Both the position numbers and the translations under genes were made by a program. The notes beneath the pieces were generated by a model. The model saw only the letters and a program-made list of their open reading frames with translations, was not told where the DNA came from and made no database searches. Positions 1 through 43,620 of a DNA stretch of 43,620 nucleotides are shown one piece after another. Each line of letters starts with the position of its first letter. Position 1 is the stretch's first letter. The stretch is taken from the IMG/VR virus record IMGVR_UViG_3300008267_000518, positions 1 through 43,620 of that record; one strand, given 5' to 3'. The stretch comes from a virus.

Positions 1-91
1 CAGTGTGGTCGGTGACACTCAATACTAATTCCATATCACCATTCTCTTTTTTAAATTGTTTTAAACTCTCAATTAATTCTGAAATTTTCAT
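1..91 (-). CDS. small phage protein, 3' end outside window
   Basis: Only the first 30 codons are in the window; the gene runs off the left edge. It starts MKISELIESLKQFKKENGD and reaches ELVLSVTDHT. The start resembles the gene at 2629-2823 (MTVQELINKLQKIKNKDLEVVV): a short helix followed by a beta strand, so the two are probably distant paralogues. A full promoter lies directly upstream (117-149), with an A/T-rich leader of about 25 bases. Function unknown. Confidence 0.75.
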   Translation of the reverse strand, partial: MKISELIESLKQFKKENGDMELVLSVTDHT

Positions 92-116
92 GTTGTTATT
101 ATTTTTTAATTATACC

Positions 117-149
117 TGAATATAACATAACTCTTCCACAAAGCCAAAC
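117..149 (-). promoter_or_regulatory. promoter P1, TTTGGC-N18-TATATT
   Basis: On the minus strand TTTGGC is followed after 18 bases by TATATTCA. This fits the Bacteroidota -33 (TTTG) and -7 (TAnnTTTG) pattern and is shared with 21 other sites here. It drives the partial gene at 1-91. Confidence 0.85.
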
Positions 150-169
150 AGAAGGTGCCCTAAGGCACC
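150..169 (-). terminator. hairpin abutting promoter P1
   Basis: A perfect 6-bp stem (GGTGCC/GGCACC) with a TTAG loop, read on the minus strand, is followed by TTCTGTTT, which runs into the TTTGGC of P1. It lies after the HNH gene and probably ends that transcript. The U-run is imperfect. Confidence 0.55.
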
Positions 170-197
170 AAGCTGTCTATAATTAAAACACACATGA

Positions 198-599
198 TTA
201 CTTTCTCCAATGATCAACCCAATTTTTTCTCCAACCTAATTGTTCTTGGGTCTTAATTCGATGACAATTGCAACACCTTACCTCACACTTCCTCATCTCT
301 ATCTTCAACCTCTCTAATGATGCTAACCCGTCAGCTAACCGTTTAACACCATCTACTTTATCATCTCTGATATGATCAAATTCTAAAACTCTATCATCAG
401 TTATCCCACAATCTACACACTTACCAAATATTTTTAGATAACGCCATAAAAAAGCATAATTACGTTTTTTAATTAACTTATTATTCTCTAATACCTGTTC
501 ACGGTTATTATCATTCCATAGTTTGGTCTTTTGTTTTATCTTATCTTTATTTTTAAGATAATATTCTTTATTCTTAATTTTTGATTCTTCAGAGGTCAT
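198..599 (-). CDS. HNH endonuclease
   Basis: A 133-residue free-standing HNH nuclease. After a lysine-rich N-terminus (1-50) come a CVDCG zinc knuckle (C61, C64), the catalytic core VLEFDHI (D75-H76), and a second knuckle in CEVRCCNCHR (C109/C112, H113). Such proteins cut DNA with a beta-beta-alpha-metal active site and are often mobile homing nucleases in phages. It follows the RadA-like gene with no promoter of its own, so it is probably co-transcribed from P2. Length and motifs look complete. A target site cannot be deduced. Confidence 0.88.
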   Translation of the reverse strand: MTSEESKIKNKEYYLKNKDKIKQKTKLWNDNNREQVLENNKLIKKRNYAFLWRYLKIFGKCVDCGITDDRVLEFDHIRDDKVDGVKRLADGLASLERLKIEMRKCEVRCCNCHRIKTQEQLGWRKNWVDHWRK

Positions 600-644
600 A
601 TTTTAATTTATAACAAATATTCCCCCTTCTCGCAAGGTGGATGA

Positions 645-1388
645 TTATTCATCATCCCCTGCTTCAGGTAAACTATATTCGATTTGATTTAAACCTATAC
701 GATATGTGAGGTGAAAGTCGATACTGTTATCACGATTTTTACTAGAATATATTTTTCTAGAATCTGAATCTTTAATTCTTTCAAGGTGAATCATACACTC
801 AGTCATATGTTTCAATCTATTACTACCTGCAAAATCACCTGCTTTAGTAACTTGTTGAATATTAATGAACGTAGTATATTTTTTCAACTTATTCTCCCCT
901 TTCTTGATTTGACTTTGCAAATTCAAAAACCATAACTCAGCAGCTGATTCTCCTTGTTCAAAAACATACTCCATAGTTTCCTTAACTGTTTCAGTATAAT
1001 TTTTCAAAAACAAAGTTGGTACAGTTGCAAAATGAGGCATTCGTTTGCAGTATTTGAAGTGACCAATCTCATCCATTTCTCCTGAAACAAACAATACTTT
1101 CTTACCTGATTTCCCTAAACGAGCTAACATATCCAGTACCACAGTTGATTTTCCTGTACCTGGTCCTCCGCAAATGATCATATTAACTGCAGGCATCAAA
1201 CCTTTATCCGCACTTAACAACTCATCCATCATTGTTCCTGTTCTCATAGGTCTGAAAACTGAATCATTAAATTTCAACTCTGAACCCTTATAGATTTGAA
1301 CTGATTTAGGATCAAATTCCACTACAGGTGTTGGTTGTGATTTCTTTGGGCGACCTTTTCCTCTTTTTACCATTGTTAAATTTTTCAT
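645..1388 (-). CDS. RadA/RecA-like P-loop ATPase
   Basis: 247 residues. Walker A is GGPGTGKST (74-82) in the setting MIICGGPGTGKST, followed by VLFVSGEMDEIGHFKYCKRMP, as in RadA/KaiC-type RecA-fold ATPases. The later segment QQVTKAGDFAGSNRLKHMTECMIHLE has the RecA-fold pattern of a Q/T polar patch with a substrate-handling loop. The N-terminus is basic (KRGKGRPKK). Probable role: DNA strand handling or branch processing in replication or recombination. The Walker B acidic residue is not obvious: the matching strand reads ELWFLNLQS. The first ATG is preferred because it follows the conserved leader of P2. Confidence 0.75.
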   Translation of the reverse strand: MKNLTMVKRGKGRPKKSQPTPVVEFDPKSVQIYKGSELKFNDSVFRPMRTGTMMDELLSADKGLMPAVNMIICGGPGTGKSTVVLDMLARLGKSGKKVLFVSGEMDEIGHFKYCKRMPHFATVPTLFLKNYTETVKETMEYVFEQGESAAELWFLNLQSQIKKGENKLKKYTTFINIQQVTKAGDFAGSNRLKHMTECMIHLERIKDSDSRKIYSSKNRDNSIDFHLTYRIGLNQIEYSLPEAGDDE

Positions 1389-1414
1389 GTGTGTTATTAT
1401 TTTTAATTATGAGC

Positions 1415-1447
1415 TAAATATAATGAATGAACCCTACAGGGCCAAAC
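1415..1447 (-). promoter_or_regulatory. promoter P2
   Basis: TTTGGC-N18-TATATTTA on the minus strand. The spacer starts CCTGTAGGG, which with the C before it forms a palindrome-like CCCTGTAGGG shared in form with P5 and P7. It drives the RadA-like gene and the HNH gene. Confidence 0.87.
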
Positions 1448-1463
1448 AAGAGGTTAAATTTCT

Positions 1464-1610
1464 TTATACTTTTTTTAACTCATAGTTCAACCAACTTAAT
1501 GGTACTCTAGTATCACAAAAACGAACATTCCCCATATCAGTATTTGGATCGAAGGTCTTCATTGTCTTTGAACCTTTTTCACTTAAACCTTTGTTAATAA
1601 TTTTTACCAT
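1464..1610 (-). CDS. small phage protein, unknown
   Basis: 48 residues from MVKIINKGLSEKGSK; mixed charge with a tryptophan near the end (PLSWLNYELKKV). I chose the ATG at 1610 because an in-frame start further upstream would lie inside the promoter P3 core. It has no recognisable domain. It is a single-gene unit, with its own promoter just upstream and the next promoter (P2) just downstream. Confidence 0.7.
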   Translation of the reverse strand: MVKIINKGLSEKGSKTMKTFDPNTDMGNVRFCDTRVPLSWLNYELKKV

Positions 1611-1634
1611 GTGTATGTGTTTTTTAATTATGAT

Positions 1635-1667
1635 TGAATATAACATCCCATTTCTGGGAGGCCAAAC
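1635..1667 (-). promoter_or_regulatory. promoter P3
   Basis: TTTGGC-N18-TATATTCA on the minus strand. The spacer holds a perfect small hairpin, CCCA-GAAA-TGGG. It drives the gene at 1464-1610. Confidence 0.86.
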
Positions 1668-1670
1668 ATA

Positions 1671-1853
1671 TCACCACCTTCCTTTCTTTACTTCATATTC
1701 AATCACTTCCTCATCTAACACTTTCTCAGTAACAGCTGATCCCAACTTATCATTCATCATCATCTCTAAAGCTACTTCTTCGTTCTCAGCTTCCGCCCAA
1801 TAAGTTCTTTTCATAGTTACAGTTACGTACTCAGATACTTTAAATTTTTTCAT
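1671..1853 (-). CDS. small phage protein, unknown
   Basis: 60 residues starting MKKFKVSEYVTVTMKRTYW. The pattern of beta strands followed by an acidic helix (AEAENEEVALEMMM) and a strand resembles small phage beta-alpha-beta proteins. The start at 1853 follows the conserved A-rich leader; the longer reading frame runs back into the promoter and was rejected. Function unknown. The stop codon lies only a few bases before P3. Confidence 0.75.
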   Translation of the reverse strand: MKKFKVSEYVTVTMKRTYWAEAENEEVALEMMMNDKLGSAVTEKVLDEEVIEYEVKKGRW

Positions 1854-1874
1854 ATGTGTGTTTTTAATTATAAC

Positions 1875-1907
1875 TGAATATAACATCACTCAAACCGAAG
1901 GCCAAAC
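1875..1907 (-). promoter_or_regulatory. promoter P4
   Basis: TTTGGC-N18-TATATTCA on the minus strand, spacer starting CTTCGG. It drives the gene at 1671-1853. Confidence 0.86.
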
Positions 1908-1914
1908 AAGAGGT

Positions 1915-1935
1915 AAAAGAGGCTTAAATAGCCTC
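1915..1935 (-). terminator. intrinsic terminator overlapping a stop codon
   Basis: Stem GAGGCT/AGCCTC with loop ATTTA, followed by TTTT, read on the minus strand. The TAA stop of the gene at 1924-2259 straddles the 5' arm and loop, so the last codons double as the terminator arm. The -33 box of P4 follows within about ten bases. Confidence 0.72.
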
Positions 1936-2259
1936 AATTAACTCTGTGTAACCATCTTTTAATATTCGCCACTTCATTTTAATATTATGAATATTAGTAT
2001 ATTCTACTATAGCAGTTATTTGTTTGGCCTTTTTAAAATTTTTAGGACCAAACGGTTTAATATACCCAGTTCCAAGCTCTATAATTTCATATTTAATAAA
2101 AATGCAGTTTGTGGGTTCGTCATTTCTATAACAATTTAAAATACTTACTTTATCTCCTTTTTTAAGATTATAAGATGAATAATCTTTTATAAAAGGTGAT
2201 TTTTGATTAAACCAAACTTTGTAGTCTGATTGAATTGGTGTTGTTTGTGGTGAAGTCAT
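1924..2259 (-). CDS. phage protein, unknown
   Basis: 111 residues, no recognisable family. The N-terminus is polar (MTSPQTTPIQSDYKVWFNQ). The middle NLKKGDKVSILNC looks like a small beta-barrel turn (SH3-like KGDKV), and the rest alternates strands. It is a single-gene unit with promoter P5 upstream and a terminator built into its 3' end. Confidence 0.75.
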   Translation of the reverse strand: MTSPQTTPIQSDYKVWFNQKSPFIKDYSSYNLKKGDKVSILNCYRNDEPTNCIFIKYEIIELGTGYIKPFGPKNFKKAKQITAIVEYTNIHNIKMKWRILKDGYTELIEAI

Positions 2260-2282
2260 AATATTGTGTTTTTAATTATAGC

Positions 2283-2315
2283 TGAATATAACATCAGGGC
2301 CCCACAGGGCCAAAC
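2283..2315 (-). promoter_or_regulatory. promoter P5
   Basis: TTTGGC-N18-TATATTCA on the minus strand. Inside the spacer lies a G/C-rich inverted repeat, CCCTGTGGGG, next to the -33 box. It drives the gene at 1924-2259. Confidence 0.87.
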
Positions 2316-2319
2316 ATTA

Positions 2320-2532
2320 CTACAACCTCTCTAAAAACTCCTCTCTTGAAATTGGAGTCTTAATAGCCCAATTTGCGGCGTCACAAAACTCACCACTATA
2401 AAATATAATATTCTTATATTTAGGCTTGTCAAATAATAAGCTACATACTTTATAGCCTTTCTCTTTAGCTATAGTAGCTAACTCTTTCATTTCAACTCTG
2501 TTTTTGCAAATAACTCCTTCAAATTCTTTCAT
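2320..2532 (-). CDS. small phage protein, unknown
   Basis: 70 residues. It alternates predicted strand and helix: MKEFEGVICKNRVEMKELATIAKEKGYKV, then strands, then a C-terminal helix (SREEFLERL). The repeated pattern of helix plus 'KEKGY' strand also occurs in the protein at 3175-3375, suggesting a common small alpha/beta fold. No enzymatic motif is visible. It has its own promoter (P6). Confidence 0.77.
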   Translation of the reverse strand: MKEFEGVICKNRVEMKELATIAKEKGYKVCSLLFDKPKYKNIIFYSGEFCDAANWAIKTPISREEFLERL

Positions 2533-2554
2533 ATTTGTGTTTTTTAATTATAGC

Positions 2555-2587
2555 TGAATATAACAAACGTGTTTGGCAAGGCCAAAC
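2555..2587 (-). promoter_or_regulatory. promoter P6
   Basis: TTTGGC-N18-TATATTCA on the minus strand. The -33 box is half of an inverted repeat (GTTTGGC-CTT-GCCAAAC). It drives the gene at 2320-2532. Confidence 0.86.
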
Positions 2588-2618
2588 AAGGGGTCCAGTT
2601 CTACATGCTGGACCCCTT
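2588..2618 (-). terminator. 11-bp hairpin abutting P6
   Basis: Stem AAGGGGTCCAG/CTGGACCCCTT with a 9-base loop, directly followed by GTTTGGC, the -33 box of P6. It lies 10 bases after the stop of the gene at 2629-2823. The stem is strong but the U-run is short. Confidence 0.68.
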
Positions 2619-2628
2619 ATTTATTATT

Positions 2629-2823
2629 TTAAAAAGTACCTGCATCAATTATAAATGCTTTTACTTCTTCATCTTCACAATCGTCCCAAAATTTGCCTGA
2701 TTTAGCTCCTTCAATAATGTTGTGGTACTCCCAATCCCCATCTGGACTAGAACCTTTAACTACAACTTCTAAATCTTTGTTTTTAATTTTTTGGAGCTTG
2801 TTAATTAATTCTTGTACTGTCAT
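2629..2823 (-). CDS. small phage protein (MTVQELI-type)
   Basis: 64 residues: an N-terminal helix (TVQELINKLQKI), then KNKDLEVVVKG, a polar loop, and a strand near the end (KAFIIDAGTF). This arrangement is common in small phage proteins, and its start resembles the partial gene at the left edge. Function unknown; there is no active-site signature. It is transcribed alone from P7 and followed by a strong hairpin. Confidence 0.8.
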   Translation of the reverse strand: MTVQELINKLQKIKNKDLEVVVKGSSPDGDWEYHNIIEGAKSGKFWDDCEDEEVKAFIIDAGTF

Positions 2824-2847
2824 GTGTTATTATTTTTTAATTATATA

Positions 2848-2880
2848 TGAATATAACAAATGGACCCCACAGGGCCAAAC
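2848..2880 (-). promoter_or_regulatory. promoter P7
   Basis: TTTGGC-N18-TATATTCA on the minus strand, spacer CCTGTGGGG like P5. It drives the gene at 2629-2823. Confidence 0.87.
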
Positions 2881-3099
2881 CTACTTCCACACTTGTCTTT
2901 TCTTCTCAATCAACATTCCTCTATTATTTATCTTAATCATATTTAACTCTAAAAGAGTATTAATATAATAAGTAAAAGCCTTTCCATTCAATCCATTACT
3001 AAATTTATCATAACCAAATCCAATACTCATATCACCTTTCTTAATCCCATCAATAATTTTATCAACCATTGATTTTGTCTTTTCATTTAATTTTATCAT
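2881..3099 (-). CDS. small protein, possible winged-helix
   Basis: 72 residues, basic. Helices MIKLNEKTKSMVDKIIDGIKK and AFTYYINTLLELNMI are followed by a possible wing (KINNRGMLIEKKRQVW). This order of helix, recognition-like helix and hairpin would fit a small winged-helix DNA-binding protein, but no signature settles it. It is transcribed from P8; its stop codon overlaps the end of P7. Confidence 0.72.
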   Translation of the reverse strand: MIKLNEKTKSMVDKIIDGIKKGDMSIGFGYDKFSNGLNGKAFTYYINTLLELNMIKINNRGMLIEKKRQVWK

Positions 3100-3123
3100 A
3101 TGTCTTAATTTTTTAATTATGAC

Positions 3124-3156
3124 TGAATATAATAAACAGACTATACAGAGCCAAAC
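3124..3156 (-). promoter_or_regulatory. promoter P8
   Basis: TTTGGC-N18-TATATTCA on the minus strand. It drives the gene at 2881-3099. Confidence 0.85.
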
Positions 3157-3174
3157 AAAACAGGAAAGGGGGTT

Positions 3175-3375
3175 TTAACCCACCTTCACTATAAAACTAT
3201 CCATATTTGCATTAACATATATATTCACAATATAACCTTCTTTTTTAGCTATTTTCATAGCCTTTTTATATAAATAATTTCCCCCAACATATACTCTCTT
3301 CCACTCTTTATTATAAGATTTAATTTGTACTAAATCAAACCCCTTTTCTTTTAAAATGTTTTTTAACTCTTTCAT
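3175..3375 (-). CDS. small phage protein, unknown
   Basis: 66 residues, lysine-rich: helix KELKNILKEKGF, strand, helix NYLYKKAMKIAKKEG, then strands ending FIVKVG. It shares the KEKGF/KKEGY helix-turn-strand style with the protein at 2320-2532. There are no catalytic motifs. It is a single-gene unit from P9. Confidence 0.76.
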   Translation of the reverse strand: MKELKNILKEKGFDLVQIKSYNKEWKRVYVGGNYLYKKAMKIAKKEGYIVNIYVNANMDSFIVKVG

Positions 3376-3397
3376 ATTTGTGTTTTTTAATTATGAC

Positions 3398-3430
3398 TGA
3401 ATATAACAAATATGTAACACAAGGCCAAAC
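3398..3430 (-). promoter_or_regulatory. promoter P9
   Basis: TTTGGC-N18-TATATTCA on the minus strand. It drives the gene at 3175-3375. Confidence 0.85.
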
Positions 3431-3472
3431 AAGAGGTCAAAGAAGTTTTATCTCAATATATGTATAATAGAA

Positions 3473-3537
3473 TTTCAATTTCGAAGACGACACACTCGGC
3501 AGATCCGGAAAGTCACTGAAGTTAGTATTAATTGAAA
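3473..3537 (-). other. inverted repeat enclosing a GC-richer core
   Basis: The 147-base gap between the genes at 3175-3375 and 3577-3828 has no open frame I would call. An 8-bp perfect inverted repeat (TTTCAATT / AATTGAAA) encloses about 49 bases that are clearly less AT-rich than the surroundings. It could be a structured 3' UTR or small RNA, but the inner part does not fold obviously by eye. Confidence 0.3.
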
Positions 3538-3576
3538 CTCAAACCCTTATGTTAAAAAAGATAGGCGCCTTTGGTT

Positions 3577-3828
3577 TTAAAGGTCGGCTTTGTATCCGTA
3601 TCCTCTCTCCTCAAGCGCTTTGTTAAGTAGTCTTTCAAAATGCCATCTTGGTTCTGTGTCGTAAACCTCTCGATGAACAGAAGCTACTTTTTTTATTTCT
3701 GTTTCTGAAATTTTCCAAAATTCTCTTTCAGGAATAAATTTGTCTCCATTAATAATAGCTTTAATGTTTTCCAAAGCTTCATTACAGGCTTGGTTACCTT
3801 CTGGTGTGTACATTTCAAATTCTATCAT
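3577..3828 (-). CDS. phage protein, unknown
   Basis: 83 residues: a likely helical acidic/aromatic protein (MIEFEMYTPEGNQACNEALEN, then ISETEIKKVASVHREVYDTEPRWHFERLL). No motif was recognised. The start at 3828 has the recurrent context AAGGTTATG and lies about 20 bases from the -7 box of P10. After the stop an imperfect hairpin (CCTTT/AAAGG) and a T6 run may end the transcript. Confidence 0.78.
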   Translation of the reverse strand: MIEFEMYTPEGNQACNEALENIKAIINGDKFIPEREFWKISETEIKKVASVHREVYDTEPRWHFERLLNKALEERGYGYKADL

Positions 3829-3849
3829 AACCTTAATTTTTTATTTAAT

Positions 3850-3882
3850 TAAATATAACAAGCTTATTTAAAAAAGCCAAAC
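3850..3882 (-). promoter_or_regulatory. promoter P10
   Basis: TTTGGC-N18-TATATTTA on the minus strand. It drives the gene at 3577-3828 and lies at the left edge of the TAGGGA repeat cluster. Confidence 0.83.
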
Positions 3883-3892
3883 TTATTTTAAT

Positions 3893-4130
3893 CTCCCTAC
3901 TTAATCTCCCTACTTGTTTTCTCTGCTTGTTTTCCCTAATGTAATATAGCTTGTTTTCCCTACAAAGCCAAACTATTTTGCATAGGAGTTGTATATACTT
4001 ATATCTCTTATATATAGAAAAGCTTGGAGGGGGTGCGTGGGTGGGTTAATCTCCCGAACACCATACACCACCCGTTCTCCCTACGTTTGTCACCTACCCG
4101 TTCCCCCTACACTTTACTTGCTCTCCCTAT
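3893..4130 (-). repeat. cluster of about nine degenerate TAGGGA repeats
   Basis: The stretch 3829-4138 has no gene. On the minus strand the unit TAGGGA(G/A)AAC(AAG or GGG) recurs near 3893, 3906, 3918 (degenerate), 3930, 3954, 4047 (partial), 4070, 4094 and 4118. Two neighbouring copies read GTAGGGAGATTAA, two read TAGGGAAAACAAG, and two carry AACGGG. The region is strikingly purine-rich on the transcribed-sense strand compared with its surroundings. It could be an iteron-type origin, a protein-binding array or a regulatory leader; the sequence alone does not decide. Confidence 0.6.
3941..3973 (-). promoter_or_regulatory. promoter P11 inside the repeat cluster
   Basis: TTTGGC-N18-TATATTAC on the minus strand. 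Its spacer contains one TAGGGAAAACAAG repeat unit, so a repeat-binding protein could control it. It has no gene of its own and would transcribe through P10 into 3577-3828. Confidence 0.7.
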
Positions 4131-4138
4131 GTCACATA

Positions 4139-4294
4139 TTATTTAGGTTTGTCACAATTATGTACATAAAACCTTCCACATTTATGTTCCCACAACCTAC
4201 AATTATTATTCCCCGTCACCCACACCTCCGGCCTGTTCTTCCTATCCCATTCCTCTATTATCCACCTATGAAATTCACCTTTATACTTATTCAT
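4139..4294 (-). CDS. W-rich array protein A
   Basis: A 51-residue gene starting MNKYKGEFHRWIIEEW. Its N-terminus matches, loosely, the F-x-x-W-(L/I)-x-x-(Q/E) pattern of the next five genes, so it is the last member of the array in transcription order. It begins 1 base after the TAG of the preceding gene (TAG-G-ATG). Cysteines (C32, C39, C47) and aromatic residues are frequent. Function unknown. Downstream lies only the TAGGGA repeat cluster. Confidence 0.66.
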   Translation of the reverse strand: MNKYKGEFHRWIIEEWDRKNRPEVWVTGNNNCRLWEHKCGRFYVHNCDKPK

Positions 4295-4295
4295 C

Positions 4296-4499
4296 CTACT
4301 TATTTTTTCTACCTGGTCCTCCTATACTCACTATACCCTCCCATTTCCACTTATGTTGTTTTATATGTTTAACATATTCTAATTCTGAATTTAATAACAT
4401 GTTTCTATTTACTTCCCATATTATCCATCCTTTTTCTCTTGGTTGTGGGTTATAAGCATATTCTTGTTCTTTAAGCCATTTTATAAAGTCTTTGTTCAT
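4296..4499 (-). CDS. W-rich array protein B
   Basis: 67 residues. The N-terminal motif MNKDFIKWLKEQEY is nearly the same as in proteins C and D. The rest is tryptophan- and lysine-rich (WIIWEV, HKWKWEG) and different from its neighbours. The first 29 bases overlap the end of gene C in another frame. The shared N-terminus with variable tails suggests a common docking helix joined to different effector parts; that is inference. Confidence 0.74.
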   Translation of the reverse strand: MNKDFIKWLKEQEYAYNPQPREKGWIIWEVNRNMLLNSELEYVKHIKQHKWKWEGIVSIGGPGRKNK

Positions 4500-4662
4500 A
4501 CATTTTCCTCCATAGTCCCCATGTGTACTCTCTTCTATATATTACTTCATGTCTATTATTTTGATCTGTATGATACATTACTTCGTCCCACATGTATGGA
4601 ATTCCTGTAATAGTTAATGTATATTCTTGTTGTTCAAGCCACTGTTTAAAGTTTTCATTCAT
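4471..4662 (-). CDS. W-rich array protein C
   Basis: 63 residues with N-terminal MNENFKQWLEQQEY, then a variable tail rich in Y, W and R. The start overlaps the stop of gene D as ATGA. Its last ten codons (MYEQRLYKMA) are an out-of-frame reading of the start of gene B, so the C-terminus was probably made when a neighbouring copy was placed against it. Function unknown. Confidence 0.74.
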   Translation of the reverse strand: MNENFKQWLEQQEYTLTITGIPYMWDEVMYHTDQNNRHEVIYRREYTWGLWRKMYEQRLYKMA

Positions 4663-4805
4663 TTCCTAATTGTATCTTTAACTTTTCTTATACCAGCTGG
4701 TGTTCCCCATGTCTGAGGCCATGTCTCAAGTAACATAAATGTATATTCACGCTTTAGAGGAAAATATTCCTGCTCCTCAAGCCATTGTCTAAAATGGTAA
4801 TCCAT
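4659..4805 (-). CDS. W-rich array protein D
   Basis: 48 residues if started at MDYHFRQWLEEQEYF, chosen because it lines up with the array motif of its neighbours; a longer frame reaches back inside gene E. The tail is variable (LLETWPQTWGTP). It overlaps the end of gene E by 17 bases, and the same DNA encodes the acidic tail of E in the other frame. Function unknown. Confidence 0.72.
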   Translation of the reverse strand: MDYHFRQWLEEQEYFPLKREYTFMLLETWPQTWGTPAGIRKVKDTIRK

Positions 4806-4995
4806 CATCATCGTCATCATCATTAGTTTGACTAAATATATATTTTCTATTTGGTTCCCAATAATCTCCTTCACTCCACATTCTCATAAACCAATTTTTA
4901 GGATCTTGAACATTATTCCTATTAAATAATACTTCTAAACGTCCTCGTTTTATCCACTCTGGTATCACCCAATTATTTATAAAATCTTTATTCAT
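4789..4995 (-). CDS. W-rich array protein E with SSB-like acidic tip
   Basis: 68 residues from MNKDFINNWVIPEW, a looser form of the array motif (an upstream ATG five codons earlier is possible). The C-terminus is TNDDDDDDGLPF. An acidic run ending in a hydrophobic-Pro-Phe tip is the hallmark of bacterial SSB C-terminal tails, which dock replication and repair proteins. There is no OB fold in front of it, so this would be a tail without the SSB core. The run of GATGAT codons could also be chance repeat expansion. Confidence 0.7.
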   Translation of the reverse strand: MNKDFINNWVIPEWIKRGRLEVLFNRNNVQDPKNWFMRMWSEGDYWEPNRKYIFSQTNDDDDDDGLPF

Positions 4996-4997
4996 TT

Positions 4998-5186
4998 TTA
5001 AACTCTCCATTCATTGCTTATTATTTCTTCCCAATTATAGTCTATAATTTGTGATTTTAATTCATGTATTATCATCCAGTGATTTACTTTCACATCATAA
5101 ATCATCCAGTAACTTGGACTACGGAAATAAGGTCTAAATTGAGCATATTTTTGTTTTGTTAACCAATATTCAAATTTAGGGTGCAA
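4998..5186 (-). CDS. W-rich array protein F (TTG start)
   Basis: 62 residues. The array motif reads HPKFEYWLTKQKYAQ and is preceded directly by TTG, with no ATG at that place, so a TTG start is likely. The tail is rich in Y/W/I. The start lies inside the last codons of the preceding gene (overlap 11 bases) and the stop overlaps an alternative start of gene E. Function unknown. Confidence 0.66.
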   Translation of the reverse strand: MHPKFEYWLTKQKYAQFRPYFRSPSYWMIYDVKVNHWMIIHELKSQIIDYNWEEIISNEWRV

Positions 5187-5487
5187 AATTAGGTATATGT
5201 TTTATTACAAATTCTTTATTTATTATTCTATAACCTACTAATATCTGTCTATCAGGAGCACTTTGTCCTTGTTTATGTTTAAAAACAGGCATACACCATA
5301 ACCAATTTTGATAAATAAAGTTATATAGTTCTTGTTCTGGTTTAGTACATTGTTCTATATTTAACAATAAACGTTTCAAGAATGGTTCTTGTATTTGTTT
5401 TTGTTTTTTATTGTGTTCTGATAGTATAAATCCTATTTGTTGGAACTTGATATGTTCTTCTTGGTCTATTTCTTCTTTTGATTTCAT
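5176..5487 (-). CDS. array protein G, LYxF-type
   Basis: 103 residues, the longest of the array. A charged N-terminal helix (KSKEEIDQEEHIKFQ) is followed by FLKRLLLNIEQ and EQELYNFIYQNWLW. The LYxF(I/V) core with an aromatic tail recurs in the next two upstream genes. No known domain was recognised. Confidence 0.74.
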   Translation of the reverse strand: MKSKEEIDQEEHIKFQQIGFILSEHNKKQKQIQEPFLKRLLLNIEQCTKPEQELYNFIYQNWLWCMPVFKHKQGQSAPDRQILVGYRIINKEFVIKHIPNFAP

Positions 5488-5497
5488 GTCTTGTTAT

Positions 5498-5680
5498 TTA
5501 TTGTTTCCATAACTTATAGTACCAATGTGATTCAACTTTAAGTCCATCTTTTTGAATATACTTAACTGTATGTCCCCATTTTTGATTTGTAGTCCATAAT
5601 ACAAATTGGTATAAAGTTGGATTTAAAACGGGTTTAAGTGGTTTTAAACGTCTAGTATGATATTGTTTATCATTATACAT
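5498..5680 (-). CDS. array protein H, LYxF-type
   Basis: 60 residues. A basic N-terminus (HTRRLKPLKPVL) is followed by PTLYQFVLWTTNQKW and an aromatic end (SHWYYKLWKQ). It shares LYxF(I/V) and the W/Y-rich end with its neighbours. The start is the ATG at 5680; no promoter of the common type lies in front, so it is probably part of the transcript reading from 5932 or further upstream. Confidence 0.7.
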   Translation of the reverse strand: MYNDKQYHTRRLKPLKPVLNPTLYQFVLWTTNQKWGHTVKYIQKDGLKVESHWYYKLWKQ

Positions 5681-5710
5681 TTGAATTTTTGATCAATTTT
5701 TATAATTATT

Positions 5711-5932
5711 TTAATGTTTCTTTAGGTCCCATAAGTACCAATATGTTCCTCTAGTCCTTCGATTTGACCAAATTACTTTACTATTCACTACATTTTTATG
5801 AGATAGAATAAACTCATATAAAGAACGTTCTGACTCACTTAATATAATATTTTCACTATGTAAAGCCATTATTAATCCCTTCACAAACCTATCTTTAGCA
5901 GAAGTAGTTATTTTAGATGTTTTCAAAGACAT
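5711..5932 (-). CDS. array protein I, LYxF-type
   Basis: 73 residues. DRFVKGLIMALHSEN is followed by ESERSLYEFILSHK and a W/R-rich end (TYWYLWDLKKH). Aligned by eye with G, both have F(V/L)K-x-L, then E-(R/Q)-x-LY-(E/N)-FI. It overlaps the end of the DUF7352-like gene by 20 bases, so the two are translationally linked. Function unknown. Confidence 0.74.
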   Translation of the reverse strand: MSLKTSKITTSAKDRFVKGLIMALHSENIILSESERSLYEFILSHKNVVNSKVIWSNRRTRGTYWYLWDLKKH

Positions 5933-6182
5933 GGAATATTAATGAACCATCCATTATTTGAAATGTTGAAATATACTTTAATTCACCTGTAGGTACTGGA
6001 TAGCCTGTGCCTATAATCTCAATACGTCTATTTTTCTTAATAGCCTCAGGTAATGCATTTACCATAGCCCATAAACACAATTGGTCACCTTGTATTTGAG
6101 CAGTTAATATTTCAGCTCCTAAAGGCAACTCAACAAATTGAGTGTCTATTGTTTCAAGTGGGTATTTAAATATCTTTTTCAT
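5913..6182 (-). CDS. DUF7352-like phage protein
   Basis: 89 residues. MKKIFKYPLETIDTQFVELPLGAEILTAQ, then LCLWAMVN, IEIIGTGYPVP and a C-terminal FHVFEN match the conserved layout of the small phage family known as DUF7352. That family is very widespread in tailed phages, without a known function. It is all beta strands and probably a small barrel. The start has the recurrent context AAGGTTATG. Confidence 0.83.
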   Translation of the reverse strand: MKKIFKYPLETIDTQFVELPLGAEILTAQIQGDQLCLWAMVNALPEAIKKNRRIEIIGTGYPVPTGELKYISTFQIMDGSLIFHVFENI

Positions 6183-6196
6183 AACCTTAATTTATT

Positions 6197-6228
6197 TTAA
6201 TATAACAAAAAAGGCCCGAAGGCCTATT
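6197..6228 (-). promoter_or_regulatory. weak promoter-like site at a terminator
   Basis: A TATATTAA box lies at 6197-6204, but the hexamer 18 bases upstream is AATAGG rather than TTTGGC. It has the same layout as the fused elements at 12187 and 39446, with a degraded -33 box. It might serve 5913-6182; weak support. Confidence 0.35.
6205..6225 (-). terminator. intrinsic terminator with UUCG loop
   Basis: AGGCC-TTCG-GGCCT followed by TTTTTGT, read on the minus strand. It contains the very stable C(UUCG)G tetraloop. It starts at the stop of the metallophosphatase gene. Confidence 0.85.
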
Positions 6229-6967
6229 TTATTTTTACTTGATTCCAAATTGTACCTTTACTAAACACTCCGTCTTCATAAATCAAATACTCTTGATTTT
6301 TTTCAAGTGCATCAATAAAGTAATAACGACCACCAGTTGCTTTACCCATATCAATTGTATCTACACTTGTATGACCTACAATTTGAATGTATTGTTCTTT
6401 CAAGAATGTATCTTTATTTCCGCTCATTAAACTCGATGGACGAATCCAAATTGGTGTTTGTGTCTTAGAGTCACCATATTGGTCACGTCCATAGAACTCA
6501 AATAAATGAGGTTTATTGTCATACAAGTCATTGATGAAATCTGCTATTGTGGTTTCACCATTCTCATTATACTTGTTTTGATTAACAAGCCAATCATATC
6601 CAACCCCAGCATGTGTACATATAATATCATCTAACTGATAACACATTTGTAAGTGATGCTTATTTTCATAAAGCAGTTGATTAATTGCGGGTGCCGCTCC
6701 CCATTGATAACCTGAGTATTGAGAGTTTCCTGGGTAGTAATGGTAATCATGATTACCTATAAGCATTATTACTTCTGCTATTGTACCTTGTTTTTTAAAG
6801 TCAATAATGTCTAGCATGTTATACATTTGTACAGCCGCTGTAAGACTCTTATCATAACTATCAAAATAATCACCTATGAATACTACTCGGTCAGGAATTT
6901 CATTTCGAATAATATCTTTCCAGATATTACGACCGTGTGTGTCTCCTAAAAATATTGTTTTACTCAT
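6224..6967 (-). CDS. calcineurin-like metallophosphatase
   Basis: 247 residues with the full PPP-type motif set: GDTHG (8-12), GDYFDSYD (32-39), GNHDYH (71-76), CTHAGV (H119) and GHTSV near residue 200. These bind two metal ions and hydrolyse phosphoesters. Relatives in phages include lambda-type Ser/Thr phosphatase and diadenosine tetraphosphatase. The substrate cannot be told here. The start uses the recurrent AAAGTTATG context, and a UUCG terminator follows directly. It lies 6 bases from the next upstream gene, so it is co-transcribed with the ligase. Confidence 0.9.
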   Translation of the reverse strand: MSKTIFLGDTHGRNIWKDIIRNEIPDRVVFIGDYFDSYDKSLTAAVQMYNMLDIIDFKKQGTIAEVIMLIGNHDYHYYPGNSQYSGYQWGAAPAINQLLYENKHHLQMCYQLDDIICTHAGVGYDWLVNQNKYNENGETTIADFINDLYDNKPHLFEFYGRDQYGDSKTQTPIWIRPSSLMSGNKDTFLKEQYIQIVGHTSVDTIDMGKATGGRYYFIDALEKNQEYLIYEDGVFSKGTIWNQVKIK

Positions 6968-6973
6968 AACTTT

Positions 6974-7255
6974 CTATTGTTTTGGATTGTCATATTTTCC
7001 ATCAATAAAACCTCTCCAATCTAAATCGTGAACTGGTTCTATTTCTAATAATAATTGATTTTCTAATTCTTCTCTCTTATTAAAATCAGAAATAGCTTTT
7101 TCAAATCGTTCAACACTAAGTTCATCTAATGATGAAATTTTAAAATGTTGTGTTTTAATTGTAAAGACTGTATAACCATCTTTTGGGTTACCATCAATAC
7201 TAATACCTTGTTCTAAGTATTTTAGAATTTCTTTACTCATAACTTTCTCTATCAA
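6974..7255 (-). CDS. phage protein, unknown
   Basis: 93 residues. SKEILKYLEQGISIDGN is followed by YTVFTIKTQHFKISSLDEL, then a charged helix and a tail ending WRGFIDGKYDNPKQ. No motif was recognised. It overlaps the DNA ligase stop by 23 bases and comes just before the metallophosphatase, so the three form one unit from P12. Confidence 0.77.
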   Translation of the reverse strand: MIEKVMSKEILKYLEQGISIDGNPKDGYTVFTIKTQHFKISSLDELSVERFEKAISDFNKREELENQLLLEIEPVHDLDWRGFIDGKYDNPKQ

Positions 7256-8327
7256 TTTTAATTACATATGGAAAACGTGGAACACCATCTGGTGTTAAGT
7301 TGAAGTACTTAACTGTAGCTGACTTACCAATCAAATTAGCTCTATCATTCCACATTGCAGTACATTCTTCCCAATTAAATTTAGGTGATGAATTGAATTG
7401 TTTACCATCTTTATTTTCAAATACAAACGAACCAACCATACCTGTTTTATTACCAACACCCTCTTCTACATCAAGAATAGTATATTCTTCATCAATGAAT
7501 GATTTATGTTTTAGAAGTGATTTAGAACGTTTATTTTCATATTCTTCATCAATACGAATCATTTGACCTTCATAACCTTGATTAACATATGCGCTATACA
7601 GATCTATTAATAAACTTTCATCTATAACATAATGAGTATCTACTCGTTTACAACAATTAGGTAAATCTAAACTATACAATTCTTCAGATCGTTTACTAAA
7701 CACACCGCTGCAACTTGGCAAATCATAAATGTGATATTGAATTGACTCAGCACTTTTCTTTAAATCATTAGCTGTTGGTTTAGTTTTCTTAACCAATGAA
7801 CAAATAGCATTAAAGTCATTTGCAAATTTATCAGCATACAACTCACCATCAAAAATCAAATCTGGATTCTTATCAAACAAATGTTTCATTGACTCAAAAA
7901 TATGAGGTGCTGAAATAATTCGCTTACCATTACGAGACCACATCCCATCTGCTCTAACAATACATCTAATACCATCTAGTTTAGGTTGACTAAATACAGG
8001 GTATTTAACTTTGTCTTTGCGATCTTCCCATTTATGAGCCAACATAGGTGAAAAATAAACTTCATTATCAATGTCGTTTATGTTTTCAAAATTACCTAAT
8101 TCAACTCGTTTTGTCCACATTGCCTTTGCTTCAGCCATTGCTTGTTCATTAGGTGTGGTTTCATTTTTCTTACCTATGTTCTTACCTGAACAACAGGTCC
8201 ATTCTGAAGTTGTTTTGATCCCATCTGTATAACCAGATATTGTTCTGAAACAGTTATTTTCAACTTCAATTGTGTGTTCCACTATCTTACCGTTAGTGGC
8301 GCGTTTGTATAATGTGTTTAATTTCAT
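7233..8327 (-). CDS. ATP-dependent DNA ligase
   Basis: 364 residues. The nucleotidyltransferase motifs are clear: QPKLDGIR with the AMP-accepting K116, FDGELY (159-164), EGQMIR (253-258, usually EGLMIR) and KSLLKHK (269-275), then an OB-fold end. The N-terminal 80 residues (KIVEHTIEVENNCFRTISG, TTSEWT) resemble a WGR-like domain seen in some viral ligases. It seals nicks with ATP during phage replication. The mRNA is nearly leaderless: the -7 box of P12 ends only five bases before the ATG. Confidence 0.93.
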   Translation of the reverse strand: MKLNTLYKRATNGKIVEHTIEVENNCFRTISGYTDGIKTTSEWTCCSGKNIGKKNETTPNEQAMAEAKAMWTKRVELGNFENINDIDNEVYFSPMLAHKWEDRKDKVKYPVFSQPKLDGIRCIVRADGMWSRNGKRIISAPHIFESMKHLFDKNPDLIFDGELYADKFANDFNAICSLVKKTKPTANDLKKSAESIQYHIYDLPSCSGVFSKRSEELYSLDLPNCCKRVDTHYVIDESLLIDLYSAYVNQGYEGQMIRIDEEYENKRSKSLLKHKSFIDEEYTILDVEEGVGNKTGMVGSFVFENKDGKQFNSSPKFNWEECTAMWNDRANLIGKSATVKYFNLTPDGVPRFPYVIKIDRESYE

Positions 8328-8331
8328 AATC

Positions 8332-8364
8332 TAAATATAACATCTTTGTTTTAAGAGGCCAAAT
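8332..8364 (-). promoter_or_regulatory. promoter P12 (ligase)
   Basis: TTTGGC-N18-TATATTTA, followed by GATTATG. Transcription probably starts within a few bases of the ligase ATG. The -33 box begins one base after the old stop codon of the CHU_C-like gene. Confidence 0.86.
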
Positions 8365-8436
8365 CTATCTTATTAAAGTAATATTTCCTCTTTTAATTTT
8401 ATATAGGTCAGTTCTATAAACCCTATATCTCATCAC
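8365..8436 (-). pseudogene. detached C-terminal end of the CHU_C-like domain
   Basis: In another frame from the secreted gene upstream, the minus strand reads VMRYRVYRTDLYKIKRG followed by NITLIR and a stop at 8365-8367. Endings of the type KRGNITLIR are typical of the last strand of the gliding-motility/T9SS type B C-terminal domain, so this is the missing end of the gene at 8433-8672. The two frames can be joined only by a frame change in the few codons between about 8436 and 8447. Confidence 0.7.
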
Positions 8437-8672
8437 GCATAATAATCATCACCCCCATCCCACTTAGCATTACAATCTTGAGTGAACCATACTATTTCAC
8501 CTAACCTATTAAATAAAGTGAATTCAAACACAGTTAATGTATCTTGAGTATAAAACGTTATATAGTCGTTATACCCATCGTTATTTGGGGTAAACGAATT
8601 TGGTATGTAAATTTGACTGTAGACGTTTAAACCCGTTAATATTAGGGTTAATGTTATTAATTTTTTTATCAT
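8433..8672 (-). CDS. secreted CHU_C / T9SS type B-like domain, frameshifted
   Basis: 79 residues as read. A signal peptide (MIKKLITLTLILTGLNVYSQ, cut after YSQ) is followed by IYIPNSFTPNNDGYNDYI, FTLFNRLGEIVWFTQD and KWDGGDDYY. These are the hallmark strands of the gliding-motility-associated C-terminal domain that Bacteroidota use as a type IX secretion signal. The frame closes at TGA before the last strand, but the expected end (KRGNITLIR) is present in another frame down to 8365. Here the domain is the whole mature protein, with no cargo. It may be a tail, surface or decoy protein, or a decaying gene. Confidence 0.8.
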   Translation of the reverse strand: MIKKLITLTLILTGLNVYSQIYIPNSFTPNNDGYNDYITFYTQDTLTVFEFTLFNRLGEIVWFTQDCNAKWDGGDDYYA

Positions 8673-9271
8673 GGTATATATAGTACTGTTGGATTGTCTT
8701 TATGAATTTCTATTTCAGGATATTTTTCTTTAAATGTTTGAGAGTTGAATGGTTTAGTAATTAAGTGGAAACCATTTTTAGTAGGTATAATAGCTATACA
8801 TTTACCATCACTAACATCTTTAGCTTTAGGTTCACACTCATAATCAATAAAAGCCATCATTAGTGGACTTGGATTTCCATCATCATCAATATCAACAATC
8901 CATGTTTTCTCACCTTTAGGTTCACAATTGTAACGACCAATAATTGTTTCTAAACTTGATTTAATTCCATCATGTTGTTCATTCCTAATCAATTCCACAT
9001 TGTGTCTCAAACATTCAATATTAATCTTACTCCACTTACGTCTATTCAAATGAATGTAAGCACGAGCATTAAACATTTGACACATTTGAATTATTTCAGC
9101 TTCATTCTTTTCTAATTTTTCTAAACTAGAAATCATATAAGAACGAATAATTCGATTTTTAGAACCTAACTCAGGTATCTCTTTTTTACGTTGAATGATT
9201 TGAATGAAGTAGAAATAATAATCTTCTTCAAACTTCAACATTGATTTTATTTGTTCAAAATTATTTATCAT
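8669..9271 (-). CDS. conserved phage protein, primase-like motifs
   Basis: 200 residues. Features: YFYFIQIIQRKKEIPELG, ARAYIHLNRRKWSKI, KTWIVDIDDDGN, IPTKNGFHLITKPFN and an end DNPTVLYIP. I recognise this layout as a family found in many Bacteroidota phages, without a known function. The pairing of D-x-D with a later N-G-x-H resembles archaeo-eukaryotic primase cores, but this is suggestive only. It overlaps the signal-peptide gene by 4 bases (ATGA). It is transcribed from P13. Confidence 0.75.
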   Translation of the reverse strand: MINNFEQIKSMLKFEEDYYFYFIQIIQRKKEIPELGSKNRIIRSYMISSLEKLEKNEAEIIQMCQMFNARAYIHLNRRKWSKINIECLRHNVELIRNEQHDGIKSSLETIIGRYNCEPKGEKTWIVDIDDDGNPSPLMMAFIDYECEPKAKDVSDGKCIAIIPTKNGFHLITKPFNSQTFKEKYPEIEIHKDNPTVLYIP

Positions 9272-9275
9272 ACTC

Positions 9276-9308
9276 TGAATATAACAAAAAAGCCTGGCAT
9301 AGCCAAGC
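9276..9308 (-). promoter_or_regulatory. promoter P13, fused with terminator
   Basis: CTTGGC-N18-TATATTCA on the minus strand; the -33 box lies within the 5' arm of the terminator stem. It drives 8669-9271 and the CHU_C-like gene. Confidence 0.82.
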
Positions 9309-9309
9309 T
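9284..9309 (-). terminator. intrinsic terminator of the lysis unit
   Basis: 8-bp stem AGCTTGGC/GCCAGGCT (one G-T pair), loop TAT, then TTTTTG, on the minus strand. It lies 30 bases after the last lysis-cassette gene. It shares its bases with P13. Confidence 0.8.
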
Positions 9310-9336
9310 TTTCATTGAAATGTATGTAATTTTATA

Positions 9337-9888
9337 TTATTTTGCTACTACCAAATAAGTAACAACACCCATCAAGGCATAAGTACATATTTTATATATT
9401 CGAGACTCTTTCTTAAATTGAACCTTTAATGACTCATTTACAGCGTTTTCTCTAGTTTTAGCATCCAACATTATCTTAGCATTCTCATAAGACTTACTTT
9501 GTCTTAGTTGGGCTTTTTGAGCGTCTTCAGCCTCTTGCTTATATCTGTCTCGTTCTTTATTAGCATCATTTAAATCAACTCTTAGCTTATAGTTTTCAAA
9601 TCTAAAGTCTTGGGCTTGGAGTTTATAAATTTCTTTCCATTGAAACTTAGCTAATGTGATAAGTTCCTGTTCATTGGTTAAGAACACACCAGGTTGATCT
9701 TTATAAATCACCCTTAATACTCTACCAATATCAACAGTATCAGGCATTAATACTGTTGTTGTATCTACTAAAGATTTAAACCTAGTAGTATCACTTGATG
9801 AGTTGCTCTGGCTTAGTAAGTTCTGACTTCCAAATACTGTCCCTAGTAGCAGTATCAGAGTTAGGAAGCTCTTTAATGATGTCTTCAT
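9337..9888 (-). CDS. periplasmic coiled-coil protein, spanin-like candidate
   Basis: 183 residues. An N-terminal hydrophobic export signal (SFLTLILLLGTVFGSQNLL) leads to a long charged heptad region (about 90-160: NYKLRVDLNDANKERDRYKQ and following) and a C-terminal membrane span (ICTYALMGVVTYLVVAK). The export signal, coiled coil and span would let it bridge the envelope. It overlaps the 3' end of the upstream membrane coiled-coil gene by 98 bases in another frame, an arrangement like Rz/Rz1 spanin pairs. No lipobox is present, so it is not a classic o-spanin. Confidence 0.7.
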   Translation of the reverse strand: MKTSLKSFLTLILLLGTVFGSQNLLSQSNSSSDTTRFKSLVDTTTVLMPDTVDIGRVLRVIYKDQPGVFLTNEQELITLAKFQWKEIYKLQAQDFRFENYKLRVDLNDANKERDRYKQEAEDAQKAQLRQSKSYENAKIMLDAKTRENAVNESLKVQFKKESRIYKICTYALMGVVTYLVVAK

Positions 9889-10174
9889 ATTTAATTATTT
9901 TTTTCTTTATTAATTTTTTAATTAATTCTGCTTCTCTATCTCTATACAACTTAGCAGTCGCCATTGAGTCAGAGAATGTTTTTAATTGTAGTTGTTTGAA
10001 CTTAATTGAGTCAGTTGCTTGTTGCAATGAATCATCTAATTGTTCTTGCATAATTACATCATTTAATATTCTAATAGCATTGTTCTGATGTCTCAGAATA
10101 AATATTCCTATTATAATTGTAATGATTAGAGCAGCAAAAGCTACTAAACGAAAAACATTAATTTTTAATTCCAT
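9791..10174 (-). CDS. membrane coiled-coil protein, i-spanin-like (Rz-like)
   Basis: 127 residues: an N-terminal membrane helix (VFRLVAFAALIITIIIGIFIL), then a polar, largely helical periplasmic domain (DDSLQQATDSIKFKQLQL, REAELIKKLIKKKIIKYEDI) and a tail DTATRDSIWKSE. This topology is that of an inner-membrane spanin subunit, which with a partner fuses inner and outer membranes at lysis. It lies right after the endolysin gene (17-base overlap) and overlaps the downstream partner. Confidence 0.74.
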   Translation of the reverse strand: MELKINVFRLVAFAALIITIIIGIFILRHQNNAIRILNDVIMQEQLDDSLQQATDSIKFKQLQLKTFSDSMATAKLYRDREAELIKKLIKKKIIKYEDIIKELPNSDTATRDSIWKSELTKPEQLIK

Positions 10175-10811
10175 ATCTTGTTATGTGTAAATTGTTTGTT
10201 AACGGTCTAACTTTTTTATAAAACCCATCTCCATCTCTCCCTCCATCATCTCCTGTATTACCTTCTCTAGTAATAACATTTTTTTCTCTAACTTTCTCTA
10301 CTATACCTGTGTGTCCAATTGCTTTATATCTTGATTTAACATCTTTGAATTTATTATAAGATAAACTCATCACTAGGACATCATCATCTTCATATTCTTT
10401 TTTAAATTCATTATCAGTAAAAATAACATCCTTTTTATTATAAGAGGTTGGAGACCAACCTGTTACTTTATTTGGTATGTTACAATGATCTAATAATCCT
10501 TTAACCATAAATGAACACCAAGCTTGTCCTGGTCTCCATCCAGCATCTACTAATAATTGTTTTAATTCTCTATCAGTAAAATTTTGGTTGTTACCTCCTT
10601 TCTCAGTCACACCTATAAATTGTTCACTTTCATCCATGAGACATAAATAAGGTGATGAATCTTCTTCCACTTCCTCTTCCTCTTCTATCTCATCTGAATC
10701 AACTTCAGTTTTAATCAATCCAGCCTCTATATTTATATCTCCCTGAATATTAGGACGAACACAAGAAATTGAAGAAAGTAAATAAATAAGAATGAATATA
10801 TTTTTAACCAT
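10158..10811 (-). CDS. CHAP-like endolysin with lipoprotein signal
   Basis: 217 residues. A lipobox (LLSSISC, C17) is followed by an acidic linker (EIEEEEEVEED, 41-51) and a CHAP-type NlpC/P60-like domain: EKGGNNQNF, GWRPGQAWCSFMVKGLL (nucleophile C99), AIGHTGIVEKV (H167) and TREGNTG (183-187). Such enzymes cut peptidoglycan peptides. A lipoprotein anchor would tether it to the outer membrane facing the wall, an unusual place for an endolysin; release or exported lysis is possible. It overlaps the holin-like gene upstream by 79 bases. Confidence 0.83.
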   Translation of the reverse strand: MVKNIFILIYLLSSISCVRPNIQGDINIEAGLIKTEVDSDEIEEEEEVEEDSSPYLCLMDESEQFIGVTEKGGNNQNFTDRELKQLLVDAGWRPGQAWCSFMVKGLLDHCNIPNKVTGWSPTSYNKKDVIFTDNEFKKEYEDDDVLVMSLSYNKFKDVKSRYKAIGHTGIVEKVREKNVITREGNTGDDGGRDGDGFYKKVRPLTNNLHITRYGIKN

Positions 10812-11089
10812 GTTGGTATTGTTTTAAAGTCATCTTTGATTGGAGAATCTTTTGAGTAAAAGTATTTATAAATACCTCTAAAATTAAACCACATTCCAGC
10901 CTGTATTATTCCATTAACAAGAATCATTATAACAGCTGCTAACATAGTTTTATGAATCCACTCAGTTGAGTAAAATGGGTCATTAAATGCTAATTCTTGA
11001 AGGTAACCATAACCATAGAATAAAATCATTGATAACGGAAAACTCCAAACAAAATCCCAAAGTTGTATTCTTCTAATCCAGTTTTTCAT
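10733..11089 (-). CDS. three-span membrane protein, holin candidate
   Basis: 118 residues with about three membrane spans (VWSFPLSMILFYGYGYL; MLAAVIMILVNGIIQAGMWF; IYSFLFIYFLQFLVFVLIF) and a short basic N-terminus. Its place just before the endolysin and spanin-like genes makes a holin the best guess. There is no family signature. It is preceded by the tRNA and a strong terminator, so its promoter is not obvious; read-through or an unlike promoter is needed. Confidence 0.68.
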   Translation of the reverse strand: MKNWIRRIQLWDFVWSFPLSMILFYGYGYLQELAFNDPFYSTEWIHKTMLAAVIMILVNGIIQAGMWFNFRGIYKYFYSKDSPIKDDFKTIPTWLKIYSFLFIYFLQFLVFVLIFREI

Positions 11090-11104
11090 TTTATTATAAA
11101 TATG

Positions 11105-11134
11105 AAAGAAAAAAGACCTAGTTACCTAGGTCTT
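11105..11134 (-). terminator. intrinsic terminator after the tRNA
   Basis: Perfect 9-bp stem AAGACCTAG/CTAGGTCTT with loop GTAA and a run of six T, read on the minus strand, starting at the base after the tRNA. It ends the 11205-11537 mRNA-tRNA transcript. Confidence 0.92.
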
Positions 11135-11206
11135 AAGTCAGGGCAGAATTTGAGTCTGCATCCCCTAATTAATCGTTAAGTGCTTTATCAGTTAAGCCAC
11201 CTGACT
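11135..11206 (-). tRNA. tRNA with irregular anticodon loop (nominal ATT)
   Basis: 72 bases fold as a cloverleaf: acceptor AGTCAGG/CCTGACT (7 bp), U8, D stem GCTT/AAGC, anticodon stem CTTAA/TTAGG (one G-T), T arm GCAGA-CTCAAAT-TCTGC. The loop reads CGATTAA, so position 33 is G instead of the nearly universal U and the nominal anticodon is ATT (Asn). If the loop is shifted, GAT (Ile) is possible. The T loop has C54. No CCA is encoded. It starts inside the stop codon of the preceding gene. Confidence 0.72.
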
Positions 11207-11537
11207 ATTTTACTATATTATGAATTTTAACATTAACACGTCTATGAAAACAATTCCAAGTACGAGTAATTGTTTTAGTTTGAGGAATAGCTGATTCTTT
11301 TAATTCCTTAAATGTTTCCTTAACCAATCGTTTAGCTTTAGGATAATGTTTAATAACATCAAACATCTTACCCATTCCAATTGGTGATTCAGAAGTCCAT
11401 TTACCTCCCTTCCAAGTAGCTAATTTTGTTACTGTATCATTCACTTCATCAATCAAACATACATTGATATCTTTTTCCCAAGTATCAGGAATAATTTGAA
11501 GTGTGAAATTGTCTTTAAGTGCAATTAATTTTGTCAT
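11205..11537 (-). CDS. phage protein, unknown
   Basis: 110 residues. N-terminal strands (KLIALKDNFTLQIIPD, DINVCLIDEVNDTVTKLATW) are followed by a basic helical end (KRLVKETFKELKES) and HRRVNVKIHNIVK. No motif was recognised. Its TAG stop overlaps the first bases of the tRNA, so the tRNA must be cut from the same transcript. The start context is AAGGTTATG and the promoter is P14. Confidence 0.77.
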   Translation of the reverse strand: MTKLIALKDNFTLQIIPDTWEKDINVCLIDEVNDTVTKLATWKGGKWTSESPIGMGKMFDVIKHYPKAKRLVKETFKELKESAIPQTKTITRTWNCFHRRVNVKIHNIVK

Positions 11538-11559
11538 AACCTTAATTTTTATTTATATC

Positions 11560-11592
11560 TAAATATAACATCGTTTTTGGATAAAGCCAAAT
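11560..11592 (-). promoter_or_regulatory. promoter P14
   Basis: TTTGGC-N18-TATATTTA on the minus strand. It drives 11205-11537 and the tRNA. Confidence 0.85.
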
Positions 11593-11598
11593 AAGTTA

Positions 11599-12159
11599 TT
11601 ATTCTTGTACTAGAAATATTGAATCGGATTGTGTTAGTGTTGTATCCACTTTCATAATCAATGTATCAGGTTTGATCCATCGTGTTAAATAAAAATCCTC
11701 AATTACAGCTTTTTTAGCATACTTGTTTATAATTGGTTTTCCAGTATTATATGCTCCTGTTGCTTTGTCCCAACGTTTATAACGCTTATACCACTCATTA
11801 AGCATCTTCATAGATATTTCCACGTTCAACTCGATTGAGTCCCTTAACATCGCTTTACTCACCTTAAAACCAGCATAATGTGAAGCATATTGAGGCATAA
11901 TTTGCATCGCTCCAACAGCACCTGCTTTAGATGTTTGTTTATGATTATAGGTTTCATGGAATGGTCCACGATAACCTGTCTCTAAACACGCTACATTATA
12001 CGCAATATACAATGGTACTTCATATTGTTCAGCAAAGTGATTTATAGCTGTGTATAAACGTTGTGCTGGTGTAGTGATAACTTCTTCTTCAGGGTTACTA
12101 CTACTAGTGAACAAACATAATGTTACTACTAATGTAACAAACATAAGTAATCTTTTCAT
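11599..12159 (-). CDS. secreted lytic transglycosylase (SLT-type)
   Basis: 186 residues: a hydrophobic export signal (MKRLLMFVTLVVTLCLFTSSS), then a lysozyme-like SLT domain with the catalytic glutamate in ACLETGYRGP (E60), the GAVGAMQIMP strand (80-89) and GAYNTGKP. It cleaves peptidoglycan glycan strands. The export signal puts it in the periplasm, where it could help lysis or be packaged for DNA entry. It is transcribed alone from P15. Confidence 0.88.
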   Translation of the reverse strand: MKRLLMFVTLVVTLCLFTSSSNPEEEVITTPAQRLYTAINHFAEQYEVPLYIAYNVACLETGYRGPFHETYNHKQTSKAGAVGAMQIMPQYASHYAGFKVSKAMLRDSIELNVEISMKMLNEWYKRYKRWDKATGAYNTGKPIINKYAKKAVIEDFYLTRWIKPDTLIMKVDTTLTQSDSIFLVQE

Positions 12160-12178
12160 AATTTATTAATTTTATAAC

Positions 12179-12211
12179 TTAATATAATAAAAAATGGCCC
12201 GAAGGCCAAGC
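12179..12211 (-). promoter_or_regulatory. promoter P15, fused with terminator
   Basis: CTTGGC-N18-TATATTAA on the minus strand. The -33 box overlaps the GGCC-TTCG-GGCC terminator hairpin. It drives the transglycosylase. Confidence 0.84.
12187..12208 (-). terminator. UUCG terminator overlapping P15
   Basis: TGGCC-TTCG-GGCCA followed by TTTTTTAT on the minus strand. It is almost the same as the element at 39446 and ends transcription from the upstream gene at 12218-12565. Confidence 0.86.
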
Positions 12212-12217
12212 TTTATA

Positions 12218-12565
12218 TTAATCTCCTTGATAACGATCTGATGTTTTATTATATTCATCAGATGTTAAACCACCAGTTGGGTCTACTTCTGGTCGTTCAT
12301 AATCAGTCCATTTAAATAAAAATATAGGTACTGATTTTTTAGTTTTTTCTGAGTATTGTTCACCTGTGAATGTTATTTCATCTGGTATTGTATTAAAGTT
12401 TATCTCTGATGTTTTATATAATTCAACACCGCCACCAAATTCTTTTTTAGGTAAATAAGCATACTCAAATTCACCTATTTTATTTTTAGGATATTTTTGA
12501 TACTTATTTAACTCTTCATTAAGTTGGTCACGTCTCCACTTGTACACATTGAAATCTTTACTCAT
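12218..12565 (-). CDS. phage protein, unknown
   Basis: 115 residues. A charged, coiled N-terminus (VYKWRRDQLNEELNKYQKYPK) is followed by aromatic/polar segments (FKWTDYERPEVDPTGGLTS) and a polar tail. No motif or membrane span is visible. It is followed directly by the UUCG terminator and lies in the same unit as the lipoprotein gene upstream. Confidence 0.76.
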   Translation of the reverse strand: MSKDFNVYKWRRDQLNEELNKYQKYPKNKIGEFEYAYLPKKEFGGGVELYKTSEINFNTIPDEITFTGEQYSEKTKKSVPIFLFKWTDYERPEVDPTGGLTSDEYNKTSDRYQGD

Positions 12566-12588
12566 ATTATTTTATTTATAAATATTGA

Positions 12589-13242
12589 TTAATAGTTAAC
12601 TATTGAACCTGCTTGTAAATGTTGATATCCTGATTGATAAGGAGTATATTCGATTTGATCAAATGTGTAATCTTGAGTACAATCACCTTGACCATTACAT
12701 AACACAGCTGCCCATACTACTTGACTGTTCATAAAGTACCTATTTGTCAATTCATCATAAACCCATATTCTAATTTCTTGTAAACCAGAACAAGTCAAAC
12801 TACCATAATCATCTATTGGTAACATATACCAATTCACTTGTAGCATTGTATATGGTTCTTCTTCTGGGAATTGACCAAACCATGGATTCTTAACTTGATA
12901 GATGAATGTGAATCTATCTTTATCATAATCTGTTGAGTCAGCTGTGTAGTCAGGTAAATTAATAAAATAAATTACTGAGCCATTTGGTTCTACAATTGCA
13001 GATAGATTATCCCAAGCAGTGTTACAGGCTTCATTTACAAATGGTTGTACAGCAGGAACAAAATCAGGAATAACATTTCCATTCTCATCATATTGAATAT
13101 TTTGAGGTAGGATAGGAGGTGTATTTTCAACTAATATTTGATCAATAATTTGATCATTGGCATTATTAATAGCATCATCCCACTCAAGTGGAGTACATGA
13201 AGCTAATATTAAAATTAAAAATAGGGTGGATAACTTTTTCAT
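12589..13242 (-). CDS. lipoprotein, unknown
   Basis: 217 residues. The lipoprotein signal ends ILILASC (C16), so it should be lipid-anchored. The mature part is rich in aromatic and acidic residues (NLPDYTADSTDYDKDRF, WFGQFPEEEPYTMLQVNWY, VVWAAVLCNGQGDC), probably beta-rich. Two or more cysteines could form disulfides. Surface or periplasmic role; perhaps receptor masking (superinfection exclusion), which is only inference from place and signal. Confidence 0.78.
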   Translation of the reverse strand: MKKLSTLFLILILASCTPLEWDDAINNANDQIIDQILVENTPPILPQNIQYDENGNVIPDFVPAVQPFVNEACNTAWDNLSAIVEPNGSVIYFINLPDYTADSTDYDKDRFTFIYQVKNPWFGQFPEEEPYTMLQVNWYMLPIDDYGSLTCSGLQEIRIWVYDELTNRYFMNSQVVWAAVLCNGQGDCTQDYTFDQIEYTPYQSGYQHLQAGSIVNY

Positions 13243-13252
13243 TTTGATTTAA

Positions 13253-13621
13253 TTAATATTTGTTATAGTCTATAGGGCCAGAAGGTTTTTTATGTCTGGT
13301 TGCAGTGTAAATAGTGCCATTTGGGTAAATAACTTCATCTACATAAATATCAAACAAAATATATGTTTCTGATATGATGATAAATGTTTCACATTTGACT
13401 ATGGCTTCATCAATAATGATTTTATAAGTTGAAGCTTGAAATTTATCTTGTTTAGCTTCTTCTAAAAATAAATCTGCTATCCCAACACGTGTGTTTGTAG
13501 GTGAATTATAGACACTGATAAATACATCTAATGAATCAGTATCAATCCATCTAGCTAAACCGTCTTGTGCTGATGTGTTAAGTGCTAATGTACTAAATAA
13601 AATTACTAATAACTTTTTCAT
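13253..13621 (-). CDS. secreted protein, unknown
   Basis: 122 residues with a clear Bacteroidota signal peptide (MKKLLVILFSTLALNTSAQ, cut after SAQ). The mature part is beta-rich (VFISVYNSPTNTRVGIADLF, ETFIIISETYILFDIYVDEV). No family was recognised. It is separated from the lipoprotein gene by 10 bases, so both probably form one envelope-directed unit. Confidence 0.78.
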   Translation of the reverse strand: MKKLLVILFSTLALNTSAQDGLARWIDTDSLDVFISVYNSPTNTRVGIADLFLEEAKQDKFQASTYKIIIDEAIVKCETFIIISETYILFDIYVDEVIYPNGTIYTATRHKKPSGPIDYNKY

Positions 13622-13681
13622 AACTATAAATATTAATTAATTGGATAAAGGTACTTTAATCAAAAGATATATTACCTAATA

Positions 13682-13933
13682 TTAATAATTATCCCCTAGT
13701 AGTTTTTTTAAAACATTTGTAGGAGTTGTGTCCTTATAACCGCTTGGGATTGTACCACTTCCGGAATACCTATCACCAAATTGCTCTCCGTCTAAATACA
13801 CTGAGTATAGTTTATTACCAGCATCATCTGTTATATATTGTATCTCATATGTACCAGTTTTAGCTGTATTATTTTCTTTTAAGACTTTTTGAATCTCTTC
13901 TTTGATGATTTGTTTTAGTTCTGATTTTTTCAT
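13682..13933 (-). CDS. small protein with capsid-targeting-like N-terminus
   Basis: 83 residues. The N-terminal helix KKSELKQIIKEEIQKVLKE is of a type placed at the front of many different myovirus proteins, then comes a beta domain (GTYEIQYITDDAGNKLYSVY). Such N-terminal helices can be targeting or cleavable leaders in T4-like heads. That reading is inference. The mature part has no known family. Confidence 0.75.
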   Translation of the reverse strand: MKKSELKQIIKEEIQKVLKENNTAKTGTYEIQYITDDAGNKLYSVYLDGEQFGDRYSGSGTIPSGYKDTTPTNVLKKLLGDNY

Positions 13934-13959
13934 GTTTTATATTTTATAATAAATATTGG

Positions 13960-14667
13960 TTAATTTGATAAATCTATAAACCAAGCTGTAATTGGTAGAT
14001 TTAGTTGTAATGCAACAGTTGATCTTTTATGACCACCTATTAATGTATAATCATTATTATCTCTTCCACCTGTTTTTAATTTCATAACAAATGGTGGTGG
14101 TAATTCTCTACTTCTTTCAGTTCTAAAATCTTGGATATTTTTTTCATATCCTTTTAAATTTGCAATAGTTTTACCTTTATCATTTTTCATCTGTTTCATA
14201 AGACCAGATGATGTAGTATCTTTAACCATATTTGGGGAAATTTTGTTAAAGTTACCCATATAAAAAGTTTTATTTATTTTATCATCATTCCAATCTTCCA
14301 TTCTTCCCATTTTAAATAAATTTAAAGCCTCAACTCTAGCTTTACTATCTTTCATTAGAACATGTCTAAATTTATCCCAATCATTCATCAATTCATTAAT
14401 CTCTTTATTTATTAGGATATCTTTAATTTCTTTAGTACTGCTAATATTTGAACCTTTGGAGTGTTCTGCTATCATTTTAAAAGTATGAGATAATATTGAA
14501 TATATTGAATCATAATTTTGTGGATGGAAAAACTCCTCTTTTGAAAATCTCATCTCATTCCCTAACAATTCACTTAACTCTTGTGTAAAGTATTCTTGAG
14601 TTGGGTTAATCCATTTTACAGAATATGGATTTGTTACTTCGTTTAATAAATCAATTAATCGTATCAT
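13960..14667 (-). CDS. ParB/sulfiredoxin-like phage protein
   Basis: 235 residues. The N-terminus MIRLIDLLNEV is another short phage leader-type helix. The C-terminal 45 residues, with FVMKLKTGG, YTLIGGHKRSTVALQL and ITAWFIDL, resemble the ParB box II (GGHKRS-type) core, where related proteins bind nucleotides or cut DNA. The middle is helical and charged. Function uncertain; the ParB-like call rests on one motif. Confidence 0.66.
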   Translation of the reverse strand: MIRLIDLLNEVTNPYSVKWINPTQEYFTQELSELLGNEMRFSKEEFFHPQNYDSIYSILSHTFKMIAEHSKGSNISSTKEIKDILINKEINELMNDWDKFRHVLMKDSKARVEALNLFKMGRMEDWNDDKINKTFYMGNFNKISPNMVKDTTSSGLMKQMKNDKGKTIANLKGYEKNIQDFRTERSRELPPPFVMKLKTGGRDNNDYTLIGGHKRSTVALQLNLPITAWFIDLSN

Positions 14668-14682
14668 ATTAATAAATATTGA

Positions 14683-15096
14683 TTAATTTGATAAAGGTGC
14701 TTTAATTGCGGGATGTGATTGATAATTCTCTAAAATGACATCATTAGTTGACGAACAATAGATTCCATCTTGAACTATTACTTTAGGTAGTTCATAAGGT
14801 GTTCTAGTTATTTGTTCTTTAGCTTGGTCAATGTGGTTTGAATATAAGTGTACATCACCCAAGTTACCAATCAACTCATCAGGAACCATATTCATTTCAT
14901 CTGCAATCATTATAAGTAATAAACCATAAGAAGCAATGTTGAATGGTAAACCTAAGAATGTATCTACTGAACGCTGATTCCACATTAAAGAGATATATCG
15001 TTGTCTGTCTTGCTCTCTCGTATAAACTTGAAATCCATAATGACAAGGTGGAAGAACCATTTGGTCTAATTCACCTACATTCCAAGCATTAACCAT
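14683..15096 (-). CDS. thyA: thymidylate synthase, C-terminal part
   Basis: 137 residues beginning MVNAWNVGELDQMVLPPCHYG, with the catalytic cysteine C18 in LPPCH, then QRSVDTFLGLPFNIASYGLL, GDVHLYSNHIDQ and the end IKAPLSN. This is the second half of ThyA (dUMP to dTMP with methylene-tetrahydrofolate). In the same frame the DNA upstream of the ATG also reads TNPDSRRL, which is thymidylate synthase sequence too, so the open frame extends into the junction. It is separated from the N-terminal part by a frame change near 15122. Confidence 0.85.
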   Translation of the reverse strand: MVNAWNVGELDQMVLPPCHYGFQVYTREQDRQRYISLMWNQRSVDTFLGLPFNIASYGLLLIMIADEMNMVPDELIGNLGDVHLYSNHIDQAKEQITRTPYELPKVIVQDGIYCSSTNDVILENYQSHPAIKAPLSN

Positions 15097-15121
15097 TAAT
15101 CGTCTTGAGTCTGGATTTGTT

Positions 15122-15685
15122 TTAAGGTCGTTGATCTTTTAAGTCATAATTAGTCACATTCTTTCTACCCCAACTTCTCCATTGCTTACCATATATTGGA
15201 CCTAATTCACCCCACTTCTTAGCAAACTCTGTATCATTTTTTATCCTTTCAATAAACTCATCTTTAGAGTAGGGTTCAATAGTTGGTACTCCGTTTGTAT
15301 CAACAGAGTATGATTTTAAGTAATGAACAATATCCTTATCACGAATAACTTTTTTACAATAATTCTTATAAGCATCACCATCCCAAATATGACAATCATT
15401 ATCAACAAGGTATTTGATATTAGTATCACCTCTTAAAAACCATAACAATTCAGTTGTAATTGTTTTGAATGGCATCTTTTTAGTAGTGAGTAAAGGAAAC
15501 CCATCTGACATTTTATGTCTGATTTGTCTTCCAAATACTGATATTGTACCTGTACCAGTACGATCTTTCTTTTCTACTCCATTATCAAGAATGTCTTGAA
15601 GGAGCAATTGGTATTGTAAATCTAAATTATTACCTACATGCTCATAAGCACCATTAGGTCCAATTTGAAAATCATCTGATATCAT
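15122..15685 (-). CDS. thyA: thymidylate synthase, N-terminal part
   Basis: 187 residues: [23 protein letters not shown] (phosphate-binding loop, 41-47), [29 protein letters not shown] and [12 protein letters not shown] are ThyA hallmarks. The frame stops after DLKDQRP, where the family continues with DQ(I/L)... and NPDSRR. The continuing sequence is present one base out of frame, and about four residues look missing at the joint. A simple deletion, an assembly error or frame change at translation would all fit. As it stands, neither half has the full active site. Confidence 0.85.
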
Positions 15686-15875
15686 AATCTTGTTCTATTT
15701 TAATTCCAAAATCCCAAAGTAAAAAACTAATTGATACTACCCAACAATCACCATATACACCTGTTTCAATAAAGTTTTGTTTATTGCGGGTGATAAAGAG
15801 TGAAGGTATAGGAGCTATTTGCCAAAACCAATCATTGGTTGTTTTGTGAAAGTATGTTCTTACTTTATATTTCAT
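15672..15875 (-). CDS. small phage protein, unknown
   Basis: 67 residues: [21 protein letters not shown], then [16 protein letters not shown] and a hydrophobic, probably beta segment ([15 protein letters not shown]). No motif was recognised. It overlaps the thymidylate synthase start by 14 bases, so translation is probably coupled. Confidence 0.7.
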
Positions 15876-15889
15876 ATGCTTTTTGAAAA

Positions 15890-16075
15890 TTATTTTACAT
15901 TTTTATTAAAATATAAAAACTTTCCTACAGTAAGGACTCCTAACACAATTGAAAAGAAATATAATCCTACTGTTTTATCTAATTGTGGTTCCCAAGTGTG
16001 CATATAAATTAAACCACTGATTAGGACTAAGAGGTGAAACCATGAGTTTCTAAAATACCATTTAATGAAGTTCAT
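15890..16075 (-). CDS. small two-span membrane protein
   Basis: 61 residues with two membrane helices (SWFHLLVLISGLIYMHTW and VGLYFFSIVLGVLTVGKFLYF) and basic ends. It overlaps the next upstream membrane-protein gene by 14 bases, so the two probably work together. Function unknown. Confidence 0.77.
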   Translation of the reverse strand: MNFIKWYFRNSWFHLLVLISGLIYMHTWEPQLDKTVGLYFFSIVLGVLTVGKFLYFNKNVK

Positions 16076-16571
16076 CTGTTATTTGTTTTTCGGGTATGCT
16101 TGTTATTTGTTCTTCTTCGTTTGGTTCATCACTTTGTGGTGTGTAAGAAGGTGTAGATTTTGTTTTGTATTGTTTCTTTAATTTTTCTCTATATTTTTGG
16201 TAAGATGACTCAAAAAACACTCCTACCAAAACAGGAAATATAATAAAAGTGAATATTAAAATAGTGAATATATCATTTGATATTGCAATGGATAAAGCGA
16301 AATAAAACGATCTAAGCATATAAAACTGAGTACGATGCCACTTATCAGTTAAAAATACTAAAGCCGTTGTACTGAATGGAAATTTCTCAGGAAACTTAGG
16401 AGTGTATAAACCAAAATACCACCAATGTTTATTTTCTCCAGATTTAGTAAGATCATATTTTTTATCCCATTCTAAATCCTTTACCTCTTCATCTACTAAT
16501 GCATCTAATCTACCTTTAAAGTGTCCCGCTAGTGACATAAACACTCCAATCAAAAACATAGTTGTTATCAT
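16062..16571 (-). CDS. phage membrane protein with polar tail
   Basis: 169 residues. An N-terminal span (MITTMFLIGVFMSLAG), a soluble part with the conserved-looking WWYFGLYTPKFPEKFPFSTTA and VFLTDKWHRTQFYML, two further spans (YFALSIAISND, ILIFTFIIFPVLVGVFF), and a charged cytoplasmic tail (EPNEEEQITSIPEKQ). The W/F-rich segment is familiar from other Bacteroidota phage membrane proteins of unknown function. It starts as ATGA overlap with the GH16 gene. Confidence 0.76.
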   Translation of the reverse strand: MITTMFLIGVFMSLAGHFKGRLDALVDEEVKDLEWDKKYDLTKSGENKHWWYFGLYTPKFPEKFPFSTTALVFLTDKWHRTQFYMLRSFYFALSIAISNDIFTILIFTFIIFPVLVGVFFESSYQKYREKLKKQYKTKSTPSYTPQSDEPNEEEQITSIPEKQITDELH

Positions 16572-17254
16572 ATATTTGTATATTTAAAATTTTTAACTAA
16601 CATGACTGAGTCATTAGTGTAATCCTCTTCTTTTTCAATTCCGTTATTAAAAATAACCCACATCTCTATATCTTTAAACCATTTTAAGATATTGTTGTCA
16701 GTTACTTGTCTCACTAATTTATTATTATAGTATATAGAAATTTCATCTGGAGACCAAACTAACTTAAAATTAATATATTCTCTATCAAATCGTTTCCACA
16801 TCATGTGAGATTTTGATTTAATACTTTTATTATTAGGGGCTACATCATAATGAACATTAGAAGCTAAACTATAATAAGGAATATATTTTGAAGTATATAA
16901 ACCACTTTTACGACTCCAACCCTCAAATATATCAATTTCAGGTGGCCAAGTTTTAGTAGCGTATAACCAAAAAGCAGGAAATAAACTTGTACCCATAGGT
17001 AACATTACATCTGCTTCAAATGTTCCATAAGTGAATGGCTTCTCAGATGATACTAAACCAACTCCAATTTTATTTTTATGAATAGTGGTTCCATTAACTG
17101 TAGCCTCTCTATAATGGTATTTAGTTTGAAGTCTTAAAATACCATCAGTTACATCAACACATTCTGAGTCATACCACCAAAATGAATCATTTGGGTGAAA
17201 ATCACCCCATGGTTGTTTTGTACGCCATTTATATCCTGAGAATTCTACCATCAC
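16568..17254 (-). CDS. GH16-type glycan hydrolase, cytoplasmic form
   Basis: 228 residues. The GH16 active-site motif EIDIFE (E106, D108, E111) lies after TYGTFEADVMLPMG and FPAFWLYATKTWPPE, and is followed by the usual beta-sandwich strands (SNVHYDVAP, FKLVWSPDEISIYYNNKLV). Family enzymes cleave beta-1,3/1,4-glucans, agars or carrageenans. No signal peptide is visible, so the protein would act after lysis or on the virion. It lies between membrane-protein genes (4-base overlaps on each side). The substrate cannot be told. Confidence 0.86.
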   Translation of the reverse strand: MMVEFSGYKWRTKQPWGDFHPNDSFWWYDSECVDVTDGILRLQTKYHYREATVNGTTIHKNKIGVGLVSSEKPFTYGTFEADVMLPMGTSLFPAFWLYATKTWPPEIDIFEGWSRKSGLYTSKYIPYYSLASNVHYDVAPNNKSIKSKSHMMWKRFDREYINFKLVWSPDEISIYYNNKLVRQVTDNNILKWFKDIEMWVIFNNGIEKEEDYTNDSVMLVKNFKYTNI

Positions 17255-17523
17255 AATTTATTTTTGATTTCTCTTGCTTTCGCTAATTCTGATTGAAGAT
17301 AAGTAAGTGTTTCTTCAGCTGATTTGATTCCTTTTTCTGCTTGAAGTTCAGCTCTCATCACCTTAAATTCCAATTCTTCAATCACTTCATCTATACTAGC
17401 ATTTGTATGTGGTGGAGGTATAAATGCGTTTGGTGTTAACGCTTCTTTAATTAATCGGAACGCAATATATCCTATTATGAATATAAGTCCCAACATTACA
17501 ACACTAATTAATAATTTGAACAT
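17251..17523 (-). CDS. membrane-anchored coiled-coil protein
   Basis: 90 residues: one N-terminal membrane span (LLISVVMLGLIFIIGYIAF), a proline-rich linker (FIPPPHTN) and a helical C-terminus (VIEELEFKVMRAELQAEKG to AKAREIKNKL). It has spanin- or scaffold-like topology. It is the first gene of the unit driven by P16 and is linked by ATGA to the GH16 gene. Confidence 0.75.
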   Translation of the reverse strand: MFKLLISVVMLGLIFIIGYIAFRLIKEALTPNAFIPPPHTNASIDEVIEELEFKVMRAELQAEKGIKSAEETLTYLQSELAKAREIKNKL

Positions 17524-17545
17524 TTTATTTATTTTTTATTATACT

Positions 17546-17578
17546 TAAATATAATATCTGATTTTTAAGAGGCCAAAT
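17546..17578 (-). promoter_or_regulatory. promoter P16
   Basis: TTTGGC-N18-TATATTTA on the minus strand. It drives 17251-17523 and the GH16/membrane genes that follow. Confidence 0.85.
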
Positions 17579-18087
17579 TAATCCCACCAGCGCTCAATAT
17601 TTCTTTCCATTACTTTAAAAAGTAATTTACGTGCTCGATCATGATTGATTCGAGACATATACATAGCTATTCTATGTTTATCTGGGTTTTCATGAATATG
17701 TTGGGACACTGCTTCTTTATATACAAGTGGGTACTTGTTAAAATAATCATTTAAATTATCTGAGATATATTCTATTTCTAATTTAGAACTAGTTGTTCCT
17801 TCAATTGGAATAAAATTAAACTTACTTTCTTCATAATCAATATGTTCTGTGTTATAATACTCCTCTTGGACTTTATCTATTAAACGAACACATGTATTCA
17901 TTATCTCAGCATCTCGTTTTGCTCTTGTATGAAAACCTCTATTATCAATATATTTGGCTTGATTTTTTAATTTGAACTTAAGGATTTCAAATATGAAGTG
18001 ACTATCCCAATCTTCGTCTTTCCAAATAATAGGAAACCAACGAATCATGTTTTTCACTTTTCTAAAAAACATTCTTATTCTCCACAT
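17578..18087 (-). CDS. conserved phage protein, unknown
   Basis: 169 residues. A WKDEDWDSHFIFEILKFKLK segment near the start, AKRDAEIMNTCVRLIDKV in the middle and an end HDRARKLLFKVMERNIERWW form a layout I know from many large-phage genomes, always without a function. It is mostly helical and probably soluble. Its stop overlaps the last base of P16, so promoter and gene end are tightly packed. Confidence 0.82.
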   Translation of the reverse strand: MWRIRMFFRKVKNMIRWFPIIWKDEDWDSHFIFEILKFKLKNQAKYIDNRGFHTRAKRDAEIMNTCVRLIDKVQEEYYNTEHIDYEESKFNFIPIEGTTSSKLEIEYISDNLNDYFNKYPLVYKEAVSQHIHENPDKHRIAMYMSRINHDRARKLLFKVMERNIERWWD

Positions 18088-18092
18088 AACTT

Positions 18093-18644
18093 TTATTTTA
18101 TTTCGAAAATCAAACCATACTCTAAAGCCTCGTCTGCTCCAAAGTACCAGTCTGATTTATCTTTTTTTACTTTATTTAGTTTACGACGAGTGAGTTTAGT
18201 TTTACTTAAAATATAATCATCATACATTTCCATTAAACGATTACCTTCATCTAAATTTTCTTTAATAATAGACATTTTTTCATAAGGAATATCATCTAAA
18301 CATTCATGGTACATATAAGAAGATAAGGAATGTCCTATTCTATGATGACCTGAAACTAAAATAGCTAAAGCCATTGACATAGCTGATCCTAAACAAGTAA
18401 TATGTACTGGTGTTTGTGAATATTCAATTGCTCCTATAATAGCAAATCCATCATATATTGAACCACCCATACTATTAAGTATAATATTAATTGGTTTTCG
18501 TTCTGATGGTTCAATAGTTGAATCTATATCATTAACCATAGATATAAAATCAATTATATCTTTAGATGTGACTTCATCTATCTCACCACTTAGAGTATAA
18601 TTTCTAAGGAGTATGTGATTCGGGTTGTAATTGTTCTGTTTCAT
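18093..18644 (-). CDS. ClpP-like serine protease
   Basis: 183 residues. The ClpP fold signs are INIILNSMGGSIYDGFAII, CLGSAMSMALAIL (nucleophile S90), SSYMYHE (H113) and SDWYFGADEALEYGLI (D165), so the catalytic triad is in place. Phage ClpP-like proteins serve either as prohead proteases or as stand-ins for host ClpP. No head gene is nearby, so a regulatory or host-directed role is possible. It starts inside the end of the preceding gene (41-base overlap). Confidence 0.88.
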   Translation of the reverse strand: MKQNNYNPNHILLRNYTLSGEIDEVTSKDIIDFISMVNDIDSTIEPSERKPINIILNSMGGSIYDGFAIIGAIEYSQTPVHITCLGSAMSMALAILVSGHHRIGHSLSSYMYHECLDDIPYEKMSIIKENLDEGNRLMEMYDDYILSKTKLTRRKLNKVKKDKSDWYFGADEALEYGLIFEIK

Positions 18645-18870
18645 TTGTATCCTCTATTTCGAACCATTCTGGTTCAACTATATTTTTTAAAAACAATACT
18701 CGTTCACCATTTTGGTAAACATAATCAGTTTCAGTATATTCTTTCCATAACTCAATAAGGTCAGTTAATATCTTTCCACCATTAACATTATCTATGAATT
18801 TTCCAGCCCAAACATCTCTGATGATTTGGTATGGAGTGTTATTTAGATTTATTATATTCCTCTCTATCAT
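18604..18870 (-). CDS. phage protein, unknown
   Basis: 88 residues. The N-terminus has MIERNIINLNNTPYQII, then DLIELWKEYTETDYVY and FLKNIVEPEWFEIED, and a polar acidic tail. It is mostly helical with many acidic residues. It overlaps the small upstream gene by 32 bases and the ClpP-like gene by 41 bases. Function unknown. Confidence 0.72.
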   Translation of the reverse strand: MIERNIINLNNTPYQIIRDVWAGKFIDNVNGGKILTDLIELWKEYTETDYVYQNGERVLFLKNIVEPEWFEIEDTNETEQLQPESHTP

Positions 18871-18997
18871 AACGGTACTTTTCTCGTTTATACGCTTTAC
18901 TATTAGGTTCAGTTCTTTGAATCATGTTACGTCTAATTATTTGAGATACATGGCGTTCTGATAACCCATTGATAGTATTTTTATTTTTTTGTCCCAT
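18839..18997 (-). CDS. 52-residue basic protein, possible HTH
   Basis: A short gene starting MGQKNKNTINGLSERHVSQ and rich in R/K (IIRRNMIQRTEPNSKAYKR). LSERHVSQIIRRN looks like the turn and second helix of a helix-turn-helix, so DNA binding is a fair guess. It starts 20 bases from the -7 box of P17 and overlaps the next gene by 32 bases. It is the first gene of the unit that includes the ClpP-like protease. Confidence 0.68.
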   Translation of the reverse strand: MGQKNKNTINGLSERHVSQIIRRNMIQRTEPNSKAYKREKYRYDREEYNKSK

Positions 18998-19016
18998 GTT
19001 GTTTAAATTTATTTTC

Positions 19017-19049
19017 TGAATATAATAAAAGATATTCAGGAGGCCAAAC
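19017..19049 (-). promoter_or_regulatory. promoter P17
   Basis: TTTGGC-N18-TATATTCA on the minus strand. It drives the 52-residue gene at 18839-18997 and the ClpP-like unit. Confidence 0.85.
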
Positions 19050-19054
19050 TTATT

Positions 19055-19267
19055 TTATTCACTATCAATAACAATGGTTTTTCTATGTTTAAACACAACA
19101 TTTAAATACTTGACATAACCTATAAGTACTTTATTTTCTATTTTTAGACTCCAATAATTGGCAAAATTAATCATTAAACACTTAGCACCAAGTAAATGTT
19201 CCTCAGTTTTACATGAGTTAATTACTTTAATTACTTTGTGAAAGTGATATGTTAATTCTTGAGTCAT
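19055..19267 (-). CDS. small phage protein, unknown
   Basis: 70 residues, helical: TYHFHKVIKVINSCKTEEH, MINFANYWSLKIENKV, then YLNVVFKHRKTIVIDSE. No motif was recognised. It starts next to the stop of the preceding gene (TAG then ATG, no spacer), so the two are co-translated. Confidence 0.73.
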   Translation of the reverse strand: MTQELTYHFHKVIKVINSCKTEEHLLGAKCLMINFANYWSLKIENKVLIGYVKYLNVVFKHRKTIVIDSE

Positions 19268-19612
19268 CTACTTATACATATACTGTGACTTATCGATTTT
19301 AGAGTCTTCAAAATAATGATTTTCACCTGGTCTTACAATTCTCTTAGGCATAATGTCATTGGCATAGACATATCCTTTTTTAGTCATGTCTTTTAATACA
19401 ATGTTGGTTTCAAATAAAAAAACAGGACCCTTATAATTTTCATAAAATGGTTCATTTTTACTATCAAATTTCATTATTCGACGTGGACCATTAAAACTTC
19501 TAAAACGATTACAAGTAGCTCTAGTCCAATCATCATTCTCAAATACCTCAGTGCTTAATTGAGTTGGGAAGTCATAAATTAATTTGACTGTTTTTCCTTT
19601 CTTTTCTGCCAT
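19268..19612 (-). CDS. phage protein, unknown
   Basis: 114 residues. The N-terminus is KGKTVKLIYDFPTQLSTEVFEN, then CNRFRSFNGPRRIMKFDSKN, VFLFETNIVLKDMTKKGYV and a polar end. It is beta-rich with many basic and aromatic residues, and has no signal or membrane span. It is followed by the gene at 19055 with no gap. Confidence 0.75.
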   Translation of the reverse strand: MAEKKGKTVKLIYDFPTQLSTEVFENDDWTRATCNRFRSFNGPRRIMKFDSKNEPFYENYKGPVFLFETNIVLKDMTKKGYVYANDIMPKRIVRPGENHYFEDSKIDKSQYMYK

Positions 19613-19613
19613 A

Positions 19614-19952
19614 TTACTTTACAAATAATTGAATTAATAAAATACCTAATGCTAAACATAAACACATCCATGTTTTTATACTAATATGTTCATTGAACCA
19701 ATATAAAGACATAATAGTGAATATTATAGTGCCTATAGCAAATCCTATTAGTCTTGAAGGCCATAATTGACCATCAAAATGTTCTACCATGAATTTAACA
19801 GAGGCCATAAACAAATACGAAATAGGAATACCTAGTAAAACCATAATATGTGGATTATCCTTCATCCAATTATATTTAAAACGACCTTGTAATTGGATAA
19901 AAGTTAACATTTGAGCTATTAATCCAATTAGTATTCCATATAATAATTTCAT
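19614..19952 (-). CDS. four-span membrane protein (SMR-like size)
   Basis: 112 residues with about four membrane helices (LLYGILIGLIAQMLTFIQL; MVLLGIPISYLFMASVKF; LIGFAIGTIIFTIMSLYWF; MCLCLALGILLIQLF) and conserved-looking DGQLWPSRLIGF. Size and span number resemble small multidrug-resistance proteins, and similar proteins occur in other large Bacteroidota phages. A transport role is unproven. Confidence 0.78.
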   Translation of the reverse strand: MKLLYGILIGLIAQMLTFIQLQGRFKYNWMKDNPHIMVLLGIPISYLFMASVKFMVEHFDGQLWPSRLIGFAIGTIIFTIMSLYWFNEHISIKTWMCLCLALGILLIQLFVK

Positions 19953-20188
19953 ATATAAATTTGTTCTAATTTATCAATAGTTAAACGTTTAAGTGTTCTA
20001 AATTGGACATCAAAGTCAAGTGGTTTCGCATCATCAAAATCATCTGAGAATAATAATGTACGACCACCATTAGTTATACCTGTCCATACCTGTAATTGTT
20101 CATTCATAACAATGAATGGATTATAATCAGGATCTAGAGTAATAGGATGAACTTTTTTCTTTCTTTTCTTCTTAGATGTACTCGTCAT
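19949..20188 (-). CDS. phage protein with basic N-terminus
   Basis: 79 residues from MTSTSKKKRKKK, chosen because the longer frame would start inside the gene upstream. A basic head is followed by beta segments (NGGRTLLFSDDFDDA, FDVQFRTLKRLTIDKLEQIYI). Function unknown. The stop shares ATGA with the membrane-protein gene. Confidence 0.7.
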   Translation of the reverse strand: MTSTSKKKRKKKVHPITLDPDYNPFIVMNEQLQVWTGITNGGRTLLFSDDFDDAKPLDFDVQFRTLKRLTIDKLEQIYI

Positions 20189-20402
20189 ATTCAGGAACAA
20201 TATTTAATTCTTCTAATTTAACCCAAACTCTTACTTTCCAAGTGTCAATTTTAACACCATCTAATTTCTCTTCCTCATCTGTGGCCATAGCTAAAATCAA
20301 TAGGCATTTATCTAATGATTCAACTGCTCCCTCAACATCATTTTTATCAATTTGATTGAGTGCTTTCTTCCACGTGTTAGTAATTTTTCCTACTGTTTTC
20401 AT
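20172..20402 (-). CDS. phage protein, unknown
   Basis: 76 residues, helical: TNTWKKALNQIDKNDVEGAVESL, then LLILAMATDEEEKLDG and a TWKVRVWVKLEELN strand-helix. It starts with ATGA overlapping the 37-residue membrane gene and ends inside the start of the next gene. Function unknown. Confidence 0.74.
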   Translation of the reverse strand: MKTVGKITNTWKKALNQIDKNDVEGAVESLDKCLLILAMATDEEEKLDGVKIDTWKVRVWVKLEELNIVPEYDEYI

Positions 20403-20512
20403 TGTACTATAATATTTAAGATTAAAGTGATAAATTGCAAAGCTATAACTGTAATTCCTACTACCGCTGCAAAGTAGAAGAAATAATCTTGAGGTGTCTT
20501 TTTTAATTTCAT
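20399..20512 (-). CDS. 37-residue single-span membrane protein
   Basis: MKLKKTPQDYFFYFAAVVG then a hydrophobic stretch (ITVIALQFITLILNIIV): one membrane helix with a basic head. Both ends share ATGA overlaps with the genes on either side, which supports it as a real gene although it is tiny. Function unknown. Confidence 0.66.
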   Translation of the reverse strand: MKLKKTPQDYFFYFAAVVGITVIALQFITLILNIIVQ

Positions 20513-20844
20513 AATGTGTTTTCTTTTATAACTTGTTTAATATGTTTACAAACTCTATCTTTACTTCTCCAATATCCAGGGCATGTACAATGATGTTTAT
20601 TCAATCTTTTAGTAACAAAATATATATCATTACTTGAACTTGATTTAAACTCAATTGAATTTGATTGTGTTGATTCAATATTTTCTTTAACCCACACTAT
20701 ATCATCTAAAGTAGTATCAATTGGTACTTCTATCCACCATGGAACAATAGAATATGTACTTGCTGTGTTAATTATTATTGGGGGTATAATACCTCCTGTT
20801 ACATAATATTTACCATCTTTGAAATAATAACTACGTTCACTCAT
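20509..20844 (-). CDS. SWIM zinc-finger protein
   Basis: 111 residues. The C-terminus has HHCTCPGYWRSKDRVCKHIKQ: the CxC...CxH spacing (C86, C88, C99, H101) is the SWIM-type zinc site, seen in proteins that bind DNA or help recombination. The N-terminal part is strands and polar loops (YYFKDGKYYVTGGIIPP). The start context is close to AAGGTTATG, from P18. Confidence 0.82.
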   Translation of the reverse strand: MSERSYYFKDGKYYVTGGIIPPIIINTASTYSIVPWWIEVPIDTTLDDIVWVKENIESTQSNSIEFKSSSSNDIYFVTKRLNKHHCTCPGYWRSKDRVCKHIKQVIKENTL

Positions 20845-20860
20845 AACCTTTATTTATATC

Positions 20861-20893
20861 TAAATATAACATCAAAAATTGCAAAAGCCAAAC
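20861..20893 (-). promoter_or_regulatory. promoter P18
   Basis: TTTGGC-N18-TATATTTA on the minus strand, with a terminator hairpin right next to its -33 side. It drives the SWIM protein and the genes through to 19055. Confidence 0.86.
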
Positions 20894-20894
20894 A

Positions 20895-20916
20895 AGGGGT
20901 TAATTTCTTAACCCCT
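20895..20916 (-). terminator. hairpin abutting P18
   Basis: Perfect 9-bp stem AGGGGTTAA/TTAACCCCT with a GAAA loop, directly followed by TGTTTGGC of P18, on the minus strand. The stop of the 45-residue gene lies inside the stem. There is only a short U-run. Confidence 0.65.
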
Positions 20917-21037
20917 GTTGTTCAGTTTCAATATCTAATGTCAATAATATACAAAATTGCTCTAATTTACCCCAGTATTGTTGAGCCATGAGTATCAAAT
21001 ACTCATCTGGAATAATATCAAAGTAATTACTCTTCAT
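20900..21037 (-). CDS. 45-residue phage protein
   Basis: Starts MKSNYFDIIPDEYLILMAQQ and ends ETEQQGLRN: one long helix with acidic and hydrophobic residues. It overlaps the end of the preceding basic gene by 11 bases, and its stop is built into a terminator hairpin. Function unknown. Confidence 0.66.
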   Translation of the reverse strand: MKSNYFDIIPDEYLILMAQQYWGKLEQFCILLTLDIETEQQGLRN

Positions 21038-21173
21038 CGTAATCTGATGGATTACGTTTTTTAAACTTTGGTTTTTGTGGGAGTGGTTTACCTGATCTTT
21101 TACGTCTGTTTTCTACTGCCTGGGCATATGCTTTAGATGCCTCATAGGTTTGGATTGCTGAATTTTTACTCAT
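21027..21173 (-). CDS. 48-residue basic protein
   Basis: MSKNSAIQTYEASKAYAQAV, then basic ENRRKRSGKPLPQKPKFKKR and an acidic end (SDYDEE). The start has the recurrent AAAGTTATG context, typical of real starts here. It is likely a nucleic-acid-associated small protein by charge only. It is adjacent to the next basic gene (21188). Confidence 0.68.
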   Translation of the reverse strand: MSKNSAIQTYEASKAYAQAVENRRKRSGKPLPQKPKFKKRNPSDYDEE

Positions 21174-21187
21174 AACTTTGTTTTATT

Positions 21188-21325
21188 TTATTTACCTTGT
21201 CCTTTATATAACTTTTTATAGTTTTTACTATTTTTGTTTTTGCTTGTTTTTTTCTTTGAGTGAATGCCAGGACGTTTTCTGCTTGGTTTATTAACTTTGT
21301 TTTGTGTTTGGATTTTTAGTGCCAT
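21188..21325 (-). CDS. 45-residue very basic conserved phage protein
   Basis: MALKIQTQNKVNKPSRKRPG then IHSKKKTSKNKNSKNYKKLY and the end KGQGK. A KRPG(V/I)HSK...KTSK...NYKK...GQG pattern occurs in small proteins of many Bacteroidota phages, so it is a real gene with wide spread, function unknown. Its charge fits binding to nucleic acid. It overlaps the upstream gene by 35 bases in another frame. Confidence 0.75.
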   Translation of the reverse strand: MALKIQTQNKVNKPSRKRPGIHSKKKTSKNKNSKNYKKLYKGQGK

Positions 21326-21626
21326 TTGTTTTTTCGTTTAGGGTGTTAATTGCGTTTACTATTTCTGAGCATTTCTCATATAATTCTTTTTCAACATAGA
21401 ACTGTAGATTTTCTTGTAACGTGTCAATAAAATATTTACGCTCCAAAGTTATATCATATGTGGAACCATCATCAATACAATTTACTGATAGTACATGAAC
21501 ATGCTTCTTACGTGAATTTAGATTAGTCAATATTGATTCTACTATTGCTTGTGAGATAGCGAAATCTTTTCTATCAACCATATCTTGAAATTCATCACTA
21601 TTTTTTAATGTAATTTCAGTAGCCAT
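21291..21626 (-). CDS. conserved phage protein, unknown
   Basis: 111 residues: ATEITLKNSDEFQDMVDRKDF, AIVESILTNLNSRKKHVHVL, then TYDITLERKYFIDTLQENL and a helical end. This helix-strand-helix protein is of a type I know from other Bacteroidota phages, without a function. The 35-base overlap with the small basic gene is in another frame. Confidence 0.77.
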   Translation of the reverse strand: MATEITLKNSDEFQDMVDRKDFAISQAIVESILTNLNSRKKHVHVLSVNCIDDGSTYDITLERKYFIDTLQENLQFYVEKELYEKCSEIVNAINTLNEKTNGTKNPNTKQS

Positions 21627-21627
21627 A

Positions 21628-21786
21628 TTAAAATAAATCTAAAAAGTTAGTATTAATATTTTTTTCTTTAAGTCTATTCATTTTCTCATCATTAGCTAAC
21701 ATTTTAGTAGCTAAATTATCTAAATGTTTAGACTTAATTTTATCATAATCATTTATAACATCTTCATGTTTTTTATTCTTCTTCAT
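21628..21786 (-). CDS. 52-residue charged helical protein
   Basis: MKKNKKHEDVINDYDKIKSK, a long K/E/D/N-rich helix, ending in NFLDLF. The closing hydrophobic motif could be a binding tip (sliding-clamp or partner peptide), but that is only a thought. It lies between two clear genes with the right frame and no other use for the DNA. Confidence 0.63.
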   Translation of the reverse strand: MKKNKKHEDVINDYDKIKSKHLDNLATKMLANDEKMNRLKEKNINTNFLDLF

Positions 21787-21800
21787 CTTGATAATAAATA

Positions 21801-22433
21801 TTAGATTCGACTTATAAACTCACTCCCATCATCTAGAGGAGGAGAATTATCTAAACCTAACTCTTTTAATCGTTGTATTGTGTAATCATCTAATTCCCAA
21901 TCCACCTGACTTTCATTCATTGGTTTATGATCTTCTAAACCTTCAATTTGTTTATTGGTGAATATCTCTCCTACAGTTAAATAATAACAATTGTAACATA
22001 ACATTTCTAAATTTTCTAATTTATAATGTTGTTTATTCTTATCCTTAAAATGTAGTATAAGTGGGATTTTATAATCAGTAACTCGACGCTCATGGAATCC
22101 ACAATTGTAACATTCTTCTTTTAAATAACCCTCAGTAGTTAATCTATATTTTATTTTCTGAGGGTTAAAATGTGATGGATCAATTCTGCCTTCTATAACA
22201 TCAAGTAGTGCTGGTTCTTTACCTCTTTCTGATAAGAATTTAGGAATGCCTTTACCTGATTGATTTTTATGAGCATCAAATAAAGTAACATCATTCTCAT
22301 TTTTATAAAACTTCATCCATTTTTTCATATGGATATAAGAAACATTCAAGTATCGGGCCGCGGCTCGAACAGACTTAGTCTTGTTCATAGCCATTACTAC
22401 TTGGTCTTTAGAGAGATGTTTTGCTTTAGGCAT
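21801..22433 (-). CDS. HTH plus zinc-knuckle, HNH-like protein
   Basis: 210 residues. A helix-turn-helix (KTKSVRAAARYLNVSYIHMKK, about 19-39) is followed later by a four-cysteine zinc site (CYNCG at C108/C111 and CYNCYY at C146/C149), with PLILHFKDKNKQHYKLENLEML between. The shape is an HNH nuclease in which the catalytic His-His pair is not clear (LHFKD). It could be a homing nuclease relic or a transcription factor of the phage. The HTH would recognise DNA. Confidence 0.72.
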   Translation of the reverse strand: MPKAKHLSKDQVVMAMNKTKSVRAAARYLNVSYIHMKKWMKFYKNENDVTLFDAHKNQSGKGIPKFLSERGKEPALLDVIEGRIDPSHFNPQKIKYRLTTEGYLKEECYNCGFHERRVTDYKIPLILHFKDKNKQHYKLENLEMLCYNCYYLTVGEIFTNKQIEGLEDHKPMNESQVDWELDDYTIQRLKELGLDNSPPLDDGSEFISRI

Positions 22434-22434
22434 G

Positions 22435-22812
22435 TTATTCTTCCTCGTCTATAATATCATCTTCAAAATCACCTAATTCTTCTTCAAATGGAATTACATC
22501 CTCATTTTTATCATCGGTTTCAAAGTCGTTTACTGTTGGTATAACCTCATCTTCATCAGTAGATATAATTGGTGTTAAAGGAGAACTTGTAGTCGTTTGC
22601 TTCCACTTTTTCTCAATCTCCATCATTCGGTCATAATCTTCTCTCTCAACAGCATATGTTTCAATCCAAGTGTGATCACCTTCACCTTTCTGTACTGTCA
22701 CAGCTACTTTCTTTTCAGCTGTTGAGTGCTGAGTGCAAGTTTGTGTTTGGGGCAAAATAGCGATTCGTCTTGGGTCAATTTCAATACCACATGTAATGCA
22801 TTTTCTACTCAT
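22435..22812 (-). CDS. DksA/TraR-like zinc-finger protein, acidic tail
   Basis: 125 residues. CITCG (C5, C8), then RRIAILPQTQTCTQH (C26, H29) has the DksA/TraR zinc-finger layout 'C-x2-C...ALP-x-T-x2-C-x2-(C/H)'. The C-terminal half is very acidic (ETDDKNEDVIPFEEELGDFE, DDIIDEEE). DksA-like proteins bind in the RNA polymerase secondary channel and change promoter choice, which would suit a phage shifting host transcription; a direct effect here is inferred. The start context is AAAAGTTATG. Confidence 0.75.
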   Translation of the reverse strand: MSRKCITCGIEIDPRRIAILPQTQTCTQHSTAEKKVAVTVQKGEGDHTWIETYAVEREDYDRMMEIEKKWKQTTTSSPLTPIISTDEDEVIPTVNDFETDDKNEDVIPFEEELGDFEDDIIDEEE

Positions 22813-22817
22813 AACTT

Positions 22818-23192
22818 TTATTTAATTTTTAATACTTTTTCTACTAAGTTCCATAAATCTAAAGGTGTCTTTAAATAATATGTTTTTTTAGGTTTATTAG
22901 GAAATGTTATTTCAAGTCCTAAAAGTGATCCATCTGCATTGAATCTGTCATAAATGTACCAGAGAATTATACCTGAGGCTGCTTCTCCATATTTTAGAAA
23001 AATAAGATCCTCAATCATTTTATAATATGCTTCATCATAACTGTAGAAATCTATCTTTAAGTCTTCATGAAGAAAATTAGTTCGGATCCAGCAGTGTTCT
23101 AAGGTATTAATTAGGTCAATAAATATCTCTTTTTCTTGAGATTTTTTATTTCGACTAATTCTTAATTTATTTCCAAAATTACTTAGATTCAT
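22818..23192 (-). CDS. phage protein, unknown
   Basis: 124 residues: a basic head (NKLRISRNKKSQEKEIF), then YDEAYYKMIEDLIFLKYGEAA, GIILWYIYDRFNADGSLLGL and EITFPNKPKKTYYLKTPLDL. This alpha/beta layout resembles proteins found in several other phages of this host group, without a function. It overlaps the small gene upstream by 14 bases. Confidence 0.75.
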   Translation of the reverse strand: MNLSNFGNKLRISRNKKSQEKEIFIDLINTLEHCWIRTNFLHEDLKIDFYSYDEAYYKMIEDLIFLKYGEAASGIILWYIYDRFNADGSLLGLEITFPNKPKKTYYLKTPLDLWNLVEKVLKIK

Positions 23193-23361
23193 TTTTTATT
23201 CCGATTGCGTATATTTTTAAGAATTCTTGAGCATCTAGATTTTTTAATGATGAGAAATAAAAAGTAGCATTACCTATATTATCTGTAGTGATAAAGTCTA
23301 ATGCCTCTTTATTTGGATCTACATGAGCGTAGTAATAATATTTTTTGTAATCCATGTCCAT
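23179..23361 (-). CDS. 60-residue phage protein, unknown
   Basis: 60 residues with many tyrosines at the start (MDMDYKKYYYYAHVDPN), then strand-like segments. The -7 box of P19 ends only about five bases before the ATG, so the mRNA is probably leaderless. It is co-transcribed with 22818-23192. Confidence 0.7.
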   Translation of the reverse strand: MDMDYKKYYYYAHVDPNKEALDFITTDNIGNATFYFSSLKNLDAQEFLKIYAIGIKNESK

Positions 23362-23366
23362 TGTAT

Positions 23367-23399
23367 TAAATATAATAAGAGATTTTTAGATTGCCAAAT
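23367..23399 (-). promoter_or_regulatory. promoter P19
   Basis: TTTGGC-N18-TATATTTA on the minus strand. It drives 23179-23361 and the zinc-finger genes further on. The -33 box directly follows the stop of the last glycosyltransferase. Confidence 0.85.
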
Positions 23400-24490
23400 T
23401 AAATAATAATTTTTAAGTTATCTAACTCAAATGTACCTATCTCACCATTGTCTTTAATAATATCTGATAGCTGTTGAATTATATTGAATTGATTTATTTC
23501 AAATTTAGACGCATCAAATTCAATTAATATTTCATTTTGTTTTATATTATGATACGATTTAATACGTTCTGATAGATTGAAAGAAGTATTTACTTGTTCA
23601 TTTCTAATATATAAATCATAATCACAGTCAACATATATAGTTGAACACCACGGTTCTAAGATCCCTAATAAATGTTGATCACAGTTTTTAATTATAAAAC
23701 CAATATCATACTTATTAGGTATAATTGGGTATTGATATTCATCATTTTTAATCCATGAACCCCATTTACGTAGATAATTTCTAGCTGCGCGTTGTGATAC
23801 TATTTTATAATAATCATCATCTTTACCTATTTGTTCATTCCATCTATGACCTCTACATGTTAAATGATATACAAAAGCATCTCTTGATTGTACTAATTCA
23901 TATCCATTTAAAATCCATCTTTGAAATATATCTGAGTCTTCATAAGGAAAAGGAGCAAATAATGGATCATGTCCTCCTATTGATTGAAAATCTTCTTTAT
24001 AAAGAATCCAAGGTGCAAACATTCCTCTTGTTGTTTGGTCCTTATATTCATCTTGGGCTTCTAAACAATATTTTTCAAAAGCATCTATATTTAAAGTATC
24101 AAAATCAAGACCAAAATCCTTAATAATTTTTTCTTTACCTTCAGGATGTAATGGTGGTTCAATTCTTGTCCCACATACTACAGTAAGTGGTTTTAAATGT
24201 TTTAATAAATTTTTAATATAGTTAGGTCCTACAATCATATCAGCATGTAATATACCTACTATTTTATTTGTAGCTAACTCTATACCTTTATCATATAGAA
24301 TAGTATGACCTATTCTTTTATCGCTTCTATATTTGATACAATCTTGTTGTTGTACCCATTCCCATGTTCCATCAGTTGAACCATCATCTAATAGTACCAC
24401 TTCAGCTTCGGGTTCATGTTTTTTGATAGAAGCATAAACATTTTTTAAATGTTGTAAGTTATTATAACTTGGGATAATAAATGAAATCAT
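23399..24490 (-). CDS. GT2 glycosyltransferase
   Basis: 363 residues. An N-terminal GT-A fold has FIIPSYNN, AEVVLLDDGSTDGTWEWVQQ (nucleotide-sugar site) and an HADM segment (DXD-like, near 85). A GGHDPLFAPFPYEDSDIFQR acceptor-side motif follows, and the C-terminal 120 residues are a separate domain of unknown role. It is the last gene of the glycan operon. Sugar and acceptor unknown. Confidence 0.87.
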   Translation of the reverse strand: MISFIIPSYNNLQHLKNVYASIKKHEPEAEVVLLDDGSTDGTWEWVQQQDCIKYRSDKRIGHTILYDKGIELATNKIVGILHADMIVGPNYIKNLLKHLKPLTVVCGTRIEPPLHPEGKEKIIKDFGLDFDTLNIDAFEKYCLEAQDEYKDQTTRGMFAPWILYKEDFQSIGGHDPLFAPFPYEDSDIFQRWILNGYELVQSRDAFVYHLTCRGHRWNEQIGKDDDYYKIVSQRAARNYLRKWGSWIKNDEYQYPIIPNKYDIGFIIKNCDQHLLGILEPWCSTIYVDCDYDLYIRNEQVNTSFNLSERIKSYHNIKQNEILIEFDASKFEINQFNIIQQLSDIIKDNGEIGTFELDNLKIII

Positions 24491-25068
24491 TATTTTATTT
24501 TTTTAGCTGGAGTACCGACATATACGCCTGGTTCTTCTATATTTTTAATCACACCTGAGTTGAGTCCTATAGTAGTAAGACTATGAATTGATATTTTTTC
24601 TTTTATTGAGGAATTAGTACCTAAATATACTAAATCATATATTTTAACATTACCTGAGACTATGGCTCCAGGCATAGCGCTAAAATAATCTCCAATTGTA
24701 GTGTCATGTCCTATATGGTTTCCTCTATTTAGTAGAGCATGTTTACCTATCTTAATGGTAGTAGTTAATATTGAATTAGCTCCAATAAAACTTCCCTCTC
24801 CAATTTCAATATTATCATCCATTATTAATACTGTAGGATGAATAAAAGTAAAGAATTTAGTTTCTTTAGATAATTTTTGAACCATATCATATCTAACTCT
24901 AGGATCACTTACAGCTACCATCATTAAATATTCATTTGGATCAAATAAAGAAATAGGTTGGGTATATTCATTTATATAATTATCATCTACAAAAAATGTA
25001 ATATCTTGATTTATTTGATTAGCTACTTCTCGAGCGTGACCTCCATAACCATACAGTGCTAATTTCAT
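24490..25068 (-). CDS. NeuD/PglD-type hexapeptide acetyltransferase
   Basis: 192 residues. The N-terminus binds nucleotide-like ligand (ALYGYGGHAREVANQI). The rest is a left-handed beta helix with hexapeptide repeats (IEIGEGSFIGANSIL, IKIGKHALLNRGNHIGHDTT), ending VGTPAKKIK. It matches the sialic-acid-type O/N-acetyltransferase family, here acting on a nucleotide sugar or glycan. ATGA overlaps link it to both neighbours. Confidence 0.88.
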   Translation of the reverse strand: MKLALYGYGGHAREVANQINQDITFFVDDNYINEYTQPISLFDPNEYLMMVAVSDPRVRYDMVQKLSKETKFFTFIHPTVLIMDDNIEIGEGSFIGANSILTTTIKIGKHALLNRGNHIGHDTTIGDYFSAMPGAIVSGNVKIYDLVYLGTNSSIKEKISIHSLTTIGLNSGVIKNIEEPGVYVGTPAKKIK

Positions 25069-25703
25069 TATCTATTAGATTTTGTATATATTTCAAATTT
25101 TGATAAATCTGGGTATGGTAACTCTAAATCAGTATTATGTTTCTTAGTACCGTCTAAATTATAAAACTGATTCATTAATAATAGTCCTCTAGCCGCTAAT
25201 TCAGGCATCATATAAAAATTCCATCCTAACATATCAAAATGATCATCATGATAAGAACATTCACGTCTTCCTGAGTATCTAGCTCTTTTGAACCATAACA
25301 TAGCTTCATGACTATCAGTCAAAATAGCTCCACCTTTAGATAATTTAAAATGCTTATACGGACCTGTAAATGATATACACATATGTGTTCCTGGTTTATA
25401 CATGTCGGCGGTGAAGCTTAAGGCTGAGTCCCAAACATTAGTAGGTACTAATTGATATGCTCCTTTTATTGTTTTACCTTTAACTGGTTCAAATTTAACT
25501 TTACCACCAGCATGAATTATTTCACATGGTACAGAGGGATATGTTCTAGAAGGAATAGTAATTTCTAGTCCTTGTACTTTCTCATACATTAGAGCTAAAA
25601 ACAAACCATTAGATTGATTGTCTACAGTTATAACATATGGTGCTCCTGTATAGTCTGCTAAAGCTTTTTCAAATTCATTTGTTATATCATATACATTTTT
25701 CAT
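25068..25703 (-). CDS. short DegT-type sugar aminotransferase
   Basis: 211 residues, about half the usual 370. It has the large-domain PLP features: VDNQSNGLFLALM, IPSRTYPSVPCEIIHAGG, VWDSALSF (ring Asp D92) and PYKHFKLSKGGAI (likely Schiff-base Lys, K117 or K120), then a MMPELAARG helix. The small C-terminal domain is missing. The frame closes with TAG before the acetyltransferase gene with no sign of a frame break. It may form amino sugars with the adjacent acetyltransferase, or be a non-catalytic remnant. Confidence 0.78.
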   Translation of the reverse strand: MKNVYDITNEFEKALADYTGAPYVITVDNQSNGLFLALMYEKVQGLEITIPSRTYPSVPCEIIHAGGKVKFEPVKGKTIKGAYQLVPTNVWDSALSFTADMYKPGTHMCISFTGPYKHFKLSKGGAILTDSHEAMLWFKRARYSGRRECSYHDDHFDMLGWNFYMMPELAARGLLLMNQFYNLDGTKKHNTDLELPYPDLSKFEIYTKSNR

Positions 25704-26371
25704 ATTATATTTTTTTTATATTTAGTATAGAATTCTTCTATTGAGATTAAGTTTAGTATTTCTTCTCTATTTTGGTCAAAATAGTTATAATCTAAAATTG
25801 TATCTAAATTTTCTTTATCATAAAGATTTTGTGAACCAAATTGTAATATTCCTACTCCCCAATCAGTATCTATAACATTTAGTTGAACATTTGGATTTGA
25901 ATATCTTATTTTAGCTACTGATTTCCAAACATCTCCGTTCCAATATCCTGTCACTCTAGGAACTAATTGTGTTTCATATTCTGGAGGATTACAATCATGA
26001 AGAACTATGGTTCCGTTTTTTGTTAAGTGATTTAAAGAATTAGATATATCTTTATCAACTTGATCTGAATGATGGAGTCCATCTATAAAAATAATATCAT
26101 ACTTAATTTCTTTATGATCTTGAATTAATTTAAAAAAATCATCTGATGAGATAGGATAATTTATTTCTGGGTAATATCCTCCCCCAACTTCTGAACCTGG
26201 GAATGGGTCAACTCCATCTTTATATGGGGCTTTAATTCTTCTAATACAATCAGCATCATTTACCCCAATTTCAAGATAATTAATATATTTATTTTGTTCT
26301 ATTAGATAATTGATAATATCCCATCTTTTAGTAGATGAATTTAAGTATTTTTCAATAGTATATTTTTTCAT
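25700..26371 (-). CDS. class I SAM methyltransferase
   Basis: 223 residues. YLEIGVNDADCIR is motif I, and YDIIFIDGLHHSDQVDKDI is typical of the Methyltransf_24 type, with a later GTIVLHDCNPPE. It would methylate a sugar or another small group in the glycan. ATGA overlaps the DegT-like gene. Confidence 0.83.
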   Translation of the reverse strand: MKKYTIEKYLNSSTKRWDIINYLIEQNKYINYLEIGVNDADCIRRIKAPYKDGVDPFPGSEVGGGYYPEINYPISSDDFFKLIQDHKEIKYDIIFIDGLHHSDQVDKDISNSLNHLTKNGTIVLHDCNPPEYETQLVPRVTGYWNGDVWKSVAKIRYSNPNVQLNVIDTDWGVGILQFGSQNLYDKENLDTILDYNYFDQNREEILNLISIEEFYTKYKKNII

Positions 26372-26394
26372 ATTTAAAATATATTAAACAATTT

Positions 26395-27297
26395 TTAAAA
26401 TCCAAATTTATTTTTAAAATGATTAAACACTATATTATTATTTTTTTCATATAAATCTTGTTTCCTATTAATAGAATGAATATAATTATCATAATATTCA
26501 GTGTAGTTATGCTTATCAGTAATAACTAAATTTTCAATTTTATATTGAGTAACTAAATCAGGTTTATTATAACAAAAATTCATCACATAATTATCAAAAC
26601 CTCCATATCCTTTTAACTCTTTAGGAAAATTTATAGTGTCTATAAATGATTTAGAATATAATGTAAACCACCCACCCCCAAATTTAAAATATTTTTGATT
26701 ATTAAATACTAAAGGTTTTAAACTAATTTCCCCATCATTCTTTAAATTATATGTGTCTACTATAGCATCATTTGTATTTCTAAAATTAAATGGTTCATTT
26801 AAATACGTTGAATTTACTATAATATCCCAACTAGTATCCCACATTTTAATATATTCAGCTGTAATGATATAATTAGGGTGAATGTTTTTTGTTTGGATAC
26901 TGGATTCTAGGTATAAACTTAAAGTATATGGCCCAAATACTACATCCGGTTCTATAATAATGATGTTATCAACATCTGGATACTTAGAGATGGTAATGTT
27001 AAACCAGTCTAAAAGACCTTTTATATCATCATTAGTTGTGAATGAATATTCATCACACCAATTAACATAATAATTTTCAAAATTTTTAAGTCTATTTATA
27101 AAATAATCTTTTTTTAATATTGATTTATCCCAATCTGTAAGATAGTCTGATGTTGGTAGGACAACATCTAGTATTACATGATGTTTTTCTCTATCTATAA
27201 AAAGAGAATTTTGTTTTAATAATAATAAAGTTCTTTCTAAATAATCTATTTCCTTTAACATAGGAAATATTTGAATTAAAGTTTTAGTTTTACTCAT
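26395..27297 (-). CDS. GT-A glycosyltransferase-like
   Basis: 300 residues. An N-terminal alpha/beta part with DNIIIIEPDVVFGP as DXD-like site is followed by KYFKFGGGWFTLYSK and a GYGGFDNYVMNFC acceptor-site motif typical of GT2-like GT-A enzymes. The 'long acidic-basic' second half is family-specific. It overlaps the GT10-like gene by 4 bases. Confidence 0.74.
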   Translation of the reverse strand: MSKTKTLIQIFPMLKEIDYLERTLLLLKQNSLFIDREKHHVILDVVLPTSDYLTDWDKSILKKDYFINRLKNFENYYVNWCDEYSFTTNDDIKGLLDWFNITISKYPDVDNIIIIEPDVVFGPYTLSLYLESSIQTKNIHPNYIITAEYIKMWDTSWDIIVNSTYLNEPFNFRNTNDAIVDTYNLKNDGEISLKPLVFNNQKYFKFGGGWFTLYSKSFIDTINFPKELKGYGGFDNYVMNFCYNKPDLVTQYKIENLVITDKHNYTEYYDNYIHSINRKQDLYEKNNNIVFNHFKNKFGF

Positions 27298-28112
27298 ATT
27301 AAATTATTAAATTGGAAAATTTCTTTAATTTTCTTAGCTATTCTAACTTCATAATCAACAAATGAAATAGCTTTATTATAATTGTCTTCAACTGCTTCTA
27401 AATGTTGGTGATAGTAATTCTCATCTAAATTATTTAATATATAAATAAGATCATCTACATTATCAAATTTAATTATTCCATCTTTATTAAAGAAGTCAGT
27501 TATATTAGAACATCCCCAATATAATGGAATAGTTTTTAAAGCAAAACAATCAGTTACTTTCTCAGTAAAATATCCTCTATGAGATGTATTTTCAATTACT
27601 ACTCCAAATTGAGAATTGCCAAATATAAATTCTTTACCTTTTCTAGCATTATCAATATTATATCTATCTCCATAAATGTCATAAAAATTAGTAGGTATTT
27701 TTATTTCATTTTTTCTAGCTAATAATTCATGTCTTAAAGAATGTCCATATGTTTTTAATAACTTACCACATAAATGAGATATCTCAAATTTTTTATCATG
27801 GTGTTTATCATATTGCTCAGGAGTAATCCAAATATTACCAAATGGAAAAAATATAGAATGAGGTACATTATTTAATACTTTATCATCCCATGTCAGTATG
27901 AATGAAAATAAATCTTGATTAGCTATAGCCCAATCATGAATACCAAAATATTCATTTGGTTCTTGTATAACAAGTATATTTATAGATGATAAATCATTTT
28001 GTGATTTAGGAATATCATCTACAAAAAGTGAAAAATCAATATGATCAATTTTTTCATCTTTTAAATAATTATATATATTGTCTGTACTTAAATGGTTTAT
28101 AAATGATCTCAT
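27294..28112 (-). CDS. GT10 fucosyltransferase-like
   Basis: 272 residues. FGVVIENTSHRGYFTEKVTD (169-188), followed by ALKTIPLYWG and then FFNKDGIIKF, matches the C-terminal donor-binding half of GT10 (alpha-1,3-fucosyltransferase-type) enzymes. The N-terminus contributes the acceptor side (SFILTWDDKVLNNVPHS). GT10 enzymes move fucose or a related 6-deoxy sugar, which suits the adjacent 6-deoxy amino-sugar pathway genes. Confidence 0.85.
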   Translation of the reverse strand: MRSFINHLSTDNIYNYLKDEKIDHIDFSLFVDDIPKSQNDLSSINILVIQEPNEYFGIHDWAIANQDLFSFILTWDDKVLNNVPHSIFFPFGNIWITPEQYDKHHDKKFEISHLCGKLLKTYGHSLRHELLARKNEIKIPTNFYDIYGDRYNIDNARKGKEFIFGNSQFGVVIENTSHRGYFTEKVTDCFALKTIPLYWGCSNITDFFNKDGIIKFDNVDDLIYILNNLDENYYHQHLEAVEDNYNKAISFVDYEVRIAKKIKEIFQFNNLI

Positions 28113-28831
28113 ATATTATAATTTTCTCCGTATTTTCTTAAATCCCAATATAATGAATTCATCTCAGAAGTCCTAAAGTAATTAAACATATTTTCTTCTG
28201 CTTTTCTACAAAATTCACTTACTCCAATATTAATTTTATTTTGCTTAAATGTTTGGGAATTTAAATGACAAATAGTATTTATATCTGAAACTATTGTTTT
28301 TAGATTATGTTGTTCAGTTATACACCCTGTATAGAAGTCATTACCCCATCCATATATTAATTCTTCGGGGTATTGTTTTATAATTTCTAAAATATCTCTA
28401 CGTAATAAAGGACATTGAAAATCAACCCATTTCACTTCTCTTAATCCTCTCCCCCAGTTCCACATTTGTTTCCAATGGCATTGTTCAACTGAAGCGTTAA
28501 TGACAGAGGGTGAATATACAGCAGCATCTGATTCTTTAGCTTCTTTTAATGATGTAGATAAAAATGAAGGACCATGAAATATTAAATCATTATTTAAAAA
28601 ATATAAATAATCATGATCAGTAGATAAAAAATAATCTATAGCTGCATTAAGACCTCCTCCAAAAAATATATTTTCTTCTAGTCTATGGGTTGTGGATTTA
28701 GCTAAAGATTCTTTTGAACCATTATCTATAACCATTAATTCACATTCATTGAATAATGGATCTCGTTTTAATTGATTAACCAAATTATCAGTTAAATCAG
28801 GTAAATTGTGGTTTAGTGTTGCTACTATCAT
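28109..28831 (-). CDS. GT2 glycosyltransferase
   Basis: 240 residues: ATLNHNLPDLTDNLVNQL, ELMVIDNGSKES, FFGGGLNAAIDYFL and LYFLNNDLIF (NND, DXD-like) are GT-A features of rhamnosyl/galactofuranosyl-type GT2 enzymes. It is one of nine sugar-transfer genes in this unit. Confidence 0.86.
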   Translation of the reverse strand: MIVATLNHNLPDLTDNLVNQLKRDPLFNECELMVIDNGSKESLAKSTTHRLEENIFFGGGLNAAIDYFLSTDHDYLYFLNNDLIFHGPSFLSTSLKEAKESDAAVYSPSVINASVEQCHWKQMWNWGRGLREVKWVDFQCPLLRRDILEIIKQYPEELIYGWGNDFYTGCITEQHNLKTIVSDINTICHLNSQTFKQNKINIGVSEFCRKAEENMFNYFRTSEMNSLYWDLRKYGENYNI

Positions 28832-28837
28832 AGTTTA

Positions 28838-29764
28838 TTAATATAAGTAATTTGTTCCTAATAAAATGTGTTCTGTTAATGATCCGGAAACTAAAGGTAC
28901 AACATGGCATTCAGTATATCTAGGCATACAATCTATTCCATATCCTCCTTGATGTCCAATAATTAATTTACTTTTTGATTTAATATAATTTTGAACTCGT
29001 AAACTAACATTAATAGTTTTAACATCAATTATTTTATTATTTGTTTTATATATAAAAGAATCATTACCTGAATAGTATAACCAAGGTAAATCATATTTAT
29101 TTATTTCATTTTGAATAAGAGATCTTTTATATTTAAGTTTTTCTGGTTTTTCTTCTTCTGAGTACCATGTATGATTTTTACCATCTCCTACTACAAATTT
29201 ATCATCTATATATAAAAACCCAAATGATTCTTCTCCAAAAATTTCTTTAATAATTTTATCTCCAATTTCTTTTTCTTCATCATCCCAATATAACTCAGGT
29301 TGGCAATCTTCCATTTCATGATCTTCAAACCTCCAAAATTTTAACATCTGTTGAATTAAAGGAATATCAGCATTATTTGAATCATATATTCTAAAATGGT
29401 CATGATATACTGGGAAATTAAGAGGTATCTCGTCTATCATCCCATCAATGTAAGGATTATTTTTAAATACTTCTATAATATTATTAAATGGGTTATTGTG
29501 TTTATAAAGCCAAGGATCTGGGGAAAAATATTTTGCTATACACTCTGGTGATGGGATCACAACAATGCTGTCAGGATATTTTTGTTTAAGGAGTCTAGGC
29601 ATAGCAGATAATATAACCCAATCTCCATATGAGTGGCATGTTCTAAATAGAATAAATTGTTTATTTTCTAAGTATTCTAGAGGTATTTTAACATCAGATG
29701 TATTAGAAAAACCTAGTTTTTTTACTTCTTCTACACCTTGAAAATATTCATTATATTGGATCAT
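28838..29764 (-). CDS. GT9/GT-B glycosyltransferase-like
   Basis: 308 residues. FRTCHSYGDWVILSAMPRLL, then KQKYPDSIVVIPSPECI, resembles the first Rossmann half of heptosyltransferase-type GT9 enzymes. The second half has LIIGHQGGYGIDCMPRYTEC, which fits the usual donor-site loop. The fold is GT-B. Donor unknown. Confidence 0.72.
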   Translation of the reverse strand: MIQYNEYFQGVEEVKKLGFSNTSDVKIPLEYLENKQFILFRTCHSYGDWVILSAMPRLLKQKYPDSIVVIPSPECIAKYFSPDPWLYKHNNPFNNIIEVFKNNPYIDGMIDEIPLNFPVYHDHFRIYDSNNADIPLIQQMLKFWRFEDHEMEDCQPELYWDDEEKEIGDKIIKEIFGEESFGFLYIDDKFVVGDGKNHTWYSEEEKPEKLKYKRSLIQNEINKYDLPWLYYSGNDSFIYKTNNKIIDVKTINVSLRVQNYIKSKSKLIIGHQGGYGIDCMPRYTECHVVPLVSGSLTEHILLGTNYLY

Positions 29765-29766
29765 TT

Positions 29767-30861
29767 TTAAATTAAATTAACTTTTTCAAAATAAGTATCT
29801 GGGAATAATGGATTAAAAATTTCTTGAGTCCAAAAACAACATATCAAATCATCATCTCCAATATTTTTTAAAGAATGAGTATACATTACAGGCATATCAA
29901 TAGTTAAATCATCACTATCATTAATAACCCAACTAAGAATTTCTTCACTATCTATTTTTCTCATTTCAATTAAGGCTGTTCCTTTTAAAATCATAAATCT
30001 TTCAATTTTATCAAAATGAAAATGATTTCCTCTAGTAATATTAGGTTTAGTGACTGAGTAAAACATTTGAGTTTGACTTGATTCACATTTTAAAATTTCT
30101 ATTAAATATCCTCTATCATCTATTTTTCTAGTTAATTGAGATAAAGGACTAATATAACTTCTAAATGTATTAAATAAATTAATATTGAATTTATCATTTA
30201 ATTCAGGCAATATTCCACTTTTATTATATAGTTCATTAAAATGATTTAATCTACTTAAAATCTCAGATACATTTATATTGTATATATATTCTTCAAATGA
30301 TTTTTCTTGAGTTTGAATAATAGAATCATATAATATTTCACATACATCTTGCACATATATTAATGGTACTTTATTATCTTTAATTATCTCAGGACTATTT
30401 CCTTTAGATATTTTATCACAAAAAGTAGCAACAAATGAATTATAATTAGGTTTACAAAAAGGTCCAAATACATTTGGTATTTTTAAAGAAATAAATTCTT
30501 TACCTTTTTCATTACAATGTTCTTTAATTAATTTAGATGCTTCAATTTTAGAATTTCCATAATTATTATTTAAAGACTCTTGAATAGATGATATAAAAAT
30601 AACATTAGGTGTTATTTTATTTTCATTAAAAATATTAATTAAATCTTTAGCTAAATTAATATTTCCATCATATACTTCTTGATCGTTTTCTCCTCTATTA
30701 ACTCCAGCTAAATGTATTACCCAGTCAGTATTTGTAAATTTTTTAGATTCATTTTGGAAATTTCTTCCAACAGAAATTACGTTTTCTTTTTTTATCCATT
30801 TTAGATATTGAGTAAGATGGTAACCTATAAATCCTTTTTCTCCTGTTAATATAATATTCAT
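29767..30861 (-). CDS. CapF/WbjC-like reductase with cupin
   Basis: 364 residues. An N-terminal SDR domain (LTGEKGFIGYHL Rossmann loop; NNYGNSKIEASKLI YxxxK; KIPNVFGPFCKPNY) is followed by a C-terminal cupin (about 240-364: GNHFHFDKIERFMILKG, THSLKNIG). This two-domain plan is that of CapF/WbjC, which makes UDP-6-deoxy amino sugars of the L-talo/L-fuco series from the CapE product. The partner CapE-like gene lies directly upstream. Confidence 0.85.
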   Translation of the reverse strand: MNIILTGEKGFIGYHLTQYLKWIKKENVISVGRNFQNESKKFTNTDWVIHLAGVNRGENDQEVYDGNINLAKDLINIFNENKITPNVIFISSIQESLNNNYGNSKIEASKLIKEHCNEKGKEFISLKIPNVFGPFCKPNYNSFVATFCDKISKGNSPEIIKDNKVPLIYVQDVCEILYDSIIQTQEKSFEEYIYNINVSEILSRLNHFNELYNKSGILPELNDKFNINLFNTFRSYISPLSQLTRKIDDRGYLIEILKCESSQTQMFYSVTKPNITRGNHFHFDKIERFMILKGTALIEMRKIDSEEILSWVINDSDDLTIDMPVMYTHSLKNIGDDDLICCFWTQEIFNPLFPDTYFEKVNLI

Positions 30862-31803
30862 TTAGTAAGATTTGAAATATTCATAACTTTGTAAAATTGT
30901 TTCTAATTCTTGTTTATTAACTACTGTTATATCTGATGTAAATTCTTCCCAACTGAATTTATTTGGGATTGAGTTTATATCTTTATAATGCATATAATAC
31001 ACATCATTTTTATTATTATAGAATGTACGAGGTACTTCTTCTTTAGATATCATCACTTCATGAAGTTTTTCTGATATACGTGGTTCTCCTAATTCATATT
31101 CTAGACCAAATTTTTCTTTATAAATTTCAAATAAATCTTGAACTTTAAAACTTTTTAAATTTGGTATAATATTATATCCTGTAGTGTGTAATCCATATTC
31201 AATTAAATCAATTGCTTGTTCTATATCTATCATAAAACGAGTCATTTGAGGAGAGTATAATTTTAATTTATATTTTTTTCTAATAGCATCCCAAATTAAA
31301 GGAATAATACTTCCTGTACTATTTAATACATTCCCATATACTGCTGTTGATAATTTTACATTTGATTTCTCAGCATCAACTATAAATGCTTCACCTGCTA
31401 TAAATTTCATTGAACCATATAGTGTTGTAGCTGCTCTACTTTTATCTGATGATATAAAACACGCTGCTTCAAAATTATTTTCCTCAGCTACTCTTCTAGA
31501 GTTGATAGCTCCATTAACTATCACTTGAACTCCCTCCTCAACATTTTGATCTACAGCTTCTATTTGTTTTAAAGAAGCAGCAAAAATACCTATATTATGT
31601 CCAGCTGATGCTCTTTTTAAAAGATCATAATTACGTACATCACCTATAATACAATTTATGTTAGGGAATTGTTTTTTTAAATAATAATGTTTTGCTTCAT
31701 CTCGACTATATATAGTGATTTCATTGTCATTATAATAACGTTTAACTAAATTACTACCTAAATATCCTGCTCCTCCAGTTATAAAAATTTTTTTACCCTT
31801 CAT
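30862..31803 (-). CDS. CapE/FnlA-like UDP-GlcNAc dehydratase/epimerase
   Basis: 313 residues. TGGAGYLGSNLV NAD loop, IIGDVRNYDLL, CFISSDKSRAATTLYGSMK (YxxxK) and TAVYGNVLNSTGSIIPLI are features of the small FlaA1/CapE/WbjB SDR group (4,6-dehydratase with 5-epimerase). It would supply the substrate for the adjacent CapF-like enzyme. It sits one base from the CapF start. Confidence 0.86.
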   Translation of the reverse strand: MKGKKIFITGGAGYLGSNLVKRYYNDNEITIYSRDEAKHYYLKKQFPNINCIIGDVRNYDLLKRASAGHNIGIFAASLKQIEAVDQNVEEGVQVIVNGAINSRRVAEENNFEAACFISSDKSRAATTLYGSMKFIAGEAFIVDAEKSNVKLSTAVYGNVLNSTGSIIPLIWDAIRKKYKLKLYSPQMTRFMIDIEQAIDLIEYGLHTTGYNIIPNLKSFKVQDLFEIYKEKFGLEYELGEPRISEKLHEVMISKEEVPRTFYNNKNDVYYMHYKDINSIPNKFSWEEFTSDITVVNKQELETILQSYEYFKSY

Positions 31804-31806
31804 ATT

Positions 31807-32658
31807 TTAATTAAATTTAGTTATCATTCCATATTGATCAAATATAGGTAATTTTCCCCACTTTGCCAACCATTTTTTAATATTTTTTTGTTCTGATTCT
31901 TTTTGTCTTTGTGATGTTTGGCCATTATTCTCTTCTAAACGATGTGAACCTCTTGCTCCAAAATGCCAAACTAAAGAATTACTTGTTAATATAAATTTAT
32001 ATCCCTCATTTAACATTCGTAAAAATAAATCCATATCATCATATGAAGCTGGGGTAAATAATGGGTCATTACCTCCTATAAAATCCCAATCTATTTTCTT
32101 AATTAAACCTGATACTCCCTCACCTTTTGGGATCTCAATATTTGGGTTCATATTTTTAAATTCACTCGCCCATTCTTCAAATATTTCTTGTTGAAAATCA
32201 TTATAATACGCTCCAAAATAATCTGGTGAGACTAATAATGTTCCTGGGCGTTGGTTTGGATCATTAAACATATTGGGTTCTATTCTATGAGAAGATACCC
32301 ATAACTTTTTATTTGGATATTTTTGAGCTATTTTTAAAGTCTCTATATCCCAATCCTTAGTCACATAAAAATCAGAGTGTAAAAACATTATATACTCAGT
32401 TTTAACATGCTCAGCACACACATTCATTCCACCTCCAATGCCTCTAACTTCAATATTTTTAGGTTCAATTAATAATGTTAAATTATATTTATCCTTATTT
32501 TCAAATAACCATTCATTAGTACCATCAGTACAGTTCTCAGCATGTATAATGAATGGAGCATCTTTAAAATAGCTATTTTTTCTAACTGAGTCAATTGCTA
32601 TTTTAAGATATGGAAGATTGTTATATGTAGATATACAAAAAGTTATTAAATTATTCAT
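31807..32658 (-). CDS. GT2 glycosyltransferase
   Basis: 283 residues: ITFCISTYNNLPYLKIAIDS, FIIHAENCTDGTNEW, MFLHSDFYVTKDW (SDF, DXD-like) and FIGGNDPLFTPASYDDMDLF. It is the same type as the gene at 23399, probably a distant paralogue. ATG follows closely after the upstream GT. Confidence 0.86.
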   Translation of the reverse strand: MNNLITFCISTYNNLPYLKIAIDSVRKNSYFKDAPFIIHAENCTDGTNEWLFENKDKYNLTLLIEPKNIEVRGIGGGMNVCAEHVKTEYIMFLHSDFYVTKDWDIETLKIAQKYPNKKLWVSSHRIEPNMFNDPNQRPGTLLVSPDYFGAYYNDFQQEIFEEWASEFKNMNPNIEIPKGEGVSGLIKKIDWDFIGGNDPLFTPASYDDMDLFLRMLNEGYKFILTSNSLVWHFGARGSHRLEENNGQTSQRQKESEQKNIKKWLAKWGKLPIFDQYGMITKFN

Positions 32659-32665
32659 ATTTAGT

Positions 32666-33283
32666 TTATAACTTACTATAAAAATTATTTTGTTTTTCTT
32701 GTCTATCTATTGTTTTGTAATGATATAGAGCATATTCTTCTAATTCAGGTAAATTAGCGTATGTTTTATAACCATCTAAAATCTCATGTAATTTGTTTTT
32801 CCATTCAATTCCAGAATTATTTTTGTATATTCTCCATTGATGATCAGGCCACTGTACCCATCCTTTTTCATTTTGTTTCCATCCCCAATGTTGTAGATGT
32901 TGAGGAGTGATACCTTGAACTATATTTACTCTTGGAACTAAAACAACATCTACATTATTTTCTAATATAGAATGTAAATTTTCAATTAACAATTCATTAG
33001 GTAACTCATCAGCGTCAATCTGAAAGATATAGTCACCGGAACATATTTTAGTTAATTCATTTTTCCAATCAGCAAAATGTCCTTGAAATGTACTTTCTTT
33101 TAAAGTAATCCAATTAGCAGATGAATATCTATGTATTTGGTCTAATAATTCTTGAGATGCTTTTGGCTTGTCTAATAAAACACAAATTTCATCTTCAGGA
33201 CGTTTATATTGGTGGAGAAAAGGAACTAGACGTTTTATTTCGTCTAGTTCATTACATACTGTTATTGCGTAACTAATTCTCAT
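32666..33283 (-). CDS. GT2 glycosyltransferase
   Basis: 205 residues: ISYAITVCNELDEIKRLV, DEICVLLDKPKASQEL, GDYIFQIDADELPNELLI (IDADE metal site) and WPDHQWRIYKNN. GT-A of a type seen in LPS/capsule clusters. It is the first gene of the 10-kb glycan operon; the -7 box of P20 ends five bases before the ATG, so its mRNA may be leaderless. Confidence 0.86.
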   Translation of the reverse strand: MRISYAITVCNELDEIKRLVPFLHQYKRPEDEICVLLDKPKASQELLDQIHRYSSANWITLKESTFQGHFADWKNELTKICSGDYIFQIDADELPNELLIENLHSILENNVDVVLVPRVNIVQGITPQHLQHWGWKQNEKGWVQWPDHQWRIYKNNSGIEWKNKLHEILDGYKTYANLPELEEYALYHYKTIDRQEKQNNFYSKL

Positions 33284-33287
33284 AATT

Positions 33288-33319
33288 GCAATATAATAAT
33301 TTTTTACTTAAAGCCAAGT
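33288..33319 (-). promoter_or_regulatory. promoter P20 (glycan operon)
   Basis: CTTGGC-N17-TATATTGC on the minus strand; the only 17-base spacer of the set. It drives the operon from 33283 down to 23399. Confidence 0.75.
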
Positions 33320-33778
33320 TTAAGGTAATAATCCTATATATGAGAGAGCATCCATAAAGTCTCGTTCTTCAAAATGCTGGATGGAAGTCATATCCATTCT
33401 ATATTCATAGAATTTACCTGGTTGTTTAGGAATTGGATATTTTTCTTTTTCCTCTTCTGTTACTGGAGTAGCTTTTACAGCTGCCCATTTCCAGTTTGAA
33501 GCCTCTACTCCATTTGCAAACACCATACCTTGTTTAGGTTCATTGATTGTTTGAGGAAGCCATATTAAATCTGTTTCTTCATCTTTCCAAGCTAATGCTT
33601 TATATAACTCAGGTAATGTTTCTATTTGTTCTTTATAGAACTCACTATCCTCAGTCATTAAACTATTAGTCCAGTATCCACAAGATAAAGATGAATATAA
33701 TTTAATTGTAGGTGAAACTTCTGTTACATAACATAAATCTCCTCCTGATTTAGGACAGTTGATTATTTGATCAGTCAT
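33320..33778 (-). CDS. conserved phage protein, unknown
   Basis: 152 residues: NCPKSGGDLCYVTEVSPTIK, LSLSCGYWTNSLM-like tract (C33 region), DSEFYKEQIETLPELYKALAW, TINEPKQGMVFANG and the end DFMDALSYIGLL. I recognise this as a family spread through large phages with no known role. It overlaps the GT4 gene by 8 bases. Confidence 0.8.
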   Translation of the reverse strand: MTDQIINCPKSGGDLCYVTEVSPTIKLYSSLSCGYWTNSLMTEDSEFYKEQIETLPELYKALAWKDEETDLIWLPQTINEPKQGMVFANGVEASNWKWAAVKATPVTEEEKEKYPIPKQPGKFYEYRMDMTSIQHFEERDFMDALSYIGLLP

Positions 33779-35078
33779 TTTCTATTTTTTTAAGTTTTGG
33801 TAATTCAATTTTCTTTAATTGAGGTAATTTTAGTTCTACTTGTTTTGGAAACTCAGGAACATATTTTGTTAATATAGTATCTATTTGTTCCTTCATTTTT
33901 TCAAAACTAAAATTATTTTTACTATATGAACCTTGCATTTTAGCTTTTTCAGTATAGTTTTTATAATTTTCAAATACATCTTTTAGATATGCTCCCGCCT
34001 GACCTGTATCTACGGACATCCATTGTGATTCTTTTAGTAACATATTGTTAGCAGCACTTGGATGAACATTTGTTAAATTACCAGGCAGTAGTATAGACAT
34101 ATTTGATTTTAAGAAATCAATATGACCGCTCCATGCTGTTGTGATAATTGGTTTCTTGGTTAAACTGAATTCTAATAATGGACGTCCGAATCCTTCACCT
34201 TTAGTTAAGTTTACCATTGCCTTTACTTTAGAGTGGTTATATAACTCGTTCATCTCAGAGTCACTAAATTCTCCATGTAATAAATAAATGTTTGGTAAAT
34301 CAACTGAATTAACGGTATTTTTGATAAAATTAATCTTTTTTAATATCTCATCTCTATCCATATAAGAGGAACCTACTTGAGATGTTTTTAAGATAAGAGC
34401 GGGACGTTGTTTTTTATTTTTAAATAATTCATAGAATGCTTTAATTAGTAATCCAACATTTTTTCTATCCTCACCTATATCACCTTGCATCCAATGTCCT
34501 ACAAACAAGTAACAGAATTGTTCTTTAATATCATCTAAGTTGATGTTTTTAATTTCACTCTTATCTATTGTTTTATAAACATTTGTATCTACACCCTCAA
34601 ATAATACTTCAAGTGGTTTTTCAACTTTAACTTCTCCTACTTGCTGGTTAGTACGTTGATCTACTTTAGATAACACTGTATTAACAAATGTTGATTTAGA
34701 GTGTTCAGAAGATGTTAATGTTAAATCCATTCTATTAATACCCTCAATCCAATCACCAGGAGATAAAGTAGTCTCAATACCTGCTGTTACTCCAATATTA
34801 AATTTACCTACACGTTGAAATTCATTTGGTACTGTAATTTGCATCCAAATTTCAGGTTGTTTAGGTAATTGTGGTGAATTTAAGAAATAACTTTTTAAAA
34901 ATGACCATTCTGGATTATCATCTGTGAAACCCCAAGGTGTATTACCCCACATTTGAGGAGCAATTTTAACATCATACTTATCAGTTTCAATAATTGCTTT
35001 AACTAAATCTCGAGAACGTGCGCCATATCCTGAGTATGTGTCTACAGGAGCGCTTATAATAAACATTGGTTTGCTCAT
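33771..35078 (-). CDS. GT4 glycosyltransferase
   Basis: 435 residues, GT-B fold: SAPVDTYSGYGARSRDLVKA at the N-terminus and, in the C-terminal half, VNLTKGEGFGRPLLEFSLT followed by PIITTAWSGHIDFL, the GT4 donor-site motif (E-x7-E: EGFGRPLLE). The tail has a short repeat (LKKIELPKLKKIE). It is in one operon with the next GT4 gene. Confidence 0.9.
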   Translation of the reverse strand: MSKPMFIISAPVDTYSGYGARSRDLVKAIIETDKYDVKIAPQMWGNTPWGFTDDNPEWSFLKSYFLNSPQLPKQPEIWMQITVPNEFQRVGKFNIGVTAGIETTLSPGDWIEGINRMDLTLTSSEHSKSTFVNTVLSKVDQRTNQQVGEVKVEKPLEVLFEGVDTNVYKTIDKSEIKNINLDDIKEQFCYLFVGHWMQGDIGEDRKNVGLLIKAFYELFKNKKQRPALILKTSQVGSSYMDRDEILKKINFIKNTVNSVDLPNIYLLHGEFSDSEMNELYNHSKVKAMVNLTKGEGFGRPLLEFSLTKKPIITTAWSGHIDFLKSNMSILLPGNLTNVHPSAANNMLLKESQWMSVDTGQAGAYLKDVFENYKNYTEKAKMQGSYSKNNFSFEKMKEQIDTILTKYVPEFPKQVELKLPQLKKIELPKLKKIEND

Positions 35079-35079
35079 T

Positions 35080-36513
35080 TTAATATACTAATTTATGTGG
35101 TACAACTTTTATTTCAGTTTGATTAGTGTTAACTAATTCATATTTTTCTCTTGGTTTCCAAGTAGCAAATAAATTGTCTAATGTTTCAATAACTCTAGCT
35201 CCCATTTTTTCACTTGTAAATCCTGCTTCATCTCCTAAAGCCCATTCACGACCTGCTAATCCTCGTGCTTGTCTTTCTTCTTTAGATAATTGATATACTT
35301 TATTGATTTGTTCAGCAGCATCTTCTGCTGTACATCTATCATCCCAAATATAAGGTGTTAATGGAGAACCTTGAATTGAACGGTTAGTCGGGTAGACTGG
35401 GAATGCCCATTCACCATGTTCTTTAATTGTACCATTATGGTTTGAAGGAAAATCAGCATCAAAATCAATCCATTTATTATTTTTAGAGAAGCGCATTTGA
35501 TCTTGCATTCCTCCAGTTACATTAGCAATAATTGGTTTGCCTGATAGAATAGCTTCAGTTAAACTTAATCCCCAACCTTCATTACTTGTTAATAGAATTT
35601 GACAATCAGTACTATTATAAAGTAAATTCATTTGGTCAGATGGAAGTGCTTGATTAGAGAATATAATATTATATTTCTCATCATTACCAAATAACATTTC
35701 TTTAACCGCTCCTAAATCTGTACCATTTTCATCTACTACTTGAGTATGTAAAACAAAAGCACAACGTTTTGCTTGTTCTTCAGATAACTGATCTATGAAC
35801 AATTTATAAGCTAACATTGTATCAGGAATTTGTTTTCTTCTGATGTTTCGAGAATTAAAGAATAAAGCAAAATCAATTTCTTTTCCTCCAAATAATTTTT
35901 TCTTAAACTCTACTAGTTCAGGAGTATTATCAAGAGGTTTAAATATATCATGATTTAAACCATGAGGAACATATTCTATGATTTTATTTTTAGCTTTATC
36001 ACCTAATACTAATTCATTGATGTTTTTAGTTTGTTTTGAAATAGCTAATAATGCATCACATGATTCATAAAATGCTTTATTATATAGTGGTGCTGGGTAG
36101 TCATCCCAAATATTCAAATATACAATAGGCATCTTTCTTCTAATCTCATTCTCAATCTGGAATAACCAAGTGAAATATCTTGGATCTGTGATTAAGAATA
36201 TAGCATCTGGTTTTTCAGTGGTAATCAGTTGTCTAATTAAGCGAGCATCTCCATATCCGTGAGTTGGATATAAAGTAACTGAGCTGTCAGTTAAACCAGT
36301 GTTATTGTTTGTGTCTTGAGATAAATCTAATCGTTTACCTTGTTCAGGATGATTTATAGCACCACCTACATTGACCCAATTAAAATGTTGGGCTGTATGT
36401 AATACTAATTCTCTAGCTACTGTAGCTACTCCTGAGTGTACTCTTATATCATCGCATATAAGAAGTATTTTTTTCCTCTCATTTTGAGGTAAATACGCAA
36501 AACTTGAATTCAT
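35080..36513 (-). CDS. GT4 glycosyltransferase
   Basis: 477 residues, GT-B fold: ILLICDDIRVHSGVATVARE, then YLNIWDDYPAPLYNKAFYES, the donor site TSNEGWGLSLTEAILSGKPI (E-x7-E: EGWGLSLTE) and NVTGGMQDQM. It is the same type as the gene at 33771, probably an ancient duplicate. It starts after a small RHH gene. Confidence 0.9.
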   Translation of the reverse strand: MNSSFAYLPQNERKKILLICDDIRVHSGVATVARELVLHTAQHFNWVNVGGAINHPEQGKRLDLSQDTNNNTGLTDSSVTLYPTHGYGDARLIRQLITTEKPDAIFLITDPRYFTWLFQIENEIRRKMPIVYLNIWDDYPAPLYNKAFYESCDALLAISKQTKNINELVLGDKAKNKIIEYVPHGLNHDIFKPLDNTPELVEFKKKLFGGKEIDFALFFNSRNIRRKQIPDTMLAYKLFIDQLSEEQAKRCAFVLHTQVVDENGTDLGAVKEMLFGNDEKYNIIFSNQALPSDQMNLLYNSTDCQILLTSNEGWGLSLTEAILSGKPIIANVTGGMQDQMRFSKNNKWIDFDADFPSNHNGTIKEHGEWAFPVYPTNRSIQGSPLTPYIWDDRCTAEDAAEQINKVYQLSKEERQARGLAGREWALGDEAGFTSEKMGARVIETLDNLFATWKPREKYELVNTNQTEIKVVPHKLVY

Positions 36514-36521
36514 AAAACTGT

Positions 36522-36701
36522 TTATCGTTCTAATTTATTGTGATTGTGAATTGATTTTCTAAATTCTTCGTCTGTAAGATATAAATGAATTGTGCGCTCG
36601 GCAAGCTTTTGTAAAGAAAATTTATGTTTAACACAACTTACTTTAAAATCTTCCCATAACGTTTCATCTATTTTAACAGAAGTCGTATGTTGATTTTTCA
36701 T
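36522..36701 (-). CDS. ribbon-helix-helix-type small protein
   Basis: 59 residues: QHTTSVKIDETLWEDFKVSC (strand plus first helix), then KHKFSLQKLAERTIHLYLTD (second helix) is the RHH/CopG pattern of dimeric DNA binders. The start at 36701 is chosen because the longer frame has no family match. It lies between nuclease and glycosyltransferase genes and could regulate the nearby unit. Confidence 0.75.
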   Translation of the reverse strand: MKNQHTTSVKIDETLWEDFKVSCVKHKFSLQKLAERTIHLYLTDEEFRKSIHNHNKLER

Positions 36702-36732
36702 AACATTATTTTTGTATATAAATATATAAGAA

Positions 36733-37662
36733 TTATTTAGAACATAAATCTCTTTTATCATTAAATGGACAGTATTTGCAATTTTCATTGACTGTTATAG
36801 GATATTTATTATCCTTATAAGTTCCATCTTGATTAAAACTATGTTCTATAAATTCATTTAAAGCAGTGACTGCTTTTTTCATCTTAATTTTTCCACTTGG
36901 TGGAGCAAATTCTTGAATTCTACTTTGAGGAAATTCACTTTCTTCCCATATTTTTCTTTTTAAGATAAAAAACTCAACCTCAATATTATCTTCAGGAATA
37001 TCAAATTGCTTACTAAAGCCATTTTTATAAAGTATTAATTGAAATTGTTTACCTTCATCTTTCTTAGTCTTATCATTCCATCCCCTAGTAGATGTTTTAA
37101 AGTCGATTATCTTAAATGTATTTGTAGGTTCATGATATAATACCAAATCAAGATAACCTTTGTATAACACATTTTTAAATTTGTTATCTGGTACTATTAC
37201 TATAGGTAGTTCACATGCTACTAAAAACCATCCTCGTTTACTAAAGTATTGTCCTCGTTTTTTCTTAAAGAAATTAATAATAGCTATTCCATCATCAAAA
37301 AATTCTCTCATCTCAACTGATGAACTAAAATGAGTACTACTATTAGATTTGTATTCTTTTAAATATGTTTCTCTAAATCGTTCTTCAAAATATTCTTCTA
37401 CATTAAATCTATCAGCTTCAGCAGCACTTTGTTCAAACATTATTGTTATATAGTGCTGTAATGCTTCATGCATTGCAGTTCCAAATACTGTATGGATAGT
37501 TGAAGTATATTGTTGTAATCCATCTTTATAAAGTAATTCCCATTTATGAGGACATTCTTTAAAAATAGAGAACTGGCTATAAGATATATTCTTTTGGAAA
37601 GCGTAGTTTACTTCTTGTGGAGTATAGCTTTGTATTCTTTTAACAATCGATGGGACTTTCAC
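36733..37662 (-). CDS. PD-(D/E)XK nuclease with Fe-S cysteines (RecB/Cas4-like)
   Basis: 309 residues. SQFSIFKECPHKWELLYKDG (C37), VFGTAMHEALQHYI, then YKGYLDLVLYHEPTNTFKI with IIDFKTSTRG is the PD-(D/E)XK core. The C-terminus has ENCKYCPFNDKRDLC (C295, C298, C307). Four cysteines in this arrangement hold a 4Fe-4S cluster in Cas4/AddB-type nucleases. Probable role: exonuclease in phage recombination and replication. It overlaps the MazG-like gene by 23 bases. Confidence 0.88.
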   Translation of the reverse strand: MKVPSIVKRIQSYTPQEVNYAFQKNISYSQFSIFKECPHKWELLYKDGLQQYTSTIHTVFGTAMHEALQHYITIMFEQSAAEADRFNVEEYFEERFRETYLKEYKSNSSTHFSSSVEMREFFDDGIAIINFFKKKRGQYFSKRGWFLVACELPIVIVPDNKFKNVLYKGYLDLVLYHEPTNTFKIIDFKTSTRGWNDKTKKDEGKQFQLILYKNGFSKQFDIPEDNIEVEFFILKRKIWEESEFPQSRIQEFAPPSGKIKMKKAVTALNEFIEHSFNQDGTYKDNKYPITVNENCKYCPFNDKRDLCSK

Positions 37663-37846
37663 CTTGTAGTATTTCGTGTTTGATTTTTTCTAAATACAAG
37701 ATAGCATCCATGTGTTCTTGTTTAGCATGTTCAATCCATTCTAGTAAAGTTAAATCTTTTCTGTCTAAGTCAGTGCCGTATTTTTCTTTACCTTTAATGC
37801 TTCGTTCTTCAAACTGCTTTATAATTGAGCTTACAATACTGTCCAT
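37640..37846 (-). CDS. MazG-like nucleotide pyrophosphohydrolase, short
   Basis: 68 residues: ERSIKGKEKYGTDLDRKDL, then EWIEHAKQEHMDAILYLEKI. The E..HA..E..DA..YL layout resembles a short MazG-like all-alpha NTP pyrophosphohydrolase, common in phages. The fold would need dimers; metal-binding E/D residues are present in the helix. It overlaps gp62 by one base at the ATG. Confidence 0.7.
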   Translation of the reverse strand: MDSIVSSIIKQFEERSIKGKEKYGTDLDRKDLTLLEWIEHAKQEHMDAILYLEKIKHEILQGESPIDC

Positions 37847-38292
37847 TATTTTAATAACTTTTTAATTTCTTTATCGTCAACACCTAATTGTTTTAAGATA
37901 CTTTTAACACCTGTATCTTTTAATATGTCAGCATATTCTTCAGCTTCACCTAAAGAGCACTCATAATAAGTAGCAATATGCTTAAGCATAGCCTCTTGTC
38001 TCTTAGTTTTAGTTGATTTAATATATTTTAACCACATATCTTTTTTAGGTATCGTATATAAATATATATTATATACTCTTTCTTTATTAGTATATGGAAC
38101 TGTTTGTACAGTGTTTACAAAGTCCACATAGTCAGGATTCATACTGAGGAATCGATGAATCATATATGGGTTAAATGATTCTTTGTCTTCCTCAGTAAAT
38201 GAATTCCATGGTGACTTGTTGTAGGTTATTTCCTTCAACCAATCAAAAATAGTTAATTTTTTACTTACTTCTTTCTTGGTTGTATGTTTCAT
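37846..38292 (-). CDS. clamp-loader small subunit (gp62-like)
   Basis: 148 residues. NPYMIHRFLSMNPDYVDFVN, then VYNIYLYTIPKKDMWLKYIK and LKHIATYYECSLGEAEEYAD fit the T4 gp62 type, which sits with four gp44 subunits as the sliding-clamp loader. The gene order gp44 - small ORF - gp62 also supports it. It overlaps the gene at 38261 by 32 bases. Confidence 0.84.
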   Translation of the reverse strand: MKHTTKKEVSKKLTIFDWLKEITYNKSPWNSFTEEDKESFNPYMIHRFLSMNPDYVDFVNTVQTVPYTNKERVYNIYLYTIPKKDMWLKYIKSTKTKRQEAMLKHIATYYECSLGEAEEYADILKDTGVKSILKQLGVDDKEIKKLLK

Positions 38293-38521
38293 ACTCTTCT
38301 CTTAATTCTTTAGGAAGCATTTCAATCAATACTTGTCCATTTGTTGGATCAAAAAAACAAGGTACTGGTATAATTGCATCTTCAGGTGTACCTGCTACGA
38401 ATTTAGATACTTTTCTTAAAATTACTCCCTCAGTAAATACTTGATTACCATTTGGAGCTGTGATAGGCTGAGTAGCCTTAATGTCAATGTTGACATTTAA
38501 TTGTTGTTGTTGTTTATTCAT
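38261..38521 (-). CDS. conserved phage protein, unknown
   Basis: 86 residues. QQQLNVNIDIKATQPITAPN, then VFTEGVILRKVSKFVAG, IIPVPCFFDPTNGQVLIEML and a charged end. It is known from other phages as a small gene between gp44 and gp62, role unknown. ATGA overlaps the gp44 stop. Confidence 0.78.
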   Translation of the reverse strand: MNKQQQQLNVNIDIKATQPITAPNGNQVFTEGVILRKVSKFVAGTPEDAIIPVPCFFDPTNGQVLIEMLPKELREEYETYNQERSK

Positions 38522-39432
38522 ATAACTTGTAAAATTTTAGCTATTAATGCACAGGTGTTGATTTCTTTGTCTATTCTAAAATTGGCGTGGAACATATACT
38601 CTTCTATAGTAATAGTGATAATCCCCTTATTCATATCATCTTTCACATATTCATCCATACTATCATATAAGAATCTAAATACATCTTCAAAATCCTCAAT
38701 ATTGGAGTCAGCAATTATTTGTCTAATATTTTTAAAACTAGATTTATTAGGTGATTTAAGTTCTTTAAGCAACTTGTCTTTATAACCTGATATTAGTATT
38801 GATTCATCTATTTTAAGAGTATTTTCAATAATATTAGTCTGGCATGTGTTAAGTATTTTTCTGATGTCAGGATAGTACTTATTAACTACTAATGCTAGAT
38901 TAGATATTTCATAGTTTACATCTTCTGTTTCTAAAATATTAGCTACATGTTGTGCTGTTTCTTTTTTAGATGGAGGAGTAATCTTTAATACTTGGCATCT
39001 GGATTGGAGAGGATCAATAATACGCTCAAGATAATTACAGGTTAAAATGAATCGAGTAGTACGTGAATAAGTCTCAATAATGTTCCTAAGTGATGCTTGA
39101 GCTTGAATTGTTAAGAAATCAGCTTCATCTAATATAATAACTTTAAGTGGTTTAAATGAAGCAGATGATGCAAAACCTTGTACTTTATCTCGGATAGTAT
39201 CAATACCTCTCTCATCTGATGCATTTATATATAGATAATCACAGTCAATATTATTAACTATAATTTTGGCAAGTGTTGTTTTACCTGTTCCAGGTGTACC
39301 ATACAATAAAAGATTTTGAATATCATTGGTTTCAATATATTTACCAATAATTTGTTTTAGTTGTTCATTACCAACATAGTCTTCTAATGTTTGGCTTCTA
39401 TATTTTTCTACAAATAAACTATTTTCTTTCAT
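38518..39432 (-). CDS. clamp-loader large subunit (gp44-like AAA+)
   Basis: 304 residues from MKENSLFVEKYR. Walker A is GTPGTGKTT (45-53), Walker B LDEAD (101-105), and the arginine finger is in PLQSRC (SRC, 144-146); this is the gp44/RFC-type ATPase that loads the sliding clamp. The start follows TATATTAGGTTATATG, the same as at the clamp gene, so both are co-ordinated and nearly leaderless. Confidence 0.93.
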   Translation of the reverse strand: MKENSLFVEKYRSQTLEDYVGNEQLKQIIGKYIETNDIQNLLLYGTPGTGKTTLAKIIVNNIDCDYLYINASDERGIDTIRDKVQGFASSASFKPLKVIILDEADFLTIQAQASLRNIIETYSRTTRFILTCNYLERIIDPLQSRCQVLKITPPSKKETAQHVANILETEDVNYEISNLALVVNKYYPDIRKILNTCQTNIIENTLKIDESILISGYKDKLLKELKSPNKSSFKNIRQIIADSNIEDFEDVFRFLYDSMDEYVKDDMNKGIITITIEEYMFHANFRIDKEINTCALIAKILQVI

Positions 39433-39437
39433 ATAAC

Positions 39438-39470
39438 CTAATATAATAAAAAATGGCCCGAAGGCCAAAT
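39438..39470 (-). promoter_or_regulatory. promoter P21 (clamp loader), fused with terminator
   Basis: TTTGGC-N18-TATATTAG on the minus strand. The -33 box sits in the GGCC-TTCG-GGCC hairpin. It drives gp44, gp62 and onward, probably as far as the gene at 33320. Confidence 0.88.
39446..39467 (-). terminator. UUCG terminator overlapping P21
   Basis: TGGCC-TTCG-GGCCA followed by TTTTTTAT on the minus strand; almost the same as at 12187. It ends the sliding-clamp/chaperonin unit. Confidence 0.87.
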
Positions 39471-39497
39471 TTTAATATATTTCTTTTAAGATTATTA

Positions 39498-39941
39498 TTA
39501 TCTAGCCCAAGATATTTGTTGTATCCCCTTTACTCCACATTCATTAGAATAACTCCTGTTTATATACTGTATAGTCCCAATATATCTTATATCTTCTTTT
39601 TCAGATTCTTTAATCTTTTTAAAGATATCACTTAAAAGATTTTTTTCATTAATAATATCATTTGGATTGTTTTCAAAATAATTTTTAATTAGGCCAAATG
39701 CTTCTTCGGATCTACTTGGTAAGGTAAATTTAAACGCTGTTACCATTTTATTATCTTTACAAAATTGAACAGCCCCATCATTATATAATTTTACATCAAT
39801 TTTTGACCCAGGATGAGATACTTCTTGCTTAATAGAAAGATCTGTTTGGTATTCATTAAGAGTACACTCGCACTTTTCTTTATACTCTGATTCAGTGATT
39901 AAACCAGCTGTTTTCTGCATTTTTAAGAATTCTTTACTCAT
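39498..39941 (-). CDS. phage protein with leader-type N-terminus
   Basis: 147 residues. The start EFLKMQKTAGLITESEYKEK carries the 'MQKLAGIITESEYK'-type helix found in front of many unrelated myovirus proteins. The rest has KIDVKLYNDGAVQFCKDNKM and FTLPSRSEEAFGLIK, probably beta and helical. It is the last gene of the chaperonin unit. Function unknown. Confidence 0.77.
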   Translation of the reverse strand: MSKEFLKMQKTAGLITESEYKEKCECTLNEYQTDLSIKQEVSHPGSKIDVKLYNDGAVQFCKDNKMVTAFKFTLPSRSEEAFGLIKNYFENNPNDIINEKNLLSDIFKKIKESEKEDIRYIGTIQYINRSYSNECGVKGIQQISWAR

Positions 39942-39962
39942 AATAATATTTTATTATACATA

Positions 39963-40208
39963 TTACCTATCTCCGTAAATGTTATACTTTTTAGGTGGTG
40001 GAGATACTACTTCACCTGTAGTAATAACATATAACTCTCCTTTTAGTGGTTCAAGTCTGAACGCTTGAGGCTTATCTGTACTGTATTGATAATATGCTTC
40101 TAGTGTTTCAGTTAATGATTTATATATAGTCTTTTCATCATTAACTAAAAACCATTGATCACCAGGAGCTTGTCTCCTAGCGATCAATATGTTTTTTTCT
40201 TCTACCAT
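39963..40208 (-). CDS. phage protein, unknown
   Basis: 81 residues: NILIARRQAPGDQWFLVND, then YKSLTETLEAYYQYST and LKGELYVITTGEVVSPPP. It has a beta-alpha-beta look. It begins at the stop of groEL with the ATG sharing one base, so it is translated together with the chaperonin. Function unknown. Confidence 0.75.
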   Translation of the reverse strand: MVEEKNILIARRQAPGDQWFLVNDEKTIYKSLTETLEAYYQYSTDKPQAFRLEPLKGELYVITTGEVVSPPPKKYNIYGDR

Positions 40209-41824
40209 TAGAACATGCCTCCCATTCCGCCCATCATATCATCCTGTTTTTTATCTTCAGGCTTATCTACGACAGTGCATTCTGTTAATAGAATTGTTCC
40301 AGCTACTGATGCTGCATTTTCAATAGCACATCTTGTTACTTTAGATGGATCAATGATACCTGCTTCTTTCATATTAACAAATGCTTCGGTTTCAAGATTA
40401 TAACCATTCCAATTATCAGTTGGGTTGAAGTTATTTATTAATCCAAATGCTGTTTCTTTTTCATAACCAGCATTAGTAAGAATTTTCATAAATGGTGCTG
40501 AACATGCTTTGTAAACAATCTTACCACCAATTGTATCTCGGTTAGTGATTGCTTCACGAGCGTAAATTAGAGCTGCACCGCCTCCAGGTACAATACCTTC
40601 TTCAATTGCGGCTTTAGTTGCTTGAAGCGCATCATCAACACGGTCTTTCTTTTCTTTAATCTCAGTTTCGGTATTACCACCAACGTGAATAATAGCTACT
40701 CCTCCGACGAATTTCGCCAATCGTTCTTGGAGTTTTTCTTTTTCAAATGGTGTTTTTGCTTTTTCGATTTGCTGTTGAAGTTCTTCAATACGTGTTTGTA
40801 TTCCTTCAGACTGTCCTTTTCCATCAACAATAGTTGTTTGATCTTTATTTACTGTTACTAATCGGGCTTGACCAAACCAGTCCCAATTGAACTTATCTAG
40901 CTTCATACCCTTATCAGTACTAAATACTTGACCTCCTGTCAAGACAGCAATATCATCTAAAATAAGTTTTCTACGATCACCAAAGTCAGGAGCTTTTACA
41001 GCACATACTTTAATTGTGCCTCTCATTTTATTAACAATCAATGTTGCTAATGCCTCACCATCAATGTCTTCAGCTATAATAAGCAATGGTCTACTTTGTG
41101 CTCCAATACCTTCTAAGATAGGTAACAATTCTTTAATTGACTGAAATTTTTTATCTGCAATTAAAATAAATGGATTCTCTAAAGTACAAGTCATTGTGTT
41201 ATTATCAGTCACAAAGAAGTGAGATTTGTAGCCTCTATCAAATTGCATACCCTCTACTGTTTCAAGATATGTGTCTTCAGATTTTGCTTCTTCAATATAA
41301 ACAACACCTTCACGACCTACTTTCTCCATCGCTGTAGCAATTAACTGTCCTACTTCAGGATCATTATTAGCAGAAATTGTTGCTACTTGTTTAAGTTGTT
41401 CTTCAGAACTAATATCTTGTGAGATATCTTTACGAAGTGATATTACTACTTCTTTAACTGCTTTATCAATGTCTCGCTTAATAGTAACAGCGTTTGCACC
41501 TTGGTTTAATGATGATAAACCATTTTTAACCATTTCTTGAGCCAACAATGTTGAAGTAGTTGTACCATCACCTGCTCCGTCTGCTGTTTTGATAGCAGCT
41601 TGTTTAACAAGTTGTACACCCAATTCTTCAATTGGATCTTCAAGTGAGATATTTTTAGCTACTGTCACACCATCTTTAGTTGACTGTGGGTAGCCTTGAT
41701 TGTTTGAAATAACAACATTTCGTCCATTAGGACCTAATGTTGATGTTACTGCATTAGCTAATTTGTCAATACCTTTAACTAATTTTTCTCTGGCCTCAGG
41801 CCCAAATTCTATAATTTTACTCAT
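40208..41824 (-). CDS. groEL: GroEL chaperonin
   Basis: 538 residues, full length for GroEL. ATP-site signs: LGPNGRNVVI, KDGVTVAK, DGAGDGTTTST, and RVDDALQATKAAIEEGIVPG with GGGAAL (catalytic Asp kept); the tail is MMGGMGGMF. It would fold host or phage proteins, most likely capsid proteins, with the GroES just upstream. A complete phage pair of this kind is uncommon. No in-frame damage is visible. Confidence 0.97.
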   Translation of the reverse strand: MSKIIEFGPEAREKLVKGIDKLANAVTSTLGPNGRNVVISNNQGYPQSTKDGVTVAKNISLEDPIEELGVQLVKQAAIKTADGAGDGTTTSTLLAQEMVKNGLSSLNQGANAVTIKRDIDKAVKEVVISLRKDISQDISSEEQLKQVATISANNDPEVGQLIATAMEKVGREGVVYIEEAKSEDTYLETVEGMQFDRGYKSHFFVTDNNTMTCTLENPFILIADKKFQSIKELLPILEGIGAQSRPLLIIAEDIDGEALATLIVNKMRGTIKVCAVKAPDFGDRRKLILDDIAVLTGGQVFSTDKGMKLDKFNWDWFGQARLVTVNKDQTTIVDGKGQSEGIQTRIEELQQQIEKAKTPFEKEKLQERLAKFVGGVAIIHVGGNTETEIKEKKDRVDDALQATKAAIEEGIVPGGGAALIYAREAITNRDTIGGKIVYKACSAPFMKILTNAGYEKETAFGLINNFNPTDNWNGYNLETEAFVNMKEAGIIDPSKVTRCAIENAASVAGTILLTECTVVDKPEDKKQDDMMGGMGGMF

Positions 41825-41826
41825 AT

Positions 41827-42159
41827 TTATCCGTTAGTAATTTCTAATGTTATTTGACTTTGTTCTGTATCTTCAATAATTGCTAAAACTTGATTTTCAG
41901 GGCACACCCAATATTCTTGTCCTTCTAATTCAATTTTATTAGGACCCATTGTTGGGAGCATTACTTCCATTCCTACTTTCATTACTGTAGGAATAAAATC
42001 TCCACTAAATGATGATTGGCCTGGTCCTACAGATACAATAGTACCAATAAGTGCTTTTTCTTTACCCAAATCCGGTACTACAATATTTCCATATGTAGTT
42101 TCTTCCTCATCTCGAGGTTTAACTATAACCGCGTTAAATGTTGCTTTTAACTGTTTCAT
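41827..42159 (-). CDS. groES: GroES co-chaperonin
   Basis: 110 residues: FNAVIVKPRDEEETTYGNIV, VPDLGKEKALIGTIVSVGPG (mobile-loop region), VMKVGMEVMLPTMGPNKIEL and a C-terminal extension (DTEQSQITLEITNG). It is of the host GroES type rather than the T4 gp31 type by its VVPD and VGPG signs. It is separated from GroEL by two bases. Confidence 0.94.
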   Translation of the reverse strand: MKQLKATFNAVIVKPRDEEETTYGNIVVPDLGKEKALIGTIVSVGPGQSSFSGDFIPTVMKVGMEVMLPTMGPNKIELEGQEYWVCPENQVLAIIEDTEQSQITLEITNG

Positions 42160-42485
42160 TATTCTTCTATATTTACTATGTTATTGATTTCTTCTTTTAC
42201 TCGTCTCCATTCAGCCACATATTCTGAAATTGAATTATAGACAGGACGATTTTCGATTTTTAGTTTTGCTAATGCTGATAAGCATGAACCAAAACTAGTG
42301 TGGAATGATAAAGGCTTGATACCTTCTGTTGTTCGAGTCTTGCGACCACGACCTTTATTATTTGCTCCTATTTTCATAGATTCATAGATAGTGTAACTAC
42401 TTGAATCTTTCCCTATGAAATAAGGTTCAATAAGTGGATCTTTAATCAATGTTAAAGATGATAACGCTTGTTTTTTTGTTGACAT
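42159..42485 (-). CDS. phage protein, unknown
   Basis: 108 residues, basic: ALSSLTLIKDPLIEPYFIGK, DSSSYTIYESMKIGANNKGR, GRKTRTTEGIKPLSFHTSFG, then SISEYVAEWRRVKEEIN. The first part is familiar from proteins next to clamp or chaperonin genes in other phages; function unknown. Its stop shares one base with the GroES ATG. Confidence 0.76.
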   Translation of the reverse strand: MSTKKQALSSLTLIKDPLIEPYFIGKDSSSYTIYESMKIGANNKGRGRKTRTTEGIKPLSFHTSFGSCLSALAKLKIENRPVYNSISEYVAEWRRVKEEINNIVNIEE

Positions 42486-42502
42486 AACTTATTTTTATAA
42501 AA

Positions 42503-43237
42503 TTAAATTTCTTTTGCTACAACGTAATAGGTACTTTTTAAATCTTTATATTCAAATACAAGTTTCATTAAACCATTTGAATTTAAAAATAATTTTCCTA
42601 AATCAGCTCCTTTATTGTTAACAAATATTTGTTTTAATAATTCAGAACTATATTTTAAATTAAAACCAATTGATGTTTTAGATGTTATTTCTTTAATAGT
42701 ATATGTAACTTTATTAGCATATTCTACATCACCATTAAAAATAAAATCTAATTGTAAATCACCTGCTATTCCACTATTTAATTCTAATACTACATTTTCA
42801 CTATTTGAAGCATTTTTAGCTTTAATTAATGCTCCTATAATATCATTATTTAATATAGTTTCAATATCATAATCCTCAGTACCTGTGTATTTACCTACTT
42901 TAGGAACAGTTAAAATATCAGCTAAAGAATAATTAAGACTAAATTGTTTGTCTGAGATAAGTAATTTTGTGATTACTTTTTGTTCTTTAGACAAATCTAG
43001 TTGTAAATCACCTTCAGTAATACTAAGTAATTTGTATAGTTGTGATGTATTGTTTATGCCTATAGTAGATTCAGGCAAAGGAAAATCATTATATACAACT
43101 GACCCTATCATCTCCCTTGAAGGAGATGTAAAGTCAATTGATAATGATTTGTCTTTATTTATTATCCACTTGACATTTTCTACTAGACCGTCAAGATGAT
43201 ATTTTTCAATAATAGATTGTAACTCTAATTTTGTCAT
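42503..43237 (-). CDS. sliding clamp (gp45-like)
   Basis: 244 residues. ELQSIIEKYHLDGLVENVK, GSVVYNDFPLPESTIGINN, SQLYKLLSITEGDLQL and the later GFNLKYSSELLKQIFVNN with VFEYKDLKSTYYVVA give the two-domain beta-alpha-beta layout of T4-type gp45 clamps. It forms a trimeric ring that tethers the polymerase and activates late transcription in T4. The near-leaderless start is shared with gp44. Confidence 0.84.
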   Translation of the reverse strand: MTKLELQSIIEKYHLDGLVENVKWIINKDKSLSIDFTSPSREMIGSVVYNDFPLPESTIGINNTSQLYKLLSITEGDLQLDLSKEQKVITKLLISDKQFSLNYSLADILTVPKVGKYTGTEDYDIETILNNDIIGALIKAKNASNSENVVLELNSGIAGDLQLDFIFNGDVEYANKVTYTIKEITSKTSIGFNLKYSSELLKQIFVNNKGADLGKLFLNSNGLMKLVFEYKDLKSTYYVVAKEI

Positions 43238-43242
43238 ATAAC

Positions 43243-43275
43243 CTAATATAATAAAACCTTTTTACTAAGCCAAGC
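43243..43275 (-). promoter_or_regulatory. promoter P22 (sliding clamp)
   Basis: CTTGGC-N18-TATATTAG on the minus strand. From the -7 box on it reads TATATTAGGTTATATG, as at P21. It drives the clamp and, by read-through, the chaperonins. Confidence 0.85.
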
Positions 43276-43431
43276 TTAAGACTGCATTCCTATGTTTAAG
43301 AATATCAGTTTTGTTGATTTTGATGAAATGTCCACGCTAATTTCGAAAACAGTTAATTTACCAACACGAAGTGTGAATTCGAATTTGTCTTTTTGTTTTC
43401 TAGTTGATGTCCAAGAATTTATTAGTTTCAT
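43276..43431 (-). CDS. 51-residue phage protein
   Basis: Starts MKLINSWTSTRKQKDKFEF, then beta-rich TLRVGKLTVFEISVDISSK and an end FLNIGMQS. Its TAA ends one base before the -33 box of P22, the same tight spacing as at other genes here. It is probably a small beta protein. Function unknown. Confidence 0.7.
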   Translation of the reverse strand: MKLINSWTSTRKQKDKFEFTLRVGKLTVFEISVDISSKSTKLIFLNIGMQS

Positions 43432-43460
43432 AATTGTAATATTTTATGTGTTAATAAATA

Positions 43461-43620
43461 TTATGAGAATGAGAAAAATTTATTGACATTTGGATTTAGT
43501 GGTGGAAATTCCCATTTTAAATCAATATATAACTCTTTTAATTTATTTAATAATAATGATTCAAATATTTCATCTACATCAATAAATTGTTTAACAAATT
43601 TCTCTATATCCTCAGGTACC
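43461..43620 (-). CDS. phage protein, 5' part outside window
   Basis: About 52 C-terminal residues are in the window: VPEDIEKFVKQFIDVDEIFE, then NKLKELYIDLKWEFPPLNPN and the end KFFSFS. The rest lies to the right. Not recognised. It is separated from the next gene by 29 bases with no promoter of the common type, so the two are probably co-transcribed. Confidence 0.68.
   Translation of the reverse strand, partial: VPEDIEKFVKQFIDVDEIFESLLLNKLKELYIDLKWEFPPLNPNVNKFFSFS

Follow-up and report, generated by a model that had tools for sequence, protein, structure and literature searches.

The window, a virus record of 43,620 nt (43.6 kb), has the gene content of a large tailed phage of the Bacteroidota type. 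It encodes a DNA ligase, a metallophosphatase, the halves of a thymidylate synthase, GroEL/GroES, a clamp loader and ClpP, together with a long run of glycosyltransferases, and many of its genes have matches in the 94-kb phage contig G002. The host of the virus is a gliding-type (Bacteroidota) bacterium. Among these genes lies a phage-borne, free-standing type IX secretion system (T9SS) type B sorting domain, which is broken (Table 1).

Table 1. Features of the sorting-domain locus in the window and passenger-free copies in other phages
Feature	Record	Position	Strand	Remarks
79-aa open frame	Window	8433..8672	-	Signal peptide and truncated T9SS type B sorting domain
Predicted Sec signal peptide	Window	8616..8672	-	Residues 1-19; probable cleavage VYS/Q; from direct reading and homologues
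N-terminal two-thirds of CHU_C/TIGR04131	Window	8451..8609	-	Contains PNSFTPNNDG; from profile matches
Tandem stop codons TGA TGA	Window	8430..8435	-	At the break
Out-of-frame C-terminal tail	Window	8365..8436	-	Ends in YRTDLYKIKRGNITLIR and a stop; frame two bases on
Promoter-like TTTGGCC..TGTTATATT	Window	8334..8362	-	Belongs to the DNA ligase gene downstream; motif present in ~12 copies; end of the two-gene unit
orf200	Window	8669..9271	-	phrog_14949 (PHROGs), unknown function; upstream of the T9SS frame
Terminator hairpin overlapped by phage promoter	Window	9278..9313	-	Ahead of orf200; the two-gene unit begins here
Bare copy	L005	1346-1672		108 aa; 56% identical to the window copy; TIGR04131, 39.2 bits
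Bare copy	L013	1887-2222		111 aa; TIGR04131, 38.7 bits
Bare copy	L029	4989-5312		107 aa, or 116 aa with a GTG start farther upstream; 30.1 bits, below 35
Bare copy	L163 (huge 642-kb phage LR756502)			116 aa

The 79-aa frame reads MIKKLITLTLILTGLNVYS/QIYIPNSFTPNNDGYNDY...WDGGDDYYA and ends in two stops. It matches Pfam CHU_C with an E value of 1e-10 and 42 bits (cut-off, 27) over profile positions 2-54 of 86 only, and NCBIfam TIGR04131, “T9SS type B sorting domain,” with 36.8 bits (cut-off, 35) over positions 2-53 of 85; the domain is incomplete in the window, its frame breaking off at position 53-54 of the 85-86 in the profiles. A predicted signal peptide is kept in four homologues, with probable cleavage between S or G and Q (TYS/Q, LYS/Q, and GYS/Q). 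No passenger region is present, as the mature protein starts 2 to 3 residues ahead of the first motif in the window copy and in those of the viral contigs L005 and L013. The description in the earlier note of a signal peptide followed only by a CHU_C/T9SS type B domain was therefore borne out, with exact coordinates. No type A sorting domain was found in the window.

The stop of orf200 and the start of the T9SS frame overlap by 4 nt (ATGA), which suggests coupled translation. The two genes lie between successive promoter copies and so form a small two-gene unit, which adjoins a group of genes of the secreted and lysis type, encoding an SLT transglycosylase and an endolysin-like protein. An ATG stands so close behind the motif copies at 9286 and 8342 that leaderless transcripts are possible. 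In L030, a phage contig of 123 kb, an orf200 homologue (660-1238) is located ~2 kb from a 602-aa T9SS type B cargo (3468-5276), hinting that orf200 and T9SS cargo travel together.

From the tandem stops onward, the frame two bases on from the 79-aa frame reads VMRYRVYRTDLYKIKRGNITLIR and then a stop. Aligned with the intact tail of the L013 protein, this frame scores 45, a value reached by none of 2,000 base shuffles, and a T9SS-B-like C terminus before a stop, expected 0.005 times per window over six frames, was observed once, at the tail. The resemblance is therefore not due to chance, and the closing strand does lie in another frame up to the next promoter, as had been claimed. The earlier account of the break as a frame change was right in that the frame differs but incomplete in that ~22 nt net are also missing relative to the intact relatives: the stretch from the conserved YYA/S to the RG of the last strand spans 44 nt in the window and 66 nt in both L005 and L013. 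By this comparison, the break in the window copy is a net loss of ~22 nt and not a single-base slip. One such loss would be the simplest reading; smaller separate losses together with a shorter hairpin are a possible alternative.

An AlphaFold2 model of the intact L013 protein (pLDDT of 77) has strands at residues 48-56, 62-66, 85-94, and 101-109. Because the window frame reaches only as far as the counterpart of residue 81, it lacks strands 3 and 4, two of the four predicted β strands. When this model was compared with solved structures, T9SS substrate domains were among the best matches: NucA (8glk_D) ranked first and PorZ (5m11) fourth, and RemZ (8gl8_D) and RemA-CTD (8gl6_D) were also matched, all with E values of >0.001, which lends moderate support to a T9SS C-terminal-domain fold. 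Each of five conserved motifs in the last 100 residues of a Flavobacterium johnsoniae type B domain is needed for secretion (PMC12618676), and the window product is therefore predicted to be inactive. The window copy is probably a null allele, predicted to be neither secreted nor carrier binding, provided that the break did not arise during assembly or amplification.

The domain is present in related phages, a comparison that the earlier note had proposed, and intact copies consisting of a signal peptide plus the domain (107 to 116 aa) occur in three viral contigs and a 642-kb phage. In L005 and L013 the domain is complete to the C terminus and in frame. The L005 contig also carries a ligase 66% identical to that of the window, and the L029 copy lies a short distance upstream of thyA. 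These copies show that the bare form is a real phage gene. Other phage copies form the C-terminal end of proteins of 185 to 1,109 residues; a near-identical 190-residue type B cargo with a short passenger was also seen in three viral contigs (L031:335-907, L032:1179-1751, and L034:4701-5273). In L039, L040, L041, and G002, whose ligase or orf200 genes mark them as close relatives, the DNA compared showed no copy, and this absence indicates that the gene is accessory and dispensable. A search with the window peptide alone found no close relative in viral_contigs, and the bare domain has no family of its own in PHROGs.

In a tree of 65 domains, built on a short alignment and with many open forks, the window, L013, and L005 copies form one supported clade (95/83). 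The L029 copy groups with the long phage cargoes of L030 and L024 (98/88), and the L163 copy groups with another cargo of its own phage, LR756502 (100/96). Bare copies thus occupy three positions, two of them beside longer phage cargoes, which points to repeated origin; the bare form most likely arose at least three times. A free-standing domain was found in none of the 80 closest bacterial genome matches. The 94 CHU_C matches in three bacterial genomes all fall in frames of at least 266 aa, except for one partial match in a 105-aa frame. When short bacterial frames were sought in 150 genomes, three of the four fetched ran off contig ends and one was a true, nearly bare protein of 142 aa (L159:1062-1490). 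By this bacterial census, drawn with a single motif (PNSFTPNN), the bare form is rare in hosts and not strictly phage-only.

The preferred reading, given a probability of about 0.45, is that the window carries a broken copy of an accessory bare-domain gene whose intact form would be a decoy for the T9SS carrier or translocon, the window allele being null unless the break is artefactual. The domain identity, bare architecture, recurrence, and break were shown above, and the sequence of export, carrier binding, competition, and exclusion is inferred. The intact protein would reach the periplasm by Sec during infection, fold there as a bare sorting domain, and be recognized by the host T9SS (SprA translocon plus PorP/SprF-type carrier). 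Present in quantity, it would occupy carriers or be displayed instead of a real adhesin; SprB-like proteins would no longer be loaded, and the infected-cell surface would be altered such that competing phages are excluded. Such a rivalry between the domain and host adhesins, over scarce SprF/PorP carriers or over the translocon, with an altered surface and the exclusion of other phages as its outcome, is regarded as plausible, at somewhat short of even odds.

Several reports bear on these steps. Type B domains pass from the translocon to dedicated PorP/SprF-type carriers, to which they remain bound (PMC9143113; PMC12635249). Type B secretion requires SprF-like carriers, which are scarce and act stoichiometrically, and a type B fusion made in excess was secreted only if its carrier was coproduced (PMC12618676). 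A PorP/SprF gene was found in none of 15 phage records, which are mostly fragments, so that a phage carrier could be missed. A phage without its own carrier would use that of the host, and with carriers scarce and stoichiometric, the bare domain would compete with adhesins such as SprB. The gliding/T9SS apparatus is needed for infection by many flavobacterial phages, and a decoy would therefore alter the infected surface and exclude competitors. gld/spr mutants of Flavobacterium columnare are phage resistant (PMC9233685), and SprB and RemA are proposed receptors in Cellulophaga (PMC13288928). By analogy with the resistance of the gld/spr mutants (PMC9233685), the gene may serve in superinfection exclusion. 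The bare type B domain is a putative inhibitor of T9SS or gliding. Against the decoy reading, earlier work, as cited in PMC12618676, held that up to 235 residues can be required for a type B protein to be secreted efficiently, more than the phage protein contains.

The earlier note had left room for a real mutation, a switch, or a sequence error. The thymidylate synthase gene (thyA) is also split by a frame break, near position 15124 (minus strand, 15122-15685 and 14683-15096), and has lost 8 or 17 nt net, according to which residues are aligned. It is intact in L029, L035, L039, L042, and L045. Two unrelated genes are hence frame broken within 7 kb, both intact in relatives, and a phage of this kind should benefit from thyA; the breaks could accordingly be amplification or assembly errors, with the gene of the virus intact, a serious contender that is nonetheless judged a little less probable than its converse. 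A search for either junction allele found no other contig with the junction, a negative that carries little weight. An artefact would, however, have to account for a net loss of ~22 nt rather than of a homopolymer base, and GroEL, the ligase, the glycosyltransferases, and ~50 other genes with homologues are intact. Indel noise across the whole contig was rejected, as thyA and the T9SS gene are the only broken genes among those with homologues; the pattern does not match the noise of a long-read consensus. The breaks may stem from artefacts of amplification or from a defective genotype that is dominant. A regulated switch, by a ribosomal frame change yielding a longer protein or by reinitiation, is very improbable. 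The stop overlaps the ATG of the tail frame (TGATG at the break), an overlap that can allow reinitiation, but the reinitiated peptide would have 22 residues and no signal peptide. The single slippery heptamer, GGGTTTA at 8423, lies downstream of the tandem stops, and none precedes them; a frameshift product would still lack the strand 3 motif PxxxYxY, and the relatives L005 and L013 use a single frame.

The intact form could also work otherwise than as a decoy. At the cell surface, type B proteins remain attached to PorP/SprF (PMC9143113; PMC12635249), and the closest intact copies keep the complete C terminus, so an exported bare domain might be anchored via such a carrier and cover or replace a receptor, with no general block of secretion. 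The mature protein of ~90 residues, however, presents nothing beyond the sorting domain, and such masking, hard to tell from a decoy, is considered unlikely. Less probable still is decay, in which a longer T9SS cargo of a phage or host would have lost its passenger and left a remnant that at no time functioned as a bare domain. The nesting of the L029 and L163 copies beside long phage cargoes is what passenger loss would give, and the window copy is broken. Yet four other genomes have intact copies of this bare architecture, in which the signal peptide directly adjoins the domain, and it most likely arose at least three times; mere remnants should not persist as open frames that retain both ends. 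The proposal of the earlier note that a free-standing domain could load or block the secretion machine is the best mechanism left. As a broader and more tentative claim, with the odds leaning against it, repeated evolution in Bacteroidota phages may have turned a type IX sorting domain without a passenger into a self-contained inhibitor or decoy of the secretion and gliding apparatus of the host, which would be the first phage anti-T9SS protein. To our knowledge, no phage protein acting on the T9SS or gliding machine has been described, including in the papers searched.

The phage gene shares with T9SS type B C-terminal domains (TIGR04131/Pfam CHU_C, PF13585) the PNSFTPNNDG and WDG motifs, an above-cut-off score, the predicted fold, and an N-terminal signal peptide. 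It differs in having no passenger, and in the window copy the last third is out of frame. SprB and other F. johnsoniae type B substrates (PMC12618676) belong to the same sorting-domain family and presumably use the same kind of carrier, but these host proteins have a passenger and are often encoded beside a carrier gene, whereas the phage gene has neither. Cryophage likewise has phage genes that use the host T9SS and are variable accessory genes; its three cargo genes, for which superinfection exclusion was suggested by the authors, are of type A with passengers (endoglucanase, GH39, and PA14), in contrast to the passenger-free type B form here (PMC7468147). Proteins of uncultured Caudovirales annotated in BFVD as “Gliding motility-associated C-terminal domain” (A0A6J5L8Z9, A0A6J5NJX2, and A0A7S9STS8) share the fold and viral origin but have 187 to 406 residues and a passenger region. 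A literature search combining CHU_C and phage returned unrelated papers only, and the literature searched contained no account of type B domains without passengers in phages. Phage-borne T9SS cargo is already known from the type A genes of Cryophage; the passenger-free type B form is new.

Several phages have the natural bare type B domain of ~90 residues in intact form; it could readily be used to jam or label the T9SS, and with it the model of carrier competition in type B secretion could be tested. Should it prove to be just an odd cargo, it would still show that type B sorting is exploited by phages in addition to the published type A.

Other features of the window were also noted. The motif TTTGGC-N17-TGTTATATT(C/T)A is repeated on the minus strand at 127, 1645, 1885, 2293, 2565, 2858, 3408, 3860, 8342, 9286, 11570, and 20871. 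A glycosyl hydrolase family 16 protein (PF00722; E value, 3e-13) with no obvious signal peptide is encoded in this phage genome at 16568-17254 (minus strand). Between 4296 and 5186 (minus strand), tandem small frames resemble mutual paralogues (MNKDFIKWLKEQEY, MNENFKQWLEQQEY, MDYHFRQWLEEQEY, and MHPKFEYWLTKQKY).
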